Positions 1 to 64,000 of a stretch of 64,000 bases of DNA are shown here, piece by piece. The position numbers and the translations under genes were made by a program. How positions within the stretch are numbered: the first letter of the stretch is position 1; the number at the start of each line of letters is the position of its first letter. The stretch comes from Bryobacteraceae bacterium. GTDB lineage: Bacteria > Acidobacteriota > Terriglobia > Bryobacterales > Bryobacteraceae. The stretch spans positions 1 to 64,000 of the forward strand of contig JAIEMJ010000044.1 in assembly GCA_019752335.1 (NCBI GenBank), given 5' to 3'. The notes under the pieces are model-generated. The model did not search any database. It was not told the DNA's origin and saw only the letters and a list, made by a program, of their open reading frames with translations.

Positions 1-57
1 ATCGGCCCCGGTTGGCTCCTTTCATCCAACGAGATTCTGCCCATGCTGGGCACACAG

Positions 58-230
58 CCCATCGCGTGAGCGATGGGGCCACGCACGCAGAATACCGCTG
101 TTTTGCTGGGGTTTTCGCGGGAAAGTGGCGGAACGTGCCGCTTAAGAGGTGGGGCAACGGAGTCAGAATACGCTTGTGGGTGTTCGCGAGAGATTGGCGG
201 ACCGTGCCCCTTCGCTCACGCGATGGGCTT
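58..230. repeat. Left-edge cluster of degenerate palindromic repeats (family D)
   Basis: The first 300 bases hold no convincing gene. They contain a perfect hairpin at 58-77 (arms CCCATCGC/GCGATGGG, loop GTGA) and a near copy at 208-227 in which the loop reads TCAC. Between them are two related stretches starting at 88 (cagaataccgcttgtttt-like) and 164 (cagaatacgcttgtggg), each followed by a ttcgcg block and then ggcggaacgtgcc or ggcggaccgtgcc. The same order of blocks recurs at 54073-54146 next to a hairpin, and its end recurs at 34412. I read this as decayed copies of one dispersed element. Confidence 0.55.
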
Positions 231-304
231 TCCGATTTTCCCTTCCCTGGAGAGCCCCGTACCCGATGCCTTGAAGCTTTCAAGCGCTTTCTCCAGCAGA
301 GCAG

Positions 305-979
305 TCATTCCTTGAGACTATCCGATGCGAACCGCAGCCAAGCGACTAGCTCCGCATTCCCGTTGCGTAGCGCGGCGCCCAAGGGCGTGAGGCGATCATG
401 GCCAACCCAGTGTAGGTCCGCGCCGTGTTGGAGCAAGAGCTGCGCGGTGATCAACTGGCCCCCGTGGCAGGCGCCCCAGAAGGCGTTCGTGATGGCCTCG
501 GCGTCAACCGAGCCTAGCTCTTCCTGCACGCGATCCACTAAGCCCAACGCGGCCGCTTGCCAGATTGTGGTGCGGGCGCCGCGCTCTACCAACCGGCGCG
601 CGGCGCGCCACGTCGCGAAGGCGACCGCATCGGCCAGCGGCGTTCCGCCCCCAATCACGCCCCCGGTAGCCTCGATGTCCGCGCCGTGGTCCAGCAGCGC
701 ATCCAAGGCAGCGACGTCATCGCTACTCGCGGCCCAGTGCAGCGGGGTCTCCGAGTGGGCCGGGCCGAGGAACTTCGCGTTCACGTCGGCGCCGTGGGCG
801 GCCAGGGCGGCAATCGTATCGCGGACGTGGGGAAAGTGTCCGGGCCAGTCAGTGGCGATGTGCAACAGGGTCCGTTCGCCGTCCGGCGTGGCGCGGGCGA
901 GCGCGGGGTCCGCGGAGAGCAGCCTCCGGAGTGTGGCCGTATCTCCGCTCCGAATGGCCTGGACGGCGGGATGGGACAT
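305..979 (-). CDS. Ankyrin-repeat protein
   Basis: Small soluble protein of about 224 residues built of ankyrin-like repeats, which normally form a protein-binding solenoid; the partner is unknown. Repeats are seen as TLLHIA, then AALAAHGADVNA, TPLHWAASS..ALDALLDHGADIEA, TPLADAV..RLVERGA, and QLLLQHGADL..TPLGAALRNGN. There is no signal peptide, so it is probably cytoplasmic. The frame is open up to 1012, but I prefer the internal ATG at 979, which starts MSHPAVQAIRSGD and leaves more room for the promoter region shared with the divergent toxin-antitoxin pair. A function beyond protein binding cannot be read from the sequence. Confidence 0.8.
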   Translation of the reverse strand: MSHPAVQAIRSGDTATLRRLLSADPALARATPDGERTLLHIATDWPGHFPHVRDTIAALAAHGADVNAKFLGPAHSETPLHWAASSDDVAALDALLDHGADIEATGGVIGGGTPLADAVAFATWRAARRLVERGARTTIWQAAALGLVDRVQEELGSVDAEAITNAFWGACHGGQLITAQLLLQHGADLHWVGHDRLTPLGAALRNGNAELVAWLRFASDSLKE

Positions 980-1023
980 GTCTTTCAGAATAGCGGTACA
1001 CCCGAGCCGCACAGCGGAGCCAA

Positions 1024-1046
1024 GGGGCGGCCCCCCTTGGGCCGCC
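1024..1046. repeat. GC-rich hairpin, distant variant of palindrome family A
   Basis: Perfect 8-bp arms GGCGGCCC (1026-1033) and GGGCCGCC (1039-1046) around a 5-base loop. Layout and composition resemble the family A palindromes at 3658, 4804 and 25394, but the bases differ. It lies between the divergent ankyrin gene and the vapBC operator. Confidence 0.5.
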
Positions 1047-1055
1047 TCAGGACCC

Positions 1056-1084
1056 TGTTATCATTAAGCCGATAGGTGATAACA
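1056..1084. promoter_or_regulatory. Inverted-repeat operator over the vapB start
   Basis: TGTTATCA at 1056-1063 and TGATAACA at 1077-1084 form a perfect 8-bp inverted repeat with a 13-base spacer. The right arm overlaps the A of the vapB start codon at 1084, and the spacer side contains the ribosome-binding site AGGTGA. Ribbon-helix-helix antitoxins usually repress their own operon through such repeats, so binding here would block both transcription and ribosome access. The assignment is inference from position and symmetry. Confidence 0.65.
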
Positions 1085-1308
1085 TGACGCGAACTCAAAT
1101 CAGCCTGCACCCCGACGAATACCTAATGGCCAAAGCCGAAGCGAAGGCGCTGGGCATTTCCGTAGCGGAGTTCGTGCGGCGAGCCGTGCGCGAGGCGCTG
1201 CCAGTGCCGGGAAGCGCGCCATGGATGAAATTCGCGGGCTTGGTGGAATCCGGCAATCCTGCTTCGCGCCAAAGCGTGGATGAAATCGTCTATGGTCAAA
1301 AAGACTAG
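1084..1308 (+). CDS. Ribbon-helix-helix antitoxin (VapB-like)
   Basis: 74-residue protein with the CopG/Arc layout: an N-terminal strand TRTQISLHPDEY, then two helices around ALGISVAEFVRRAVREAL, which is the DNA-binding dimer fold. The C-terminal tail (about residues 45-74) would wrap the toxin. The start at 1084 is supported by AGGTGA six bases upstream and by the inverted repeat that overlaps it. Its 3' end overlaps the downstream PIN-domain gene, the usual tight coupling of an antitoxin-toxin pair. Assignment to VapB as against another RHH class rests mainly on the partner. Confidence 0.82.
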   Translation: MTRTQISLHPDEYLMAKAEAKALGISVAEFVRRAVREALPVPGSAPWMKFAGLVESGNPASRQSVDEIVYGQKD

Positions 1309-1696
1309 CTGTTATGTGGACACGTCGGCGTTCATCGCTTTCTTAGACCGCTCCGACAGCTATCACAGCCTCTTCCGGCGCCTCTTCGCCTCACCGCCCC
1401 AGTTGACCACTTCCGCCTTAGTGATTGCCGAAGGGCACGGCTGGTTTCTTCGCCGCTATGACTCGCAGCGCGCCATGCAATTCCTCGCCTTCGTCGATGC
1501 TCTGCCCGCTCTACACATTCGCGCCTTCGATGCCACCGAATTGGCAAGCACCAAGCGTGTACTGAAACGCTTCTCGGATCAAACTCTCACTTTGGCTGAT
1601 GCCCACGGCTTGGCCATGATGCGGGAGTTGCGCATTGGCGCCTGTTGGTCTACGGACCGGCACCTGACGCTGGACGGCGTGCCCCTCGTGATCTAA
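1292..1696 (+). CDS. PIN-domain ribonuclease toxin (VapC-like)
   Basis: About 134 residues, the usual size of VapC toxins, which are Mg-dependent RNases that often cut tRNA. The acidic PIN residues are visible: YVDTSAFIAFLD near the N terminus, VIAEGHGW, LADAHGLAMM, and a late Asp in CWSTDRHLTL. I chose the ATG at 1292 (MVKKTSCYVDTS) because VapC proteins have only a few residues before the first catalytic Asp; an ATG at 1280 in the same frame is possible. It overlaps the end of the antitoxin gene and lies under the same operator. No defect is visible. Confidence 0.85.
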   Translation: MVKKTSCYVDTSAFIAFLDRSDSYHSLFRRLFASPPQLTTSALVIAEGHGWFLRRYDSQRAMQFLAFVDALPALHIRAFDATELASTKRVLKRFSDQTLTLADAHGLAMMRELRIGACWSTDRHLTLDGVPLVI

Positions 1697-1717
1697 AACC
1701 GGATACAATCCCCTGTA

Positions 1718-3661
1718 ATGCGACTCTTCCCCTTCCTCCTCCTCGCCCTCTCCGCCTGCGCGCAAACGACTGTCAAGCCCGTGCCGCCGCCCGGCGTCGA
1801 AGTTCCCGCGGCTGACCGCAAGGAGCTTGAAGCCGGCCTCAAGCGCCTCGCCGACGCCATGGCGCCCCTGCGCCAACATGCCGACTATGCTGACGTCGCC
1901 ATCTTCCACCAGGCCGTCCGCTATGCGCTCACCTACAACGAATTCTTCAAAGTCGAGGAGATCTTCCGTGCCAAGGAACTCCTGAAGCAGGGCCTCACCC
2001 GCGCCGAAGAACTCGCCGCCGGACGCCCCTCCTGGACCCACTCGACCGGGCTCGTCGTGCGTGGCTACCTCTCCCGCATTGACCACAGTCCACAACCCTA
2101 CGCCGTCAACGTTCCCGCTAGCTATGAGCGCGAACCCCAACGTCCGCGCCGCCTGGACTTCTGGGCCCACGGCCGCAATGAGACCTTGAGCGAGGTGAAC
2201 TTCCTCTGGACCCAGCAACGCCAGGCCGGCGAATGGGCCCCCGCCGACACCTTTTTCGTCCAACTCTACGGCCGCTTCTGCAACGCCAACAAGTTCGCGG
2301 GCGAAGTGGACCTGAGCGAAGTGCTCGCCGACATGCGGCGACGTTATCCCATCGACGACGACCGCGTGCTCATCCGCGGCTTCTCCATGGGCGGCGCCTC
2401 CACCTGGCAGTTCGCGACGCATTCGGCGTGGAAGTTTGCCGCCGCCGCGCCCGGCGCGGGCTTCGCCGAAACCCCCGTCTTCCTCAAGCTGAAGCCCGAA
2501 GAACTCGCCAAAACGCCGGACTGGCAGAAGAAACTCTGGCGCCTCTACAACGCCACGGACTACGCCGCCAACCTCTACAACGTCCCCGTCGTCGCCTACT
2601 CCGGCGAGGACGACGGCCAGAAGCAGGCCGCCGACATTATGGCCAAAGCGCTCGAAGCCGAAGGCCTGCAACTGACGCACGTCATCGGACCCAAAACCGG
2701 CCATCGCTATCACCCGGACTCAAAGCCCATCATCGCCGCCAAACTCGACGCCTTGGCCGCACGCGGTCGCGAACCGTATGCGCGCAAGGTGAAGTTCGTC
2801 ACGTATACCCTGCGGTACAACCGCATGAAGTGGATCGTCGTCGACGGGCTGGAGCAGCACTGGGAGCGCGGCCGCGTGGACGCCGAGTACAACGCCACCG
2901 GCTTCGACCTCAAGACGAGCGGCATCACGGCTCTGCGGCTGGACTTCGCGGCCGGCGGCTATCCGCTGGACCCGGCCACGCCGCCGGCCTTGCGCATCGA
3001 CGGCCAGTCCCTGACGGGTCCCGCGCCGTTTACCGACCGCTCTTACGCCGCCTCGCTGGTGAAGCGCAACGGCAAGTGGACGCTGGGCGCGCCGGAAGTG
3101 GGCCAGAAACGCCACGGTCTGCAAGGGCCCATTGACGACGCCTTCTGGAATTCGTTTCTAATGGTGAAGCCCACCGGGACGCCGGCGGACCCGAGCGTCG
3201 TCGGGTGGGTGAAGCAAGAAAGCGAGCGCGCCGTCAGCGAGTGGCGCAAGGTCTTCCGCGGCGACGCGCCGGTGAAGGACGACACGCAAGTCACCGACGC
3301 CGACATCGCCGCCAATCACCTGGTGCTGTGGGGCGATCCAGGCTCAAACCAGGTACTCGCCCGCCTGGCCGCGCGGTTGCCCGTGAAGTGGACCGCCGCC
3401 GGGGTAACGGTTGGCGCGAAGACCTACGCTCCGGGCCACGTGCCGCTCTTGATCTATCCGAATCCCTTAAACCCGGCGAAGTACGTCGTGCTCAACAGCG
3501 GCTTCACCTTCCGCGAGTTCGATGCCTTGAACAATGCCCGGCAAGTCCCCAAGCTGCCGGACTGGGCCATCATCGACACCGCCACGCCCCCCGACGCCTA
3601 CGCTCCCGGCAAGATCGCCGCCGCCGGATTCTTCGGCGAAGACTGGAAACTCAAACTGTAG
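1718..3661 (+). CDS. Secreted alpha/beta hydrolase (esterase/peptidase type)
   Basis: 647-residue exported protein. It begins with a signal sequence and a lipobox-like LSAC at residues 12-15, so it may be a lipoprotein. The central region has an alpha/beta-hydrolase core with nucleophile elbow GFSMGG (221-226, Ser223), a likely acid in YSGEDDG (about 295-300) and a likely catalytic His in KTGHRYH (about 326-331). This resembles prolyl-oligopeptidase or feruloyl-esterase-like secreted hydrolases; the substrate cannot be named. A C-terminal region of about 300 residues looks like beta-rich accessory domains. The stop codon TAG lies inside a family A palindrome at 3658-3681, so the repeat now forms the gene end. 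Confidence 0.75.
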   Translation: MRLFPFLLLALSACAQTTVKPVPPPGVEVPAADRKELEAGLKRLADAMAPLRQHADYADVAIFHQAVRYALTYNEFFKVEEIFRAKELLKQGLTRAEELAAGRPSWTHSTGLVVRGYLSRIDHSPQPYAVNVPASYEREPQRPRRLDFWAHGRNETLSEVNFLWTQQRQAGEWAPADTFFVQLYGRFCNANKFAGEVDLSEVLADMRRRYPIDDDRVLIRGFSMGGASTWQFATHSAWKFAAAAPGAGFAETPVFLKLKPEELAKTPDWQKKLWRLYNATDYAANLYNVPVVAYSGEDDGQKQAADIMAKALEAEGLQLTHVIGPKTGHRYHPDSKPIIAAKLDALAARGREPYARKVKFVTYTLRYNRMKWIVVDGLEQHWERGRVDAEYNATGFDLKTSGITALRLDFAAGGYPLDPATPPALRIDGQSLTGPAPFTDRSYAASLVKRNGKWTLGAPEVGQKRHGLQGPIDDAFWNSFLMVKPTGTPADPSVVGWVKQESERAVSEWRKVFRGDAPVKDDTQVTDADIAANHLVLWGDPGSNQVLARLAARLPVKWTAAGVTVGAKTYAPGHVPLLIYPNPLNPAKYVVLNSGFTFREFDALNNARQVPKLPDWAIIDTATPPDAYAPGKIAAAGFFGEDWKLKL

Positions 3662-3681
3662 GGCGGGCCCCCTGGCCCGCC
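3658..3681. repeat. Dispersed palindrome, family A (copy 1)
   Basis: 24-bp unit: GTAG, then arms GGCGGGCC/GGCCCGCC around the loop CCCT. Identical 24-mers occur at 4804-4827 and, inverted, at 25394-25417. Its TAG is the stop codon of the upstream hydrolase. It could act as a transcription terminator, although no T-run follows directly. Confidence 0.85.
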
Positions 3682-3696
3682 TCTATTTTGCCTAAC

Positions 3697-3720
3697 GGAC
3701 AGACCGGAGGTCTGTCCTAC
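3697..3720. repeat. Dispersed palindrome, family B (copy 1)
   Basis: 24-bp unit with perfect 9-bp arms GGACAGACC/GGTCTGTCC around GGA, followed by TAC. Identical copies lie at 5526-5549 (inverted) and 49116-49139. It sits 15 bases after a family A copy, so the two families are stacked in one intergenic gap. Confidence 0.85.
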
Positions 3721-3846
3721 AACGAGATAGTCCTATTAGTACCTTTTTTTCTAGTACTCGTCAGATTGAACCTACAACTTTCCTGGGACTTTGGTTATAC
3801 TCTGGGTCGTCCCCCCGAATTTCAGAAAAGGATCAATCCGAACGCG

Positions 3847-4621
3847 ATGCGATACGCAATCGTCTGAACTTGTCTCTTCGCCCTGGCGGCCACCACCGCT
3901 TTATTTGCCCAATGCCCCGCCAATCCGCTCACCGCCCTCAGTGGCACCTGGACGTTCAACGCCCAGGGCAAGACTACTAACGTTGACGATCCGGCGGTGG
4001 CCTACGTCATCGCGGGGCAGTTTACCACTAGCATCGTCACCACCAGTGGGGGCACCCAGGTGGGCCGCCTCACCATCCGCGCCACTTCGAACCAAGCCCA
4101 GAACGCCACGGTTGAGCAGCAGGGCAGTGGGAGCTCCAACTCTCTCATCGTTTCCCATGCAGTAGGACTTCTGGTTCTTCAACCAGGGAAGATTGATGTA
4201 CCTGGTGAGCACTAGCGACGGCAAATCCGCCAACGGCAGCGCGCACGCCGGGGTGACGGGTTGCCCCATCGGCGTTACGGATCCGCAGGCACTGGTATCC
4301 GGCATGTACAGCGCGCGGTTGCAACGTATGCCGAACGCACCACAGGAATCTTTCACTTTGGTGGGCCTACTGAACGCGTTGAGTGGCGGGCGGTTGGCGA
4401 TCAATGCGACGTCGACGATTGGCGCCAGCGCCAGCGTCGCCCGCGCGGAAAGCGACGCCGGCCGCTATCAGGTGGAACCAGACTGCACCACCGGCACGCT
4501 CACCTTCAACCTGAGCTCGCGCCCGGCGCAGTACCAGTTCTACTTCCGGGCTGGCTTCCAGACGTTGGACCTCATCAGCATCTTCGGACCGGAGGCTTAC
4601 GGCATCGCGACTCGCTTCTAA
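3847..4621 (+). pseudogene. Broken secreted protein gene (stop plus frameshift)
   Basis: A start MRYAIV at 3847 is followed at once by an in-frame TGA (3865-3867). Past it the same frame reads on as a typical signal-peptide core (LFALAATTALFAQ) and a beta-rich secreted protein, LSGTWTFNAQGKTTNVD. Near 4165 the reading moves by one base: dropping one G of the GG at 4165-4166 joins ...SLIVSHAV to DFWFFNQGRLMYLVSTSDGK and runs to the stop at 4621. The repaired product would be about 257 residues. Small exported proteins of this kind are common in Solibacter-type genomes; I do not recognise a named function. A TATACT hexamer at 3796-3801 could be its -10 box. Confidence 0.65.
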
Positions 4622-4663
4622 CCAGCCCCGAACGGCAGTGAGGGGGTCGCCGCAAAGAAAAGA

Positions 4664-4687
4664 GGGCGGGGCAAATTTGCCCCGCCC
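4664..4687. terminator. 24-bp perfect GC/AT/GC palindrome, likely terminator
   Basis: GGGCGGGGCAAA and its exact complement TTTGCCCCGCCC meet without a loop at 4664-4687, 43 bases after the broken secreted gene. The A-tract precedes it (cgcaaagaaaa) but no U-run follows, so it would work as a hairpin terminator for the minus direction at least as well. The rest of the 349-base gap 4622-4970 shows only the family A repeat at 4804 and AT-rich sequence before the next gene. Confidence 0.5.
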
Positions 4688-4803
4688 GCGAAACAGGTTT
4701 GCTCTATGGACAGTAGGCTTTTGAGAGCAGACATGAGCGGAGAACAGGCTAGTGCTCCGCTAAAAACCTTATCGGCCCGACGGGTACAACCCTTTAGCCC
4801 AAG

Positions 4804-4827
4804 GTAGGGCGGGCCCCCTGGCCCGCC
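4804..4827. repeat. Dispersed palindrome, family A (copy 2)
   Basis: Identical over 24 bases to the copy at 3658-3681. It lies in a gene-free stretch (4622-4970). Confidence 0.85.
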
Positions 4828-4970
4828 ACCAGATTTTCATCCCCTGGTGTGGCTCCGGGCGAATCACATCAATTTAAAAAAATCACAACCCACCGCAACC
4901 AAACCACTTAACCTCCATTCACCCACGCCAAATCCATCCCCCATTTGGCCACCCATGTCACCCTAGAATC

Positions 4971-5660
4971 ATGCCCAGGCCAATCACCGAAGCTCAACGC
5001 GCTGCCTGCCAACGCAACGCCCAAATGTCGACCGGTCCTCGCACCGAAGCCGGCAAATCCCGCGCCCGCCTCAACGCCGTCAAGCACGGACTCACCGCCA
5101 AGCTCCCCGTCCTCCCCTTCGAAAACGAAGCCGACTTCATCGAACTCCGCGACGGCTTCCTCGCCGACTTCGCCCCCAGAAACACCTACGAAAAATTCTT
5201 AGTCACCCAGTTAGCCACCCAAGCCTGGCGCGTCCTCCGCTGCCAACAAATGGAAGTCGGACTCCACACGCTGATGATGAAACAAACCCTCCACGACCTC
5301 CGTTCCCGCGGCCTCAACCCCGATAAAGCCCTCGCCGAAACCCCCTTCACCGGACTCGCCGGCACTTTGGAAGAAAAGCAAATCCACCACACCTTCTTCC
5401 GCTACCAAAACGAGGTCAACCGCTCCTTCGAACGTGCCCGAAAGGCTGTAGAATCAAGCACTCGCCGGTTCGTTCCGTCAGCCCCGCCGGAACCTCCACT
5501 ACCTGCGAAACCAGCCACTCCAGGTGTAGGACAGACCTCCGGTCTGTCCACCGATTTCGTCCCCAGCCATCAACAGCCTGACATTCCAGGAGAAACCATC
5601 CCGAATTGCAGCGTACCAACCACCCGCGCACGAAGTGAGCGGCTCGTTCAGAATCAATAG
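4971..5660 (+). CDS. STGPRT/KHGL-motif protein of unknown function
   Basis: 229 residues, no signal peptide. The N terminus (about residues 5-43) carries the motif pair MSTGPRTEAGKSRARLN and AVKHGLTAK, found in a family of uncharacterised proteins common in Acidobacteria and Planctomycetes; its role is not known to me. The middle is helical and charged. The C-terminal part from about residue 160 is proline-rich and low in structure, and residues around 186-193 (GVGQTSGLS) are encoded by a family B palindrome at 5526-5549. So a dispersed repeat has been absorbed into the reading frame, and the C terminus is probably not conserved. The ATG at 4971 has no clear ribosome-binding site. Confidence 0.6.
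   Translation: MPRPITEAQRAACQRNAQMSTGPRTEAGKSRARLNAVKHGLTAKLPVLPFENEADFIELRDGFLADFAPRNTYEKFLVTQLATQAWRVLRCQQMEVGLHTLMMKQTLHDLRSRGLNPDKALAETPFTGLAGTLEEKQIHHTFFRYQNEVNRSFERARKAVESSTRRFVPSAPPEPPLPAKPATPGVGQTSGLSTDFVPSHQQPDIPGETIPNCSVPTTRARSERLVQNQ
5526..5549. repeat. Dispersed palindrome, family B (copy 2, inside a gene)
   Basis: Exact inverted copy of the 24-mer at 3697-3720. It falls inside the C-terminal coding part of the KHGL-motif gene and is read through in frame. Confidence 0.85.
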
Positions 5661-5687
5661 TTTACGGAGTGGAGTAGTTGCTAAATT

Positions 5688-5711
5688 GTAAGATGGACCC
5701 CCTGGTCCGTC
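5688..5711. repeat. Variant palindrome of family A with stem-preserving changes
   Basis: Aligned with the 24-mer at 3658, this copy reads GATGGACC-CCCT-GGTCCGTC. Both arms have changed so that pairing is kept apart from one G-T wobble, while the CCCT loop is the same. It lies just after the KHGL-motif gene. Confidence 0.65.
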
Positions 5712-5780
5712 ACCCCGTTTGTCGAAATCCTTTAGGAGTTCTCACCAATAAAATCAAACGACCCTTATCTATGTGGCATC

Positions 5781-5798
5781 TACGGGCTGAAGCCCGTA
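5781..5798. repeat. Dispersed palindrome, family C (copy 1)
   Basis: TACGGGCT-GA-AGCCCGTA, perfect 8-bp arms. A related palindrome (TTACGGGC-TTTA-GCCCGTAA) lies at 63954-63973. It is upstream of the NHL-repeat gene, 59 bases before its start. Confidence 0.6.
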
Positions 5799-5856
5799 AC
5801 CACCCTGCGCCGGTTGCGTGCATAGCCGCCGGCGAATTTACTAGAATTGGATTCTC

Positions 5857-8385
5857 ATGAAGCTCGCCTGGGGACTCGTCGCCGTCACGCTCGCCGCGCA
5901 GGAATGCCGCCTCACGCCGCAGAGTCCGGCGCAGCCGCCGCTCAAGGTGGAAGAGGGCGAGCGCGCCACCGAGTCGCAGACGTTTCAGTCGGCCGTCTTC
6001 GCCGTTTCTCCCACGAACCTCGTCCATTTCGTTGACGCCATCGGCCGGATCCGCCGCATGGAATCGAACGGGCGCCTCACCACGCTCTCCGGCTCCAGCG
6101 ACCCCTCGTTGAATCCCGCCGTCACCCAGTTGCTCTTCTCGCCCAGCAGCGTGCTGCACTTCGTTTCGCTGGGCCGAGTGTGGCGCTGGGCCGATGGAAA
6201 CGCGGAAGCCGTCGCAGGCAGCGGCCTGCCTGGCTTCAACGGCGAAAGCGGCAAGGCCGCGGAGGTGAACCTGGGCGCCGTCGCCAATGCCGCCTTCGCG
6301 CCCACCGGCGAACTGCTCATCGTCGACGGCTACAACCGCGTCCGCCGCCTCGAAAAAGACGGCACCCTCCACACCATCGCCGGCGGACCCCGCGCCGCCG
6401 CCACCGCCGGACTCACCGGCGACAACGGCCCCGCCACGGCCGCCGCGCTCTCCTCGCCGCGCCAGGTGGTGCCCCTGCGCGACGGCACCCTTTGGATCCG
6501 CGACCTCACCGGGCGCCATCTGCGCGCCATCACCCCGGACGGCATCATCCGCACCCTGCAAACCAGCTTCGACACCAACATCAGCATTCTGCTCGCCCCG
6601 GACGGACGCCCCATGGCCGTCACCACCAATCGCGTCTATCCGCTCACCAGCACCGGTGCGCTGGAGACCGGCCAGCAACCTTATCCGTCCTTCACCGGCG
6701 CGCCGCGCGGCATTGGCCCCACGGGCTCACTCTATTTCGAGGGCAACGCGCGGCCGGAACAGCGCAATCCGCTGGTGCGGCTGGAGCGGACGCAGACCGT
6801 GATTGCCGGCGCGCCTGTCGCCGCCACGGTCGACGGCCAGGCACCCCCGTTCGGTGCGTGGCGCAATGGCACGCTCGTCTACGCCGCGCAGCAAGGCGGC
6901 AAGAGCGGCATCCTCGAAGCGCGCCCCGGCCAGGCGCCGCGCTTCGTGGTGGGCGGCGGCGATGACGTCGGCGACGCCGACGGCAAGTCCGCCACCAGCC
7001 TCTCGATCTTCGGCGTGCAGAGCTTCACCGTGGATGGCGCGGGCCGCATTGTGCTGGCGGACGTTTACCGGCAGCGCATCCTGGTGATTGAAACCAGCGG
7101 CCAGGTGAGCGTCCTGCGCAGCAACGACGGGCCCATTCCCTTCGCGCCCATCGGCGCGCTGGCCACCCTGCAGCGCATTACCGCAGACCAGGCCGGCAAC
7201 ATCTACTGGTATGTCCAAGGCGCCACGCCCACGGGCGGCGTCTTCTCCGGCGACATCGCCGTCTGGACACGCGCCACGCGCTCCGTCAACGTCTTTACCC
7301 TGAGCGGTGTCTCCGCCCTCGGCCGACTGGACGACGGCAGTGCGATCGCCATCACGGGCAACAGCGGCACCTTTCGCAGCACTTACCGGCTGACCCCTGC
7401 GGGCCTGGGCGAGCCCGTGCTCGGCCTGCGCCAGTTGCCGTTGCAGTCGGTGACGCGCTGGCGCGATCTGCCTTACTTCACGGCCGCCACGCGGCTCTTC
7501 CGCGGCGAACCCGGCCGCATCCAATGGCTGAACCTGCCGAACTTCGTGCCGGACTTCGTCCTCGCCACCGGCGACTCGCTCACCGTGCATCTCACCGACG
7601 GCGGCTTCTATCGTCTGGATGGCATTGAGGCCTGCCCCTGGACCTCCCAGCCCGTCGTAACCGCCGTCACCAACGCGGCGAGTTTCGGTAACCCCGACAC
7701 ACTGTCGCCGCGCCAATTGGTAACGATCTTCGGCACCGGACTCGGCCCGCCTGCTGGCCAAGGCCTCATCCTCGACGGCCTCCTCCGCGCCGGAGGCCAG
7801 CCCGCGCCCTTTCCCGCCATGGTGCTGGGCAACTTCAGCGGCGCGATTCCCTTCGCGGCGCTGACGGGCACTACCCTGCCCGTCGTCTTTTCGAACGACC
7901 GCCAGATGACCGTCCAAGGCCTCCCGGCGATTCCGGCCGGCGGCGAGAGCTTGCTCTACTTCAGTTGGCAAGGGCTGACCCTGATATATCCCACCCCCGT
8001 GCGCTTCGTCACCGCGACGCCGGGCCTCTTCTCTGCGGCCTTAAATCCCAATGGATCGCTGAATAGCGCTGCGGAACCCGCCGCCGCCGGCATTCCCTTG
8101 CAACTCTACGCCACGGGCCTGGGAGCGATCGATACGAATCCCGCCTTGGGCGATTTCTTCTCGCTCACCGCCCTGACGAACACGGTGAACGCGGTGACGG
8201 CCACGGTGGATGGCGAGCCCGCCGAAGTCCTCTTCGCCGGAGGCGCGCCGGGCCAGATCGGCGGCCTCTACCAGATCAACCTGCGCCTCCCCGATGCCCT
8301 CGCGCCCGGCGCCCACGCCGTCGTTTTGCGCGTCGCCGGGCAGAACTCCAACCCGCTCACGGTTTACGTGAGTACCAGACCTTGA
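5857..8385 (+). CDS. Secreted NHL-repeat protein with Solibacter-type C-terminal domain
   Basis: 842 residues with an N-terminal signal sequence (MKLAWGLVAVTLAAQ). Residues about 40-590 hold repeated propeller-blade motifs such as LLIVDGYNRVRRLEKDGTLHTIAG and IVLADVYRQRILVIE, typical of NHL beta-propellers. From about 607 to the end is the module found in great numbers in Solibacter: VTNAASFGNPDTLSPRQLVTIFGTGLGP, ATPGLFSAALNPNGSLN, LYATGLG, GLYQINLRLP (TIGR03437-like). The protein is exported and probably acts in surface binding; no catalytic residues are evident. It is the best taxonomic marker in the window. Confidence 0.85.
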   Translation: MKLAWGLVAVTLAAQECRLTPQSPAQPPLKVEEGERATESQTFQSAVFAVSPTNLVHFVDAIGRIRRMESNGRLTTLSGSSDPSLNPAVTQLLFSPSSVLHFVSLGRVWRWADGNAEAVAGSGLPGFNGESGKAAEVNLGAVANAAFAPTGELLIVDGYNRVRRLEKDGTLHTIAGGPRAAATAGLTGDNGPATAAALSSPRQVVPLRDGTLWIRDLTGRHLRAITPDGIIRTLQTSFDTNISILLAPDGRPMAVTTNRVYPLTSTGALETGQQPYPSFTGAPRGIGPTGSLYFEGNARPEQRNPLVRLERTQTVIAGAPVAATVDGQAPPFGAWRNGTLVYAAQQGGKSGILEARPGQAPRFVVGGGDDVGDADGKSATSLSIFGVQSFTVDGAGRIVLADVYRQRILVIETSGQVSVLRSNDGPIPFAPIGALATLQRITADQAGNIYWYVQGATPTGGVFSGDIAVWTRATRSVNVFTLSGVSALGRLDDGSAIAITGNSGTFRSTYRLTPAGLGEPVLGLRQLPLQSVTRWRDLPYFTAATRLFRGEPGRIQWLNLPNFVPDFVLATGDSLTVHLTDGGFYRLDGIEACPWTSQPVVTAVTNAASFGNPDTLSPRQLVTIFGTGLGPPAGQGLILDGLLRAGGQPAPFPAMVLGNFSGAIPFAALTGTTLPVVFSNDRQMTVQGLPAIPAGGESLLYFSWQGLTLIYPTPVRFVTATPGLFSAALNPNGSLNSAAEPAAAGIPLQLYATGLGAIDTNPALGDFFSLTALTNTVNAVTATVDGEPAEVLFAGGAPGQIGGLYQINLRLPDALAPGAHAVVLRVAGQNSNPLTVYVSTRP

Positions 8386-8405
8386 GCCCGCCGCGTACCC
8401 ACGCG

Positions 8406-11400
8406 CTAGCTCAGCAGTAGCTCCAGGTCCTCGCGCTTGATGTCGCGCAAGACGCTCGTGTCGGCCGCAATGATCGCGTCGGCCAATTCGCGCTTGTCCT
8501 TTTGCAGCTCAAGCACTTTTTCTTCCACCGTGTCGCGCGCGATCAGGCGATAAGCGAAGACATGCCGGTCCTGCCCGATGCGATGCGCGCGGTCTACCGC
8601 TTGCGCCTCGACGGCCGGGTTCCACCAGGGATCTAGCAGAAAGACGTAGTCCGCGGCGGTAAGGTTCAAGCCGACCCCACCCGCCTTCAGGCTAATCAGA
8701 AACAGGCTGCACTGTGCCTCGTTCTCGAACGTATCCACGTGCTGCTGACGATTCTTCGTCTGGCCGTCGAGATACTCGTAGACCACCTTTTTCTCGTCCA
8801 AACGCTTCCGCAGGATAGCCAGCAGGCTGGTGAATTGCGAGAAGATCAGCGCCTTGTGGCCCTCCGCGCGCAACTCTTCCAGCTTCGGCAGTAAGACGTC
8901 GAATTTTGCGCTCGGCTCGCCTTCCTGGGCCGGATTTAGTAACCCCGGATGGCACGCCGCCTGACGCAAGCGCAACAAAGCTTCGAGGACGTGCATCTTA
9001 CTCTTGGCGAGGCCGACCTCCTTGATCTTCACCCAAGATCGATTGCCGGTAGTGCGCGCGCAACTCGTCATAGAGCTTGCGTTGCGCGGGCTCCATCTCG
9101 CAGTAGAGTGTCTGCGCCGTTTTCGGCGGTAGCTCCTTGGCCACTTGCCCTTTCGTACGCCGCAGAATAAATGGCCGCAGCGCTCGTGCGAGTAACTCGC
9201 GCGACTCGGGGCTGCCGCCTTTGTCGAAAGCTTTCATCGTACCCAGCATGCCGGGGTTCAGGAATTCAAATAGACTCCACAATTCGCCTAAGTGATTCTC
9301 CACCGGCGTCCCGGTCATCGCCAGGCGCCGGCGCCCGTTCAGTAAACGCGCGGCCTTCGCCGACTCGCTGGCCGGATTCTTAATCGCCTGCGCCTCGTCC
9401 AGAATGACGTAGTCGAATTCGAACTCGCGAAAGTCCACCGCGTCCCGGCGTAGCGTGCCGTAAGTGGCAATTACTAAGTGGTAACCCGAAAATGCGCTGG
9501 CGTCTTTGCCCCGCGCGCTGCCGCTATGGTCCAATACTTTCAGTTCGGGCGTGAAGCGCGCCGCTTCACGTATCCAGTTATCCACCAACGAGCGCGGCAT
9601 CACGGCCAGCGACGGACCCGCGCCCGCCACCCGCCGGCTTTCGAGCAAGGCCAATACCTGCGGCGTTTTGCCGACGCCCATATCGTCCGCCAGGCAGCCG
9701 CCGAAGCCGAAGTTATCCAGAAACTTCATCCAGGCCAAACCGTGGCGCTGATAGTCCCGTAACGTGCCGGCGAAGCCTGCGGGCTGGTCCACTGGCTGAA
9801 TGCCATCAAAGGCCCGCAACGCGGCGCGCGCTTCGGCGAACACTTCGTCCACCCGCACGCCTTTTTTGTCCGCCAGCAATAAATCGAGTAACCCGGCCTG
9901 GCTGCGTTTGAAACGCACACTTTCGCCGGCGATCTTGCCCATCGACACAATCGTGCCGTAGCGCTCCACTAAGTCCGGCGGCAATACTCCGAACCCGCCG
10001 CCCGGTAAGACGACCACCGCCTCGCCCTTCTCGAGTGCCTGTAGCAGAGTAGGCAGAGTGACGGCGGCGCCGTCGTAACTTACCGACACTTGTAGGTCGA
10101 ACCAGTCGATACCGGAAGTGACATTAAAGTCAAACTGCGTCGCTTGCCGGAACTCTTCGCCTTCTACTTCCAGGGCCCAACCGGCACGGGCCAATTCCCG
10201 CACGACGCGACTTACATTCCGCGTGGGCATGTCCCAGCTATGGTCACCCGAGTAGAAGCGGTCTTGCGCCAGGCCCAGCGAGACTAACTTCTCTTTGGCC
10301 GTACGCTCCGCTTCCTCATCACGGCGGCGCACCAGACGGGCCTTCGGGTCTACCAGGTTGGGAGCCCGATGGCTCTCCGGAATCGACACGGGTCCGTAGA
10401 AAACGCGCAGCTTGCCCTCGGTACGATCCTTGCGCCAGGAGTAGGTACTCTTCAGGCGTAAATGAAACCGCGGGGGCTCCTGAATTCCGGTGTAAGCCAA
10501 TTCCGCCGGCCACTCAACCCGCAACGGCTGGCTGCCGGAAATCACTTCGCCGACAAACTCCGCTGCCTGCGAAGCCGGAATGATCAACTCGTCCTTTTCG
10601 GCGCGCAGCGCCGCAATCCAGCCAAACTGGCCTTCATGCACCAGCCCGGCTATCACGCCGTCGAGGATTACGAAGCCCGCGGCGAACAAAATCCCCGCGC
10701 TCTCCAGGTCACGCTGTTCACCGTCGCGTTCCAGCTTGCCGGTCAGCTTCCAGCACTCAATCTCGGGTGCTTCCCGGATCTCCGGCACAAAGCGCCACGG
10801 CGCGCCCGGGTCCCAACTCAGTTGCTGCCACTCCTGCACCGGCGCTTTCGGGGACTCGCGCCAAAAAAGACGCCCGCTCTCGCAAAGCCGCGGCACATAG
10901 ACCGGCAGGAGCGCGGGCCGCAAGTGGAACCGCGTGGGCAGCGATTCCGCGTTGCGGTCATTCGCGTCAGGAATGCCGGCGAGCGAGAGTAGTAGATCGC
11001 GCTGGGCGAGGTCGGGCCACGCGGCTAGCTCCGCCACGCGCAACCGGATCGACTTCGGCTTACTCAGCGCAAACGCGCCCGGCGTCTTCAGCCGGTCACG
11101 AATCGCCAGGTCCACGGCGATGCCGGGCGTGGAGGAAGCTGCGTTGGCGGCCATGTCGAGCACATAGAAGACTTCGCGACCCTTCGGCCACTCGCCGCTG
11201 ACGGGCGCTTCCGGATCCAGGGCGGGCCTGGATTGGACACTGCGCACCAGCGCACGCCAGTCCGGCGGCTTCCGCGCCCCATGGAACTTCCCTTCCAACC
11301 GCTCCACCGGCGTGCCGTCGCCTTGCAAATAGCCCCTATCGCGGGCGAGGCACAACAACGCCCAAACGTGCTTGCAGGGCTCCTCTCCCCGATATTCTGG

Positions 11401-11688
11401 GCAACTGCAGTGAACCTGCAAGGCTCTGTCGTTGCGTTCGGCCTGCATCTGATAGTAAGTGCCGAAGGTCATGTACGCATCCATGCCCTGGGCGTTAGCC
11501 GTCAGGACCCTTACGCGCCTCAGGCGTGCCAATTCTTCTCCTCGCTGGCGAGCAGTTGCGGAAAAATAGCGGCCCAGTTGTTTCAGCAAGAGCGCGCTCG
11601 TAAATTCACTCCTCTCTAGTCGGCCGGCACCAGCCGGATCATGCTCAGGTTTACGGTAAGCTGCCGCGCGTCGCCGGCTGGCTGCCAC
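8406..11688 (-). CDS. SWIM zinc-finger SNF2-family helicase, split by a one-base frameshift
   Basis: The gene encodes about 1090 residues in two frames. The 5' frame (11688-8998) has a SWIM zinc finger, [16 protein letters not shown] (about residues 93-108), then a long beta-rich region and the first ATPase lobe with ADDMGVGKT and [11 protein letters not shown]. The 3' frame (9071-8406) has the second lobe: [42 protein letters not shown]. The junction is the CCC at 9032-9034 (GGG in the coding strand): removing one G joins YRQSIL to [13 protein letters not shown], the expected sequence. The open frame reaches 11688 but overlaps the methyltransferase gene; a TTG at 11589 is a likely real start. 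Such proteins are DNA-dependent ATPases; a precise role is unknown. Confidence 0.8.
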
Positions 11689-13043
11689 AGCGGACTTACT
11701 TGAATTTCTACCTGGTAGTCCCGCGCCGGCGGTACATCTTGTTCGATCACAAACAATCCCGGCCGGTCCAACTTAGTCTCGCCCGCCTCCTGTCCATTTA
11801 CTCGCAAAGCGACGCGAAACAACTGCTCCGGACGCTCCGGCGCGAAGCCCCGGATGCGCAGGCGCTGCGCGGATCCGCGCACGTTCTCTAGGGTCGCTGT
11901 CGCCCGTCCGCCAATCCAGCGGAAGCGATTGCCGAAGACTCCTTCGAGCGGATGCCAACCCTCACCCAGCCGCGCTTCGTGGCCCGGCAGGCTGAAGTCA
12001 ATCACGTCGGCGCGCTCGCCGGGGTAGAGCTCCTTCTTGTCGGCGCTGTTGAGTAAGTTATAGACGCCGCCTTCGTTCGGGGTCGCGTAAGTACAACTGC
12101 CGCAGAGTAACTGGTCGTCCGCATCGCGGTGTAAGTCGCCACCGCAGTCGGGGCAGCGCAGATATTGCTCGAACTTCGTGGCCTCGTAGGGAGGGCTTAC
12201 TGCTGTTCCTGCCTTACGGCAACTCGCCGCGAGCGTACCGCCGAGCCCACGCGCTCCCCGCCAGTCCGATCCGTACGGATCCAGCTTCTGCAGCAAGCGC
12301 TTCATCCCGCGCTCACCCCAGCCGCGTTCCGGCACGCAGATCTCGTACTCCTGCGCGACAAAGTGCTTGCGGACTAAGTCATGCCAATGCCGCAGATTCA
12401 TCCGGTGATTCTGCCGGATGCCGAAGCTCTCCTCCTGATGCGCGCCGATCACGTCCCGCACTAAGTAGCCCAGTAAGCCCCATTCGTGTAACTTCCGTTC
12501 CCAAGGCTTCATCGTCTCTACGTAGGGGCAGCGGTACAGCCGCAGGCTCAAGGCACGGCGCATCGGCTCTTCGCCAAAGATAAAGACGCCCCCGGGCTGC
12601 AGGACGCGCTTCACTTCGAGAAATACGGCTTCGATATCCTGAAACTGGCTCAGCATCTGATAGGCCAGCACCGTACGCAGACTATTGTCCTTGAACGGTA
12701 GCCGCAACGCGTCGCCGGCCATGCGGACCGGAGCTTTTGGCATTCCCCATTGCTCCTGCAAGGCGATGCCGTGCCGCAGCGAGTCCGCCGAAATATCCAG
12801 GGCGAAGCCCTCAGCGGAGAACTCGTTCGCCAGCATGTAACTCGTGTGCCCGGCATTGGCGCCAATTTCGAGAAAAGGAGTAAACCCGCCAATGAAGGCC
12901 GCGTGCTTCTTCAGGATGGCGCCGCGGCGCTCGTTTTCTTCGGCGTAAACCCGGCTGGCGCGTTCAGGCTCGCCCAACGAAGCGAAGTTATGAAACTCCA
13001 CTTCGGCGCGCTTGACAGACATGGCCTGCGCACTGTGGTTCAT
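11616..13043 (-). CDS. Class I SAM methyltransferase with Trm112-like ribbon and C-terminal beta domain
   Basis: 475 residues. Motif I is FLEIGANAG (57-65), followed by the acidic residue of ALDIS (about 83) and a motif IV-like region VLAYQMLSQ; the helical insert and RVLQPGGVFIFGEEP fit small-molecule or glycan methyltransferases. A four-cysteine ribbon CPDCGGDL..CGSC (Trm112-like) follows, then a beta-rich C-terminal domain with FRWIGGRATATL and RVNGQEAGE, similar to sugar-binding modules attached to glycan enzymes. The start at 13043 is fixed by a 4-base ATGA overlap with the HAD gene upstream, so the two are translationally coupled. A larger frame up to 13457 is an antisense extension with no similarity. 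The substrate, perhaps a surface sugar, is inferred. Confidence 0.75.
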   Translation of the reverse strand: MNHSAQAMSVKRAEVEFHNFASLGEPERASRVYAEENERRGAILKKHAAFIGGFTPFLEIGANAGHTSYMLANEFSAEGFALDISADSLRHGIALQEQWGMPKAPVRMAGDALRLPFKDNSLRTVLAYQMLSQFQDIEAVFLEVKRVLQPGGVFIFGEEPMRRALSLRLYRCPYVETMKPWERKLHEWGLLGYLVRDVIGAHQEESFGIRQNHRMNLRHWHDLVRKHFVAQEYEICVPERGWGERGMKRLLQKLDPYGSDWRGARGLGGTLAASCRKAGTAVSPPYEATKFEQYLRCPDCGGDLHRDADDQLLCGSCTYATPNEGGVYNLLNSADKKELYPGERADVIDFSLPGHEARLGEGWHPLEGVFGNRFRWIGGRATATLENVRGSAQRLRIRGFAPERPEQLFRVALRVNGQEAGETKLDRPGLFVIEQDVPPARDYQVEIQVSPLWQPAGDARQLTVNLSMIRLVPAD

Positions 13044-13717
13044 AGCTGCTCCAGCTTCAGTTGACGTAAATCCTCCAGCAGAATGTCCGGCGCGTGGACG
13101 GCCAATTCGTCCACCGAATAGTGGCCCGTCGCCACCGCGATGGACACCATCCCATTCTGCTTCGCGGCCGCGATGTCGTTGGCGGTATCGCCAATCAAGT
13201 AAGTTGGCGTCTGCCGCGTCGCCCAACCGGCACGCCGCGCTTCGCGCGCGGCTAGGCCCGCCAAAATGCCGCGCGTGGACCCCATGTCCGCAAAGGCGCC
13301 GAGGTGAAAGTGATGGCCCAAGCCAGCCTGCTGCACCTTCCGCCAGCCAATCGCACTGAGGTTGCCCGTGACGAGGCCCACCGTGGCTTGGCGCTGGCCG
13401 AGTTTCCGCAACAAGGGCCGGACGCCGGGGCAAACACGCTGGCGCAAGTCCGGGCAACGGCGCTGGTAGAGCCGCTGCGCCCGCGCGACGATACCGGGCA
13501 TCGCGGCGCGAATCGCCGCCGGACGCTGGCCCGCTTCGCGCATCATCTGCGTGATGATGTCACGGTCCAACATGCCGTACACCGGCACGTTCTCCATACT
13601 GACGCGGACGCCGGTCTCCAGGCGCACGGCGTCTTCCAGGGCCTGTCCATGGGCGGGTCCGGCCCGGCGGAGGAGCGTGCCGTCGATGTCAAAGAGAACA
13701 AGAATGCTACCGGTCAA
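13040..13717 (-). CDS. HAD-superfamily phosphatase (phosphoglycolate-phosphatase-like)
   Basis: 225 residues with all HAD motifs: motif I LFDIDGTLL (Asp nucleophile and acid at residues 10 and 12), motif II VTGN, and motif IV YLIGDTANDIAAAK. The helical cap between motifs I and II fits the phosphoglycolate phosphatase/beta-phosphoglucomutase subfamily; which phosphate ester it uses is not determined. It is the first gene of a coupled pair with the methyltransferase (ATGA overlap at 13040-13043) and is divergent from the TonB receptor gene. Confidence 0.82.
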   Translation of the reverse strand: MTGSILVLFDIDGTLLRRAGPAHGQALEDAVRLETGVRVSMENVPVYGMLDRDIITQMMREAGQRPAAIRAAMPGIVARAQRLYQRRCPDLRQRVCPGVRPLLRKLGQRQATVGLVTGNLSAIGWRKVQQAGLGHHFHLGAFADMGSTRGILAGLAAREARRAGWATRQTPTYLIGDTANDIAAAKQNGMVSIAVATGHYSVDELAVHAPDILLEDLRQLKLEQL

Positions 13718-13768
13718 GCCCCCATTATCGCAAGCCGCGTGTGGTCATCGCTTATTCACGGCGCTTAC

Positions 13769-16708
13769 ATGACCTCGCAACTCGCGCTCGCTATGGTGAC
13801 GGTTATGCACTCTGCTCTTCGGGCGGTAACCCTTTTCAGTCTTGCGTCCAGTTTGCTGTTCCCCCAAAGCCAGGCGATCGACGGCAATGTGGAGGGCGTG
13901 GTTCGCGCGAAGGACGGCCTGGCGATTGCGGGCGCTATCGTGAAGATCACCAATCGGGGCACCGGACTGGTCCGTGAAGCCGTCACCAATGAACAAGGCC
14001 AATACCGGATTCAACTTCTTCCGGTGGGCGCCTACTCCGTCAGCGCCGCCAAGCCCGGCTTCGCAAATCAGCTTCGCCCTGAGGTCGCCCTGGGCGCGGG
14101 GCAAACCCTGACCTTGGACTTCTCCCTCCAAGTGGGCGAAGTAGCCACCACGGTAGAGGTCACCGAGGAAATTCCTGCCGTGGAAGTAGGCCGTACCAGC
14201 GCCTACTCGAATATCTATACCGCGCGCGAAGCGCGCAACCTGCCGACGGCCGGACGTAGCCTCCTGGACTTCTTCGTGATGAACCCCGCCGTGAACGCTC
14301 CGCCCCTCTCCACGGGCGGCTCCGGCACCGGCACGCCTTCGCTATCCTTTGGTGGCTTAGGTTTCCGCCAGATTAATGTCGATGGCGTTTCGAATAATAT
14401 TCAAGGGGGCGCGCGTAACTTAGTCATTAGCCAGGAATCGATCGGATCGTTTCAGTTATCGAATAACTATCCCGCGGAGTTCGGCCGCCAAGCCGCCGTA
14501 CTGATGAATTCGTTCTCCCAGTCCGGCACCAACGATCTGCATGGTTCCGGATTTCTCTTCGCCCGGAACAAGGCTCTGTCGGCCCGGCCCTTTCTGCTGG
14601 CTCCCACCGCGCCCACACCAGAATTCTTCCGTTATAACTTCGGCGGCACGGTTTCTGGTGCGCTGATCAAGAACAAGGCATTTTTCTTTGGCACCTACGA
14701 ACGCTGGACCCAGGACCTTCCCGTGATCTCCACTTTCGGCGGAACTCAGCAAGCCGCCATCGGCCGCCAATTGGGGATTCCGGCCGAGAGCTTAGGCACG
14801 TTCACCACCACCTTCCGCGCCCACACGGCGACGGCAAAGCTAGACTACGAAGTGAACGCGAAGAACCGGATCTCGGCGCGCTATAACTTTTACTTTGATC
14901 GTGAGTCCCCGCTGCAAGGCGGCCAGCAAAGCAGGGAAGTTTCCACCCGTTTCGACGAAGCGCCGCAGTCCTTTACGACGCAATTGGTGACGGCGGCCTC
15001 CCCCACGTTTCTGAACGAAGCGCGCTTTCTCTTCGCGACGCGCGGTATCGAGAACGGTGTCATCAACCCGTTGAACCCGCAGATCAACATTGCCGGCATC
15101 GGTAACTTCAATGGGAACTCCGATGGCGTCTTCTCTTCGCGGGAACGCGGCGTGCAGCTTATCGACAATGTCACCTGGAATCGCGGTGTCCACTCGTTCA
15201 AGGCGGGATTCGACTTACTGCCGGTGAATTTCCGTGAACGTACACGCAACCTGAACGGGACTTTTACTTTCGCCGGTTTGCCCGCTGTCGCCAGCGGACG
15301 AGGGGCAGTAACTCCCTTGCAGCACTATCAAAACACCGTGGATCGCGTGGTAGACCCCGCTACCGGACAACCCTTCACCTACAGCCAATTCACCCGCGCA
15401 CTGGGCCAGGAGTTTTTCAACGCCACGGTAATCAATCAAGGCTACTTCTTTCAAGACGACTGGCGCATCAATAGCCGCCTCAAGCTCCATCTCGGCCTTC
15501 GCTATGAGCTCTTCGCGCGGCCCAGCGGCTTGGCCAATCCGGACTTTCCCGCCACCGGCGTAATTCCGCAAGACAAGAATAACTGGGCGCCGCGGATATC
15601 GATGGCCTTCGATCCCCTGGGGAAAGGTAAGTCCGTCATTCGGGCCGGCTACGGAATCTACTACAACACGACGGTCGCGCAAACGTTCAACACGTTTCTG
15701 CGCGGCAACGGACGCGAAGTGCGCAATGTGACGATTACCGGTACGCAAGCGGGCGCGCCGCCCTTCACGCGCTCCACGGTACCAGCCTTCACGGGCGGCA
15801 CTCTACAGGTTTCGAACCTGAATGTCTTTGGTTCCAGCTTCGACGACCCCATGGTCCATAGCTATTTCGTTTCTTTTGACCAGGAGATTGCTCCCGGCCA
15901 TTCTCTATCCGTGCAGTACCTGGGTAACCGCGCTCGCAGTCTTCCCTATGCCTTACTTTCGAATCTGCGAGCGACGGGCACGCTACCGGATGGGCGCGTG
16001 CTCTACGGCGGTACCGCCAATCGCCCCGACCCGCGGTTTGGCAATATCTTCACGACGGTGTCGCAAGGTTATCAGAACTTCAACGGCATGTTAGTGACAC
16101 TGACGCGCCGGCTCAGCCATGGGCTTAGCTTTCAGGCCGGATATTTGTACCAAGATGTGCAGGGAGTCGCTTATGTGAACGGCGCCGGCGCCTTTACGAA
16201 CTTTGGCGCGACGGTGGTACCCGCGGATCCGGCACGGCCGGAGAGCGACCGCGGCCGCGGCGACTTCAACCAACCGCACCGGTTTACGCTTACCGCGGTT
16301 TGGGAGCCAAGGATTAGCGTCTTAAAGGGCGCGGCCTCGCAAGTACTCAACGGCTGGCAATTGTCTACGCGGACTGTGGCCCAATCCGGCCTACCGTTCT
16401 CGCCCCTGACGGGACAGGATAACAATGGCGACACGCAATTTACTGACCGGCCCGTGGGCATCGCCTATAATTCCTATCGCTTACCCACCTACGCGACGAT
16501 TGACCTCCGCCTCACCCGCAATTTCCGCATGGGCGAGCGGCGGAACCTGGAGTTACTCGGCGAAGTCTTCAACCTCACCAGCCGTCTCAATGCGACCAAT
16601 GTAAACCGCACTTGGGGACCAAATCCAATAGCGGCCACAGCTTTCAATCAACCCACGGCCGCTGAGACATCGCGGCAGTTTCAATTGGGCGTGAGATACT
16701 CCTTCTAA
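13769..16708 (+). CDS. Oar-like TonB-dependent outer-membrane receptor (1)
   Basis: About 979 residues. A signal peptide (MHSALRAVTLFSLASSLLFPQSQA from the ATG at 13805) is followed by a carboxypeptidase-regulatory-like Ig domain, NVEGVVRAKDGLAIAGAIVKITNRGTG, then a plug region with YSNIYTAREARNLPTAGRSL, and a long beta-barrel ending in an aromatic residue (GVRYSF), as outer-membrane porins do. Such proteins are thought to take up large nutrients with TonB energy. The frame is open from 13304, but the first 155 codons are antisense to the HAD gene; ATGs at 13769, 13793 and 13805 are the real choices, none with a strong ribosome-binding site. Its 3' end overlaps the converging TopoIII-RecQ gene by four bases. 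Confidence 0.85.
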   Translation: MTSQLALAMVTVMHSALRAVTLFSLASSLLFPQSQAIDGNVEGVVRAKDGLAIAGAIVKITNRGTGLVREAVTNEQGQYRIQLLPVGAYSVSAAKPGFANQLRPEVALGAGQTLTLDFSLQVGEVATTVEVTEEIPAVEVGRTSAYSNIYTAREARNLPTAGRSLLDFFVMNPAVNAPPLSTGGSGTGTPSLSFGGLGFRQINVDGVSNNIQGGARNLVISQESIGSFQLSNNYPAEFGRQAAVLMNSFSQSGTNDLHGSGFLFARNKALSARPFLLAPTAPTPEFFRYNFGGTVSGALIKNKAFFFGTYERWTQDLPVISTFGGTQQAAIGRQLGIPAESLGTFTTTFRAHTATAKLDYEVNAKNRISARYNFYFDRESPLQGGQQSREVSTRFDEAPQSFTTQLVTAASPTFLNEARFLFATRGIENGVINPLNPQINIAGIGNFNGNSDGVFSSRERGVQLIDNVTWNRGVHSFKAGFDLLPVNFRERTRNLNGTFTFAGLPAVASGRGAVTPLQHYQNTVDRVVDPATGQPFTYSQFTRALGQEFFNATVINQGYFFQDDWRINSRLKLHLGLRYELFARPSGLANPDFPATGVIPQDKNNWAPRISMAFDPLGKGKSVIRAGYGIYYNTTVAQTFNTFLRGNGREVRNVTITGTQAGAPPFTRSTVPAFTGGTLQVSNLNVFGSSFDDPMVHSYFVSFDQEIAPGHSLSVQYLGNRARSLPYALLSNLRATGTLPDGRVLYGGTANRPDPRFGNIFTTVSQGYQNFNGMLVTLTRRLSHGLSFQAGYLYQDVQGVAYVNGAGAFTNFGATVVPADPARPESDRGRGDFNQPHRFTLTAVWEPRISVLKGAASQVLNGWQLSTRTVAQSGLPFSPLTGQDNNGDTQFTDRPVGIAYNSYRLPTYATIDLRLTRNFRMGERRNLELLGEVFNLTSRLNATNVNRTWGPNPIAATAFNQPTAAETSRQFQLGVRYSF

Positions 16709-19700
16709 CTGGGCGGGTTGATGATCTTCAGCACGGCGGGGCCGTAGCGGGCGGCCAGGCGTGGGCTCACACCGGAGACGGCCACTAAGTCGTCGTAGTT
16801 GTACGGCTCGGCTTCCAGGATCGCGGTGAGCACACGGTCAGAGAAAATGCGGAAGGCCGGCACGCCTTGTTGCTTCGCTTCGGCCAAGCGCCACTGCTTC
16901 AAAGCTAGTTCGCGCGGATCAGCGGCTGCGGTGGGAGCGCGCTTGCGAGCCACCTTTACCGGAGTCTTGTCCCGGCGGCGTGTGTCGCGCGTACGCGAGG
17001 ATTTTGGCGGCGCTTCCTTCAGCAGTAACTCGACGCCGTCCAGCGCGTGCGGATCGTCGCCAGCGTTGGTGAGTGTTACTTTGCGGAAGGTAATCTCGCG
17101 GCCTTCGGTGGTAAAGGTGGCGTCGCGTATGTCGATTAAGCCCGCCCTCGCTACGGCGCCGAGTAACTGCTCAAAAGTATCCCGATCCACCTTGCCGCCG
17201 AACTCGGAGTGAAGCTTGCCGGTGGACCGCCCGTCGGACTTGCGCAACGCCGCCAACACCATGCTGACGATGCCGGTCTCTTGCGGTGTCGCTTCGCGGA
17301 AGGACTGGGCCTGCGAGGTTTCCGGTGCGCAGAAATCGCATAGGCCGCAGGACTGCTTTGCACCGGCGTGGTCACCGAAGTGGGCCACCAGCGCGCTCAT
17401 GCGGCAACGGTTCTCCTCGGTGAACTTCAACATGCTTTGGAGCTGCGTTACGCGCTGGCCGATTTGCGTCTGATAAGGAGCCCGCCAACCGTCCGTGCCG
17501 CGCGTGACGTTTTCGGCGAAGTCCACCACGGCGCCGCCGTGGATCCATAACTTCTCCAGCGCCTTGTCGAAGGTTTCGGCTTCAATCTTCAGGCGCTTCT
17601 GTAAGTCTTCCTTCGCTTCCGGCTCTTCTCGTAAGGCCGTAAAGATCTTGTCGAGTAAAGCGATATCCGGGTAGTCGCGTTCGTGGAAGTAATCGTGGGT
17701 GTGCCGGTCCGCATACGAGTGCATCAACACCGCACGTGACGGCAGACCGTCGCGGCCCGCGCGACCGATCTCCTGATAGTACCCTTCGACGCTGGCAGGC
17801 AGGGCGGTATGAATCACCGTGCGGACGTCGGCTTTGTCGATGCCCATGCCGAAGGCGATCGTCGCTACGATCACGTCGAGTTGGCCGCTGAGAAAAGCGC
17901 TCTGCACCTTCTGGCGCACGCTCGCCGCCAAGCCTGCGTGATAGGCGGCGACCGGAAAATGCCGTTTGAGTTCGTCCGCGAATTCATCCGCTTTTTTGCG
18001 CGTCGGCGCATAGACGATGGCCGGCCGGCGCGCTTTGTCGCTCAGGAATTCGCGGACTAGGTCTACGCGTTGCCCCGGCGGAGCTTCCACCACTTCAATC
18101 GCTAGATTGTCGCGCCGGAAGCCTTGGATGAAGCGCCCTTGGTCGCCCAAGTTCAACTGTGAGGCAATGTCGTCCTGCACGATGGGCGTGGCGGTGGCGG
18201 TAAGGGCGATGACCGGCGCGGGCCGCAATAGCGGTAAGTGCTGGCCTAGAGTACGGTAGTCCGGCCGGAAGTCGTGGCCCCATTGCGAAATACAATGCGC
18301 CTCATCGACCGCTACTAACGTAGGCTTGCGCTTGGCGAGCATTTCCGGAAAACCGGGAACGCGTAAGCGTTCGGGGGCGATAAACAGAAATTGTAAGTTG
18401 CCCTGTAAGTAATCGATACAGGCTTGGCGCGAATCGGCGCGGTCACGGCCGGAGTGAATACGCTCGACGGCGAAGCCGCGCTCCTTTAGCTTGGCGACTT
18501 GGTCCTCCATCAGCGCGATCAGCGGACTGATGACCAAGGTGGTGCCGCCCCGCGCGAGACCGGGTAATTGGTAGCACAAGCTTTTGCCGGCGCCGGTGGG
18601 CATGACGAGTAAGACGTCGTGCCCTTCCACCACCGCGCGGCAGACGGCTTCCTGGCTGGGCCGGAATTGCGAAAAGCCGAAGGCCGATTTCAGCAGGGCT
18701 GGTAAGTCGTCCGTTTGGCCTTCCCACTCTCTGTGAACCACCGTTTCCTTATGACCCCTCACTTCATGACCCCTCACTTCGTTCGGGGCTTGGTCGCGCG
18801 TAGCAGTTGGTGCGGCGGGCGAAGTCTGCGAGACCTTGCCGACTACGTCGCGTACATAGTCCTCAATGCCCTTCACAAAGGGCGGCAGATGGGCTTGGCC
18901 GCGCTCAATGCGCTTCAAGAAGGCTTCCCACTGGCCCGTCATCGCGGGGCTCTTCACTTCGGGATGGACCACTTCAATCAGGTGAATCCCTTTGTCGGTA
19001 GCTTCCAGCGTTTTGCCCTCGCGCTGGATGTAGCCGCGCTTCAGCAGCACTTCGATGATGTTGGCGCGGGTGGCGGGCGTGCCCAGGCCAGTCTCCTTCA
19101 TGGCGTCCGACAGTTCCTTCTCGTCGAGCGTCTTGCCGGCCGTCTGCATGGCCGTGAGTAACGTGGCGTCGTTGAAACGCTTGGGAGGGCGGGTTTTCTT
19201 AAGGACGGACTCCGCGGCCAGCACGTCCTGCGCTTGCCCAGCCTGCAGCGTCACCGGCAAAGTCTGCTCCGCGTCTTTACCTTTTTTCTCGACCGCGATG
19301 TCGAGGACTTTCCAGCCCATCTGGCGGATGATGGTGCCCGTGGAGTGGTAGCGATCCGTAAAGCCAGGATTGGTGATCAGCGTGATGACGGTAGTTACTT
19401 CGGTGAGGAAATCGTCATGCCAGGCGGAGAGTAAGCGGCGGCAGACTAAGTCGTATAAGCGCTTTTCATCTTCCGAGAGACGAGCCTTGCTGGGCGAGGT
19501 CGCCGTGGGAATAATGGCGTGGTGGTCAGTAATCTTCGTATCGTCCACATAGCGCGCGCCCAGCGGACTCCCCGTGCCGGGCGCGAGTAAGTCCGCATAA
19601 GCCGGACTGATGGCCGCGACGACGCCGGGTAGCGTCTTGGCGATGGCTTGCGAGAGATGGCGGCTGTCGGTACGGGGATAGCTGAGTAACTTGTGGGTTT

Positions 19701-20673
19701 CGTACAAGGCCTGCGCGACGTCCAGCGTCTTCTGCGCGCTGAAGCCGTACAGGCGGTTGGCGTGGCGTTGTAACTCTGCTAAGTCATACAAGCCCGGCGG
19801 ACTCATACGCTTCTGCTCGGGCTGCACGGACTCAATCCGGGCGTCGCCCGATTTCGCCCGGGCTACCACTGCCTTGGCTTCTTCGGGCGCCGCTGGCAGG
19901 CGCATCGCTTGGGAGAGCGTCTCGTTCTTGGCCACGGGGCGGAAACAGGTGCCCTCGTACTTCGGGCGCGGCGCAGTGCTGTCCTTCGGCGAGAAGGTCG
20001 CAACGACTTCGCGGTATTCCTCGGGAACGAAGGCTCGCACGGCGAGTTCGCGCTCCACGATCATGGCCAGGGTGGGAGTTTGTACGCGGCCGACGGAGAG
20101 CTCTTCGTCGAAGGCGAGGGAGTAAGCCCGTGAGAGGTTCATGCCGACGAGCCAGTCCGCGCGGCTGCGGCCGCGGGCGGCGTCGCCGAGGCCGTCGTAT
20201 TCCTGGGCGCTCTTCAAGCTATCGAAGCCGGCGCGGATGGCATCGGCGGTGAGCGACGAGATCCACAGGCGATCTACCGGTTTGTTGGTGTGGGCGGCGT
20301 CGTAGATGTAGCGGAAGATGAGTTCACCTTCGCGCCCGGCGTCGGTGGCGCAGACGACGCGGCCCACTTTGGGGGAATTCAGAATCTGGCGGACCACTTC
20401 GAATTGGTCCTTCGTTTTGTCGTAGACGACGAGTGGCCAGTCGTCGGGCAGCATCGGCAGGAGGTGCTTGCGCCATTGCTTCCACTCGGGGCGAATCTCA
20501 TGCGGCTGGGCGAGCGAGACCAGATGGCCGATGGCCCAGGTGACGATGTAACCGCCGCCGTGCAGGTAGCCGTCGCCTTTCTGGTGGGCGCCGAGGACTT
20601 TGGCAATATCGCGGGCGACGGAGGGCTTTTCCGCCACGACGGCAATGGTGTGAGCTACGGCAGGGGTGGACAA
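16705..20673 (-). CDS. Single-chain fusion of DNA topoisomerase III and RecQ helicase
   Basis: 1322 residues in one open frame. Residues 1-600 are a type IA topoisomerase of the TopB kind: TOPRIM start VVAEKPSVA (12-20), ATDAGREGELIFR (109-121), VGRVQTPT, and the catalytic tyrosine in SYPRTDSR (Tyr332). Residues 601-655 are a low-complexity linker with a tandem EVRGH-EVRGH. Residues 656-1120 are RecQ: Walker A MPTGAGKS (691-698), DEAH (790-793), GRAGRDG, and the four-cysteine zinc site ending CGLCDFC. A winged-helix region (about 1130-1200) and an HRDC domain (about 1253-1322) complete RecQ. The zinc ribbons at the end of many TopA/TopB proteins are absent. RecQ and Topo III act together to dissolve recombination intermediates; here they are one polypeptide. 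The stop overlaps the converging TonB gene. Confidence 0.93.
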   Translation of the reverse strand: MSTPAVAHTIAVVAEKPSVARDIAKVLGAHQKGDGYLHGGGYIVTWAIGHLVSLAQPHEIRPEWKQWRKHLLPMLPDDWPLVVYDKTKDQFEVVRQILNSPKVGRVVCATDAGREGELIFRYIYDAAHTNKPVDRLWISSLTADAIRAGFDSLKSAQEYDGLGDAARGRSRADWLVGMNLSRAYSLAFDEELSVGRVQTPTLAMIVERELAVRAFVPEEYREVVATFSPKDSTAPRPKYEGTCFRPVAKNETLSQAMRLPAAPEEAKAVVARAKSGDARIESVQPEQKRMSPPGLYDLAELQRHANRLYGFSAQKTLDVAQALYETHKLLSYPRTDSRHLSQAIAKTLPGVVAAISPAYADLLAPGTGSPLGARYVDDTKITDHHAIIPTATSPSKARLSEDEKRLYDLVCRRLLSAWHDDFLTEVTTVITLITNPGFTDRYHSTGTIIRQMGWKVLDIAVEKKGKDAEQTLPVTLQAGQAQDVLAAESVLKKTRPPKRFNDATLLTAMQTAGKTLDEKELSDAMKETGLGTPATRANIIEVLLKRGYIQREGKTLEATDKGIHLIEVVHPEVKSPAMTGQWEAFLKRIERGQAHLPPFVKGIEDYVRDVVGKVSQTSPAAPTATRDQAPNEVRGHEVRGHKETVVHREWEGQTDDLPALLKSAFGFSQFRPSQEAVCRAVVEGHDVLLVMPTGAGKSLCYQLPGLARGGTTLVISPLIALMEDQVAKLKERGFAVERIHSGRDRADSRQACIDYLQGNLQFLFIAPERLRVPGFPEMLAKRKPTLVAVDEAHCISQWGHDFRPDYRTLGQHLPLLRPAPVIALTATATPIVQDDIASQLNLGDQGRFIQGFRRDNLAIEVVEAPPGQRVDLVREFLSDKARRPAIVYAPTRKKADEFADELKRHFPVAAYHAGLAASVRQKVQSAFLSGQLDVIVATIAFGMGIDKADVRTVIHTALPASVEGYYQEIGRAGRDGLPSRAVLMHSYADRHTHDYFHERDYPDIALLDKIFTALREEPEAKEDLQKRLKIEAETFDKALEKLWIHGGAVVDFAENVTRGTDGWRAPYQTQIGQRVTQLQSMLKFTEENRCRMSALVAHFGDHAGAKQSCGLCDFCAPETSQAQSFREATPQETGIVSMVLAALRKSDGRSTGKLHSEFGGKVDRDTFEQLLGAVARAGLIDIRDATFTTEGREITFRKVTLTNAGDDPHALDGVELLLKEAPPKSSRTRDTRRRDKTPVKVARKRAPTAAADPRELALKQWRLAEAKQQGVPAFRIFSDRVLTAILEAEPYNYDDLVAVSGVSPRLAARYGPAVLKIINPPS
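18751..18788. repeat. Tandem 15-bp repeat and hairpin in the TopoIII-RecQ linker
   Basis: atgacccctcacttc occurs twice in tandem (18751-18765 and 18766-18780). The second copy runs into gttcgggg, giving a CCCC...GGGG hairpin of the type usually seen between genes. In the protein it encodes the EVRGH-EVRGH repeat of the linker between the two enzymes. Confidence 0.75.
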
Positions 20674-20717
20674 GGGCAGCCTTTATTGTAGCGGGCGCGA
20701 TACACTGGAGGAAGGCC

Positions 20718-21059
20718 ATGAGTTCCGCTTGGATTCGCGCCTTCTGCCTGTCACTGCCGCACGCCACCGAGGACGTGAAGTGGGAGAAGGACCTCGTGTT
20801 TTGTATCGGAGCGAAGATGTTCGCGGTGACGTGCCTGGAGCCGCACACGGTCTCGCTGTCTTTCAAATGCACGCCCGAGAGCTTCGCTGAACTCGTCGAG
20901 CGGCCAGGCGTCATTCCCGCGCCGTATCTGGCGCGAGCCCATTGGGTAGCCCTCGAAAGTGAGGACGCTTTGTCGCGCCGGGAACTGGAGCCGTTGTTGC
21001 GCACGGCCTACGAACTGGTGTTGGCGAAGCTGCCCAAGCGCGTCCGCGACGGCTTATAG
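20718..21059 (+). CDS. MmcQ/YjbR family protein
   Basis: 113-residue soluble protein of the MmcQ/YjbR (DUF419) family, recognised from CLSLPHATEDVKWEKDLVFCIGAKMFAV near the N terminus and the PAPYLARAHWVAL stretch; the length is usual for the family. Members have a CyaY-like DNA-binding-type fold but no agreed function. It starts a plus-strand run: its stop directly abuts the ATG of acetate kinase, so co-transcription is likely. It is divergent from the TopoIII-RecQ gene, with 44 bases between the two starts. Confidence 0.82.
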   Translation: MSSAWIRAFCLSLPHATEDVKWEKDLVFCIGAKMFAVTCLEPHTVSLSFKCTPESFAELVERPGVIPAPYLARAHWVALESEDALSRRELEPLLRTAYELVLAKLPKRVRDGL

Positions 21060-22211
21060 ATGCAAAAACCCTACATCCTCACGTTGAACGGCGGTTCCTC
21101 CAGCTTGAAGTTCGCTGTCTTCGAAGCCGGCGAGCGGCGTTTGCGGGGGAGTATCGAGCGCATCGGGATGTCCGGTACACGGATGTCCGTGGATGGCGCG
21201 GCGGTGCGTTGCCCGAAACTGGACCAGAGTGCCGCGCCGGGCTTTCTACTCGACTGGTTGGAACGGCAGCCGCTTTTCCCGTTGATCGGCGCGGTGGGGC
21301 ATCGCGTGGTGCATGGCATGCGACATACGCAGCCGGAACTGGTGTCGGCGAAGTTACTCGCGAAGCTGCGACGCATTTCTCCTTATGACCCAGAGCATAT
21401 GCCGCACGAGATTGCGTTGCTCGAGGCGGTGCGCCGGCGGTATCCGAAGTTACCGCAAGTGGCGTGTTTCGATACGGCTTTTCATCGCACGATGCCGCGC
21501 GTGGCGAAGCTACTTCCTTTGCCCCGCCGCTATCAGGCGAAGGGCGTAGAGCGCTATGGGTTTCATGGACTTTCTTACGCTTACTTAGTCGAAGAACTTA
21601 CTCGTTTGCAGGGCAAGCGGGGCCGCGTGATTCTGGCGCACTTAGGCAGCGGCGCGAGTTTGGCGGCTGTGCGCGACGGTATTTGCCAGGAGACGACGAT
21701 GGGCTTCACTCCGTCGGCCGGGGTGATGATGAGTACGCGCACGGGTGATCTGGATCCGGGCTTAGTTTATTATCTGGCGCGGACCGAGAGGATGACGGCC
21801 GCGGGTTTTCAGCGGCTGGTGAATCACGAGAGCGGGCTGCTGGGCGTCTCCGGCAGCAGCGGCGACATTCGCGACTTGTGCGCGCGCGAAGCGGAGGACC
21901 CTCGTGCCGGCGAAGCGGTGGAGCTTTTCTGCTATCAGGTGCGCAAGACGATTGGCGCGCTGACGGCGGTGCTGGGCGGCTTGGACACGCTGGTGTTTTC
22001 CGCGGGCATCGGCGAGAATTCGCCGCTGATTCGCCAGCGCATTTGCCATGGGCTGGAGTATTTAGGCCTTACGGTGGACGCGCGCCGGAATCAGCGTCAG
22101 GCGGCGGTAATCTCGAAGCCAAACGGCACGGTGACGGTGCGTGTGTTGCGGACGGATGAAGAGATGATGATTGCCCGGTCAACCGGCCGGTTATTACAGG
22201 AGGTTCGATGA
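21060..22211 (+). CDS. ackA: Acetate kinase
   Basis: 383 residues. It transfers phosphate from acetyl phosphate to ADP, giving acetate and ATP. Family marks are the N-terminal [73 protein letters not shown] and the late [10 protein letters not shown]. It is slightly shorter than the usual 390-400 residues with no missing motif. The gene overlaps phosphoketolase by four bases (ATGA at 22208), so the pair is coupled, and its product uses the acetyl phosphate made by that enzyme. A propionate-kinase activity cannot be excluded. Confidence 0.92.
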
Positions 22212-24505
22212 GTCCCCAGGAACTTACCGCCGTTGACGCTTACTGGCGCGCGGCAAATTACTTATCGGTCGGGCAGATGTACCTCTGCGCGAATCCGCTG
22301 CTGCGGCGGCCACTGGAGCTGAGCGACATCAAGCGGATGTTACTCGGGCACTGGGGGACTACTCCTGGGCAGAACTTCATTTATGCACACTTGAACCGGA
22401 TTATTCAGCAGCATGACTTGAATATGATCTATGTCTGCGGCCCTGGGCACGGCGGGCCGACGGTGGTGAGCAATACTTATCTCGAAGGCACTTACAGCGA
22501 AATTTATCCAGACATTAGCCAGGATGAGTCTGGTTTACAAAAACTGTTTCTCCAATTCTCGTTTCCTGGAGGGATTCCGAGCCATGCGTCGCCGGAGTGT
22601 CCGGGTTCAATCCATGAGGGCGGCGAGTTGGGCTATTCACTGAGCCACGCTTTTGGCGCGGTATTTGACAACCCGGACCTGATCGCCGCCTGCGTCGTGG
22701 GCGACGGCGAAGCAGAGACTGGCCCTTTGGCGACCGCGTGGCACTCGAATAAATTCCTCAACCCAGTGACTGACGGTGTCGTACTGCCGATTCTGCATTT
22801 GAACGGCTACAAGATCGCGAATCCGACGATTCTGGCGCGGATTCCACACGAGGAACTAGAGCAGTTGTTCCGTGGCTACGGGTGGGAGCCTTATTTCGTC
22901 GGCGCCGACCATGCGGAGATGGCCGCCGCTTTGGACCGCGCTGTGGAGGAGATTCGCCGGATCAAGAGCGGCGGAGCACCGGCGAAGTGGCCGATGATCG
23001 TGTTGCGGTCGCCGAAGGGTTGGACGGGCCCGAAGGACGTGGAGGGGACTTACCGCTCACATCAGGTGCCGCTGTCCGATCCGGTGGCGCATCCGGAGCA
23101 TCTGCCGATGCTGGAGGCGTGGCTGCGGAGTTACCGGCCGGAGGAGTTGTTCGACGAGGCCGGCAAGGTGCGGCCCGAAGTAGTCTCGCTGGTTCCGCAA
23201 GGGAGTCGCCGGATGGGGGCGAATCCGCATGCCAATGGCGGATCGCTGCTGCGCGACCTGCACCTGCCGGATTTCCGCGACTATGCCGCCGCAGTGCCCG
23301 CGCCCGGCTCGCGCGGCATCGGCGATACGCGCGTGTTGGGTCCTTTCCTGCGCGATGTGACGCGTCTAAACGATCACCATTTCCGCATCTTTGGTCCGGA
23401 TGAGACGGTGTCGAATGGCCTGGGCGCGGTGCTGGAAGTTACGGCCCGCCAGTGGGAGGCCGAGATGCTACCTACGGATGATGGTTTGGCGCGCGCGGGC
23501 CGCGTCGTGGAAATGTTGAGCGAGCATCAATGCGAAGGCTGGCTCGAAGGCTACTTACTTACGGGCCGCCATGGACTCTTCAATTGCTACGAAGCCTTTA
23601 TTCACATTATTGCCTCAATGTTCAATCAGCATGCTAAGTGGCTGAAGGTGACTTCTGAAATTCCGTGGCGGCGGCCAATCGCTTCCCTGAATTACTTACT
23701 CGCTTCGCACGTCTGGCGGCAGGATCACAATGGCTTCTCGCATCAGGACCCGGGCTTTATTGACCACGTCATGAACAAGAAGGCCGGCGTCGTGCGGGTG
23801 TACCTGCCGCCGGACGCCAACTGCCTGCTGTCCGTGATGGACCACTGTTTGCGCAGCCGGCATTACGTGAATGTCGTCATCGCGGGGAAGCATCCGGCGC
23901 CGCAGTGGCTGACGATGGACCAGGCGGTTACTCACTGCCAACAGGGTATCGACGTGTGGCAGTGGGCGAGCAACGACCAGGGAGCCGAGCCCGACGTGGT
24001 GATGGCTTGTTGCGGCGACGTACCGACGCTGGAGACCCTGGCGGCGGTTTCGATCCTGCGCGAGCACCTACCGGCCCTGAAGATTCGGGTGGTGAATGTC
24101 GTCGATCTGATGAAATTGCAGCCGGACACCGAGCATCCGCACGGACTTGCTGGCGCTGACTTCGATTTACTCTTTACTAAAAATCGGCCGGTGATCTTCG
24201 CTTTCCATGGCTACCCCTGGCTCATTCATCGCCTGACTTACAAACGCACGAATCACGACAATATTCACGTGCGCGGCTATAAAGAAGAGGGCACCATCAC
24301 GACGCCCTTCGATATGACGGTGCTGAATGACCTGGACCGCTTCCATCTGGCCATGGACGCGATTGACCGGCTGCCCCAGACGGGTGCGGCGGGGCTCTAT
24401 TTGAAGCAGCAGTTGAAGGCGAAGCTGATCGCGCACGGGCAATATATCCGCCTTAACGGCGAGGACATGCCCGAGGTGAAGCAGTGGACTTGGCCAGGAA
24501 ATTAG
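22208..24505 (+). CDS. xfp: Xylulose-5-P/fructose-6-P phosphoketolase
   Basis: 765 residues, a thiamine-diphosphate enzyme that splits xylulose 5-phosphate (and often fructose 6-phosphate) with inorganic phosphate to acetyl phosphate plus glyceraldehyde 3-phosphate or erythrose 4-phosphate. Visible marks: [18 protein letters not shown] near the N terminus, the cofactor-binding [19 protein letters not shown], and [11 protein letters not shown], ending with the C-terminal domain [18 protein letters not shown]. It follows ackA with a 4-base overlap; together they form the phosphoketolase-acetate bypass that yields one ATP per acetyl phosphate. TTA leucine codons occur repeatedly here, unusual in a GC-rich genome. 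Confidence 0.93.
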
Positions 24506-24519
24506 AGAGAATAGCGGGC

Positions 24520-25386
24520 ATGAGATTTCTTCTGTTGCTGATGGTGTCGCTGGCTTGCGCGGCGGACAAGAATATTCTGCTGGTGGCCGGGAAACCGAGC
24601 CATCCGCCTGGGCAGCATGAGCACAATGCCGGGGTCCGGTTGTTGACGAAGTGGCTGAATACGGTGCCCGGGGTGAAGGCCACCGCGACCTACGGCGGCG
24701 AGTGGCCTAGCGACGCGGCGTTCGACCAAGCCGATGCGATCTTGTTCTTCTCCGACGGCGGTGACCGGCATTTCGGCTTCGCGGACGGGCATCCGGCGGC
24801 GATCAGCAAAGTGGCGAAACGCGGCGCGGGGCTGATGTTCCTGCACTACGCGGTGGAGCCTCCCGAAAAAAGCGGCCACGCGGAGATGCTGGAATGGCTG
24901 GGCGGCTACTTTGAGCCGTACTACTCGATCAATCCTCACTGGGACGCCAAGTACTCCGCGCTGCCGAAGCATCCGGTGATGAACGGCGTGAAGCCTTTCG
25001 AACTGCGCGATGAGTGGTACTACAACATGCGCTTCCGCGACGGAAAGAAAGGTGTAACGGACCTGTTGGTGGCGACGCCTCCGGCCAGCACGGTGGGCAA
25101 GGACGGCATCCGGAGCGGGAATGCGGAGGTCCGCAAACAGATCGGGCAGCCGCAGACGACAGCGTGGGCATACCTGCGTCCTGGCGGCGGCCGGTCAGTC
25201 GGGTTGACCGGTGGCCACTTTCACAAGAATCTCGGCGATGACAACTGGCGCAAGGTGCTGCTGAACGGGCTGCTGTGGGTGGCGAAGTCGCCGGTACCGA
25301 AGTCCGGCGTTACCGTGACGGTGACGCCGGAGGAGTTAGCGGAGGGGCTCGATCCGAAGCCCGCGCCGGCGCGGAAGGGCGATTAG
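24520..25386 (+). CDS. Secreted ThuA-like domain protein
   Basis: 288 residues from the ATG at 24520, which opens a signal peptide (MRFLLLLMVSLACAA). The mature part has a ThuA/glutamine-amidotransferase-like fold: NILLVAGKPSHPPGQHEH, FFSDGGDRH, GAGLMFLHYAVEPP and SVGLTGGHFHKN. ThuA-like proteins are linked to sugar use, but their reaction is not settled. An upstream in-frame ATG at 24484 would lie inside phosphoketolase and lacks the signal peptide at its start, so I reject it. A family A palindrome follows just after the stop. Confidence 0.8.
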   Translation: MRFLLLLMVSLACAADKNILLVAGKPSHPPGQHEHNAGVRLLTKWLNTVPGVKATATYGGEWPSDAAFDQADAILFFSDGGDRHFGFADGHPAAISKVAKRGAGLMFLHYAVEPPEKSGHAEMLEWLGGYFEPYYSINPHWDAKYSALPKHPVMNGVKPFELRDEWYYNMRFRDGKKGVTDLLVATPPASTVGKDGIRSGNAEVRKQIGQPQTTAWAYLRPGGGRSVGLTGGHFHKNLGDDNWRKVLLNGLLWVAKSPVPKSGVTVTVTPEELAEGLDPKPAPARKGD

Positions 25387-25393
25387 TTGCGGA

Positions 25394-25417
25394 GGCGGGC
25401 CAGGGGGCCCGCCCTAC
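25394..25417. repeat. Dispersed palindrome, family A (copy 3, inverted)
   Basis: Exact reverse complement of the 24-mer at 3658-3681. It lies in the 35-base gap between the converging ThuA-like and DUF4097-like genes, where a bidirectional terminator would be expected. Confidence 0.85.
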
Positions 25418-25421
25418 ATGG

Positions 25422-26177
25422 CTAAATTGCTTTTTTCTTGATGGAGACGCCGCCGTTGCGGGTGGCGATGCGGATGGGGGCTCCGCCGGAGCCCAGGTTA
25501 AACTCGACATTCCTTTGCTGGCGGAGGTCAGAACCCATGGGGAATTCCGAACGGATGCCGCCGTTGTGCGTGCTGGCGACGATGCGCGCGGAGTAGTTCA
25601 GCGGTACGTGCAGGCTGACGCCGCCGTTCACGGTTTGGGCGTCGAGGCCCGTGCCCTGCCAGCGGTCGCCGGCCATTTCGACGTTCACGCCGCCGTTCTT
25701 CGTTTCACCGCGCACGTTTCCTGCCAGGCGCGAAAGGGTGACGCCGCCGTTGACACTGGTGGCCTTGAGGTCGATGCGGTGGGGGACGAAGACTTCGTAG
25801 GTTACGGTCCACCAGGAGTCGTTGTAGTTGAGGTTCGTGGGTCCCGCAACGGCGACGCGACCGGCGCCGGCTTGCACTTGCACCTGACTGGCGAGCGTCT
25901 TAGCCTGGGCTTCGGTGGGCGCGGCGGCCTCGACTTTGGCACGGACCAGGATCTCCTGCCGGTTCCAACCGCGGACCGTCACCCCGCCATTCGGCGATGC
26001 CGAAACGTCCAGTCGCTGCATGGCGGGCAGCTTTTGTTCGCGCACTTCGCAGAAGCGTTCGTACTTGCTGCTCTGCCAGCCCTGACAACTGAGCTTTGGT
26101 TCGGTGTTTTCCCGCATCTGGCCGAAAGCGGGAATCATCAGTGTCAATAGTGGGACGACGAGGGGGGTAAGTTTCAT
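25422..26177 (-). CDS. Secreted DUF4097-like beta-repeat protein
   Basis: 251 residues from the ATG at 26177, preceded by AAGGAG at good spacing and opening a signal peptide (MKLTPLVVPLLTLMIPAFGQ). The mature protein shows a repeated signature NGGV: SPNGGVTVRGW, SVNGGVTLSRL, TKNGGVNVEM, TVNGGVSLHV, THNGGIRSEF and RNGGVSI at the end. This is the beta-strand repeat of DUF4097-type putative adhesins, forming a beta-solenoid-like stack. No enzyme motif is seen; a role at the cell surface or periplasm is inferred. The frame is open upstream to 26336 but that part overlaps nadB. Confidence 0.78.
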   Translation of the reverse strand: MKLTPLVVPLLTLMIPAFGQMRENTEPKLSCQGWQSSKYERFCEVREQKLPAMQRLDVSASPNGGVTVRGWNRQEILVRAKVEAAAPTEAQAKTLASQVQVQAGAGRVAVAGPTNLNYNDSWWTVTYEVFVPHRIDLKATSVNGGVTLSRLAGNVRGETKNGGVNVEMAGDRWQGTGLDAQTVNGGVSLHVPLNYSARIVASTHNGGIRSEFPMGSDLRQQRNVEFNLGSGGAPIRIATRNGGVSIKKKAI

Positions 26178-26209
26178 GGGTACACTCCTTATGTGGCTCG
26201 ATAGACGAA

Positions 26210-26230
26210 GCCTAATCACTTCGGTTAGGC
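26210..26230. promoter_or_regulatory. Inverted repeat between DUF4097-like gene and nadB
   Basis: GCCTAA (26210-26215) and TTAGGC (26225-26230) form a 6-bp inverted repeat in the 81-base divergent promoter gap. It could be an operator or a small hairpin; nothing identifies the binding protein. Confidence 0.3.
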
Positions 26231-26258
26231 GCGGGCAGCCAAAGGATCTGCAATTTTC

Positions 26259-27812
26259 ATGCCGTTGCACTGTGACTTTTTGATTATTGGCGCCGGGGTA
26301 GCCGGGCTGCGGGCGGCGATCGAACTGGCGCCGCATGGCAAGGTGCTGGTGCTGACGAAGGACTCATTGAAGGAGTCCTCTTCGGAATACGCGCAGGGCG
26401 GGATCGCCGCCGCGCTGGCCGCGGACGACCAAACCGAATTGCACCTGCAGGACACGATCGTCGCGGGCGACGGCCTGTGCGACGAGGCCGCGGTGCGGAC
26501 GCTGGTGACCGAGGGTCCGGCGGCAATTGAAGAGCTAATCAAGTGGGGCGCCGGGTTTGACCGGGATGGCGCCGATTTGCTCTTTGCCCGCGAAGGCGCT
26601 CACTCGCGCAGCCGGATTCTGCACGCGCAAGGCGATTCCACGGGCCGCGAACTGGCGCGGACGCTGTATTGGAAAGCGGCCTCGTTTCCGAACGTCGAGT
26701 TCCGCCGCTTTGCCGCGATGACAGATCTGCTGGTGGATGACGGTGGCGCCGTAGGAGGCGCGGTGGTGTTTGACCAGAAGGCGCAGGAGTCGCTGGCGGT
26801 TTACGCGCGTGGCGTATTGCTGGCCACGGGCGGATTGGGGCGCGTCTTCTCCGACACGACGAATCCGGACGTCGCGACCGGCGACGGCGTCGCGACGGCG
26901 TTCCGCGCCGGGGCCGACATTGCCGACCTCGAGTTCGTGCAGTTTCACCCCACCGCGCTCAGCCTGCCTGGCGCACCGCGCTTTCTGCTGTCGGAGGCGC
27001 TACGGGGCGAAGGCGCTTATCTGCGCAACAGCCGGGGCGAGCGTTTCATGGAGCGCTACCACGCGCTGGGCGACTTGGCCCCGCGCGACGTCGTCGCGCG
27101 CGCCATCGTGATGGAGATGCGGGCCACCGGCGGCGCCGTCTTTCTGGACCTGACGCACCTCGGCGCGGACCATGTCCGCGTGCGTTTTCCGCGCATCTAC
27201 GAGACGTGCCTGCTCTTCGGGATTGACCTGGGGCGCCAGATGGCCCCGGTGCATCCGGCGGCGCACTACGCCATGGGTGGCGTGCTGACGAATTTGGACG
27301 GACAGACGTCCGTGGAGCGCCTCTTTGCCGCGGGCGAAGCGGCCTGTACGGGCGTCCACGGGGCGAACCGGCTGGCGAGCAACTCGCTGCTGGAGGGGGT
27401 GGTGTTCGGCGAGCGGGTGGGCAAGGTGATGGCGTCGTTGACGGCGCGTCCGGGAGCGAGCGAGATCGATTTGCCGGAGAATCGCTTCCCGCAGATTTCG
27501 CAGGTCGAGTTGCGCCGTCTGGCTTGGGAGCAATGCGGGATCGTCCGCGACGGCGACGGGTTGCGGACCGCCGTCGAGACGTTGGCGCAGGTGCCGCACG
27601 CCGCCCGGGCAAACCTCTCGCGGCTGGATTTCGACACCCGCAGTATCGACGAGGTGCTGCGCATTTTGGCTACCTGCGCCCTGGCGCGGGAAGAGAGCCG
27701 GGGCGGGCATTTCCGCACGGATTTCCCCGCGAAGGACGATGTCCGATTCCGGGCGCACTCGGTGATGGCGCGGCACAGTGGGGTCCGTTTTGTGGAGAAG
27801 ATTCATCCTTGA
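26259..27812 (+). CDS. nadB: L-aspartate oxidase
   Basis: 517 residues. This FAD enzyme oxidises L-aspartate to iminoaspartate, the first step of de novo NAD synthesis. The N terminus has the dinucleotide fold FLIIGAGVAGLRAAIEL, then SSSEYAQGGIAAAL, ATGGLGRVFSDTTNP, the active-site region FVQFHPTAL, and HYAMGGVLTNLDGQTSVERLFAAGE followed by GANRLASNSLLEGVVFG; all are standard for NadB as against succinate dehydrogenase. No nadA or nadC lies next to it. It is divergent from the DUF4097-like gene. Confidence 0.93.
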   Translation: MPLHCDFLIIGAGVAGLRAAIELAPHGKVLVLTKDSLKESSSEYAQGGIAAALAADDQTELHLQDTIVAGDGLCDEAAVRTLVTEGPAAIEELIKWGAGFDRDGADLLFAREGAHSRSRILHAQGDSTGRELARTLYWKAASFPNVEFRRFAAMTDLLVDDGGAVGGAVVFDQKAQESLAVYARGVLLATGGLGRVFSDTTNPDVATGDGVATAFRAGADIADLEFVQFHPTALSLPGAPRFLLSEALRGEGAYLRNSRGERFMERYHALGDLAPRDVVARAIVMEMRATGGAVFLDLTHLGADHVRVRFPRIYETCLLFGIDLGRQMAPVHPAAHYAMGGVLTNLDGQTSVERLFAAGEAACTGVHGANRLASNSLLEGVVFGERVGKVMASLTARPGASEIDLPENRFPQISQVELRRLAWEQCGIVRDGDGLRTAVETLAQVPHAARANLSRLDFDTRSIDEVLRILATCALAREESRGGHFRTDFPAKDDVRFRAHSVMARHSGVRFVEKIHP

Positions 27813-27833
27813 GTTTAAGTAGAGCTACAAGAA

Positions 27834-27864
27834 GCGAGTCAGTTTTCTGTCAGAATTGACTCGC
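27834..27864. terminator. Hairpin after nadB
   Basis: GCGAGTCA (27834-27841) and TGACTCGC (27857-27864) form a perfect 8-bp stem 21 bases after the nadB stop. The loop is T-rich but no clear T-run follows, so termination is plausible and not certain. Confidence 0.4.
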
Positions 27865-27951
27865 GCACCTGTGAAAAAACGTATTTACTACGAGATCCGG
27901 GATACTGTTGTAATTCTCAGCACTTGTGCCTCTGCACACGTGTTTTCAGGA

Positions 27952-27980
27952 TTGACAGGCCGCAAAGTCAGCGGTAAGTT
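27952..27980 (+). promoter_or_regulatory. Possible sigma-70 promoter for TonB receptor 2
   Basis: A perfect -35 box TTGACA at 27952-27957 is followed after 17 bases by TAAGTT (27975-27980), a weak -10 match. It lies 41 bases before the start of the receptor gene in an AT-richer gap. Confidence 0.4.
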
Positions 27981-28020
27981 CATATAAAGTTTTGTGAAAT
28001 TCGATAAAGCTAGGGGAACT

Positions 28021-31000
28021 ATGAAATCTCTGAAGACGGTCTGCCTTGGGCTAACCTTTCTAATGGCCAGCGCCCTTCCGGCCGCGGCGCAAACACTCTA
28101 TGGTTCCGTGGTGGGAACGGTACTCGATTCGAGCGGGGGCCAACTGCCGAATGCCAAGATCTCGTTGACGAACAAGGGCACGGGTTTGGTGCTGGAAGCG
28201 ACTTCTGGCCCAGACGGGTCCTTCACGATCCTCAACGTGGTGCCGGGTACCTACGATGCCAAGGCCTCGGTGGGTGGGTTTAAGGCGCAGTCCTTGACGG
28301 ACCTGACGGTCGCGGTGAATACGGTAAGCCGTATCGACTTCAATATGGCCGTGGGCGCGGTGACCGATCAGATTACGGTGGCGGCCGAGGTCGCCCAGTT
28401 GCAGACGGACAAGGCCGACACCCATACCGAGATTCGCTCGGATATGGTGGTGAACATGCCGCTGCCCGGGTTGCGCAACTACCAGAGCCTGATTAACCTG
28501 GTGCCCGGCGCGACGCCTGCAGCTTTCCAGAACTCGATCACGGACACTCCGATGCGGTCCTTGCGCACGAATATCAATGGTACGAATGCCAACAACAACG
28601 TCACCCGCTTAGACGGCGCGACTAGTGTCAATCTTTGGCTGCCGCACCATGCCGGTTATGTGATGCCCTCCGAGATGATCGAGACGGTGAACGTCACCAC
28701 GGTGGCGGGCGACGCGGAGCAGGGCATGGCGGGCGGCGCGGCGATCACGCTGGTGACCAAGAGCGGCACCAATGATTTTCACGGCAGCGCCTTTTGGTTC
28801 CACGATAACCAGCGCTTGCGGGCGCGCAACTTCTTTGCACCCGCCAAGCCGGTAAGCATCTTCAATAACTTTGGCGGCACCATTGGTGGCCCCATTGCGA
28901 AGAACAAGCTCTTCTTCTTCTACAGCTACGACAACACGAAGCAGCGCATCGGCCAGTTCGGCCTTTACTCCGTGCCCACTGCGCCGTTGCGCGTGGGTAA
29001 CTTCAGCAACATCGCCACGACGATCTTCGATCCGAATACGGGCAATGCCGATGGTACGGGCCGCTCGGCCTTCCCGGGTAACGTCATTCCCGCCAGCCGC
29101 ATCAGTCCGATCGCGCAGCGGATCCAGAGCTTCTATCCGGCGCCGAACTTCGGCACGACGGAATTGGCGAACCTGAACGTGGCGGCGACGCCTTTGTTCA
29201 ATCGGGCGTACAACGACATCAAGCTGAATTATCAGCGCAACCAGAATCATGTGATCTGGGGCCGCTACGGGCAGATGAATGCGCTCTCGGGCGGGCGAGG
29301 AGTCTTCGGAGACGGCGTCGGCCCGGCCCCGGGCGCTGACCCCGGCCTGGGTGACACGCGGGTGAAGAACATGGCCATCGGCCACACCCTTACCCTGAGC
29401 CCCAATCTTCTGATTGACGGCGTCATCGGCTACCAGCGCATGGATCAGGTTGTCCAGGGTCAGGACTTCGGCAAGGACTTTTCGTCCACGCTGGGTATCC
29501 CGGGCCTCGGTGGCCCCGACCCTCGCCAGCAGGGCTTCCCCAATATCTCGTTCAACGGCTACAACGGCTTCGGTGTCCCGAACTGGATGCCGGCTGAGCG
29601 CATTGAGGAAAGCTTCACGATTTCGCAAAACGTGCGCTGGGTGAAGGGCAAGCACAACCTCGCGTTCGGCTTCGACGGCGTGCTGCATCGCCTGAATCAC
29701 TGGCAGCCCGAACTGGGCGCCGGTCCGCGCGGCTCGTTCAACTTCAACGGTGGCGTCACCGGAAACGGGTCTTTCAACAACTTCAATAGCTACGCCGCGT
29801 TCCTGCTCGGTCTGCCGAATCAGATCCAGAAGAGCATCCAGAACATTCTGGCAACGGGGCGGGAATACCAGTTTGGCTTCTACGCGCAGGATCGCTTCCA
29901 GGCGACGCGCAAGTTGACCGTAAGCTGGGGCCTGCGCTACGAATACTATCCGCTAATGGGCCGTTCGAACGGCTTCGGCATTGAGCGTTACGTGCCGGAG
30001 ACCAACCAGGTATTCCTGGGTGGCCGCGGCAGCGTGCCGCGCAGCAATGGTTTCTCCGTCAGCAAACTGAACCTGGCGCCACGCTTGGGCTTGGCGTATC
30101 GCTTGAACGACAAGACGGTGGTCCGCACCGGCTACGGCATCAACTACAGCCCGCTGCCTTGGAGCCGTCCGCTCCGCGGCTTCTACCCGCTCACGGTGAA
30201 CTTCAATTTCCCGTCGGCGAATGACAACGTCGCCGTCCGCTCCTTGGCGCTGGGGATTCCGCCCGTCTTTGGGCCGGACCTCTCCACGGGCGTCGTGAAT
30301 CTGCCTGCCGCGGCTGACATGCGCAGCCCGGTTTCCGGCGAGATTACCCGCGGTTACATCCAGAGCTGGAACTTCACCTTGGAGCGCCGCCTGCCGGGCT
30401 CCATCGTCTCCTCGGTGGCCTACGTTGGCACCCAGACCGTTCACATGATGGCCGACCGCGACGTGAACTCGGGCCAAGTGCTCGGTGCTGGCAACGCGGG
30501 CCGCCCGTTCTCGGCTCCGTTTGGCCGCAACATCGCCAGCCTCCTCTGGGATGGTTACCTCAGTTCGAACTACCACGCGCTGCAGACCCAGGTTCGCCGC
30601 CAGGCCAAGGGCTTAACCTTGCAGGGCGCCTACACGTGGTCAAAGGCGATCAACATGGCTGACGACGAAGGCTGGGTCACGCCGACCTACAACTGGGGTC
30701 CGGCGTTCCGCCGCAATCGCTCCGCCGCCAGCTTCGACCGCACGCACAACTTCCAGATGGGCTACGTCTATGAATTGCCTTTCGGCAAGGGCAAGACCTG
30801 GGCGAACAGCAATAAAATGGCCGACTACGTGATCGGTGGCTGGCAGCTTTCGGGCGTCACCGCTGCTTTCACGGGTACACCGTTCACTCCGAGTTCCCCG
30901 GCCGGTACCCTCAATCTGCCGGGCAATGCCCAGACCCCCGATCAGGTAAAGGCCGATGTCGGCCGTCCGGAGGGGATCGGCAGCACCGGTACCTTCTACG

Positions 31001-31290
31001 ACACCAGCGCTTTCGCTGCACTGCCTACGGGCCAGGCGCCCCGCTTCGGCTCCATGGGCCGCAACAGCCTGCGCAACCCCGGCGTCTTCCGCAATGACAT
31101 CACGCTGAGCAAGAATTTCCGTTTCATGGAAAAGCTCACGGTGAACTTCAAAGCCGAAGCGTACAACTTTACGAACAGCCGTCTCTCGACCGGCTTCGCC
31201 TCCTCCGACGTCACCAACGCCAACTTCCTTCGGGTGCTGAGTGCTACGGACGAGCGGCAGATTCGGTTCGCACTCCGATTCCAGTTCTAA
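28021..31290 (+). CDS. Oar-like TonB-dependent outer-membrane receptor (2)
   Basis: 1089 residues from the ATG at 28021, preceded by AGGGGA, with a clean signal peptide (MKSLKTVCLGLTFLMASALPAAAQ). A carboxypeptidase-regulatory-like domain (about 25-115) precedes the plug (EIRSDMVVNMPLPGLRNYQSLINLVPGA, TNINGTNANNNVTRLDGATS) and a long barrel with many alternating aromatic strands, ending in FALRFQF. It belongs to the large receptor family amplified in Solibacter-type bacteria, probably for polymer or oligomer uptake; the ligand is unknown. It has its own promoter candidate and a strong terminator, so it is likely monocistronic. Confidence 0.9.
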   Translation: MKSLKTVCLGLTFLMASALPAAAQTLYGSVVGTVLDSSGGQLPNAKISLTNKGTGLVLEATSGPDGSFTILNVVPGTYDAKASVGGFKAQSLTDLTVAVNTVSRIDFNMAVGAVTDQITVAAEVAQLQTDKADTHTEIRSDMVVNMPLPGLRNYQSLINLVPGATPAAFQNSITDTPMRSLRTNINGTNANNNVTRLDGATSVNLWLPHHAGYVMPSEMIETVNVTTVAGDAEQGMAGGAAITLVTKSGTNDFHGSAFWFHDNQRLRARNFFAPAKPVSIFNNFGGTIGGPIAKNKLFFFYSYDNTKQRIGQFGLYSVPTAPLRVGNFSNIATTIFDPNTGNADGTGRSAFPGNVIPASRISPIAQRIQSFYPAPNFGTTELANLNVAATPLFNRAYNDIKLNYQRNQNHVIWGRYGQMNALSGGRGVFGDGVGPAPGADPGLGDTRVKNMAIGHTLTLSPNLLIDGVIGYQRMDQVVQGQDFGKDFSSTLGIPGLGGPDPRQQGFPNISFNGYNGFGVPNWMPAERIEESFTISQNVRWVKGKHNLAFGFDGVLHRLNHWQPELGAGPRGSFNFNGGVTGNGSFNNFNSYAAFLLGLPNQIQKSIQNILATGREYQFGFYAQDRFQATRKLTVSWGLRYEYYPLMGRSNGFGIERYVPETNQVFLGGRGSVPRSNGFSVSKLNLAPRLGLAYRLNDKTVVRTGYGINYSPLPWSRPLRGFYPLTVNFNFPSANDNVAVRSLALGIPPVFGPDLSTGVVNLPAAADMRSPVSGEITRGYIQSWNFTLERRLPGSIVSSVAYVGTQTVHMMADRDVNSGQVLGAGNAGRPFSAPFGRNIASLLWDGYLSSNYHALQTQVRRQAKGLTLQGAYTWSKAINMADDEGWVTPTYNWGPAFRRNRSAASFDRTHNFQMGYVYELPFGKGKTWANSNKMADYVIGGWQLSGVTAAFTGTPFTPSSPAGTLNLPGNAQTPDQVKADVGRPEGIGSTGTFYDTSAFAALPTGQAPRFGSMGRNSLRNPGVFRNDITLSKNFRFMEKLTVNFKAEAYNFTNSRLSTGFASSDVTNANFLRVLSATDERQIRFALRFQF

Positions 31291-31311
31291 CCGCGGATCG
31301 CGCGGTTAAAA

Positions 31312-31343
31312 AAAACGGCCCCGGTTTCCGCCGGGGCCGTTTT
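31312..31343 (+). terminator. Rho-independent terminator of TonB receptor 2
   Basis: Stem ACGGCCCCGG (31315-31324), loop TTTCCG, stem CCGGGGCCGT (31331-31340), then TTT. A run of A precedes the stem, so it could work in both directions. It is 21 bases after the receptor stop codon. Confidence 0.88.
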
Positions 31344-31364
31344 GCATTTGCGATCCTAGGAGAA

Positions 31365-32807
31365 GTGCTTCCGCTGCTGCTAGTTTTGTTGGCCCAGTCA
31401 CCGGGTGTGGAACAGAAGGCGGCGCAGGCGCGTGCCTTGATGGAGCAGGGTCGCTTTGCCGAGGCGGCGCCGCTGTGGGGTGACCTCGTCAAGGCGATGC
31501 CTGGCAATCCCGGATTGCTGCTCAACCTAGGCATGGCGTTGCATCTGGCGGGCGAGGACGCTAAGGCGATTCCGCTGTTGGAACAAGCGGCCAAGGGCGG
31601 CGCGCCGCCGGCGTTTCTGTTTCTGGGGGCCAGTTACCTGCGGACGGGCCAGCCGACGAAGGCGATGGCGCCGTTGAAGCGGTTTGTGGCGGCGGATCCG
31701 CGCCATGTGGAGGCGCGGCTGATGCTGGTGGATGCCGCCCAGGGTCAAGCGACGGAAGCCTTGCCGCATTTGGAAGTGTTGTCGCGTCTGGATGCGGCGC
31801 GTCCGGCCGTCTGGTACCAACTGGGGCGCGCCTATGAGGAGTTCGCCTTTGCGGAGTTCGCGCAACTGGGGAAGCAGTTTCCGGAGAGCGGACCGTGGTT
31901 TGCCCTGCTGGCTGACTCGCGCTCCAAAACCAGCCAGAACCGCGCGGCGTTTTTCTTCTACCGCAAGGCGCTGGCGAAGTCGCCAGGGATGCGCGGGCTG
32001 CATGCGGCGGTCGCCGAAATCTACCGCCGCGCGGGTGAGCCATCCTGGGCCTTGAGCGAAGACGCCGCGGAGGTGAAGCTGGGCGAGCCGGTCTGTAAGG
32101 TGATGACGGCCGAGTGCGCCTTCGCGGCCGGCAAGCTGTCGCAGACGCTGGCGCTGGCGCGTCCGCTGCGGACGGCGGAGGGCGCTTACTGGCGGGTCCG
32201 CGCTTACGATGGCTTGGCGCGGGAGGCTTTTGGGCGTTTGAATGCGCTGCCGGAGTCGCCGGAGGGGTATCGCTTTCAGGCGGAGACGCTGCGGGAGCAG
32301 CAGAAGTACGCCGAGAGCGTCGCGGCGTGGCGGGAGGCGTTGCGGCTAGCGCCCGGGCATCCGGACTACACGCGCGAACTGATTAGCGGCTTGCTGCAGA
32401 CGCGCGACTATGCCGAGGCGCAGAAGTTATTGGATGCCGCGCCGGAGAAGTCGCCCGATTTGAATTTTCTGCAAGGCGACCTGTTGCTGAATCAGCAACT
32501 GGCGGACCAGGCCATTCCGTTTTTGGAGAAAGCCGCCAAACAGGATCCCAACTTGCTGGCCGCGCGCGCGGCGTTGGCGCGGGCGCTATTGCAAGCGGGC
32601 CAGCCCGCCGCGGCCTTGCCGCACGCCACCGCCGCGCTCTCGCTCGATACCGACGGCAGCCTGCACTTCCAACTGGCGCGCGCTTATCAGGCGGCGGGCC
32701 AAGCCGAGCCGGCCCGGGCGGCGATGGCCAAATACCAGGAGATTAAGGCCCGCAACACGGAACAGGAGCGGCTGGCGGAGGAGCAGGCCAGGATCACGCC
32801 GCCATGA
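31365..32807 (+). CDS. Exported tetratricopeptide-repeat protein
   Basis: About 480 residues opening with a short hydrophobic sequence (LPLLLVLLAQS) at a GTG that closely follows AGGAGA. TPR helices run through the whole chain, e.g. ARALMEQGRFAEAAPLWGDLVKAMPGNPGLLLNLGMALHLAGED, AFLFLGASYLRTGQPTKAM and ARAALARALLQAGQPAAALPHATAAL. It would be a scaffold in the periplasm or at the outer membrane. Its end overlaps the CRTAC1-like gene by four bases; TPR proteins next to FG-GAP/UnbV proteins are a recurrent pairing in these bacteria. The start may lie a few codons later at a TTG. Confidence 0.8.
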   Translation: MLPLLLVLLAQSPGVEQKAAQARALMEQGRFAEAAPLWGDLVKAMPGNPGLLLNLGMALHLAGEDAKAIPLLEQAAKGGAPPAFLFLGASYLRTGQPTKAMAPLKRFVAADPRHVEARLMLVDAAQGQATEALPHLEVLSRLDAARPAVWYQLGRAYEEFAFAEFAQLGKQFPESGPWFALLADSRSKTSQNRAAFFFYRKALAKSPGMRGLHAAVAEIYRRAGEPSWALSEDAAEVKLGEPVCKVMTAECAFAAGKLSQTLALARPLRTAEGAYWRVRAYDGLAREAFGRLNALPESPEGYRFQAETLREQQKYAESVAAWREALRLAPGHPDYTRELISGLLQTRDYAEAQKLLDAAPEKSPDLNFLQGDLLLNQQLADQAIPFLEKAAKQDPNLLAARAALARALLQAGQPAAALPHATAALSLDTDGSLHFQLARAYQAAGQAEPARAAMAKYQEIKARNTEQERLAEEQARITPP

Positions 32808-34354
32808 TGCTCTTCTGGCTAGCGCTCGCCCAGATTCGTTTCGAGGCGATGCCGCCGCCGGGCTTCGTGCTGCGGAACCATGCGACGGCCGATAAGCAAT
32901 TGATCGAGACGATGCCGGGTGGGGTCGGCGTGTTCGACTACAACGGCGATGGCCGTCCGGACTTGTTTTTCGCCAACGGCGCGGCGGTGCCAAGTTTGCG
33001 GAAGGAAGGCGCGAAGGACGCGAACCGCCTCTATCGCAACGATGGCAATTGGAAGTTCACCGATGTTACTGAGTCGGCGGGGGTCGCTGGGGAAGGCTAC
33101 GCGATGGGCGTGGCCGCCGGTGACTTTGACGGCGATGGCCACGTCGATTTATTTGTGGCCGGCGTCTACCGCAATCAGTTGCTGCGCAATCTGGGTAACG
33201 GAAAATTCGAAGATGTGACGAGTAAGTCGAAAATCAAGAGCGATGAGTGGAGCGTCGCGGCGGGTTGGTTCGATTATGACGGCGACGGGCGGCTCGACTT
33301 ACTCGTGGCCAATTACGGTAAGTGGACGGCCGCCGAAAACCGTTATTGCGGCGACAGTGCGCGCCACTTACGCGTCTATTGCCACCCGAAGTACTTCGCG
33401 CCGCGTCCGAATCAGCTGTATCGCAACCTGGGCGATGGCACTTTCGAAGATGTCTCCGTCAAGAGCGGGATGGCGCTCTCGAAGGGGCGGGGCATGGCCG
33501 TCGTCTTCGCGGACTACGATGGCGACGGCCGGCTGGATGCCTTTGTGACGAACGACAATCTGCCGAATTTTCTCTTCCACAACTTGGGCGGCGGTAAGTT
33601 TGAGGAAGTGGCGTTGTTGGCCGGAGTCGCGCTGTTGGACCATGGGCGTCCGGTGGCCAGCATGGGCGCGGACTTCCGGGACTACGACGGCGATGGCCGC
33701 CCGGATATTGTCGTCACGGCCTTAAATGGTGAAACGTTCCCGGTGTTTCGGAATCAGGGCGACGGCACGTTTCGCGACCAGACGTTTGCGTCGCAAGTCG
33801 CGCGGCTAACGAATACCAAGGCCGGCTGGGGCGTGGGCTTCGTGGACTTCGACAATGACGGCGCGCTCGATTTATTTACCGCGAATTCGCACGTGAACGA
33901 CCTAGTGGATCAATTCGAAGCGGCGGCTTACTTACAGGCGAATTCGGTTTTTCGTCAGGCCGAAAAAGGGAAGTTCGCGGCGGTGGAAAATAGTGGACTA
34001 GAGAAAGCCGTGGCCGCGCACCGCGGCTGTACTTTTGCTGACGTCGACGGCGACGGACGGGTGGACGCGATCGTAACGGTGCTGGACGGCGCGGTGGAGC
34101 TATGGCGGAATGTGAGTCCGGCGGCTGGGCACTGGCTGGTGTTCGACGTGCCGCTGGGCACGCAGGTGGAGGTGGATGGGCGGAAGCAACGGATGATGTC
34201 GAGCCTGAGTTACGCCTCGTCGGCGCACGCCGGGCTGCACTTTGGCCTGGGCCCGAACGCGGAGCCGCGCCGGGTGGTGGTGACGTGGCCGTCGGGGAAG
34301 CAGCAGGTGTTGGAGAAGGTCGCGGTGGATCAGCGGGTCAGCGTGCCGCGTTAG
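32804..34354 (+). CDS. FG-GAP/ASPIC-UnbV (CRTAC1-like) repeat protein
   Basis: 516 residues, exported (MMLFWLALAQ). It has seven calcium-loop repeats of the FG-GAP/VCBS type: FDYNGDGRPDLFF, GDFDGDGHVDLFV, FDYDGDGRLDLLV, ADYDGDGRLDAFV, RDYDGDGRPDIVV, VDFDNDGALDLFT and ADVDGDGRVDAIV, which fold as an integrin-alpha-like beta-propeller. The C terminus (VVVTWPSGKQQVLEKV) is the ASPIC/UnbV domain. CRTAC1-like proteins bind calcium and polysaccharide or protein partners; the real ligand is unknown. It is translated with the TPR protein through an overlapping start at 32804. Confidence 0.9.
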   Translation: MMLFWLALAQIRFEAMPPPGFVLRNHATADKQLIETMPGGVGVFDYNGDGRPDLFFANGAAVPSLRKEGAKDANRLYRNDGNWKFTDVTESAGVAGEGYAMGVAAGDFDGDGHVDLFVAGVYRNQLLRNLGNGKFEDVTSKSKIKSDEWSVAAGWFDYDGDGRLDLLVANYGKWTAAENRYCGDSARHLRVYCHPKYFAPRPNQLYRNLGDGTFEDVSVKSGMALSKGRGMAVVFADYDGDGRLDAFVTNDNLPNFLFHNLGGGKFEEVALLAGVALLDHGRPVASMGADFRDYDGDGRPDIVVTALNGETFPVFRNQGDGTFRDQTFASQVARLTNTKAGWGVGFVDFDNDGALDLFTANSHVNDLVDQFEAAAYLQANSVFRQAEKGKFAAVENSGLEKAVAAHRGCTFADVDGDGRVDAIVTVLDGAVELWRNVSPAAGHWLVFDVPLGTQVEVDGRKQRMMSSLSYASSAHAGLHFGLGPNAEPRRVVVTWPSGKQQVLEKVAVDQRVSVPR

Positions 34355-34411
34355 CGTCGGGGCGACGTGGTGAGGTATCTGGGAAAAACGCCACAAAACG
34401 GCACAATTCGT

Positions 34412-34443
34412 GAACGTGCCCCGCCGCTGACGCGGCGGGCTGG
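34412..34443. repeat. Dispersed palindrome, family D (hairpin with gaacgtgc lead)
   Basis: CCCGCCGC-TGAC-GCGGCGGG, a perfect 8-bp stem (34420-34439), preceded by gaacgtg. It sits between the converging CRTAC1-like and HigA-like genes. A close copy lies at 54115-54146. Confidence 0.75.
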
Positions 34444-34447
34444 AGGC

Positions 34448-34834
34448 TCAGATAAAGACTTCCACCGACACCCGGAACCGCTCCGCTAACCTTCGGGCGT
34501 GCGCCTTGCTGATCTCCCGCTGGCCGCCCAGCACTTGCGAGGCTACGGCCCGCGAACCGAAGACGTCTACCAGGTCTACCGGCCGCAGGTTGTTTTGCTC
34601 CATCAGAAATTGCAAGACCTCCCGGGGCGTGGCGGCGGGCGGCGGTACCGTCCGGTCTTCGTACTCCGTGCAGAGATGGGCGAGCAAAGTCTGCAGGGCT
34701 TGCTCTTCGGGGTCGAGTTCGCGTTCCTCTTCGAGAGTGTCGAGGGCCTCGAGTTCCGCGGCGAGCCGATCAAAGTCCTGATCGGATTGGATTAGCCGCG
34801 GGCGGAACTTTCCTAGGAGCCGGCAAGGCGTCAC
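34448..34834 (-). CDS. HigA-like HTH antitoxin without an adjacent toxin
   Basis: 128 residues resembling COG5499 antitoxins: an N-terminal helical region rich in Glu (LAAELEALDTLEEERELDPEEQALQTLLAHLCTEYE), then an Xre-type helix-turn-helix, VLQFLMEQNNLRPVDLVDVFGSRAVASQVLGGQREISKAHARRLAERF. In HigBA pairs the toxin gene normally precedes the antitoxin; here the preceding gene is a VOC-family protein and the GTG start overlaps its stop (GTGA, 34831-34834). The toxin is missing or lies elsewhere, so the protein may have become a plain regulator. Confidence 0.75.
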   Translation of the reverse strand: MTPCRLLGKFRPRLIQSDQDFDRLAAELEALDTLEEERELDPEEQALQTLLAHLCTEYEDRTVPPPAATPREVLQFLMEQNNLRPVDLVDVFGSRAVASQVLGGQREISKAHARRLAERFRVSVEVFI

Positions 34835-35196
34835 TTCCCGGATAGGATGATCGTGTTGCCTTCGGAATCGGTCATCCGGAGAAAGGATCCCCAGGGCTGG
34901 CGCTCTGGTGGACCACTCATTTGCACACCCTTGGCAGTCAGTTCCTCATACGTCCGGCCGATGTCGTCCACCTCCCACGACGTATTCACGAACGTCCCTA
35001 CGCGATCCTCGTGGCCTTCCGGCGTAAAGAGGGCGATGCCGGTCGTGGCGCCTGGGATGGTGAGTTCGATCCAGCGCTGTTGGTCGTTGAAAGCCTGGTC
35101 CGTCAGAATCTGGAAGCCTAGTTTCTCCGTGTAGAAGGCGAGGGCCCGATCTTGGTCCCGGACGGGAATGCCGAGGAACTTGATGCGTTTGATCAT
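34831..35196 (-). CDS. VOC-superfamily (glyoxalase/bleomycin-resistance-like) protein
   Basis: 121 residues, the size of one VOC subunit that dimerises to make a metal or ligand pocket. Marks: IKRIKFLGIPVRDQDRALAFYTEKLGF at the N terminus, RWIELTIPGATTGIALF, and the C-terminal half with GVQMSGPPERQPWGSFLRMTDSEGNTIIL. Reactions in this family vary (glyoxalase, dioxygenase, antibiotic binding), and nothing here decides among them. It is coupled to the HigA-like gene by a 4-base overlap. Confidence 0.8.
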   Translation of the reverse strand: MIKRIKFLGIPVRDQDRALAFYTEKLGFQILTDQAFNDQQRWIELTIPGATTGIALFTPEGHEDRVGTFVNTSWEVDDIGRTYEELTAKGVQMSGPPERQPWGSFLRMTDSEGNTIILSGK

Positions 35197-35258
35197 GAGG
35201 GGAGCATGCCAGCTTCCGGGCCCGCTTTCAAGCGAAAACGGACGAATCGCTGCATTGC

Positions 35259-35270
35259 TTGCTATAGCAA
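35259..35270. promoter_or_regulatory. 12-bp perfect palindrome upstream of the winged-helix gene
   Basis: TTGCTATAGCAA is a perfect palindrome ending 16 bases before the ATG at 35287 and within the divergent gap to the VOC gene. It is a good candidate for autoregulation by the small regulator. Confidence 0.5.
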
Positions 35271-35286
35271 TAGATACGATAGAGAC

Positions 35287-35610
35287 ATGAAGCTGGACGT
35301 TTATGTGATCGACACCTTAATGCGAGACCTGGTGAGCCACAGCCGTTCCGCCTCGGCTTATCTGGTTTATCTGCACTTGTACCGGCAAACCGAGGGCGAG
35401 GGCCGCGCCTCGATCGCGACCAGCTACGCGGTGCTGGCCAGCGCTACGGGACTCTCGAAACGGTCAGTCCAGGCGGCCGTCGTCCACTTGCAGGATCGCC
35501 GCCTGATCCGTAAGCGGCAGGCCCGTCCCACCGCGACGCCGGTCTACTCCGTACTGACGCCGTGGCAGCGTAGCCGTCGCAGTCCATCAACCGGGGCCGA
35601 GGAGCGTTAG
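35287..35610 (+). CDS. Small winged-helix DNA-binding protein
   Basis: 107 residues. The core SIATSYAVLASATGLSKRSVQAAVVHLQDRRLIRKRQ is a winged helix-turn-helix like those of GntR-type or replication-initiator-type domains, with YSVLTP as the last strand. No ligand-binding domain is present, so it is either a simple repressor or a DNA-binding accessory. The ATG at 35287 lies after GATAGAGA; an upstream frame to 35152 overlaps the VOC gene and is unlikely. A 12-bp palindrome just upstream may be its operator. The 126-base gap after it (35611-35736) holds only a loose inverted repeat and a C-run. Confidence 0.7.
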   Translation: MKLDVYVIDTLMRDLVSHSRSASAYLVYLHLYRQTEGEGRASIATSYAVLASATGLSKRSVQAAVVHLQDRRLIRKRQARPTATPVYSVLTPWQRSRRSPSTGAEER

Positions 35611-35736
35611 CGGGCGTGGCGCCGGCCCGGACGGTAGGATCAATCCCTTCTGTCTTCCCACGCCCGGCCGCCATGCGTAAGCGGCTAGCCCGGCGAGTCG
35701 AACCAAGGCTCAATCAAAAATTATTCTCCCCCCCCT

Positions 35737-36786
35737 TCAGCCCCAGGACTCGCCCGTAGCGCCAGGCGCTTCGAGGATCGCGATGAGGGTTTGCAAGAAA
35801 GCGGCCGCGGCCACGCCGTCCACGACGCGGTGATCCACCGACAGGGAGATGGGCAAGGTGAGGCGCGCCACCACCGCGTCGCCCACCACCACCGGGCGCT
35901 TGCGGATGCTGCCGGCGGCGACGATGATGCTTTGCGGCGGATTGAGGATGGCTTGAAAGCGGTCGACGCCGAAGGGGCCTAGGTTCGAGAGTGTCGCCGA
36001 GGCGTCGGCGAAGTCGGCTGGGCGGGTGGTGCGTTGTCGGCAGCGCTCCAGGACTTCGAGGCGATCAGCGGTGATCTGCGCGAGCGACTTCTCGGCGGGG
36101 TTCGGAATGACGGGCGTGAGGAGCTGTTCGCCCACTTGCGCCGCCAAAGCGACGTGGTGCGTAACGCGCGCGACGACGCCATCGTTAGCCCAATAGGCGT
36201 TGACGCGCGGATGGCGGGTGAGGGCCAATGCGATGGCCTTCAGCAGCAGGTCGTTGTAGGAGAGCGGGCGGCGCTGGTCGCGGTAGTGCGCGAGAGCCTC
36301 GGCATCGGCGTCGGCGTGGAGATAGAAATGCGGCGCGCGGAAGCTCTCTTCCATGCGCGTAGCTACCGTCACCCTGTGCGGCAAGGGGCGGGCGATTTTT
36401 TGCACATCAGCGGCGATGATGCGCTGCTTGCCCGGGCGCGGCTGCACCTGCGCGAGATCGACGCCCAACTCCTTGGCGACGGCCCGCGCCCGAGGGCTCA
36501 CCGGAGTCCGCTCCGGCGAGCTTACTACGGGCACCGACTCGCCCTCGCGCAGTAAGTGGCCCAGTAACTGACCCACGGTGACCACGTCACCCGGCTGCGG
36601 CGAAGTGGCCAGAATGTGCAGGACGCCCGAATCCAGCGCCTCCACATCCATCGTGACCTTGTCGCTTTCGAGCGAAAACAGGGGCTCACCGGCCGACACC
36701 GTGTCGCCGTTCGCCTTCAGCCAATTGCCGAAGATACCCTCCTCCATCGACCAGCCCAAGCGCGGCACCGTGATTTCGATGGCCAT
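35737..36786 (-). CDS. 2-oxo acid dehydrogenase E2 (dihydrolipoyl acyltransferase)
   Basis: 349 residues, last gene of the MFS-SDR-E1-E2 operon. Residues 1-75 form a lipoyl domain with the lipoylated lysine in LESDKVTMDVEA; a short peripheral-subunit-binding domain follows (SPRARAVAKELGVDL), and the C-terminal catalytic domain has HRVVDG with the acyltransferase His. It takes the acyl group from E1 onto CoA. The chain is short for E2 (often above 400 residues) because the linkers are short. The start at 36786 is one base after the E1 stop; the longer frame to 36822 overlaps E1. Confidence 0.9.
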   Translation of the reverse strand: MAIEITVPRLGWSMEEGIFGNWLKANGDTVSAGEPLFSLESDKVTMDVEALDSGVLHILATSPQPGDVVTVGQLLGHLLREGESVPVVSSPERTPVSPRARAVAKELGVDLAQVQPRPGKQRIIAADVQKIARPLPHRVTVATRMEESFRAPHFYLHADADAEALAHYRDQRRPLSYNDLLLKAIALALTRHPRVNAYWANDGVVARVTHHVALAAQVGEQLLTPVIPNPAEKSLAQITADRLEVLERCRQRTTRPADFADASATLSNLGPFGVDRFQAILNPPQSIIVAAGSIRKRPVVVGDAVVARLTLPISLSVDHRVVDGVAAAAFLQTLIAILEAPGATGESWG

Positions 36787-36787
36787 C

Positions 36788-38737
36788 TTACTCGTCCACC
36801 AATTCGCGAATCGCCGCCTCAATGCGGGCTTGGCTGGGGATCACCTCGGGCTCAAGCGTTGGGCTATAAGGCGTCGGTGCAAAGGCCCCGTTCAGCCGCC
36901 GGATGGGCGCGTCGAGTAAGTCGAAGCCGATATCGGCCATCTGCGCGGCGATTTCGGCGCCGATGCCGCAGGGGCCGAAGGCCTCGTCGACGATCAGCAG
37001 ACGGCCGGTCTTCGCGAGCGACCGCCGGATGCTCTCGGTATCGAGTGGCGATACCGTGCGCGGGTCGATCACTTCGACGGAGAGGCCCTCGGCTTGCAGC
37101 GACCGCGCCGCCGCCAGCGCGCGCTGCGCCAAGTGTCCCAGGCCGACGACGGTAATCTGATTACCCGCCAGCAGCGTGCGCGCTTGCCCGAACTCAATCT
37201 CGTAGTCGCCCTCCGGCACGGGCCCCTTCAGGCTCAGCAACTCGCGCGGCTCCAGAAACAGCACCGGGTCGTCGCAGCGCAGCGCGTGGATCAGCAGCCC
37301 CTTGGCGTCGTAAGGCGTGGACGGCATCACCACGCGCAGGCCTGGGATGTGGCTGTAGATCGAGTGGTAGCTGCCCGAATGATGCGTGGCGGCGGCGTGG
37401 CCAATGCCGACGCAGCCGCGCAGCAGCAACGGCATGCGCAAGCGTCCGCTGCTCATGTACTGCATCTTCGCGATCTGGTTGATAATCTCGCCGAAGGCGT
37501 CGTTGATGAAGTCGATGAACATGAAGTCGACTACGGGGCGCGTGCCCGTCATCGCGGCGCCGCCGGCCAGGCCGACAAAGCCGCGCTCGGTGATCGGCGT
37601 ATCGCGCAAGCGCTGCGCGCCATACTTCGCGTAGAGCCCCACCGTGGTGCCGAAGTTGCCGCCCCGGACGCCGATGCCCTCGCCGAGCACGAAAATATGG
37701 GGATTCCGGGCCATTTCGTGGTCCAGCGCCTCCAGCGTGGCGGCGCTGTAGGAGATCTCCCGGGTGCCGGGCTCGGCCGGAGCGTCTACGCGGCGGGGCG
37801 TCGCGTAGACGTGCGTGGTGGCCGTTGAGGACTCGGGAAAAGGCGCTTTCTCGGCCGCTTCGCTCACGGCGGCGATCTCCGCTCGTAGCTCGGCGTCGAT
37901 GGCATCGAGCGCGGCGGCGGTCGCCTCGCCACGCTCAATCAGCGTCGCCCGCAGGCGCGCAATCGGGCAACGCTCCCGCCACGCGGCGACCTCTTCGCGC
38001 GTGCGATACGTGTAGTCGCCCATGCCTTCTGAATGCGGGCGCGTGCGATAGGTCTTGCATTCGAGCAGCGTTGGGCCCAGGCCTTGGCGAGCGCGCGCGA
38101 TGGCCTCTCCTGCGGCCCGATGCACGGCCAGCGCGTCGTTGCCGTCGAGCGACACGCCGGTGAAGCCGTAGTTCGCGGCCCGCGACGCGACTTCGGGATT
38201 GCCGGCGGCGTAGGCGAAGGGCACCTCGGTGGCGAACTGGTTATTCTCACAGACAAAGAGCACGGGCAGCTTCCAGATCGCGGCCAGATTCAAGCCTTCG
38301 TGAAACGCGCCGTTGTTCACCGCGCCATCGCCAAAGAAAGCCACCGCCACTTGGTTCGTCTTCCGTAGCGCGAAGCTATAGCCGGCGCCCGCCGCCTGCA
38401 GGATCGACGGGCCGACGATGCCGCTGGTGCCCATCAGGCCGATCTCCGGCGAAAACAGATGCATGGATCCGCCGCGCCCGCGCGAACAGCCACCGGCGCG
38501 GCCAAAGAGCTCTTCAAAGAGCTCCGCCGGCGGCAAGCCCTTGGCCAACGCATGGCCATGGCCGCGATGCGTGCTGAAGACGACGTCGTCGTTATTCAGG
38601 TGAGCGCAGACGCCCGCCGCGATCGCCTCCTGGCCGACGTAAGTGTGGCAGGCGCCATGCACCAGTCCGCGCGCGTGGCAGCGCGCCAGTTGCTCCTCCG
38701 CCGTGCGGATCAGTTGCATGGTCCGGTATAGGTTCAC
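36788..38737 (-). CDS. 2-oxo acid dehydrogenase E1, alpha and beta subunits fused
   Basis: 649 residues. The N-terminal half is E1 alpha: GQEAIAAGV, THRGHGHALAKG, GSMHLF and the thiamine diphosphate motif FFGDGAVNNGAFHEGLNLAAIWKLPVLFVCENN. After about residue 330 comes E1 beta: LDHEMARNPHIFVLGEGIGVRGGNFGTT, DTPITERGFVGLAGGAAM, DFMFIDFINDAFGEIINQIAKM and a transketolase C-terminal domain. In most bacteria these are two genes. The GTG start at 38737 follows GGAGGAAG and overlaps the SDR stop (GTGA). The alpha half is closest in pattern to acetoin or pyruvate type enzymes. No E3 gene is next to it, so a general lipoamide dehydrogenase must serve. Confidence 0.9.
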   Translation of the reverse strand: MNLYRTMQLIRTAEEQLARCHARGLVHGACHTYVGQEAIAAGVCAHLNNDDVVFSTHRGHGHALAKGLPPAELFEELFGRAGGCSRGRGGSMHLFSPEIGLMGTSGIVGPSILQAAGAGYSFALRKTNQVAVAFFGDGAVNNGAFHEGLNLAAIWKLPVLFVCENNQFATEVPFAYAAGNPEVASRAANYGFTGVSLDGNDALAVHRAAGEAIARARQGLGPTLLECKTYRTRPHSEGMGDYTYRTREEVAAWRERCPIARLRATLIERGEATAAALDAIDAELRAEIAAVSEAAEKAPFPESSTATTHVYATPRRVDAPAEPGTREISYSAATLEALDHEMARNPHIFVLGEGIGVRGGNFGTTVGLYAKYGAQRLRDTPITERGFVGLAGGAAMTGTRPVVDFMFIDFINDAFGEIINQIAKMQYMSSGRLRMPLLLRGCVGIGHAAATHHSGSYHSIYSHIPGLRVVMPSTPYDAKGLLIHALRCDDPVLFLEPRELLSLKGPVPEGDYEIEFGQARTLLAGNQITVVGLGHLAQRALAAARSLQAEGLSVEVIDPRTVSPLDTESIRRSLAKTGRLLIVDEAFGPCGIGAEIAAQMADIGFDLLDAPIRRLNGAFAPTPYSPTLEPEVIPSQARIEAAIRELVDE

Positions 38738-39534
38738 GTCTTCCTCCGCGGCGTGCCGCCCGCATTCATCGCCAAGTTGCCGCCGTCCATGGGAATGATG
38801 GCGCCCGTGATCCAACGCGACGCATCGGAGGCAAGCAGCACCGCCAAGCCGCGGATGTCGTCCGGATGGCCGAAGCGCCCCGCCGGAATGCCGCTCAAGA
38901 ATTGCTCGGCGAGAGGCGGCGACTCCGCGATGCGCTGCTCCAGGCTGGGATTCAGCACCTGCGCCGGCAGAATCGCGTTCACCCGCACGCCGCCCGAGGA
39001 CCACTCCGTCGAAAGTTCGCGCGTCATCTGCACCACCGCGCCCATGGCCATCGAATAAGCGATATGGCCGCGCCCCAGCGCCGTCACGCTGGCGATGGAC
39101 CCAATGTTGAGGATGCTGCCGCTGCCCGCGGCCAGCATGCGGCGGCCCGCCTCCTGGCAGGCACAGAAGCGCCCCAGCACCAGATTGCGCCACACCTGTT
39201 CGACGTCGGCGAGCGTGATCGCCTCCGGCGCGCCCATGATGCTTTCGCCGGCGACGTTGGCCAGGAAGTCCACGCGGCCGAACTCTTCGTCGAGCCGGGC
39301 GAAGAGCGCGCGCACCTGGTCGGGCTCGGAGACGTCGGTGGTGGCGGCGACAGCGCGGCGGCCATATTGACGGACCTCGCCGGCCGTGCGCTCGACGCCC
39401 GCGGCGTTGCGGTCCACCAGTAGCAAGTCCGCGCCGGCTTCGGCGAGCGACAGCGCGATCGCCCGGCCCAGGCCTTGCGCCGCGCCACTTACGATGGCGG
39501 CTTTGCCGGAAAGGTCGAAGAGGGTAGAGGACAT
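38734..39534 (-). CDS. SDR-family oxidoreductase with altered catalytic tetrad
   Basis: 266 residues with a Rossmann fold: glycine motif SGAAQGLG (16-23), DRNAAG at the end of beta-2, NVAG (93-96) and Ser146 in NIGSIAS. The active site reads Tyr160-Ser-Met-Ala-Met164, so the lysine of the classical YxxxK is methionine; the DNA reads ATG there clearly. The rest of the C terminus, including PAQVLNPSL and GAIIPMDGGN, is normal. The lysine orients the nicotinamide ribose, so activity may be weak or changed. It is between the transporter and E1 and overlaps both, which suggests it makes the 2-oxo substrate, or did so. Confidence 0.85.
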   Translation of the reverse strand: MSSTLFDLSGKAAIVSGAAQGLGRAIALSLAEAGADLLLVDRNAAGVERTAGEVRQYGRRAVAATTDVSEPDQVRALFARLDEEFGRVDFLANVAGESIMGAPEAITLADVEQVWRNLVLGRFCACQEAGRRMLAAGSGSILNIGSIASVTALGRGHIAYSMAMGAVVQMTRELSTEWSSGGVRVNAILPAQVLNPSLEQRIAESPPLAEQFLSGIPAGRFGHPDDIRGLAVLLASDASRWITGAIIPMDGGNLAMNAGGTPRRKT

Positions 39535-40811
39535 GGCAGAGCTATTGTATCCGTCCGGACGCAGCTCACAATCAGCCCCCCTAGCAGGTAGCAGCAGGCC
39601 AGAAAGAAGAGGCAGGCGCTGTCGCTGGCGCCTTGTCCCTTCATCCAGCCGAAGAGATGATTTCCCACGTAGCCGGCCAGGTTGGCGAACATGTTGATGA
39701 AGCCGATGCCCGCGGCGGCGGCCGATGCGGTGAGCGTCTGCGTGGGCAAAGCCCAGAAGGGCGGCGGCCAGGAGTAAGCGACCAGCCCGGTGAAGCAGAG
39801 CCAGATCATCACCAGCCAGAAGGGTTGGCCCGGAATCGCGCTGGCCACCAGAAAGAGCCCCGTCAGCGACTGCCCGGCGACGCAGTGCCACTTACGGTCA
39901 CCCGTGCGGTCCGACGAGTAGCCCGCGTAGAGCACGCCCGCCACGCCGCATAGGTAGAACAGGCCGCTGAAGAGCAGCGCCGAACGGTCCGACCCGCCGG
40001 ACAGGTTCCGCACCGTCGTCGGCAGCCAGAAGCCCAGCGCGTAGCCGCCGGTGTTGGTGGCGAAGATGCCCAAAGCCAGCAGCCACACCGCGGGCAGCCG
40101 CAGCGTCTGCCCAATGCTCAGCTTCCCGGCGGACTCCTTCACCTGCGCCTCGGCGGCCAGTTCGCCCTCCAGGTAGTCGCGCTCCTCGGCGGTCAGCCAG
40201 GTGGCTTGTCGCGGGCGGTCCGTGAAGATGAAGAGCGTCAGGATGCCCAGCGCCACCGCCGGCAAGCCTTCGCAGATGAAGAGCCACTGCCAGCCCGACA
40301 GGCCAAACCAATGGACGTCGAGCAGCAGCGCGGAGAGCGGCGCGCCCAGCGCCAGGCTGAACGGCACGGCCACAATGAAGCCCGACATCGCCCGCGCGCG
40401 GTCCCGCGCGGGGAACCAATGCGTGAAGTAGACGATGATGCCCGGGAAGAAGCCGGCTTCGGCGACGCCCAGCAGAAACCGGACGGTGTTGAACTGCAGC
40501 GGCGTCTCGACGAAGGCGGTCGCCGCGGAGAGCATGCCCCAGGTAATCAGAATCCGCGCAAACCACTTGCGCGCGCTCCAACGCTCCACCAGCAGCGCCC
40601 CCGGAATCTCCAGCAGTTGGTAGCCGAGGAAGAAGATGCCGATGCCCAGGCCAAAGACCTCCTCGGAGAAGTGCAGGTCGCTGGCCATGCGCAGCTTGGC
40701 GAAGCCGACATTGGCGCGGTCCAGGTAGGCGACGAGGTAGAGGCAGATGACGAGCGGCAGAATGCGCCAGGCAACCTTGCGGCGGAGTGTGGCGATCTGT
40801 TCCGGTGACAC
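39489..40811 (-). CDS. MFS transporter (organic-acid/sugar-acid symporter type)
   Basis: 440 residues, 12 likely membrane spans. The first span and loop, RILPLVICLYLVAYLDRANVGFAKL, and the motif RFLLGVAEAGFFPGIIVYFTHWFPARDRARAMSGF are the signature of the anion:cation symporter family (tartrate, galactonate, hydroxyphenylacetate carriers). I place the start at the GTG at 40811; the frame continues upstream to 40904 without similarity. It is the first gene of the minus-strand operon leading to an SDR and a 2-oxo acid dehydrogenase, which suggests that it imports a hydroxy acid or related substrate. Its end overlaps the SDR gene by 46 bases. Confidence 0.88.
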   Translation of the reverse strand: MSPEQIATLRRKVAWRILPLVICLYLVAYLDRANVGFAKLRMASDLHFSEEVFGLGIGIFFLGYQLLEIPGALLVERWSARKWFARILITWGMLSAATAFVETPLQFNTVRFLLGVAEAGFFPGIIVYFTHWFPARDRARAMSGFIVAVPFSLALGAPLSALLLDVHWFGLSGWQWLFICEGLPAVALGILTLFIFTDRPRQATWLTAEERDYLEGELAAEAQVKESAGKLSIGQTLRLPAVWLLALGIFATNTGGYALGFWLPTTVRNLSGGSDRSALLFSGLFYLCGVAGVLYAGYSSDRTGDRKWHCVAGQSLTGLFLVASAIPGQPFWLVMIWLCFTGLVAYSWPPPFWALPTQTLTASAAAAGIGFINMFANLAGYVGNHLFGWMKGQGASDSACLFFLACCYLLGGLIVSCVRTDTIALPCPLPSSTFPAKPPS

Positions 40812-40875
40812 GCAGCAGCCAGTATACTGCCGGAGCCGGATCAGGCGAAGCGCGGCCCTCTGGTATCCTTCCCCT

Positions 40876-41064
40876 ATGGCCGTATCCCGCACCACCGTAA
40901 CCATTCCGGCCTCGACGCTTGAGGAAGGCCTATGTCAGAAGTCGGCTCAGCAACGGGCGGAAGACTTCGTCGAGCGAATGGGCCGGGCCTTTGTTGGCCT
41001 AACGGAAGATGAGCTGCGCCTGGTAAACGGTATCCACCTGAAGGAGCACCGCCGGCGCCGGTAA
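40876..41064 (+). CDS. Small hypothetical protein
   Basis: 62 residues. The N terminus (SRTTVTIPASTLEEG) recalls the first strand of ribbon-helix-helix antitoxins, but the expected two helices are not clear. It is divergent from the MFS gene and ends 204 bases before the TIR/ATPase gene. No strong ribosome-binding site is present, so it may not be a real gene. The gap 41065-41268 after it shows no repeat or RNA gene that I can identify. Confidence 0.3.
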   Translation: MAVSRTTVTIPASTLEEGLCQKSAQQRAEDFVERMGRAFVGLTEDELRLVNGIHLKEHRRRR

Positions 41065-41268
41065 GTGGCAGATACCAGTGCCGAGAGTTGGTTGTCCAGA
41101 GAACCGCCGTTGCGGCAATCGGGGCGAGTCGTTAGGCCACGCCGGGGCCGGAACAATAGAAGTTTTGGACGGGCGGAAATCGGGAGACGGCCTGATCTAT
41201 GTTCGAGCATCCGCCAAATGTAGCGCATGGCAACATCTCTTCAGGCTGCTTTGTTAGACTGAAACCGT

Positions 41269-42918
41269 ATGTCGACCGGAAGTGCGCCAAAGATTTACGT
41301 TTGCGCTCCATTGGAATTGCCGAACGAAAACCTGTTCGCTTTCCAGCATCTCCTTAGCGAAGGTGGCCGGTTTGAAGTTTTTCCGCGCCCAGACGTCATC
41401 CTTCCAGGACAGAACATCAGGAAAACACTCGACCGGCAACTGCGGACGGCGGACATTTATCTAGTTCTAAAGACCAGTGACCATGACCAGACCTGGGATC
41501 CTGAGGAATTTAAGCACCTGCGCACTCTGGTTGATCAAGAGATTCCTCGAGTCCTCCCGGTCATTGAAAAGCCCGCCTCGACCAGAGGGATGGGTGAATT
41601 CCTCCAAGACTTGAAGCCTGTCAGGTTACCTGAGGGGACGATCACAAACCCCAGTGAGTTTATTCAAGAAAAACTCTTTCGGTTAATTGCGGTTACAGAC
41701 CTCACTCAGGCTATCGACAATCTCGTATCGCTGCGACGAAAGCCAAAGACAGGAAACGATGGCGGCCGTGGGTACTTTGCCGACATCACGCTGGAGAACT
41801 TTTACGGATTTCGCCAAGCCCAGACGCTGAATTTGCGGTCCAGTGAGAAAGGTATCGCCCGCTGGACCGTGATCCTAGGCGACAACGGAGCAGGCAAGAC
41901 CACGATTTTACGGGCCCTTGCAGCGTTCTCCGCCGCTGCACCAACCGGATGGCGCAATGCAGTTAGTAATTGTAAGATCCGGGTGGTGCGCAGCATGACG
42001 AGTGAAGCGAAGGATCTTCGCATCGATGGTGAATCGGCCGATCATGATGATCTGCGGCCCCTTGTATTCGGATATGGAGCAGGCCGGCGAGCGGTTCCGG
42101 CGCGGCTATCCGCTGGTCCCATCGGACCGTCTGCCACGCTTTTCGATGACAGTGAGGAACTGCCTGACGCGGAAGAATGGCTCCTGCAAAGCGATCATTC
42201 GCGGCTTGTCGAAGGAGGGGAAGCCGCGCAACGTCATTTCAAGCAGATGAAGGAAGTTCTGATCCGGATACTTCCGGACGTCACTGATATCCAGGTTGAG
42301 CCAATAGCGGGTCGCACGCGAGCCAGTGTCAAGATGCACGGACAGTGGTTCCCAATGGCCTCGATGAGCCTGGGATATAAGACGGCGTTGACCTGGATGG
42401 TCGATCTCGCTCGTAGAATGTTTGATCGCTTCCCGGACAGCCTCAATCCGCTCGACGAGCCGGTGGTGGTTCTGATCGACGAGATTGACCTACATCTGCA
42501 CCCGCGTTGGCAGCGAGAATTGCTAGCGGAACTGGATCGGACATTTCCACAAGCCCAGTTCATTATCACAGCGCACAGTCCGTTAATTGTGCAGGCCGCT
42601 CCAAACGCTAACCTCGTCTTGGTTCGTCGAGAGCAACAGCAGATTGTGATCGACAATGACTGCGATTATGTTCGAGATTGGCGCGTCGATCAGATCTTGG
42701 CAAGCGAATTATTTGGCAGCCAACCAATTCACGGTATGATCGTCCAGCAGCTACTGAAGCGGAGGGCGGATTTATTGAATGCCGGCCAGTCGCGTGACGA
42801 CGTAGCTTTGCGCGAAGTCGATGCTGCTCTCGAGAAGGTCCCTACCGCCGCCAATCCGGAGGATCAAGAAGCGATGGACTTGATCCGCCGCACCGCCAGA
42901 CTAATTCAGGCTAAGTAG
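41269..42918 (+). CDS. Septu-like (PtuA-type) ATPase with N-terminal TIR-like domain
   Basis: 549 residues. Residues 7-130 look like a TIR domain: KIYVCAPLE first strand, FEVFPRPDVILPGQNIRKTLDRQL (the PG loop region), RTADIYLVLKTSD, then W76DPEE80 in the place of the catalytic glutamate, and RVLPVI. After a short linker, residues 170-480 form an SMC/OLD-like ATPase: Walker A LGDNGAGKTT (203-212), signature SMSLGYKT (about 365), Walker B VVVLIDEIDLHLHP (399-412) and H-loop TAHSP (434-438), as in PtuA. It lies 8 bases before an HNH gene, the PtuB position. The region is less GC-rich than its neighbours, suggesting transfer. TIR domains often cleave NAD or bind nucleotide signals. Confidence 0.8.
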   Translation: MSTGSAPKIYVCAPLELPNENLFAFQHLLSEGGRFEVFPRPDVILPGQNIRKTLDRQLRTADIYLVLKTSDHDQTWDPEEFKHLRTLVDQEIPRVLPVIEKPASTRGMGEFLQDLKPVRLPEGTITNPSEFIQEKLFRLIAVTDLTQAIDNLVSLRRKPKTGNDGGRGYFADITLENFYGFRQAQTLNLRSSEKGIARWTVILGDNGAGKTTILRALAAFSAAAPTGWRNAVSNCKIRVVRSMTSEAKDLRIDGESADHDDLRPLVFGYGAGRRAVPARLSAGPIGPSATLFDDSEELPDAEEWLLQSDHSRLVEGGEAAQRHFKQMKEVLIRILPDVTDIQVEPIAGRTRASVKMHGQWFPMASMSLGYKTALTWMVDLARRMFDRFPDSLNPLDEPVVVLIDEIDLHLHPRWQRELLAELDRTFPQAQFIITAHSPLIVQAAPNANLVLVRREQQQIVIDNDCDYVRDWRVDQILASELFGSQPIHGMIVQQLLKRRADLLNAGQSRDDVALREVDAALEKVPTAANPEDQEAMDLIRRTARLIQAK

Positions 42919-42926
42919 ACTGACGA

Positions 42927-43716
42927 ATGATCCGAATTCATCGGGAGAGTATTCCACCGCCGGTATTGGCGGAACAATCCATCGCGGCAACCCAAAAACT
43001 ATGCGAGCAGTACGATGCGGGCAAAAGAACGTTTAATTTTGACGCCAAGATCTACGCGGCTCCCCAAGTGAAGGCGGTCCTAAAGCTCGCGCAGCATCTG
43101 AAATGTTGCTTCTGCGAGCGAACGGTGGGAGAAGACGGCCACATCGAGCACTTCCGGCCGAAAGGTGCGGTGCGTCAAGATCTAGAGTCGCCCAGGTCAG
43201 AGAGTGGATACTACTGGCTTGCGTACGAATGGGCCAATCTATTGCTTTCCTGCGCCGACTGTAACGTTCGCCATAAAGCCAATTTATTTCCCCTTGCATC
43301 TCCGAACCGCGCAGTGTCCCATCATGAGTCTGTCGAAACGGAGATGCCTCTTTTTCATTAATCCCGCGGATGAGGATCCCGAGGAATTGATCGAGTGGCA
43401 CGACGAAATCCCCCAGGCAATCAACGGCAATAAACGAGCTGAGGAGACGTTGAAGGCTCTCCGCTTGGGCGCGGTAGATCGCGATGGCCTGGTCGAGTCA
43501 CGTCGCCAGCACCTAATGATCGTGAAAAGCCTCGTTGACAGCCTGGTTTTCACTCGCACTCGTCCTGAGTCACCGGAAGCATTGGCTCTAACCGAAGACT
43601 TGCAGAAGCAGTTGAAGAAAGCTGCGAGTCCAGCGGGAAAGTATTGCGCGATGATTCGAGCCAGGCTTCGATCTGAAGGGGTCAGTTTCAATGATCAGGG
43701 GAAATCAAATCGCTAG
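42927..43716 (+). CDS. PtuB-like HNH endonuclease, interrupted by a one-base frameshift
   Basis: The first frame (42927-43361) has the nuclease core: C60CFC63ERTVGEDGH72IEH75FRPKG, YYWLAYEWANLLLSC109ADC112NVRHKANLFPL, the pattern of the HNH effector of Septu and of retron-linked PtuB. It would stop at PLFH. Removing one T from the TTTTT at 43351-43355 gives MPLFINPADEDPEELIEW, the expected continuation, and runs to 43716 for about 262 residues. So the protein is whole except for one base. The nuclease is expected to be controlled by the ATPase encoded just upstream. The defect may be a sequence error, phase variation or inactivation of a toxic gene. Confidence 0.8.
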
Positions 43717-45423
43717 TCAGCGCAGCGCGGGGATCGCCTCCACCCGCACGACGCGCGGCCGGTAATTGCCGACCTCCTGCCGCAGGTACAACACCTGCTC
43801 ATCGGCTGACAGCCGAAGCTCTTGCGGCTCCCAGGCGACGAAGCCGGCAAACGTCGATTGGCCGGTGGGCCACTCTACCCGGAGGATCGAGTAGCCCTTG
43901 CCCTCGGCGCGCGGCGCATAGCCGTAGCTTACTCGCGCGCCGTGTGCCCCTGCTCCGAAACCGAAACGAACACCTGGCGGCGTGGCCAGCTTGGTCGGCT
44001 CTCCTCCCTTCAGCGGGACTCGTGAGAACTCGCCTTCACCCGCGGAGAAGAAGTAGAGGTCCTGGCCATCGGGCGAGATCCGAATGGGCCTCCCCCGGGC
44101 ACCGAGGCGCTGTAGACTGCCGTCCGCCAGGCTGACCCGCACCAACAGTTGTCCAACATGAACTGTATCGGTGACCGACCAATCCTGAACGGCGACCAGG
44201 GATCGACTGTCCAGGCTCCACACCGGCGACTCCAGCGAAAAGGCTTGCCGCCCCAAACGTCGCGGCGCGCCGCCCGCGGACGGCAGAACGTAGAGGTTGG
44301 AGAGCACATCCGTATTGCCCGCCTGAGGCCTCACCAGGAACGCGATCCATTTTCCATCGGGCGACCAACGCAACGAATGCGGATAACTCTCGCCGAACGG
44401 CTTCGGCACCGGCGGAATCACCTGCAACAGTGGACGCTCGGCGGTGCCGTCCACGTTGGCCGTCCAGACTTCGCTCACGCCCGTACGGGTGGAAATGAAA
44501 GCCTTGCGTCGGCCATCGGGCGAGTAGACGGAATGGGACGCCGGTGCCGCGGAGAGCCGCAGGGGAACGGTGCGGATATCGGCTTGCCAGAGAACTTCAT
44601 TGGTCGGTTGCTGCAACGCGAGCGCCACGCCACCGGGCAGTAGCTGAGCGATCCGCAGCTTCGGCGGCCAGTCCGGAATCAGGCGCGGCCGGGCTCCCGC
44701 GGTCAGGCTGATCCGTCGCGTATACGGAACGTCGCCCCAGCAGGAGTACCACAGCTCCGGCCGGTCCGGCGGCCAACTCACCTGGAAAATATCCCGTGGC
44801 TCCCGGGCGACGTGCCGGGCGGGCCCGGCGGGCCGGAAGTCTGGGGTGACGGGAAGAAGGAAGAGGTCCTGGCCGTCGCCGTAAGCGAAGGAACGCCCGT
44901 CGGGCGAGAGCGCTCCTGGCCCGCCGCGAGGGGCGAGATGCCGCAGCCGCTGGCCGGTCCGGGTATCGAAAACCGTCGGCCGGCAGGGACCAAATCGACC
45001 TTGCCGGTCGGAGGAAAGGTAAGTGTTGCCGATCAGCAAACGGCCATCCCGGCTCCAGCTCACTTCCTTGGCCCCGGTGCAAGTAACGCCCAAAGGCAGT
45101 TCGGGCGTGCCGTACAACGCCCGGATGGCGAGCGTCGTTACCCAACCCGGAGCGCCGCGGCTGAAGGCGATCTGTTTGCCGTCCGGTGACCACCGGGCAT
45201 CGCCGATCCAGCCCTCGCCACCTGCCACGAAGAACTGAGCGGGCCCTCCAGCGGCGGCTCGCAGGTAAAGGCCGCATTCCTTCGAACACGCGGCGAAAAC
45301 GATTTGCCGGCCATGGGGAGAGAGCTGGGCCTGCTCCGCATCCAGCCACGGCTGCACACGAATCTGCGCCGCAGTCAGCGTGGTGAAGGCCCAACTCAAG
45401 ACCAAGACTTTCCGCGCCGCCAT
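43717..45423 (-). CDS. Secreted WD40-like (PD40/TolB-type) beta-propeller protein
   Basis: 568 residues with a signal peptide (MAARKVLVLSWAFTTLTAA). Blades recur with the SPDG/WSPDGK motif: ARWSPDGKQIAFSRG, SLRWSPDGKWIAFLV, SPDGRSFAYGDG, YSPDGRRKAFIST, ISPDGQDLYFFS and SADEQVLYLRQ. This is the PD40/TolB-like propeller seen in periplasmic proteins and in DPP-IV-like peptidases, but the hydrolase domain that would follow is absent. It could bind a ligand or a partner; no function is assigned. It converges on the Septu-like pair; the HNH stop and its own stop are adjacent. Confidence 0.8.
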   Translation of the reverse strand: MAARKVLVLSWAFTTLTAAQIRVQPWLDAEQAQLSPHGRQIVFAACSKECGLYLRAAAGGPAQFFVAGGEGWIGDARWSPDGKQIAFSRGAPGWVTTLAIRALYGTPELPLGVTCTGAKEVSWSRDGRLLIGNTYLSSDRQGRFGPCRPTVFDTRTGQRLRHLAPRGGPGALSPDGRSFAYGDGQDLFLLPVTPDFRPAGPARHVAREPRDIFQVSWPPDRPELWYSCWGDVPYTRRISLTAGARPRLIPDWPPKLRIAQLLPGGVALALQQPTNEVLWQADIRTVPLRLSAAPASHSVYSPDGRRKAFISTRTGVSEVWTANVDGTAERPLLQVIPPVPKPFGESYPHSLRWSPDGKWIAFLVRPQAGNTDVLSNLYVLPSAGGAPRRLGRQAFSLESPVWSLDSRSLVAVQDWSVTDTVHVGQLLVRVSLADGSLQRLGARGRPIRISPDGQDLYFFSAGEGEFSRVPLKGGEPTKLATPPGVRFGFGAGAHGARVSYGYAPRAEGKGYSILRVEWPTGQSTFAGFVAWEPQELRLSADEQVLYLRQEVGNYRPRVVRVEAIPALR

Positions 45424-45466
45424 ACTGTCACTCTACCGGACCATCAGCCGGACTTCCGCTTTGCCG

Positions 45467-47098
45467 CTACCGCAAACTGCTATACACCACGACCACCAAG
45501 CCAATCACCGACGCCAGAATGACGGAATGGCGCAGCGTGAACCGGAACAGGCGGCTCTCGTCTTCCGGTTTCATCCCCGTCGCCGCGGCGGCCACGGCGA
45601 TCGACTGTAGGCTGATCATCTTGCCCATCACCCCGCCCGACGAATTCGACGCCGCCATCAGCACCGGGTCCAACCCCAGCTTCGTCGCCGTCACCACCTG
45701 CAAGTTGCCGAACAGCGCATTGGCCGACGTGTCGGAGCCCGTCAGAAACACGCCCAGCCATCCGAGCAGCGCCGAGAAGAACGGGAACAGCTTGCCGGTA
45801 GCGGCAAACGCCAAGCCCAATGTACCCGTCGCGCCCGCGTAGTTCATCAGGAACGCCAGGCCCAACACACTCGCGATGGTCAGCATGGACTTGGCCAGTT
45901 GATTCACGGTCGTCGCAAACACCTTCCCCAACTGCGCCAGCGAAATGCGCAGAATCAAAGCCGAGCCAAACGCCGCCAGCATGCACGCCGTGCCCGCCGC
46001 CGAGAGCCAGTTGAAGTTGAATACCGCCGCGTAGGGGGTCGGCTTGGCCATCACCGGCGGCATCCGCTCCACCAGATTGTGCAGGCCCGGCCACTGGTAC
46101 GTCACCGACACTTGGTTCAGGTAGTACTTAATACTGTGGCCGTCGATCTTGATCGTCTCCTCGCCCCACAGAAACACGAAAACCACCAACAGCAGGTAAG
46201 GAGACCAGGCCAGAAAGATCTCGCCCACCGGATGATGCTTCACGTTGCTCGTCGCCCGCGTCGTCTCCGAAAAGACGAAGTTGTCGGTCGGCTTCCACAC
46301 CCGCGACAGCAGCAGCAGGCTCGTCAGCGCGGCCAGCGAACTGAGGATATCCACCAGCGTCGGGCCGAGGAAGTTCGACGTGTAGAACTGCACGCCCGCG
46401 AACGAAATGCCGCACAGAGTCACCGCCGGCCACACTCCTACCAACGCGCGCCAGCCGCCCATCACGGCGATCAGGTACGCCGGCACGAAGAGCGACACCG
46501 GGGCGCAGATGCGTCCCACCCAGGCCGAGAGGTCCGCCAGCGGCAGACCCGTGATGCCAGCCAGCGTGATCACCGGGATGCCGATGGACCCGAAGGCCAC
46601 CGGCGCCGTGTTCGCCAGCAGGCAAATGCCGGCCGCGTAGAAGGGCGAGAAGCCCAGCCCGGCCAACATTCCGGCCGCCACCGCCACGGGCGTGCCGAAG
46701 CCCGCCGCGCCTTCAATGAACGCGCCGAAGGCGAAGGCGATCAGCAACGCTTGCAGGCGCCGGTCCTCCGTCAGGGACCCGATCGAGTCCTTCAGAATCT
46801 CAAACTTGCCCGTTTCGAGCGTAATCCGGTAGAGAATAATGGCCCAGAAGACAATCCAGCCGATGGGGAAAAGTCCGAACGCCGCGCCGTAAGTGACGGC
46901 GCCGATCATCGGCCCGAGGGGCATCTGGTACTCAAAGAGCGCCACGGCGATCGCCGCGCCCAAGCCACTTAGCGCCGCCACCCAGGCTGGTTTTCGCGCG
47001 ACGCCCAGCAGGTAGAGCAGCACGGCAATGGGGAAGCAGGCACACAGCGCGGAAGCCATCAGGCTGTCGCCGATTGGAGTATAAGATTGTTGCCACAT
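45467..47098 (-). CDS. lldP: L-lactate/glycolate permease (LldP family)
   Basis: 543 residues with many hydrophobic segments and the family motifs GAAFGLFPIGWIVFWAIILYRITLETGKFEILKDSIGSLTEDRRLQALLIAFAFGAFIEGAAGFGTPVAVAAG and, near the C terminus, FLTGSDTSANALFGNLQ. It imports lactate (or glycolate) with protons through the inner membrane. No lactate dehydrogenase gene is next to it, and the amidohydrolase upstream is unrelated in function, so its context gives no more detail. Confidence 0.9.
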   Translation of the reverse strand: MWQQSYTPIGDSLMASALCACFPIAVLLYLLGVARKPAWVAALSGLGAAIAVALFEYQMPLGPMIGAVTYGAAFGLFPIGWIVFWAIILYRITLETGKFEILKDSIGSLTEDRRLQALLIAFAFGAFIEGAAGFGTPVAVAAGMLAGLGFSPFYAAGICLLANTAPVAFGSIGIPVITLAGITGLPLADLSAWVGRICAPVSLFVPAYLIAVMGGWRALVGVWPAVTLCGISFAGVQFYTSNFLGPTLVDILSSLAALTSLLLLSRVWKPTDNFVFSETTRATSNVKHHPVGEIFLAWSPYLLLVVFVFLWGEETIKIDGHSIKYYLNQVSVTYQWPGLHNLVERMPPVMAKPTPYAAVFNFNWLSAAGTACMLAAFGSALILRISLAQLGKVFATTVNQLAKSMLTIASVLGLAFLMNYAGATGTLGLAFAATGKLFPFFSALLGWLGVFLTGSDTSANALFGNLQVVTATKLGLDPVLMAASNSSGGVMGKMISLQSIAVAAAATGMKPEDESRLFRFTLRHSVILASVIGLVVVVYSSLR

Positions 47099-47141
47099 GA
47101 AGCTACCGACAGTAGTTGAACGGGTAGGTCCCTGTCAACCC

Positions 47142-48392
47142 CTAGTCGTTCCGGTAGACCTGGCCCGCCTTCATCACGAAGCGGACCTTCTCCAGATTGC
47201 GGATGTCGGCCAGCGGATCCCCGCTCACGGCGATGATGTCGGCCCAGTGGCCTTTCGCCACCTGCCCGGCCTTACCCGTCAGATTCATGAGCGCGGCATT
47301 GGTGAGCGTGGCCGCGCGGATCGCCTCGATCGCCTTCATGCCGAACTCCGTCATGTACGGAAACTGCTTCCAATTGTCCCCATGCGGATAAACGCCGCCA
47401 TCGGTACCGAAGCCCAGCGTCGCGCCGCCCAGGTAGGCCTTGCGGAAGTTCTCCCGCTGCAATTTGCCCACCAGCTTCTCCTTCTCAATCGACTCCGGCA
47501 GCACGCCATTCTTCGGCCCCTCCGCCAGAATGTAGTCGTCGTTGTAGATGTCGAAGACCAGCACCGTGCCCTTTTCCTTCGCCAGCCGGATTCCCTCTTC
47601 GTCGATCAGCGAGCAGTGCTCCACGGAGTCGACCCCGGCGCGGATGGCATCCTTGATCCCCTCGGCGCCGTGCGCGTGCGCGGCCACCTTGCGCTCCAGC
47701 TTGTGGGCCTCCTCGACGATGGCCTTCATCTCTTCCAACGTGTACTGCTGTGTACCCACGCCGTCGCCTTTCGAAAGCACCCCGCCCGTGGCGCAGATCT
47801 TGATCAGGTCCGCGCCGTACTTGATGACTTCGCGCACCTTGGCGCGCGCCTCCCACGGACCATTCGCCACCCCCGCCGACCGGAAGCCGTACTCGGACGG
47901 CAGTAAGTTCGAATCGCAATGGCCACCCGTAATCCCCAGCGAAGGCCCGGAGACGAACAGGCGCGGACCCACCACATCGCCGTCCTGAATCGCATCGCGC
48001 AAAGCGACGTCGGCGTAGCCTCGCGCTCCCACATTGCGCAAGGTGGTGAAGCCGGCCATCAGCGTCGCCCGCGCCTGCCGCACACCGGTGAGCGCTTCGC
48101 GCGGCACCGAGATGCCCAGGCGGCGGTAGCCCGAATTGCGCGGGTCACTGGTGATATGCGTGTGGACGTCGATCAGCCCGGGAAGGCAGAAGGAGCCGGA
48201 GAGGTCCACCGTCTTGGCGTTGGCCGGCAGCGGGCCGTTGATGGATTCGATGAACCCGCCAGCGACGATGATCGTCGCGTTGCTCAAGTAAGTGCCCGCC
48301 TTCACGTCGAGCAGTTTCCCGCAGCGGAGGACCGTGGTGTCCGCCGCGGAAGCCCCGAGAGCGAGGCAGAGGAGTCCGGTCAGATATCGCAT
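47142..48392 (-). CDS. Secreted metal-dependent amidohydrolase (imidazolonepropionase/Xaa-Pro dipeptidase-like)
   Basis: 416 residues with a signal peptide (MRYLTGLLCLALGASA). The mature chain is an amidohydrolase TIM barrel: LPGLIDVHTHI (metal-binding HxH), the carbamylated-lysine candidate in ADLIKICATGG, KVAAHAHGAEGI, DSVEHCSLID and the late Asp in TLGFGTDGG. Proteins of this secreted class cleave peptides such as Xaa-Pro or organophosphate-like amides; the substrate is not known. The gene is in the same direction as the permease with a 43-base gap; a GC-rich 10-bp hairpin lies 36-69 bases upstream of its start. Confidence 0.82.
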   Translation of the reverse strand: MRYLTGLLCLALGASAADTTVLRCGKLLDVKAGTYLSNATIIVAGGFIESINGPLPANAKTVDLSGSFCLPGLIDVHTHITSDPRNSGYRRLGISVPREALTGVRQARATLMAGFTTLRNVGARGYADVALRDAIQDGDVVGPRLFVSGPSLGITGGHCDSNLLPSEYGFRSAGVANGPWEARAKVREVIKYGADLIKICATGGVLSKGDGVGTQQYTLEEMKAIVEEAHKLERKVAAHAHGAEGIKDAIRAGVDSVEHCSLIDEEGIRLAKEKGTVLVFDIYNDDYILAEGPKNGVLPESIEKEKLVGKLQRENFRKAYLGGATLGFGTDGGVYPHGDNWKQFPYMTEFGMKAIEAIRAATLTNAALMNLTGKAGQVAKGHWADIIAVSGDPLADIRNLEKVRFVMKAGQVYRND

Positions 48393-48428
48393 CGTTCCCC
48401 ATCCTAGCTCATAGCGTGCTCACCCGTG

Positions 48429-48461
48429 CGCGGACGGCACACGGTGGCGCAGCCGTCCGCG
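48429..48461. other. Strong GC hairpin upstream of the amidohydrolase gene
   Basis: CGCGGACGGC (48429-48438) and GCCGTCCGCG (48452-48461) are a perfect 10-bp inverted repeat with a 13-base loop, in the leader of the minus-strand amidohydrolase. A 10-bp palindrome AAAGCGCTTT lies further on at 48582. The gap 48393-48681 holds no convincing gene. Confidence 0.45.
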
Positions 48462-48681
48462 AATCCGGCCAAAGCGCCATCTGGCCTGCGGAAAAACGCT
48501 TTGCCACCTTTGGCATTTACTTCCAGGCCGCTGTGATCATCGTCCCTTTTTCCAGGAAAATTGCTTTGTTCCAATGCCGATAAAGCGCTTTGCCGCAAGC
48601 TAGGTCGCGCTATTAGGTCGCCGCGGGCCGGTGTTCCTTGCGGATAGGCTGGTATGGCTTCAGGAGGGTGCGGGGATCCGG

Positions 48682-48952
48682 TTAACTCCGCGCTTTGCGC
48701 CGGACCGCGAACGCAGACCGCTGGCTTCGGGCGTCTGACACTTGGTTTATCGAAGAGGCGCGTTCCGCTCTTGCGGTGGAGATACCACCACGCACGCTCC
48801 CCACGCCCTCGATCGTCTCTAACTCGTCAATCGTTGCCAGTCTCCAGCCTGGGGGCGCATCCAGCAAGTACCTACGCGCTATCTTGACTGGCAGTTTGTG
48901 CTTTACAAGTCAGGCTAACCGCAAGCAACAGAAGAAGAGCGGGTTTGCGCAT
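48682..48952 (-). pseudogene. Remnant of a small secreted DUF1566-like protein
   Basis: From an ATG at 48952 the minus strand reads a clean signal peptide (MRKPALLLLLAVSLTCKAQ) and TASQDSA, then stops. Shifting by one base in the region 48871-48883 continues as RYLLDAPPGWRLATIDELETIEGV, the N-terminal motif of DUF1566/Lcl-like domains, and ends ...SAFAVRRKARS at 48682. The expected middle part with Trp-rich blocks is missing, so an internal loss is likely in addition to the frameshift. I judge it a gene remnant, not a working gene. Confidence 0.55.
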
Positions 48953-48974
48953 GGCGTACCCTTTCAGTTCTATT

Positions 48975-48995
48975 GAGGTGAGCGGATCTCACCTC
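48975..48995. other. 8-bp inverted repeat upstream of the DUF1566-like remnant
   Basis: GAGGTGAG (48975-48982) and CTCACCTC (48988-48995) enclose CGGAT. It is followed by TTCTT in the plus direction, so it may be a terminator; seen from the minus gene it is a leader hairpin or operator. Confidence 0.4.
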
Positions 48996-49115
48996 TTCTT
49001 CATTCGCGACTCGCCCGCCTTCGAGGCTTCCAGAACCGTTATACCCCACCTGGCATTTGATGATTTCGGGCCGATTGGAAGCCGCCCAAGGACCATGCTC
49101 AAACCTGCCTGAACC

Positions 49116-49139
49116 GGACAGACCGGAGGTCTGTCCTAC
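49116..49139. repeat. Dispersed palindrome, family B (copy 3)
   Basis: Exact copy of the 24-mer at 3697-3720, nine bases past the end of the nitroreductase gene (stop at 49148), a terminator-like place. Confidence 0.85.
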
Positions 49140-49147
49140 ACGTGACA

Positions 49148-49729
49148 CTACTTGCCGAACTTACCGTGGAAGACGATTTCGGCTAGCGGCTTGCGCTCCC
49201 CTTGCCCGGTCTCCTGGCCTTGCAACTGAGGATCGAGCGTGGCGGGATCGCCTTCGTAGCCGATGGCGAAGGCCGCGGCGGCTACGTGGCCCTCGGGAAT
49301 GGCGAGGGCTTCCTGGCAGGCGGCGGGATCGAAGCCCCCCATCTGGTGGACCTTGAGGCCTTCGTGCTCCGCTTGAATGGCCAACTGGGCCATGGCTTGG
49401 CCGGTGTCGTAGTGGGCCCAGCCGTTGGGTTTGCCGCTGGCAAAATTCAGGTTGGCGACGGCGATGCCCAGCACCGCGGCGGACTTGGCCCAGCCCTGGT
49501 TAAACGGGACCAGCGTGCTCAGGATGCCAGCGAAGGCGGCAGCGTCGCTGGCGTGCGCGACCACGAATCGCCAGGGCTGCTCGTTGTAGCAAGAGGGCGC
49601 CCAGCGCGCCGCCTCCAGCAGCCGCTCCAAGACCTCCGGAGCGACGGCTTGGCTCGAAAAGGCGCGGGGGCTCCAGCGCTGTTGGATGAGCGGCTGCAGG
49701 CCGCTGGGACGATTCGTAATCTTCTTCAT
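49148..49729 (-). CDS. Nitroreductase-family flavoprotein
   Basis: 193 residues of the FMN-dependent nitroreductase fold: RWSPRAFSSQAV near the N terminus (the RRSxR-like FMN site), LLEAARWAPSCYNEQPWRFVV, and the C-terminal ALAIPEGHVAAAAFAIGY. Such enzymes reduce nitro compounds or quinones with NAD(P)H. It lies 11 bases after the pirin gene and so belongs to the same unit, controlled by the palindrome at 50467. The stop is followed by a family B palindrome at 49116-49139. Confidence 0.85.
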   Translation of the reverse strand: MKKITNRPSGLQPLIQQRWSPRAFSSQAVAPEVLERLLEAARWAPSCYNEQPWRFVVAHASDAAAFAGILSTLVPFNQGWAKSAAVLGIAVANLNFASGKPNGWAHYDTGQAMAQLAIQAEHEGLKVHQMGGFDPAACQEALAIPEGHVAAAAFAIGYEGDPATLDPQLQGQETGQGERKPLAEIVFHGKFGK

Positions 49730-49740
49730 AGGTTCCTCTT

Positions 49741-50439
49741 TTACTTCAAGTCAAAAGCGATCAATTCGGTGGCGGCCTGCGCGGTGAAGACGACTTCGCT
49801 CTCCTGCTCGATCGCCGCGCCGTCGCCGGTGGCCAACGGCTGCCCGTTGACGGTTATCGACCCCGCCGCTACCTGGACCCAGACTCCCCGGTCCGGCGCC
49901 ACCGGCAGTTTCACGGTTTGGCCCGCTTCCAAAATCAACGCGTACATCTTCGCATCGGCCTCAATCTTGAGCGAACCCGCTTCGCCCGTGGGCGAGGCGA
50001 CGAGTTGCAGTTGATTGCGGCGGGCGTCGCGATCAAAGGTCTTCTGCGAGTAGCCGGGGCGCACCCCTTCTTTATCCGGATGGATCCAGATCTGGAAGAG
50101 ATGGACGGGCTCGGTTTTCGAAGCGTTGAATTCGCTGTGCATCAGGCCGCTGCCAGCGCTCATGGCCTGCAATTCGCCGGGGCCGATTTGGCCTTCGCCG
50201 CCGGTGGAGTCGCGATGGGCGAGGGCGCCGGAGTTCACCCAGGTGAGGATCTCCATGTTGTCGTGGGGGTGCATGCCGAAGCCCTGGCCGCCGCCGAAGC
50301 GGTCCTCGTTGATGACGCGCAGGGCGCGGAAGCCCATGCGGCGGGGGTCGTAGTAGTTGTTGAAGCTAAAGCTGTACTTGGCGTCGAGCCAGGCGTTCTT
50401 GAAGGCACCCCGCTCCGCCGACGGGCGAATCTCAATCAT
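49741..50439 (-). CDS. Pirin-family bicupin (quercetinase-like)
   Basis: 232 residues. Metal ligands of pirin are all present: His57 and His59 in GMHPHDN, His101 and Glu103 in LMHSEFN. The N-terminal cupin is well kept (FSFNNYYDPRRMGFRALRVINEDR), while the C-terminal one is more divergent. Bacterial pirins such as YhhW oxidise quercetin; others act as redox sensors. Together with the nitroreductase downstream and the MarR gene upstream it suggests a response to phenolic or quinone-like compounds. Its promoter region of 57 bases contains a MarR-type palindrome. Confidence 0.88.
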   Translation of the reverse strand: MIEIRPSAERGAFKNAWLDAKYSFSFNNYYDPRRMGFRALRVINEDRFGGGQGFGMHPHDNMEILTWVNSGALAHRDSTGGEGQIGPGELQAMSAGSGLMHSEFNASKTEPVHLFQIWIHPDKEGVRPGYSQKTFDRDARRNQLQLVASPTGEAGSLKIEADAKMYALILEAGQTVKLPVAPDRGVWVQVAAGSITVNGQPLATGDGAAIEQESEVVFTAQAATELIAFDLK

Positions 50440-50466
50440 GTTTTCTTCTTTCTGTGATCCCGTTAT

Positions 50467-50478
50467 TCGTGATCACGA
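50467..50478. promoter_or_regulatory. MarR operator candidate upstream of pirin
   Basis: TCGTGATCACGA, a 12-bp perfect palindrome, lies 27 bases before the pirin start in the short gap after the MarR gene. The same 12-mer precedes the MarR gene at 50936-50947. Confidence 0.75.
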
Positions 50479-50496
50479 TTATCATAGATGCGGCAC

Positions 50497-50922
50497 CTAA
50501 CGAATGGATGCAAGCAGCCGGCCCAGTTCCTTCAGTTCGGCTTGGGTGAGGTGGCCCATGCTTTCGCGGTGGTACCCGGCGATCACTTCGTCCAGGCTTT
50601 CGAGTAGCCGCAGCCCTTCGTTGGTAATGCGGGCTAGCTGCACGCGCCGGTCCTGCCGTCCGCGTTCGCGCAGGATCCAGCCGGGGCGCTCCATGCGGTC
50701 AAAAAGACGGGTAACGTCGGGATCCTGGTTGATCATGCGCGCGGCGACTTCGCCACAGGGCAGCCCGTCCGGCCCGGCGCCGCGCAGAATCCGTAAGGCG
50801 TTGTACTGGGTGGGCGACACGCCGTAGGGCTTGAGGGTTTGGGCCAGACGTCCGAGTAGCCGGTCCGCCGCGCGTTGCAGCGCAATCCAGGTGTCGGCTT
50901 CCAGCAGGCGTTTCGCGCTCAC
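50497..50922 (-). CDS. MarR-family transcriptional regulator
   Basis: 141 residues from the GTG at 50922, which follows GGGGAG. The winged helix reads GVSPTQYNALRILRGAGPDGLPCGEVAARMINQDPDVTRLFDRMERPGWILRERGRQDRRVQLARITNEG, with the wing DRR typical of MarR; the dimer helices flank it. An in-frame extension to 51045 would run through the operator and into the phosphoesterase gene, so I reject it. It probably represses itself and the pirin-nitroreductase unit through the two identical palindromes, and would release on binding a phenolic or oxidising ligand. The ligand is inference. Confidence 0.88.
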   Translation of the reverse strand: MSAKRLLEADTWIALQRAADRLLGRLAQTLKPYGVSPTQYNALRILRGAGPDGLPCGEVAARMINQDPDVTRLFDRMERPGWILRERGRQDRRVQLARITNEGLRLLESLDEVIAGYHRESMGHLTQAELKELGRLLASIR

Positions 50923-50934
50923 CTCCCCAATATA

Positions 50935-50948
50935 GTCGTGATCACGAC
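50935..50948. promoter_or_regulatory. MarR operator candidate upstream of the MarR gene
   Basis: GTCGTGATCACGAC is a 14-bp perfect palindrome, 13 bases before the MarR start and just after the phosphoesterase stop. Its central 12 bases equal those at 50467-50478. Confidence 0.75.
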
Positions 50949-50953
50949 ATTCG

Positions 50954-51694
50954 TCAATAGCCTTCAGCCAGCCGCGCGGAAAGAATCGGCGGCAGGCCGG
51001 CGGCGTCGATGGCGGCCTGGGCCAGGGGGACGTCATATTCCGCACGGCGGTAGGCGAGCGAGTGGGCGCCGCTCTCGTAGAGGGCGTAGGCGGCGCGGCG
51101 GTCCCGGTCGCGGGGCTGGCCGACGCTGCCCGGATTCAACAGGCAGCGCGTGCCGGGCTGCCACTCGTAGACAGCGGCCCGCTCTTTGGCCGGCAGGCGC
51201 GGGACGGTGAGCATTCGGCGCCCGGCGCGCACGAAGCCGCCCTGGAGGTGGGTATGGCCGAAGAAGGCGAGCGCGGGCTCCAGATAGTCGAGGGCGTCGC
51301 GGGCCAGGTCGGGTGAGGTGATGTATTCGTCTTCATCGAGCGGGGCGCCGTGGATGAGGGCGAAGTCCTCATGAGGAAGCGGACCCTGTGGCAGGGCCCG
51401 CAGCCAAGCCTTGTTTTCGGCGCTGAGTTCCGCCATGGTCCAAAGCGCGGAAGCCCGTGCGTGGTCGTTAAACCAGTCGAGGCTGGTGAGGCCGCAGGCG
51501 GCGCGGTCATGATTGCCGCGAAGGTTGACGGAGACATGGGCCCGCGCCCAGTCGACGACCTCGTTCGGCGACGCGCCGTAGCCGACGTAGTCGCCGAGAC
51601 AGAGGATCCGGTCATACTGCCCAGCCGCATCGGCGAGCACGGCTTCCAGGGCCTGCCAGTTGGCATGGATGTCGCTGAGGATAAGGTAGCGCAA
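50954..51694 (-). CDS. Calcineurin-like metallophosphoesterase
   Basis: 246 residues of the YfcE/MJ0936-like class. Metal ligands are seen in order: SDIHANW (Asp-x-His), LCLGDYVGYG (Gly-Asp), LRGNHDRA (Gly-Asn-His-Asp), LIHGAP, and FGHTHLQGGF (Gly-His-x-His). Such enzymes cleave phosphodiesters or phosphomonoesters; some act on diadenosine polyphosphates. The start at 51694 is three bases from the end of the sulfatase gene upstream, so it may share that transcript. No nearby gene gives a substrate. Confidence 0.85.
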   Translation of the reverse strand: MRYLILSDIHANWQALEAVLADAAGQYDRILCLGDYVGYGASPNEVVDWARAHVSVNLRGNHDRAACGLTSLDWFNDHARASALWTMAELSAENKAWLRALPQGPLPHEDFALIHGAPLDEDEYITSPDLARDALDYLEPALAFFGHTHLQGGFVRAGRRMLTVPRLPAKERAAVYEWQPGTRCLLNPGSVGQPRDRDRRAAYALYESGAHSLAYRRAEYDVPLAQAAIDAAGLPPILSARLAEGY

Positions 51695-51697
51695 CTC

Positions 51698-53116
51698 TTA
51701 GTTCAGCACAGGCGGCGGGATAAAGTCATAGTCCAGCACACACTTCTCGATCAAGGCCTTGCGCAAATCGCGTTCAACCCCGGCAAGGTCCGGATTCCCG
51801 GCCAGATTCTTGAGTTCGCTGGGATCTTCGTCGAGGTCAAAGAGCTCGTAAATTGGCCGGGGGTGGGTGAAGTAGGCGCGGTCGAGTGCGGGGGAGAGCT
51901 TGCCTGCGGCGTGCGCCTGGAGCATCTGCGTCCAACCGGGATCGCGGGCGCTATCGACAGGCTGGTACTCCATCCACGGCGTGACGTTATAGATGAGCTT
52001 GTAGCGGGAACTGCGAACGCTGCGGGATAGATCCCAGCCGCTGCTCTTGGTGGTGGGGGTCATGGTGGTGCTGCCGTGTTGCAGACGGGCGCTAAAGACA
52101 TGCGTGCGCGGGCGATAGCCCGGCTCACCGCGCAGGAGCTTGAGGAAGCTCTGGCCGGACATGCCGGGCGCCTTGGCGAGGCCGGCCGCGTCAAGCAGGG
52201 TGGGCGTAAGATCCTCGCCCGAAATCAATTCCTTGGTGTTGCCGCCCGGCGCGACCTTGCCGGGCCAACGCGCGATGAGGGGGACGTGGGTGCCGGGGTC
52301 ATAGAGGCTGCCTTTGCCATGCGGCAGGGCCATGCCGTTGTCGCCCATGAAGACGACGAGCGTGTCTTTGGCGAGTCCACGGGCGTCGAGGATATCGAGG
52401 ATACTCTTCACCTCGCCATCGACGCGCGAGATCTCGTCGAGGTAAATGCCGAAGTCGGCGCGGAGGCCGGGGAGGTCCGGGAAATGGGGCGGCAGCTTGA
52501 GCTTGGCCGGATCGTGCGGCGGGGTGATGGCGTTCTTATCCCAGGGATGATGAGGATCGTTGAAGTTCACCCAGAGGAAGAATGGCTTGTTTTTGGGCGC
52601 CTGGTCAAGAAATTGGTTGACGACTTTCACCGTCGTGCCGGGTCCGCTGCGATCGACAAAGTCGAGGCGTTTGGCGAAGGTTTGCAGGTGTTCCTGCTCG
52701 ATCACCTGGGCGACGTAGCCCGCCTGCGGATTGGTGCCGGGGCCGTCCAAATGGTACATGCGGCGCGCGACGCCGGTGAAATAACCGGCTTTCTTCAGGA
52801 GGTCCGGGAGGGTGATGATCTCCGGCGGCAGGGGCGAATTGAAGCGGCCCATGCGGGCGCTGACGGGGGAGCGGCCGGTGAGCATGGCAGTACGCGCGGG
52901 TACGCACTGGGGAGCGGCCTGGAAGGCACGGTGGAAGAGCATGCCGTCCGCGGCGAGCTTGTCGAGCGTGGGGGTGCGCATGTCGGGATAGCCGTAGCAG
53001 CCGAGGTAGGGGAAGCTGTGGTCGTCCGACAGCAGGAAGAGAATATTCGGCGCTTTGTCCGCGGCGGGGGCGGCGAGGGGAGCCAAGAGGGAGAGACCAA
53101 AGTCGCGACGGTTCAT
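51698..53116 (-). CDS. Secreted type I sulfatase
   Basis: 472 residues from the ATG at 53116. The N terminus MNRRDFGLSLLAPLAAPAA is a twin-arginine signal (RRDFxLS type), fitting export of a folded metalloenzyme. The metal site begins LLSDDHSF, and the active-site cysteine is Cys71 in CVPAR, the C-x-P-x-R motif that is oxidised to formylglycine by a separate enzyme; none is encoded in the window. Later parts DNGMALPHGKGSLYDPG and YELFDLDEDPSELKNLA are typical. The substrate is probably a sulfated polysaccharide. Upstream ATGs at 53125 and 53176 overlap the lipA region and are less likely. Confidence 0.88.
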   Translation of the reverse strand: MNRRDFGLSLLAPLAAPAADKAPNILFLLSDDHSFPYLGCYGYPDMRTPTLDKLAADGMLFHRAFQAAPQCVPARTAMLTGRSPVSARMGRFNSPLPPEIITLPDLLKKAGYFTGVARRMYHLDGPGTNPQAGYVAQVIEQEHLQTFAKRLDFVDRSGPGTTVKVVNQFLDQAPKNKPFFLWVNFNDPHHPWDKNAITPPHDPAKLKLPPHFPDLPGLRADFGIYLDEISRVDGEVKSILDILDARGLAKDTLVVFMGDNGMALPHGKGSLYDPGTHVPLIARWPGKVAPGGNTKELISGEDLTPTLLDAAGLAKAPGMSGQSFLKLLRGEPGYRPRTHVFSARLQHGSTTMTPTTKSSGWDLSRSVRSSRYKLIYNVTPWMEYQPVDSARDPGWTQMLQAHAAGKLSPALDRAYFTHPRPIYELFDLDEDPSELKNLAGNPDLAGVERDLRKALIEKCVLDYDFIPPPVLN

Positions 53117-53138
53117 CAGCGCCATTATTCCACAGGCT

Positions 53139-54017
53139 ATGATCAAAGGAGTGCTTGTATCCATTGAGCCCGCCAAGCCGAAGCGTCCCGAGTGGCTGCG
53201 CGCCCCGGCGCCTGTGGGCGATAACTACCGTGACCTGAAGGACCTCGTCACGCGCCTGAAGCTGCATACGGTGTGCGAAAGCGCGGCTTGCCCCAATATC
53301 GGCGACTGCTGGAATCGCCGGACGGCGACCTTTATGATTCTGGGCAACGTCTGCACGCGCCGCTGTGGCTTTTGCGCGGTGCAGAAGGGCGAACCGCTGG
53401 ACGTCGATTACGACGAGCCCCGGCGGGTCGCCGAAGCGGTGGAGGCGATGGGACTCAGCTATGCGGTGATCACGAGCGTGAACCGCGACGATCGGAAGGA
53501 CGGCGGGGCGGACCTATTCGCGGCCGTCATCCACGCGATTCGCGCGCGAGTGGCGGGCTGCAAGGTGGAAGTGCTGACGCCGGATTTCCAGGGCTCGCAC
53601 GCCGCGATCGATACGGTGCTGGAAGCCGCTCCTGATTGCTTTAACCACAACACGGAGACCGTGCCACGCCTCTATAAGCAGGTCCGCCTGGGGGCTCGGT
53701 TTGAGCGTTCGCTCGATGTGCTCCTGTACGCCAAGACGTCGCACCCGGAGATTCCGGCGAAGTCCGGCCTGATGCTGGGTTTGGGGGAGACCAACGACGA
53801 GGTCCGCGAGACGATGCGGCAACTGCGGCAGGCGAAGGTGGATATCGTGACGTTGGGGCAGTACCTGCGCCCGTCGCCGAAGCATTTGCCGATCATTCGT
53901 TACGTGCCAGTGGCCGAGTTCCAAGAACTGCGCGATTTTGGCTATACGCTAGGCTTTCAGCATGTGGAGGCGGGTCCGCTGGTGCGGAGTAGCTATCATG
54001 CGGATGAAGCGTTGTAG
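53139..54017 (+). CDS. lipA: Lipoyl synthase
   Basis: 292 residues. Radical SAM enzyme that inserts two sulfurs into octanoyl chains on lipoyl domains. Both iron-sulfur sites are complete: the auxiliary CX4CX5C cluster (Cys46, Cys51, Cys57 in CESAACPNIGDC) and the radical SAM CX3CX2C (Cys72, Cys76, Cys79 in CTRRCGFC). SGLMLGLGETNDEV and LGQYLRPS are also standard. The E2 protein at 35737 is one of its expected substrates. No lipB is adjacent. The ATG at 53139 is preferred; the frame further upstream is antisense to the sulfatase. It is divergent from the sulfatase with 22 bases between the starts. Confidence 0.95.
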   Translation: MIKGVLVSIEPAKPKRPEWLRAPAPVGDNYRDLKDLVTRLKLHTVCESAACPNIGDCWNRRTATFMILGNVCTRRCGFCAVQKGEPLDVDYDEPRRVAEAVEAMGLSYAVITSVNRDDRKDGGADLFAAVIHAIRARVAGCKVEVLTPDFQGSHAAIDTVLEAAPDCFNHNTETVPRLYKQVRLGARFERSLDVLLYAKTSHPEIPAKSGLMLGLGETNDEVRETMRQLRQAKVDIVTLGQYLRPSPKHLPIIRYVPVAEFQELRDFGYTLGFQHVEAGPLVRSSYHADEAL

Positions 54018-54072
54018 CGGCTGACTACCGGGACGGGCCAGCGCGGTGAGTGAGCGGTGGGGGCAGCGCGGT

Positions 54073-54146
54073 CAGAGTGTGCTTGTTTTGCTGGGCTTCT
54101 CGCGAAAACACGGCGGAACGTACCCCGCCGATTACGCGGCGGGCTA
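54073..54146. repeat. Dispersed repeat, family D (best full copy)
   Basis: cagagtgtgcttgttttgct at 54073 is followed by a ttctcgcg block, ggcggaacg, and then a hairpin CCCGCCG-ATTACG-CGGCGGG (54124-54143) ending in ggctag. The block order matches 88-139 and 164-227 at the left edge, and the hairpin matches 34420-34439. The last bases include the GDPD stop codon TAG read on the minus strand. Confidence 0.7.
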
Positions 54147-54986
54147 GTGCAGCTTCCTGGCGCGTAGATACTCGAGCAAAGCGGCGGGGTCGTCGCTGAT
54201 GATGGCGTCGGCGCGGGCGGCGATCAGTTTGTCCCAGTCCGCGGGTTGGTTGGCCGTCCAGGGGACGACCTGCAGGCCGGCGTCGTGCGCGGCCTGCACT
54301 TTTTCGGGCGTTACCAACTTGAACTGCGGCGAGATGATGGTGGCGCCGGCTTCGCGGGCGGAGAGGACGAAGTCCTGCGCGGCGAAGGCGACAAGGGCCG
54401 AGAGGCGAATCTCGGGCGCGAGGCGATGCATGACTTTGAGGGTGCGGAAGTCGAAGCTTTGGACGATGACGCGGCGCTCCAACCCGTGTTGACGGATGAG
54501 CGCGAGTAGGAGTGAGGCGAAGCGCTCGGGCTCCGGCGTGAGGCTGGGACGGTGAGGAAAGATCTTAGTTTCGACGTTGAAGTGAAAGGCGCCCCGCTTG
54601 CTAAGGGCGAAAACCTGGTCGAGCGACGGGACGCGCGTGCCCGGTAGGGCCTTTTGCTGCGGGAATTCGGGGTTAGGCTTCGCGCCGCAATCCCAGCGTT
54701 GGACTTCGGCGTAGGTCATTTCGCGAATGAGCGTGGGCGAACCGGCGGGGCCGACGCAGTGGACCGGGTTCATCTCCGGGTCATGCGAAACGACGAGGGC
54801 GTCGTCCTTAGTGACGGCGACGTCGAGTTCGAGAACATCGACTCCGAGTCCAATCGCGTACTCAAAAGCGGGGAGCGAATTCTCCGGCAACCGGGCGCGC
54901 GCGCCGCGGTGGCCATGTACTTCTATCTTTTCGGCCAGCATCAAGGAGGAGCTTAGCAGCAGAACCAGAGTGAGTGGTGATCTCAT
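54144..54986 (-). CDS. Secreted glycerophosphodiester phosphodiesterase
   Basis: 280 residues with a signal peptide (MRSPLTLVLLLSSSLMLA). GDPD motifs are complete: HGHRGARARLPENSLPAF, VLELDVAVTKDDALVVSHDP with the catalytic His and the acidic metal ligands, NVETK, and VVPWTANQPADWDKLI. It hydrolyses glycerophosphodiesters from lipid turnover to glycerol 3-phosphate and an alcohol, in the periplasm. It follows the polysaccharide export genes by 48 bases in the same direction, but the functions are not clearly related. A family D palindrome begins at its stop codon. Confidence 0.9.
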   Translation of the reverse strand: MRSPLTLVLLLSSSLMLAEKIEVHGHRGARARLPENSLPAFEYAIGLGVDVLELDVAVTKDDALVVSHDPEMNPVHCVGPAGSPTLIREMTYAEVQRWDCGAKPNPEFPQQKALPGTRVPSLDQVFALSKRGAFHFNVETKIFPHRPSLTPEPERFASLLLALIRQHGLERRVIVQSFDFRTLKVMHRLAPEIRLSALVAFAAQDFVLSAREAGATIISPQFKLVTPEKVQAAHDAGLQVVPWTANQPADWDKLIAARADAIISDDPAALLEYLRARKLH

Positions 54987-55034
54987 CCCTTTGAGGATAG
55001 ACGACGAAAGTTTCAGTCTGGTGTCGGCCTGGGC

Positions 55035-55901
55035 TTACTCCGGCTTCGAATAGTAGTAGCTGTGATAGTAGGTGTACTTGGAGTACAGTTCGCCGCGGCG
55101 CGCGCCGTTGGCGATGATGCCGAGCATGTTGTTTTCGCACAGGGACTGCATGGCGCGAGTAACAGAGTCGATGGTGGTGTGGCCAAGGCGCACGACGAGC
55201 ACGGTGCCGTCGGACATCGTGGAGAGCAGGTTAGCGTCGGCGGCGAACAGCAGCGGCGGGCTGTCGAGCACTACCCAACTGAAGAGCTTGGGCAACATGT
55301 CGAGGAGTTGCTTTACTTCGCGCAGGTTGAGCAATTCGAGCGGATTGATGACGGCCTCGCCGGCGGGCATGATATAGAGATTGGTGCCGGCCACGCGCTT
55401 GATCACTTCCTCGAGGGTCGCTTTGCCCATGAGGTAGTCGGTGATGCCGGGCGTCCGGTCCACCTGGAAGAGGTGATGGACGATGGGGCGGCGGAAGTCA
55501 AAGTCACAGAGGAGGGTGTTGTTGCCGGCCAGGTGGGACTGAGCCAGCGCCAGGTTCACGGCAGCCAGGCTCTTGCCCTCCGCGGGCGAGGGCGACGTCA
55601 CCACGATCGAATGAATCGGCTGGAGGCTCTGCATGTGGTTGAGGCGGGTCCGCAAGGTGCGGAACTCCTCAGTAGGGGCTTCGTGCGGACGCGCGGCGTC
55701 AATCAGGTGGGCTTCGGGCGCCGGATTAAACGGCACTTCCTGAACCTTTTCGAGGAGACCCGCCAACATCGAGGTCTGCTCGGCCGACAGCGTAGTGTCC
55801 ATCATCACCGAGCGGCGTGTGCCGTCGGGCGGGGCGAGCGCCGTGGGGTTGAAGCTGCCCGCCTGCTCAGCGCGGCGTAGCGCATCGTGAACTCGACTCA
55901 T
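55035..55901 (-). CDS. BY-type tyrosine kinase of polysaccharide export (CpsD/Wzc kinase-like)
   Basis: 288 residues. A P-loop ATPase with Walker A SPSPAEGKS (103-111), Walker A-prime LLCDFDFRRP (130-139) and Walker B VVLDSPPLL, preceded by EEFRTLRTRLN, the contact helix of BY-kinases. The tail YSKYTYYHSYYYSKPE (273-288) holds seven tyrosines, the usual autophosphorylation cluster. Here the kinase is separate from the Wzz-like membrane protein, as in Gram-positive CpsC/CpsD, and lies 43 bases after it. It would control chain length and export of a capsule or exopolysaccharide. Confidence 0.92.
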   Translation of the reverse strand: MSRVHDALRRAEQAGSFNPTALAPPDGTRRSVMMDTTLSAEQTSMLAGLLEKVQEVPFNPAPEAHLIDAARPHEAPTEEFRTLRTRLNHMQSLQPIHSIVVTSPSPAEGKSLAAVNLALAQSHLAGNNTLLCDFDFRRPIVHHLFQVDRTPGITDYLMGKATLEEVIKRVAGTNLYIMPAGEAVINPLELLNLREVKQLLDMLPKLFSWVVLDSPPLLFAADANLLSTMSDGTVLVVRLGHTTIDSVTRAMQSLCENNMLGIIANGARRGELYSKYTYYHSYYYSKPE

Positions 55902-55944
55902 GATTCCTCCGAAATAACTGTGTTGCGCATCTTAGGCCCGATTC

Positions 55945-57624
55945 TTAGGTCCGATTCGCGAAATAATAAACCACGGAGCCGGTCATGATGAGAATGCCGG
56001 CGAGGCAGGCGGTGGACCAAGCCAGCCAGGTGAGACGGCGGCGGCGGCGCACCACCAGGTCGTTCTCGAGCAGCGGGACGCTGCCCAGCACGGTCAGCTG
56101 AGTATAAGCGCGGACGTCCTTCAGGCTCTTGAGCGTCGTGTCTTTCATTTCGCGCGCGGCGACGATGAACATGCCAATCAGGGCGCCGATGCCCAAGCCG
56201 GCCCCGACGATGAAGTAGCGATTCGGCTCGGTGGGCTGTTGCGGCGTGTTGGCCGGATCGAGCAGTTCGAGCGTTTCACTCTGCTTGCGGTTGTTCAGTT
56301 GCACTTGGGTCTTCGAAATTTCCGACTTCTTCGAAGTCTCCTCGTACTGTTCCTTGGCCAGGGCGCGCTCGCGCAGCAGTTCGTCGTACTTGGCTTCGCC
56401 GACCGGAGTGGCGGAAATCTGGGCCTGCAGGCTCCGCGATTGCGTCGCTGCGGCGTTATAGTCCTGTTGCAGGGTTTCTGTTTCCACGCGCTTCGCTTCA
56501 ATCATGCTCTGCGTGGAAGCGATTTGCGCTTCGATCTCGCGGACTTCGCGGACCTGGGCGCCGGACATGCCCCGCGGCTTCTCCGGGGTGGGAGCGGGAG
56601 CGGCTTTCTTGGTCTCGTCTTCGCTGGCCACGATGTCCCGGCGGCGCTTCAGGACGGCCAGTTCGCTCTTGCGGCGCTGGACGTCTGGATGATTTTCCCG
56701 GTACTGCTCCAGAAGCGCGGCCAGATTGGTCTCGGCCGAGAGAATGTCGCGCTCAATGCTGGCCAGACGGTCGCTGGTGGCCCGCTCGCGCTGTTCGCGC
56801 TGTTCGGACTGAATGGCGATCGGCTGGCTCGATTGCCGCAACTGGTCTTTCAGGATGCTCAAGCGGCTTTCGAACAGCATCTTATCCTGGGCGGCGCGTT
56901 GGATGCCGCTGTTCAGGTTGCCCATGCGCGCCTCAATGGCTTGCAACTGGCTCAGCGACGCGCTGATCTGCTCCGGCAGGCGGCCCTGGTTCTGGACGCG
57001 GAAAGCGGTCAAGCGGTTGTCGATGTCCTCCAACCGCTTTTTGCGGGCGTCCAGTTGCTCGTTAAAGAAGTCGTCAGCCGAGGTCATCTGTGTGTTCTGC
57101 GTGCGCAGGTTGGCGTCGATGAACTTGGTTACCAGTTCCTGGCAGACCTTCTGAGCCAGCAGCCGGTCACTATAGGAAAACGAGATGCGGAAGGCGTTGA
57201 CGCGTTCACTGGCCTGAGTGGCCAGCAGGCCGACGCCGCCGATCTTGATGTCCTTGCGCATCATTTCCACGACGTCTTCGTTGGGCAGGCGCTTGCGATC
57301 GCGCGGATAGAGTTGTAGGGAGTTGATGATGTTGGTGAGCGCGGTACGGCTGAGGATTTCGTTGGCCATGCTGCTGACGCGCTGCGACATTTCGGCGTTG
57401 ATGACCTGGGGCGCCATGCGCTCGCTCACCTGCGACGGGGTAACGCGAATCATGGCGCTCGACACATAGGTATCAGGCCAGAGGAAGGCCACTACCACCG
57501 AAATCACCAGGGCGGCAAACATTGGCCCTAACATCCAGGCGCGATGGCGGCGCAGGACGTCGATGTAATCTTCCATATCCAGCGCGCGGCGCGGGATGGC
57601 AAACGGATCTTGTAAAGGTTGCAT
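55945..57624 (-). CDS. Wzz/GNVR-type polysaccharide co-polymerase
   Basis: 559 residues in the inner membrane. One span near residues 30-50 (WMLGPMFAALVISVVVAFLWP) is followed by a long periplasmic region with coiled coils (EQLDARKKRLEDIDNRLTAFRVQNQG, SIERDILSAETNLAALLEQYRENHPDVQRRKSELAVLKRRRD), the proline-rich GNVR end (PTEPNRYFIVGAGLGIGALIGMFIVA) and a last span (LAWSTACLAGILIMTGSVVYYF). Such proteins set polymer length and pass it to the outer-membrane channel. It sits between the Wza-like and kinase genes, 20 bases after Wza. Confidence 0.9.
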   Translation of the reverse strand: MQPLQDPFAIPRRALDMEDYIDVLRRHRAWMLGPMFAALVISVVVAFLWPDTYVSSAMIRVTPSQVSERMAPQVINAEMSQRVSSMANEILSRTALTNIINSLQLYPRDRKRLPNEDVVEMMRKDIKIGGVGLLATQASERVNAFRISFSYSDRLLAQKVCQELVTKFIDANLRTQNTQMTSADDFFNEQLDARKKRLEDIDNRLTAFRVQNQGRLPEQISASLSQLQAIEARMGNLNSGIQRAAQDKMLFESRLSILKDQLRQSSQPIAIQSEQREQRERATSDRLASIERDILSAETNLAALLEQYRENHPDVQRRKSELAVLKRRRDIVASEDETKKAAPAPTPEKPRGMSGAQVREVREIEAQIASTQSMIEAKRVETETLQQDYNAAATQSRSLQAQISATPVGEAKYDELLRERALAKEQYEETSKKSEISKTQVQLNNRKQSETLELLDPANTPQQPTEPNRYFIVGAGLGIGALIGMFIVAAREMKDTTLKSLKDVRAYTQLTVLGSVPLLENDLVVRRRRRLTWLAWSTACLAGILIMTGSVVYYFANRT

Positions 57625-57644
57625 ACGTCTTGGTCCTCCGGCAG

Positions 57645-58328
57645 CTACCGAACGATAATCTGGTCGCCCGGCAACAATTCGATGTTCTGTTCCATCTTCT
57701 TCCCCCGGGTGACCTCCTTGTAGTTAAACTTGATCACTTGGCCCTTGCGAATGATCCGGATGTCCTTCTCATTCGCGAACTCCTGCAGGCCACCAGCCAG
57801 GCCGAGCGCCTCCAGCACGGTGAGCTTCGAAACCAGGGGGAACGAGCCCGCCCGATTCACTTGGCCCTGCACGTAATACTTCTTGCTGCGAACGTCCTGC
57901 ACGGAGACGGCTACCTGCGGGCGGTTCATCACCGTTTCGAGGGCCGTTACCACCTTTGCTTCGAGTTGCTTTGGCGTAGACCCGCCAGCTTCAATCTCGC
58001 CCACCAGCGGCATGCTGATCTTGCCATCCGGCCGGACGACATAGAGAGCAGACATCTCCTGTTCGCGCCAAACGCGAATGGCGATGATGTCTTCCGGGCC
58101 GATAACGTAGGAACGCGGATCCACGGCGGCGCCGGCGACTTTCGACAGATCTTCCTTCTTCAGGTCAAGATCCGGCGCCACCGGTATCGGTGTCACGTCG
58201 GTCTTACTCTTTTCCTTTTTCGGGGTCTTGTCGACCTGCTGCGCTCCGGCAAGGCAGCCGGCAGCAGAAAACAAGAGAGCGCAATAGGCCAACCCATAGG
58301 CCGGGACACGGCCCAAACTGATCCTCAT
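57645..58328 (-). CDS. Wza-type polysaccharide export protein
   Basis: 227 residues from the ATG at 58328, preceded by GGAGGAG. The signal sequence ends at a lipobox-like SAAGC, so it may be a lipoprotein. The polysaccharide-export domain reads YVIGPEDIIAIRVWREQEMSALYVVRPDGKISMPLVGEI, followed by one SLBB domain (YYVQGQVNRAGSFPLVSKLTVLEALGLAGG). It would form the outer-membrane channel. It is the first gene of wza-wzz-kinase; no glycosyltransferase is adjacent. The frame to 58361 is less likely as start. Confidence 0.9.
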   Translation of the reverse strand: MRISLGRVPAYGLAYCALLFSAAGCLAGAQQVDKTPKKEKSKTDVTPIPVAPDLDLKKEDLSKVAGAAVDPRSYVIGPEDIIAIRVWREQEMSALYVVRPDGKISMPLVGEIEAGGSTPKQLEAKVVTALETVMNRPQVAVSVQDVRSKKYYVQGQVNRAGSFPLVSKLTVLEALGLAGGLQEFANEKDIRIIRKGQVIKFNYKEVTRGKKMEQNIELLPGDQIIVR

Positions 58329-58477
58329 CCGCAAAACTCCTCCGCCAACAAATCCAAGCAATGTCTCACTTGAAAAGATACAACATCTTGATTATATGTC
58401 AGTTTAGCCGATTTGGCAGCCCCGGCGGCGGTACCTGCCGGCTGGCGGTCCTAGGCTGAGTGCGGTACTAATGAGAA

Positions 58478-58888
58478 ATGCCGTACTTCCTGGCCAAAAC
58501 CGAAGCCTCCGTCTACTCGATTTCCGACCTCGAACGCGACCAGCGAACCACCTGGGACGGGGTTCGCAACGCCCAGGCGCTGGGCGCCATTCGGACGATG
58601 CGGCCCGGCGACCGCGTGTTCATCTACCACAGCACCGGCGAATCTTCGATTGTCGGGCTGGCCAAAGTGGCGTCTGAGCCGCGACCGGACCCGAAGGATG
58701 CCAAGCTGACGGTGGTGGATCTGGAGTTCGTTTCGCAACTCACCCCGCCCACGGCGCTGGCCGAAATCAAAGGCAGCGGCCTTTTCGCGGACTTCGCGCT
58801 GGTGCGCCAAAGCCGCCTCTCCACCATGGCCGTGCCCGACGCTTTCGTCGCCTGGCTCCGGCAGCGCTACCCGAAATCGAAGATCTGA
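58478..58888 (+). CDS. EVE-domain protein
   Basis: 136 residues made of a single EVE domain, related to PUA and YTH folds that bind modified bases: MPYFLAKTEASVYSISDLERD, TTWDGVRNAQALGAIRTMRPGDRVFIYHSTGESSIVGLAKV and the end region FALVRQSRLSTMAVP. Bacterial EVE proteins are suggested to read modified nucleic acids or act in RNA metabolism; the exact target here is not known. Its 3' end overlaps the converging cyclodeaminase gene by 22 bases. It is divergent from the Wza-like gene. Confidence 0.9.
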   Translation: MPYFLAKTEASVYSISDLERDQRTTWDGVRNAQALGAIRTMRPGDRVFIYHSTGESSIVGLAKVASEPRPDPKDAKLTVVDLEFVSQLTPPTALAEIKGSGLFADFALVRQSRLSTMAVPDAFVAWLRQRYPKSKI

Positions 58889-59754
58889 CCGATTCCGCGG
58901 GCCTCCGCGGCGGCCAGAATCGCCCGCGCGATCGCGGCGTCCTGCGCCGCATGGCCCACTGACTTGAAGACGGTGACCTCATCGCGGGTCTGCCGGCCCG
59001 GATGGTGGCCACTGACGACTTCACCCAATTCGGCGTCAATCGGCACCTCGCCTTGCAGTTCGCCCGCTTCGGCGCGCGCGCTGTCGCGGCAATCGACGAT
59101 GACCGTGGCCAGGGCCATGGTCTCGGCGTCCAGTTCGCGCAGATCCGGACGATAGGAGCCAATCGCATTGATGTGGATTCCCGGTGCGAGATGCCGCGCG
59201 GCGAAGACGGGCGTCGCCGAGTTGGTCGCCGTAACGACGATATCCGCGCCTTCGAGGGCCGCGGCGGGATCCTCGCCGCGACGAACCACGCGGACCTCCC
59301 CGATGTCGCGCACAGCACGCACCCCAGCAATCTGCTGGGCCGACTGTCCACCCGCGCCAAACACCGTGAGCACGCGCGCGTCGGCCCGGGCCAACAGACT
59401 GGTGGCCAGTCCGGTGGCGGCGCCGGTGCGCAACGCCGTCAGCGCGCGGCCATCGAGCAGGGCGAGGGGTTGGCCGGTGGCGGGATCGAGCACCAGCACC
59501 GCGCCCTGAATCGCGTCGAGCCCGCGGAGACGGTTACCCGGGTAGACGGAGACCACCTTCACGGCAAGAGCGCCGCCGCCATCGGGCAAGTAGGCCGGCA
59601 TGGTGAGCACAACGCCGCCGGGCGTGGGCGTCGCCACGCGCGGCGCCACCGTAGCGGCGCCCGACGAGATCTGCTCGAACGCCACGCGCATGGCCGCAAT
59701 CGCGTCGGGCATGCTCACCGCTTCGGCAATCTGGGAGCCGGTGAGAATTCTCAC
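58867..59754 (-). CDS. Ornithine cyclodeaminase/mu-crystallin-family dehydrogenase
   Basis: 295 residues. The N-terminal part has the family pattern (MPDAIAAMRVAF, VVLTMPAYLPDGGGALAVKVVSVYPGN), then LDGRALTALRTGAATGLATSLLA and an NAD-binding fold (LTVFGAGGQSAQQI). GIHINAIGSYRPDLRELD and DEVTVFKSVGHAAQDAA are typical. The family includes ornithine cyclodeaminase, alanine dehydrogenase and ketimine reductases, and sequence alone does not separate these here. The GTG start at 59754 abuts the stop of the acyltransferase-like gene, so they are likely co-transcribed. Confidence 0.88.
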   Translation of the reverse strand: MRILTGSQIAEAVSMPDAIAAMRVAFEQISSGAATVAPRVATPTPGGVVLTMPAYLPDGGGALAVKVVSVYPGNRLRGLDAIQGAVLVLDPATGQPLALLDGRALTALRTGAATGLATSLLARADARVLTVFGAGGQSAQQIAGVRAVRDIGEVRVVRRGEDPAAALEGADIVVTATNSATPVFAARHLAPGIHINAIGSYRPDLRELDAETMALATVIVDCRDSARAEAGELQGEVPIDAELGEVVSGHHPGRQTRDEVTVFKSVGHAAQDAAIARAILAAAEARGIGQIFDFG

Positions 59755-60816
59755 TTACAACCTCACGAAGATGCCGCGCCGGTATAAGAGCCACGCGACA
59801 CCGTAAAGTAAGACAACTTGCGCGAGGGCGGCCGTTAGCGAGCCGAGGCGTAAGTCAGTAAATAGGCCGGAATAGAAGTGGCTCCAGAGCCAGGGTCCGG
59901 CGCCGGTAAGGCTGAGTAGCTTGCCGAGCAGACCGGATAAGACAAACATCACGATGGCGTTGCTGCCGTAGATGCGCAGCGGGGTGAAAGAAAATGCATG
60001 GACGTCACACAGCCAATAGAAAGTAGCGAGGCTAAGCGAGGCGAGTCCCGCCATCAGCAGCGTGTAGGACGGCGTCCACAGGCTCTTGTTGATGGGGATC
60101 CAGGGATCGAGAAATAGTCCGGCGAGTAAGAGTAAGTTTCCCGAAAAATAGAGCCAGGCTACTTTTTCGAGCGGCGCCTTCGGCGAGCGGACTAAGTAAC
60201 CCGCCAGCGCACCCAACAAGCAACTGGCGATGGCGGGCAGAGTACTGACGATGCCCTCCGGATCCCAGACTTTGGTATTCACCCACATATGCCCCGCAAG
60301 CCAAAGCGAATCCATGGAGCGCGCATAGTTATTGTGGATAGACCAGGGGTCGGCGTAGCCATGCCCGGTCATCAGCACCGTGTAGAAGACGAGTAACACC
60401 GCCACCGCGACGGCCAGCCCGCGCGTCGAAGTCAGCAGGAAGATCGCCGCCGCGAGTAAGTAGCAAATCCCGATGCGCTGCAGGACGCCGGGGATCCGCA
60501 CGTGGGCGAAGTCAAAGAGCGGCACCAGATTCAGGAACAGGCCGAGGCCCAAGATGGCTGCGCCCCGCCGCAGTGTATGCAGATACAGCTTCGCGCGATC
60601 GGCGCCCGCCTCCACGCGCCGGGCGAAGGAGAAGGTGAGCGAAAGGCCCACCATCCACAGGAAAAAGGGGAAGACCAGGTCAGTAAACGTCCAGCCGTGC
60701 CACACGGCGTGGCGCAGTGGCGGAAAGACGTGCGCCCAGGAGCCAGGATTGTTTACCAGGATCATCGACGCGATGGTGGCGCCGCGCAGGACGTCGAGAG
60801 AAACAAGCCGGGGCAT
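59755..60816 (-). CDS. Multi-pass membrane acyltransferase-like protein (NagX/HGSNAT type)
   Basis: 353 residues from the ATG at 60816, about ten membrane spans. The opening MPRLVSLDVLRGATIASMILVNNPGSW and the following HAVWHGWTFTDLVFPFFLWMVGLSLTFSF are the signature of the heparan-alpha-glucosaminide N-acetyltransferase-like (DUF5009/NagX) family, which is thought to move acetyl groups across the membrane onto amino sugars. Other parts: IPGVLQRIGICYLLAA and WDPEGIVSTLPAIASCLLGALAGY. It would sit in the inner membrane. The longer frame to 60933 is antisense to the small plus-strand gene. It directly precedes the cyclodeaminase gene. Confidence 0.88.
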   Translation of the reverse strand: MPRLVSLDVLRGATIASMILVNNPGSWAHVFPPLRHAVWHGWTFTDLVFPFFLWMVGLSLTFSFARRVEAGADRAKLYLHTLRRGAAILGLGLFLNLVPLFDFAHVRIPGVLQRIGICYLLAAAIFLLTSTRGLAVAVAVLLVFYTVLMTGHGYADPWSIHNNYARSMDSLWLAGHMWVNTKVWDPEGIVSTLPAIASCLLGALAGYLVRSPKAPLEKVAWLYFSGNLLLLAGLFLDPWIPINKSLWTPSYTLLMAGLASLSLATFYWLCDVHAFSFTPLRIYGSNAIVMFVLSGLLGKLLSLTGAGPWLWSHFYSGLFTDLRLGSLTAALAQVVLLYGVAWLLYRRGIFVRL

Positions 60817-60831
60817 GCTTTTGAGGATACG

Positions 60832-61134
60832 ATGAGTAACATGGCCTTGGGCGTACTGGTGTACGGCGACAATCACCTGATCTTGCGGGGACCGCGGCCC
60901 AGCCTGCGGGAGGCGCGCCAACTGGCGGGCCACTACGGCCTGTCGCTGACGCAGATTGGTTCGCCGGCGGACGGCGGCGTCTGGTCCATTTCCGTGCGCG
61001 AGTTTCGCGAGAATTTGGAGTGGGCGGTGAGGCTCACCGCGGAGTCCGCCACCACGCCGGCGGTGGAAGAGTTACTGGCGGGCCTGGCCCAACGGGGCAT
61101 CGAAATTACAGAGGAGAGCGCATGCGCGTCTTAG
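60832..61134 (+). CDS. Hypothetical protein, 100 residues
   Basis: An alpha/beta protein without signal peptide; I do not recognise the family. The sequence ALGVLVYGDNHLILRGPRPSLREARQLAGHYGL followed by a strand (GGVWSISVREF) and helices suggests a small globular domain. It is divergent from the acyltransferase-like gene with 15 bases between starts, and overlaps the M1 peptidase start by 13 bases, so it is likely translated together with it. Such tight overlap supports a real gene. Confidence 0.6.
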   Translation: MSNMALGVLVYGDNHLILRGPRPSLREARQLAGHYGLSLTQIGSPADGGVWSISVREFRENLEWAVRLTAESATTPAVEELLAGLAQRGIEITEESACAS

Positions 61135-62927
61135 TAGTCATCATCGGATTGTTCACTCTGGCCGGCTGTCGGCCCCCTTTGACGCGGACCGACATCCACT
61201 CCTACGCGCAACCGGAACTCGCCCGCGTGCGCCACATCGAGCTCGACCTCGACGTCCTCTTCGGCCAGCGCCAGTTGGCTGGGTCGGCGACGCTCAGCGT
61301 AGAGGGCCCCGGGCCGTTGACGCTCGACACTCGCGGACTCGCCATCGAACGCGTAGAACTGTGGAACGCGACGCGACGCGCCTGGGATGCGGGTACGTTC
61401 ACGCTGGGCGCGAGTGATCCGGTGCTCGGGGCGCCCCTCGAAATTCCGCTCACTGCCCCAGACCAGGGCGTGCGAGTCTACTATCGCACCAGTCCGCAAG
61501 CGACGGCGCTCCAGTGGCTCGATCCGCCGCAGACCGCCGGCAAGAAGTGGCCGCTGCTGTTCACGCAATCCGAGTCGATCTACGCGCGCACCTGGATTCC
61601 CTTACAGGATTCGCCCGGCATTCGCGTCACCTATAAGGCGCGCATCCGCACCGCGCGCGAACTCACCGCCGTGATGAGCGCCGATAATTCGAAGAACCGT
61701 CCGCGCACGGGAGAATACGTCTTCGACATGCCGCAGCGGATTCCGCCCTACCTGATCGCCATCGCCGTGGGTGACCTCGAATATCGCGCCCTCTCGAATC
61801 GTACGGGCGTCTACGCCGAGCCCGCCACCGTGGAACTCGCCGCGAAGGAATTCTCCGACACCGAACGCATGGTGGGCGCCATCGAAGCGATGTACGGCCC
61901 CTACCGCTGGCAGCAGTACGACATCTTCGTCGGGCCGCCCAGCTTTCCCATCGGCGGCATGGAGAATCCCCGGCTGACGTTCGCCACGCCCACGGTGCTC
62001 GCCGGCGACAAGAGCCTCGTCGGCCTGATCGCGCATGAACTGGCGCACTCCTGGTCCGGCAATCTCGTCTCGAACGCTACCTGGCGGGACCTGTGGCTGA
62101 ACGAAGGCTTCACCACGTATCTCGAGAACCGGATTCAGGAGAAGCTTTACGGGCGCGAGCGGGCGGAGAAGGAGTTCGCCATCGAAGTGGGCGAATTGCG
62201 CGAGGAGATGAAGCGCTTGGCCCCGCGCGACCAGATCCTGTGGGTGAATCTCGACGGGCGCGATCCCGAGGAGGGCTTTACGCAGGTGCCGTACGTGAAG
62301 GGGGCGCTGCTGCTGCGAACGCTGGAACGCGAAGTGGGCCGCGAAAAGTGGGACGCCTTCTTGCGCGAGTATTTCGCGCGCTTCGCCTTCGAAAGCATTA
62401 CGACGTCTACGTTTCTCGATTTTCTTCGTCTGCGCCTGCCCGAGTCGGTGGGAGTCGACGTGAGCCAATGGGTTTACGCGAGCGGCTTGCCCGACGGCGC
62501 CGCCTTGCCCGCGCCCGGCGTCTTCGCGGCCATCGACGCGGCCATCGTCAGCTTCGGGCAGAGCAAGACCTTTTCCACCGAGGGGTGGAGCACGCAGGAT
62601 TGGCTTCGTTTTTTGCGCGGACTCCCCGAAGACACCGCCGGACCCGCCATGACGCGCTTGGACGAAGCCTACAAGTTCTCGGCGACCGGTAATTCGGAGA
62701 TTCTCACGCAATGGCTGCGCATGTCGATTCGCGCGGGCTATGAGCCGGGGCTGGCCCGGTTAGAGCCGTTCTTGCTGTCCGTGGGGCGCCAGAAGATGTT
62801 GCGTCCGCTTTACACGGAACTCGCGCGAACGGAGGCGGGCAAAGCGAAAGCGCGGGAGATTTTCGGACGCGCGCGGGCAGGCTATCACCCACTTGCGGCG
62901 GCGATGGTCGCAAACCTCCTGAAATAG
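61122..62927 (+). CDS. M1-family zinc aminopeptidase, lipoprotein
   Basis: 601 residues from the ATG at 61122, preceded by GAGGAGAG. The signal ends in a lipobox LAGC with Cys16. The substrate loop GGMEN and the zinc site HELAH (His305, Glu306, His309) with Glu328 in LNEGFTTY give the HExxH-18-E pattern of gluzincins. The C-terminal helical domain resembles leukotriene A4 hydrolase/cold-active aminopeptidase types. It would clip amino acids from the N terminus of peptides at the envelope. It overlaps the small hypothetical gene upstream. Confidence 0.92.
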   Translation: MRVLVVIIGLFTLAGCRPPLTRTDIHSYAQPELARVRHIELDLDVLFGQRQLAGSATLSVEGPGPLTLDTRGLAIERVELWNATRRAWDAGTFTLGASDPVLGAPLEIPLTAPDQGVRVYYRTSPQATALQWLDPPQTAGKKWPLLFTQSESIYARTWIPLQDSPGIRVTYKARIRTARELTAVMSADNSKNRPRTGEYVFDMPQRIPPYLIAIAVGDLEYRALSNRTGVYAEPATVELAAKEFSDTERMVGAIEAMYGPYRWQQYDIFVGPPSFPIGGMENPRLTFATPTVLAGDKSLVGLIAHELAHSWSGNLVSNATWRDLWLNEGFTTYLENRIQEKLYGRERAEKEFAIEVGELREEMKRLAPRDQILWVNLDGRDPEEGFTQVPYVKGALLLRTLEREVGREKWDAFLREYFARFAFESITTSTFLDFLRLRLPESVGVDVSQWVYASGLPDGAALPAPGVFAAIDAAIVSFGQSKTFSTEGWSTQDWLRFLRGLPEDTAGPAMTRLDEAYKFSATGNSEILTQWLRMSIRAGYEPGLARLEPFLLSVGRQKMLRPLYTELARTEAGKAKAREIFGRARAGYHPLAAAMVANLLK

Positions 62928-62972
62928 CGCTCGTTGCTGTAGTGATCGGCCCCCGAAGCCGATAACTCAGAG

Positions 62973-63941
62973 ATGGGACGCTACGCCTGCCTACTTCTCC
63001 TGCTGGCCAGTCTGCAAGCCGCCAGCCTACCGCGCCTCGCGCCGAACCTGGCGCCGGTCGTCGATTCGCTGGGTGACCTTCGTACACGCCTGCACATTCC
63101 GGGGTTAGCTGCGGCGATCACGCTGGACGGGCAGGTAGTTTGGCGAGGCGAATGGGGCAACCTGACCACCACCACGCCCCGCGACGTCGCTTCCGTCACC
63201 AAGACGATGGCCGCCGTCATCGCGCTGCAAGAGGTGGAACGCGGCCGGCTCAACCTGCAGGACGCGGTGGCGGGCCTGCCGGGCGTCCAGGTGCGGCACT
63301 TGCTGTCGCACACCAGCGCGGGGAAGCCGGGCACGAGCTTTCACTACAACAATCCGCGCTACGGTGTGATGGGTCCCATTCTGGAGCGGAGCGCGGGGCA
63401 ATCGTTCGCTCGTCTTTTGCAGCAACGAGTGCTGGGTCCGTCCGGCATGCGCGGCACGCGGCCGGGAGCCAACACCGTATCCGGCGTCGTGAGTGACGTC
63501 GAGGATCTGGCGCGTTATCTGGTCGCGCTCGACGGCGACGAACTGCTCGGCGAGCGCGAAAAGCAATGGATGTGGATGCCGATGGCGGCGGGGATGCCGT
63601 ACGCGCTCGGCTGGTACTCGCAGAGCTACGCCGGCCAAAGGGTGGTGTGGCATTACGGGCAGTTGAACGGCTACGGGTCCAGCCTGGTGGTGAAGATTCC
63701 GGCTCTTCGCGCCAATCTGGTGGTGCTTTCAAACTCGTCGTTGTTGTCGGACGCTTATCATCTCGAAAGCGGCGACATCCTACGGTCGCCGTTGGGGAGA
63801 AGCTTTCTGTCAGCGATGGTGGACCATCTGCCGGTGGAAGCGTCACCCGGCCCTCGCCCCAAGCCTCCCATCACGTCGATTGTCTTCCCTGCCCCGCGTG
63901 CCACTACCCGCCGGGCCATCGTCTACGGTCTGGGCTTGTGA
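62973..63941 (+). CDS. Secreted serine hydrolase (beta-lactamase class C/EstB fold)
   Basis: 322 residues with a signal peptide (MGRYACLLLLLASLQAAS). Catalytic motifs: Ser74-V-T-Lys77 (SxxK), Tyr125-N-Asn127 (YxN) and a late HYG in VVWHYGQLNGYG in the KTG position. This is the serine beta-lactamase-like fold that includes D-aminopeptidases, esterases and penicillin-binding proteins; real lactamase activity is not implied. The last 30 residues are proline-rich and irregular. The stop at 63941 is followed by a family C palindrome. Confidence 0.85.
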   Translation: MGRYACLLLLLASLQAASLPRLAPNLAPVVDSLGDLRTRLHIPGLAAAITLDGQVVWRGEWGNLTTTTPRDVASVTKTMAAVIALQEVERGRLNLQDAVAGLPGVQVRHLLSHTSAGKPGTSFHYNNPRYGVMGPILERSAGQSFARLLQQRVLGPSGMRGTRPGANTVSGVVSDVEDLARYLVALDGDELLGEREKQWMWMPMAAGMPYALGWYSQSYAGQRVVWHYGQLNGYGSSLVVKIPALRANLVVLSNSSLLSDAYHLESGDILRSPLGRSFLSAMVDHLPVEASPGPRPKPPITSIVFPAPRATTRRAIVYGLGL

Positions 63942-63953
63942 GTAAGCCAGTGG

Positions 63954-63973
63954 TTACGGGCTTTAGCCCGTAA
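63954..63973. repeat. Dispersed palindrome, family C (copy 2)
   Basis: TTACGGGC-TTTA-GCCCGTAA, perfect 8-bp arms, 13 bases after the serine hydrolase stop and followed by cgctttt. It is related to 5781-5798, and its place fits a terminator. Confidence 0.65.
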
Positions 63974-64000
63974 ACGCTTTTCTCATAACCTGACGGGCCA

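Follow-up and report, generated by a model that had tools for sequence, protein, structure and literature searches.

A TopB-type topoisomerase III and a RecQ helicase joined in one open reading frame of a Bryobacteraceae bacterium

The window analyzed here, a 64,000-nucleotide stretch of contig JAIEMJ010000044.1 from a Bryobacteraceae bacterium, carries on its minus strand a gene (16705..20673) of 1,322 codons plus a stop, with a TTG start at 20673 and with relatives of full length. Its frame runs uninterrupted from 20673 to 16705 through a TopB-type topoisomerase III, a linker predicted to be disordered, and a RecQ helicase, in that order. The gene probably encodes a single-chain RecQ-topoisomerase III "toposome," in which the helicase would supply single-stranded DNA to a type IA topoisomerase held on a flexible tether; both activities, the coupling of the halves, and their substrates are inferred.

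An earlier note on this DNA had described TopB and RecQ in one 1,322-residue frame without giving its strand, and that description is confirmed by the open frame, by the relatives, and by the order of Pfam domains, which is Toprim, Topoisom_bac, DEAD, Helicase_C, RecQ_Zn_bind, and HRDC, all above their respective cutoffs. Our reading of the window sequence gave no stops and no frame changes in the stretch from 18700 to 18800. Relatives holding the full length in a single frame are 53 to 83% identical among the matches listed, and a chance origin of the fusion frame is therefore excluded. A genome scan returned at least 579 loci. The best 80 of these, all named, were ranked by their resemblance to the fusion alignment, which biases the sample toward fusions; in 69 of them a single frame holds both halves. 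Six of the 69 come from isolate genomes, two of Sorangium cellulosum, three of Nannocystis, and one of Corallococcus sicarius, in which the beginning of the contig truncates the locus. That an assembly error produced the frame, or that it merges two separate genes, has next to no probability in our judgment: frames do break near the junction in the draft loci L101 and L023 (on the same contig) and L152, and inside TopB in the draft loci L089 and L094 (L094 being one of the 69 fused loci), but single frames recur in independent assemblies, the six isolates among them. On the strength of these 69 loci, six of them in isolates, we rejected an assembly artifact or mis-joined frames as the source of the architecture, and the fusion is genuine, as the earlier note had held. 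It is not a singular case, since the same fusion occurs in records labeled with six phyla.

The topoisomerase half is a TopB (topoisomerase III) member by family models, motifs, and predicted fold, and it looks catalytically intact. It comprises a Toprim domain (20254..20640, minus strand; residues 12 to 140; PF01751) bearing the E15-K16 and D111-A-G-R-E115 motifs and, after it, the type IA topoisomerase domains (18877..20199, minus strand; residues 159 to 599; PF01131), in which the codon of the catalytic tyrosine, Tyr332 of YPRTDSR, occupies 19678..19680 (minus strand). E15, D111, E115, Y332, and R334 (the arginine two residues past the tyrosine) are invariant in fusion alignments of 18 and of 60 sequences, and DAGREGE is present in 108 of the 108 TopBs of the fusion clade. 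Both curated TopB models are passed, TIGR01056 with 599 against a cutoff of 515.75 and PRK07726 with 670.5 against 597 bits. Foldseek ranks 1 to 8 are all E. coli Topo III, with a TM-score by target of up to 0.86 (1d6m), and the model superimposes on E. coli Topo III 1i7d with a Z of 37.6 and an rmsd of 3.9 over 590 aligned residues. The degenerate TOPRIM form (DxGxE for DxDxE) was considered as a peculiarity of the fusion and set aside, the same form being seen in 20 of 20 stand-alone TopBs compared.

The RecQ half begins with a first RecA domain (18184..18663; residues 671 to 830; PF00270), which holds the Walker A motif at 692 to 698 and DEAH at 790 to 793, and continues with a second RecA domain (17746..18066; residues 870 to 976; PF00271), an extra winged helix between this domain and the zinc site (17500..17664; residues 1004 to 1058), the RecQ zinc-binding subdomain (17329..17457; residues 1073 to 1115; PF16124), a winged helix where the RQC domain normally sits (17071..17286; residues about 1130 to 1201), and an HRDC domain (16720..16905; residues 1257 to 1318; PF00570), all on the minus strand. 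The P-loop, DEAH, and the zinc cysteines (1090, 1109, 1112, and 1115) are invariant in the 18-sequence fusion alignment, with A695 of the P-loop near-invariant; the cysteines are invariant in the 60-sequence alignment as well, and the Walker A, DEAH, TAT, GRAGRDG, and zinc motifs occur in 87 of 87 fused RecQ halves longer than 500 residues (94 are fused in all). The zinc site, winged helix, and HRDC domain that mark the RecQ family are thus all present, the winged helix by predicted structure alone, as the RQC domain had no Pfam match at E 0.001. The earlier note had named Tyr332 in YPRTDSR, the P-loop, DEAH, the zinc site, HRDC, and a winged helix, and these were found again, the winged helix by model. 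The extra winged helix is drawn from predicted models and from spacing in relatives; it was rejected as specific to fusions because stand-alone RecQs of the same type have the same spacing, and a similarly long spacing also occurs in 4 of 14 more distant RecQs. The RecQ-half model aligns with the D. radiodurans RecQ core with a Z of 30.9 and an rmsd of 5.6 over 472 residues. The RecQ family model TIGR00614 is passed (391.9 against a cutoff of 219.8 bits), but the canonical equivalogs are missed (TIGR01389, 487.8 against 640.2 bits; PRK11057, 384.1 against 1,015 bits), and so by sequence this half belongs to a RecQ subfamily outside the canonical RecQ group; it, too, looks catalytically intact.

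In the AlphaFold prediction the relative arrangement of the two halves is not fixed (pTM 0.56), and for this reason we ruled out deriving a mechanism from their predicted placement; the VIA-align rows for the 1-1200 model list chains of the RecQ family and of type IA topoisomerases. Between the halves lies the flexible linker (18730..18816, minus strand; residues 620 to 648), which has pLDDT values below 50 and no conservation, being 29% identical to that of a same-genus relative, and which ranges from 14 to 370 residues among the 83 fused pairs with both halves long enough. Tight coupling through the covalent link is not what such a linker suggests; since it is predicted to be disordered, varies in length, and is unconserved, it is better pictured as a flexible tether than as a gear. 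Within it is a 15-bp tandem duplication (18751..18780, minus strand; GAAGTGAGGGGTCAT twice), a unit with one more exact copy and three one-mismatch copies elsewhere in the genome. With so few further copies, the repeat looks like a local duplication, and a dispersed repeat was rejected as the origin of the linker.

We surveyed TopB in 61 genomes, our own and 60 relatives. At a threshold of E 1e-100, the curated model found TopB in 31 of them: 25 in frames longer than 1,300 aa, 3 running off the contig, 2 with the frame broken between the halves, and 1 free-standing. This count missed a 1,450-aa fusion frame in G008 and pieces at contig ends in G019 and G055. Two genome surveys scored two or five candidates per genome, and their fusion counts are lower bounds; a 1,517-aa fusion (G212) was missed by such scoring. 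One close relative, G018, keeps TopB alone, and three genomes retain TopB with only a degenerate helicase piece. Two TopB searches combined, one of them covering the matches listed, found no TopB in 27 of the 61 genomes, which implies that TopB is dispensable for the lineage. In G003, counted with one TopB, a second TopB start (residues 9 to 234, 76%) is cut by the contig end, and a second copy is therefore possible. The suggestion that other Acidobacteriota would share the architecture and lack separate topB and recQ genes holds for topB, 25 of 31 TopBs lying in fusion-length frames, and is mixed for recQ, as a separate RecQ-like gene accompanies the full-length fusion in at least 3 of 13 genomes, among the matches listed, and occurs in 10 of 14 named genomes picked for holding the fusion. 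In our own genome no further close TopB or RecQ was found besides the fusion. Carriage by a plasmid or virus was rejected, as none of the 29 plasmid records matched covers more than 80% of the query and each of the 15 loci matched in viral contigs covers one half only.

In the large FastTree trees the fused TopBs form one clade. The fused RecQs do not, and stand-alone RecQs nest among them, both there and in a tree of 57 rows; one fusion event followed by repeated loss of the TopB half therefore fits best with the sequences. The AU test used a quick tree of 57 rows hand-picked out of 154, with the tested group defined after the first tree, and the position of one set of RecQs (f53) differs between a large FastTree tree and the 57-row tree. 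TopB remnants upstream of stand-alone RecQs were set aside as proof of loss: of 41 RecQ loci tested, 3 (L023, L101, and L152) turned out to be fusions split by a frame break, and in the other 38 no match better than E 1 was seen in flanks of 0.17 to 2.6 kb. Against a same-genus relative, dN/dS is 0.07 for the topoisomerase, 0.03 for the RecQ core, and 0.30 for the winged helix and HRDC domain; judged by sequence comparison, purifying selection acts on each half, and the linker is drifting. Across the 83 fused pairs in which each half is of sufficient length, distances in one half track those in the other (r = 0.77, a value that none of 999 permutations reached).

Type IA topoisomerases need single-stranded DNA. 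The RecQ half, by the ATP-driven 3'-5' unwinding expected of its family, would open recombination and replication intermediates and expose single strands; the flexible linker would hold the TopB half beside these, and the TopB half would cleave via Tyr332, pass the other strand, and reseal. The likely outcome would be the removal of hemicatenanes and precatenanes and the dissolution, without crossover, of converged double Holliday junctions. The two families are known partners, as the earlier note had stated, and stimulation of Topo III by RecQ is possible in vitro (reviewed in PMC7140829). This joint action is weakened as a reading because the halves can part, as the nested stand-alone RecQs, G018, and the three genomes with a degenerate helicase piece indicate; the unfixed arrangement of the halves in the prediction and the 27 genomes without TopB also speak against it. 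Such independent loss, a disordered (by prediction) linker free in length and sequence, and E. coli genetics that separates TopB and RecQ (PMC7140829) would suit a tether that only secures co-expression and a 1:1 supply, the enzymes acting on separate substrates as largely seems to be so in E. coli. We consider this unlikely, given that fusion-clade TopB is almost never alone in close relatives and that the fusion persists, both active sites intact, in records of several phyla.

In cells that lack topoisomerase IV, the main task might be to decatenate DNA or remove precatenanes at replication forks, rather than recombination. Of the 61 genomes, 58, our own included, show a single GyrA/ParC-like match, which would agree with this, but this one type IIA gene occurs whether or not the fusion is present, and TopB is often missing, so that the fusion cannot be the only decatenase that the lineage has; we think such a main task quite improbable. 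Tentatively, and as a conceivable rather than a probable reading, the fusion may be a bacterial dissolvase on a single chain that has spread horizontally and serves as the sole TopB in many Acidobacteriota and Myxococcota; acting on both recombination and replication linkages in cells that lack topoisomerase IV, it would hence be the bacterial BLM-TOP3A counterpart missing in E. coli.

It is a matter of dispute whether RecQ and Topo III form a working unit in bacteria (PMC7140829). A natural fusion retained in many lineages is independent evidence of joint action, and its recurrence in many other bacteria suggests that the enzymes there work as a pair. Because it is a single protein and occurs in isolates of myxobacteria such as Sorangium and Nannocystis, it permits a direct test of dissolution by a bacterial enzyme, and the repeated loss of one half supplies natural separation-of-function variants. 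Among the titles and abstract openings listed from open PubMed Central, none described a naturally occurring fusion of TopB and RecQ. The fusion is a new variant of the known RecQ-Topo III partnership and not a new kind of system.

In reverse gyrase, which likewise has an SF2 helicase module and a type IA topoisomerase on one chain, the helicase precedes the topoisomerase. This likeness might suggest a similar machine that spends ATP on a one-directional change in supercoiling, but the Pfam order bears out the opposite arrangement proposed earlier, topoisomerase first; the linker is flexible and predicted to be unstructured; and the helicase is a RecQ that bears a zinc site, a winged helix, and an HRDC domain. 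With TIGR01054 at 108.7 against a cutoff of 471.7 bits, and the helicase module not first, membership in the reverse gyrases was rejected, and a machine of that kind is very improbable. Engineered yeast Top3-Sgs1 fusions, reportedly made by Bennett and Wang in 2001, are likewise covalent Topo III-RecQ proteins, artificial ones built from yeast proteins. E. coli TopB and RecQ belong to the same two enzyme families and have been proposed to act jointly, but they are separate proteins, where the fusion is one chain, and PMC7140829 reports no physical interaction between them and weak genetic support for joint action. The eukaryotic dissolvasome (RTR/BTR; Sgs1-Top3-Rmi1 and BLM-TOP3A-RMI1/2) also pairs a RecQ-family helicase with Topo III, but as a noncovalent complex with Rmi1, whereas the fusion holds its Topo III to the RecQ helicase covalently, in a single frame.

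The fusion gene lies on the minus strand, running from a TTG start codon at 20673 to a stop codon whose last base is 16705, and its 1322 codons include no internal stops. A small divergent ORF (20718-21059) lies upstream, and beyond it are genes that we take, from their translations, to encode an acetate kinase and a phosphoketolase; the convergent ORF downstream (13304-16708) presumably encodes a TonB-type receptor, again judging from its translation. Pfam recognized, above cut-off, Toprim (residues 12-140) and Topoisom_bac (159-599) domains in the N-terminal topoisomerase half, followed by DEAD (671-830), Helicase_C (870-976), RecQ_Zn_bind (1073-1115), and HRDC (1257-1318) domains in the helicase half. 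NCBIfam assigns the first half to the TopB subfamily (TIGR01056 and PRK07726) and the second to the RecQ family (TIGR00614); the RecQ half scores under the cut-offs of both canonical RecQ equivalogs, TIGR01389 and PRK11057.

AlphaFold2 models were calculated for residues 647-1322 (76 sequences; mean pLDDT 89.8, pTM 0.82) and residues 1-1200 (60 fusions; mean pLDDT 90.0, pTM 0.56). The high pLDDT of both models indicates that each half is well predicted, but the pTM of 0.56 for the longer one indicates that their relative placement is not; the linker (residues 620-648) fell below a pLDDT of 50 in that longer model. Foldseek ranks 1 to 8 for the 1-1200 model were all E. coli Topo III (1d6m, TM 0.86 by target), and VIA-align superposed it on 1i7d with Z 37.6 and rmsd 3.9 (590 aligned). 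The RecQ half resembles the RecQ cores of Deinococcus radiodurans, E. coli, and others (4q48_B: Z 30.9, rmsd 5.6, 472 aligned).

Two winged helices are present in the predicted models, one of them at the usual position after the zinc site. The extra one, unmarked by Pfam, occupies residues 1004-1058 (17500-17664) between the second RecA domain and the zinc site. From GRAGRDG to CxxC, 134 of 140 RecQs of this type have a spacing of 129-137 residues, the motif not being found in the other 6; of 14 RecQs that are more distant, 4 have a spacing of 66-73 and 4 one of 137-154, with no motif found in 6. Since the long spacing is common to RecQs of this type, the extra winged helix is a trait of a RecQ subgroup and not of the fusion.

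Alignments of 18 and 60 sequences show no variation in the catalytic residues of either half. Walker A, DEAH, TAT, GRAGRDG, and the zinc motif are present in every one of the 87 fused RecQ halves that exceed 500 residues (among 94 fused rows). The 108 fusion-clade TopBs all contain DAGREGE; 103 of them have YPR(T/S)D(S/C), and the remaining five read YPRT as well. Against a same-genus relative, dN/dS was 0.07 for the topoisomerase half, 0.03 for the RecQ core and zinc site, and 0.30 for the winged helix and HRDC, values that are rough because synonymous sites are near saturation. Pfam found no HRDC in three scanned fusions (Sorangium, Nannocystis, and Competibacteraceae) and found one in two others.

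The linker is 29% identical to that of the same-genus relative, and across 83 fusions linkers are rich in Ala, Pro, Ser, and Arg and vary in length between 14 and 370 residues, with a median of 46. Those of Nannocystis (L109, L112, and L119), at about 330-370 residues, are several times the usual length. The linker coding DNA of the window contains a 15-bp tandem duplication (18751-18780), and the repeat that it encodes is missing from the relative's linker; slippage of this kind may alter the length of the linker.

In the 7.2-Mb genome that carries the window, which is 97% complete, the topoisomerase half has one other match at E 1e-5, a 29% identical, 893-aa frame that we read as TopA; the helicase half has two weak matches (25% and 34%), and neither half matched anything further at this threshold. 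Among this genome and 60 relatives, a curated TopB model (E 1e-100) found TopB in 31, with one match each. Open frames of 1307-1542 aa hold 25 of these matches, three extend to the edge of a contig (G058, G016, and G024), two come from loci where the frame breaks between the halves (G020 and G038), and one is free-standing (G018). This search missed a 1450-aa fusion frame in G008 and pieces in G019 and G055 that were seen in another search; with these counted, TopB was not found in 27 of the 61 genomes. One genome (G003) has the fusion plus a second TopB start interrupted by a contig end. A separate RecQ-like gene was among the matches listed in 3 of 13 genomes with a single full-length fusion match (G014, G015, and G036).

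In G018 (L151, about 1500-2070, minus strand), the TopB belongs to the fusion clade, and its frame stops just past the topoisomerase. Two small ORFs come next, by eye presumably a toxin-antitoxin-like pair, which look as though they had taken the place of the RecQ half in a genome that is 7% contaminated.

In a named genome collection, at least 579 relatives were confirmed, and the best 80 of the 579 were kept. Both halves share one stop-to-stop frame at 69 of these 80 loci (including L094, with a break inside TopB); of the other 11, eight run off the contig, two have frame breaks (L089 and L101), and one is helicase-truncated (L093). Six of the 80 come from isolates, all Myxococcota: two of Sorangium cellulosum, three of Nannocystis, and Corallococcus sicarius, whose locus is interrupted by the contig start. 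The MAG loci are labelled Acidobacteriota, Myxococcota, Planctomycetota, Bdellovibrionota, Thermodesulfobacteriota (one Geobacter MAG), and Pseudomonadota (three Competibacteraceae MAGs), although single-MAG labels can be wrong. Among the matches listed in 14 named genomes picked for carrying the fusion there was no second close TopB, other topoisomerase matches being 28-33% identical; 10 of the 14 have further RecQ-like genes.

A Myxococcota-centred sample of 112 genomes has the single-frame fusion in at least 17, one of which (G456) has a separate, 40% identical TopB as well. In the remaining genomes the listed TopBs are 37-49% identical, and those inspected lack a RecQ, except in G451, with a 58% TopB and both TopB and RecQ running off contig ends. 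A phylum sample of 297 genomes, with two candidates scored in each, has the full fusion in at least six, including the window's genome, and the truncated form in two; a closer look at G212 revealed a seventh full fusion. Stand-alone RecQs of the fusion type are common in this sample. In G403, a stand-alone-type TopB (41%) lies inside a 1937-aa open frame (L238:353-6163) with no RecQ match.

In a FastTree phylogeny of 128 TopBs, a single group of 108 (support 99) contains all 97 two-half rows, including three helicase-truncated ones. Its remaining members are eight rows at contig edges and three unfused rows nested within it, two of them with frame breaks; every one of the 20 rows outside the group is stand-alone. 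The fused rows of the RecQ tree are not a clade, and stand-alone RecQs are nested among them, e.g., family f8 (going by L093, Acidobacteriaceae) and one genus of family f3. For a chosen 57-row RecQ set, a tree holding all 32 fused rows together was rejected (AU p 0.000175); this set has six changes, of which well-supported branches force five or more, and the RecQs of family f53 shift to its base. Distances in the two halves of 83 fusions are correlated (r 0.77), with 0 of 999 permutations as high. The single TopB group, the nested stand-alone RecQs, and the correlated distances fit one fusion followed by several losses of the TopB half, plus transfer from phylum to phylum. Since 38 stand-alone RecQs showed no adjacent TopB remnants, the RecQ half may instead have been exchanged repeatedly.

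At three loci (L029:1450-4074, L030:1393-4086, and L093:2-2626), 90-93% identical, an intact TopB is fused to the first RecA domain of RecQ only, after which all three frames stop. This domain is degenerate, with EEAE for DEAH and TREQT for TAT, and may be a pseudo-helicase module. One of the three genomes is named Acidobacteriaceae, and two list a separate long RecQ match.

Type IA topoisomerases require single-stranded DNA, which RecQ helicases are able to supply. A linker free in length and sequence argues for halves that are tethered rather than geared in a fixed way. Exactly one GyrA/ParC-like match was found in 58 of the 61 genomes (e.g., G000:C17:137014-138333), which we read as gyrase, so these bacteria seem, from such matches, to lack topoisomerase IV. 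Many of the 61 genomes show no TopB, and the fusion is thus not the lineage's indispensable decatenase.

Because finished genomes containing the fusion are already public, it is not new to databases. In the open full-text literature, no description of a natural TopB-RecQ fusion was found by title or abstract opening, and we rate it as a new form of a known partnership. The described fusion of a helicase with a type IA topoisomerase is reverse gyrase (PMC8185306), and an engineered Top3-Sgs1 fusion is cited in PMC3905885. According to a review (PMC7140829), RecQ stimulates Topo III in vitro and a toposome has been proposed, but in E. coli the two do not interact physically, and there is poor support for their joint action on RecA-made intermediates. 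The fusion, in which a TopB and a RecQ form a single covalent chain, provides independent evidence for joint action, at least in the lineages that carry it.
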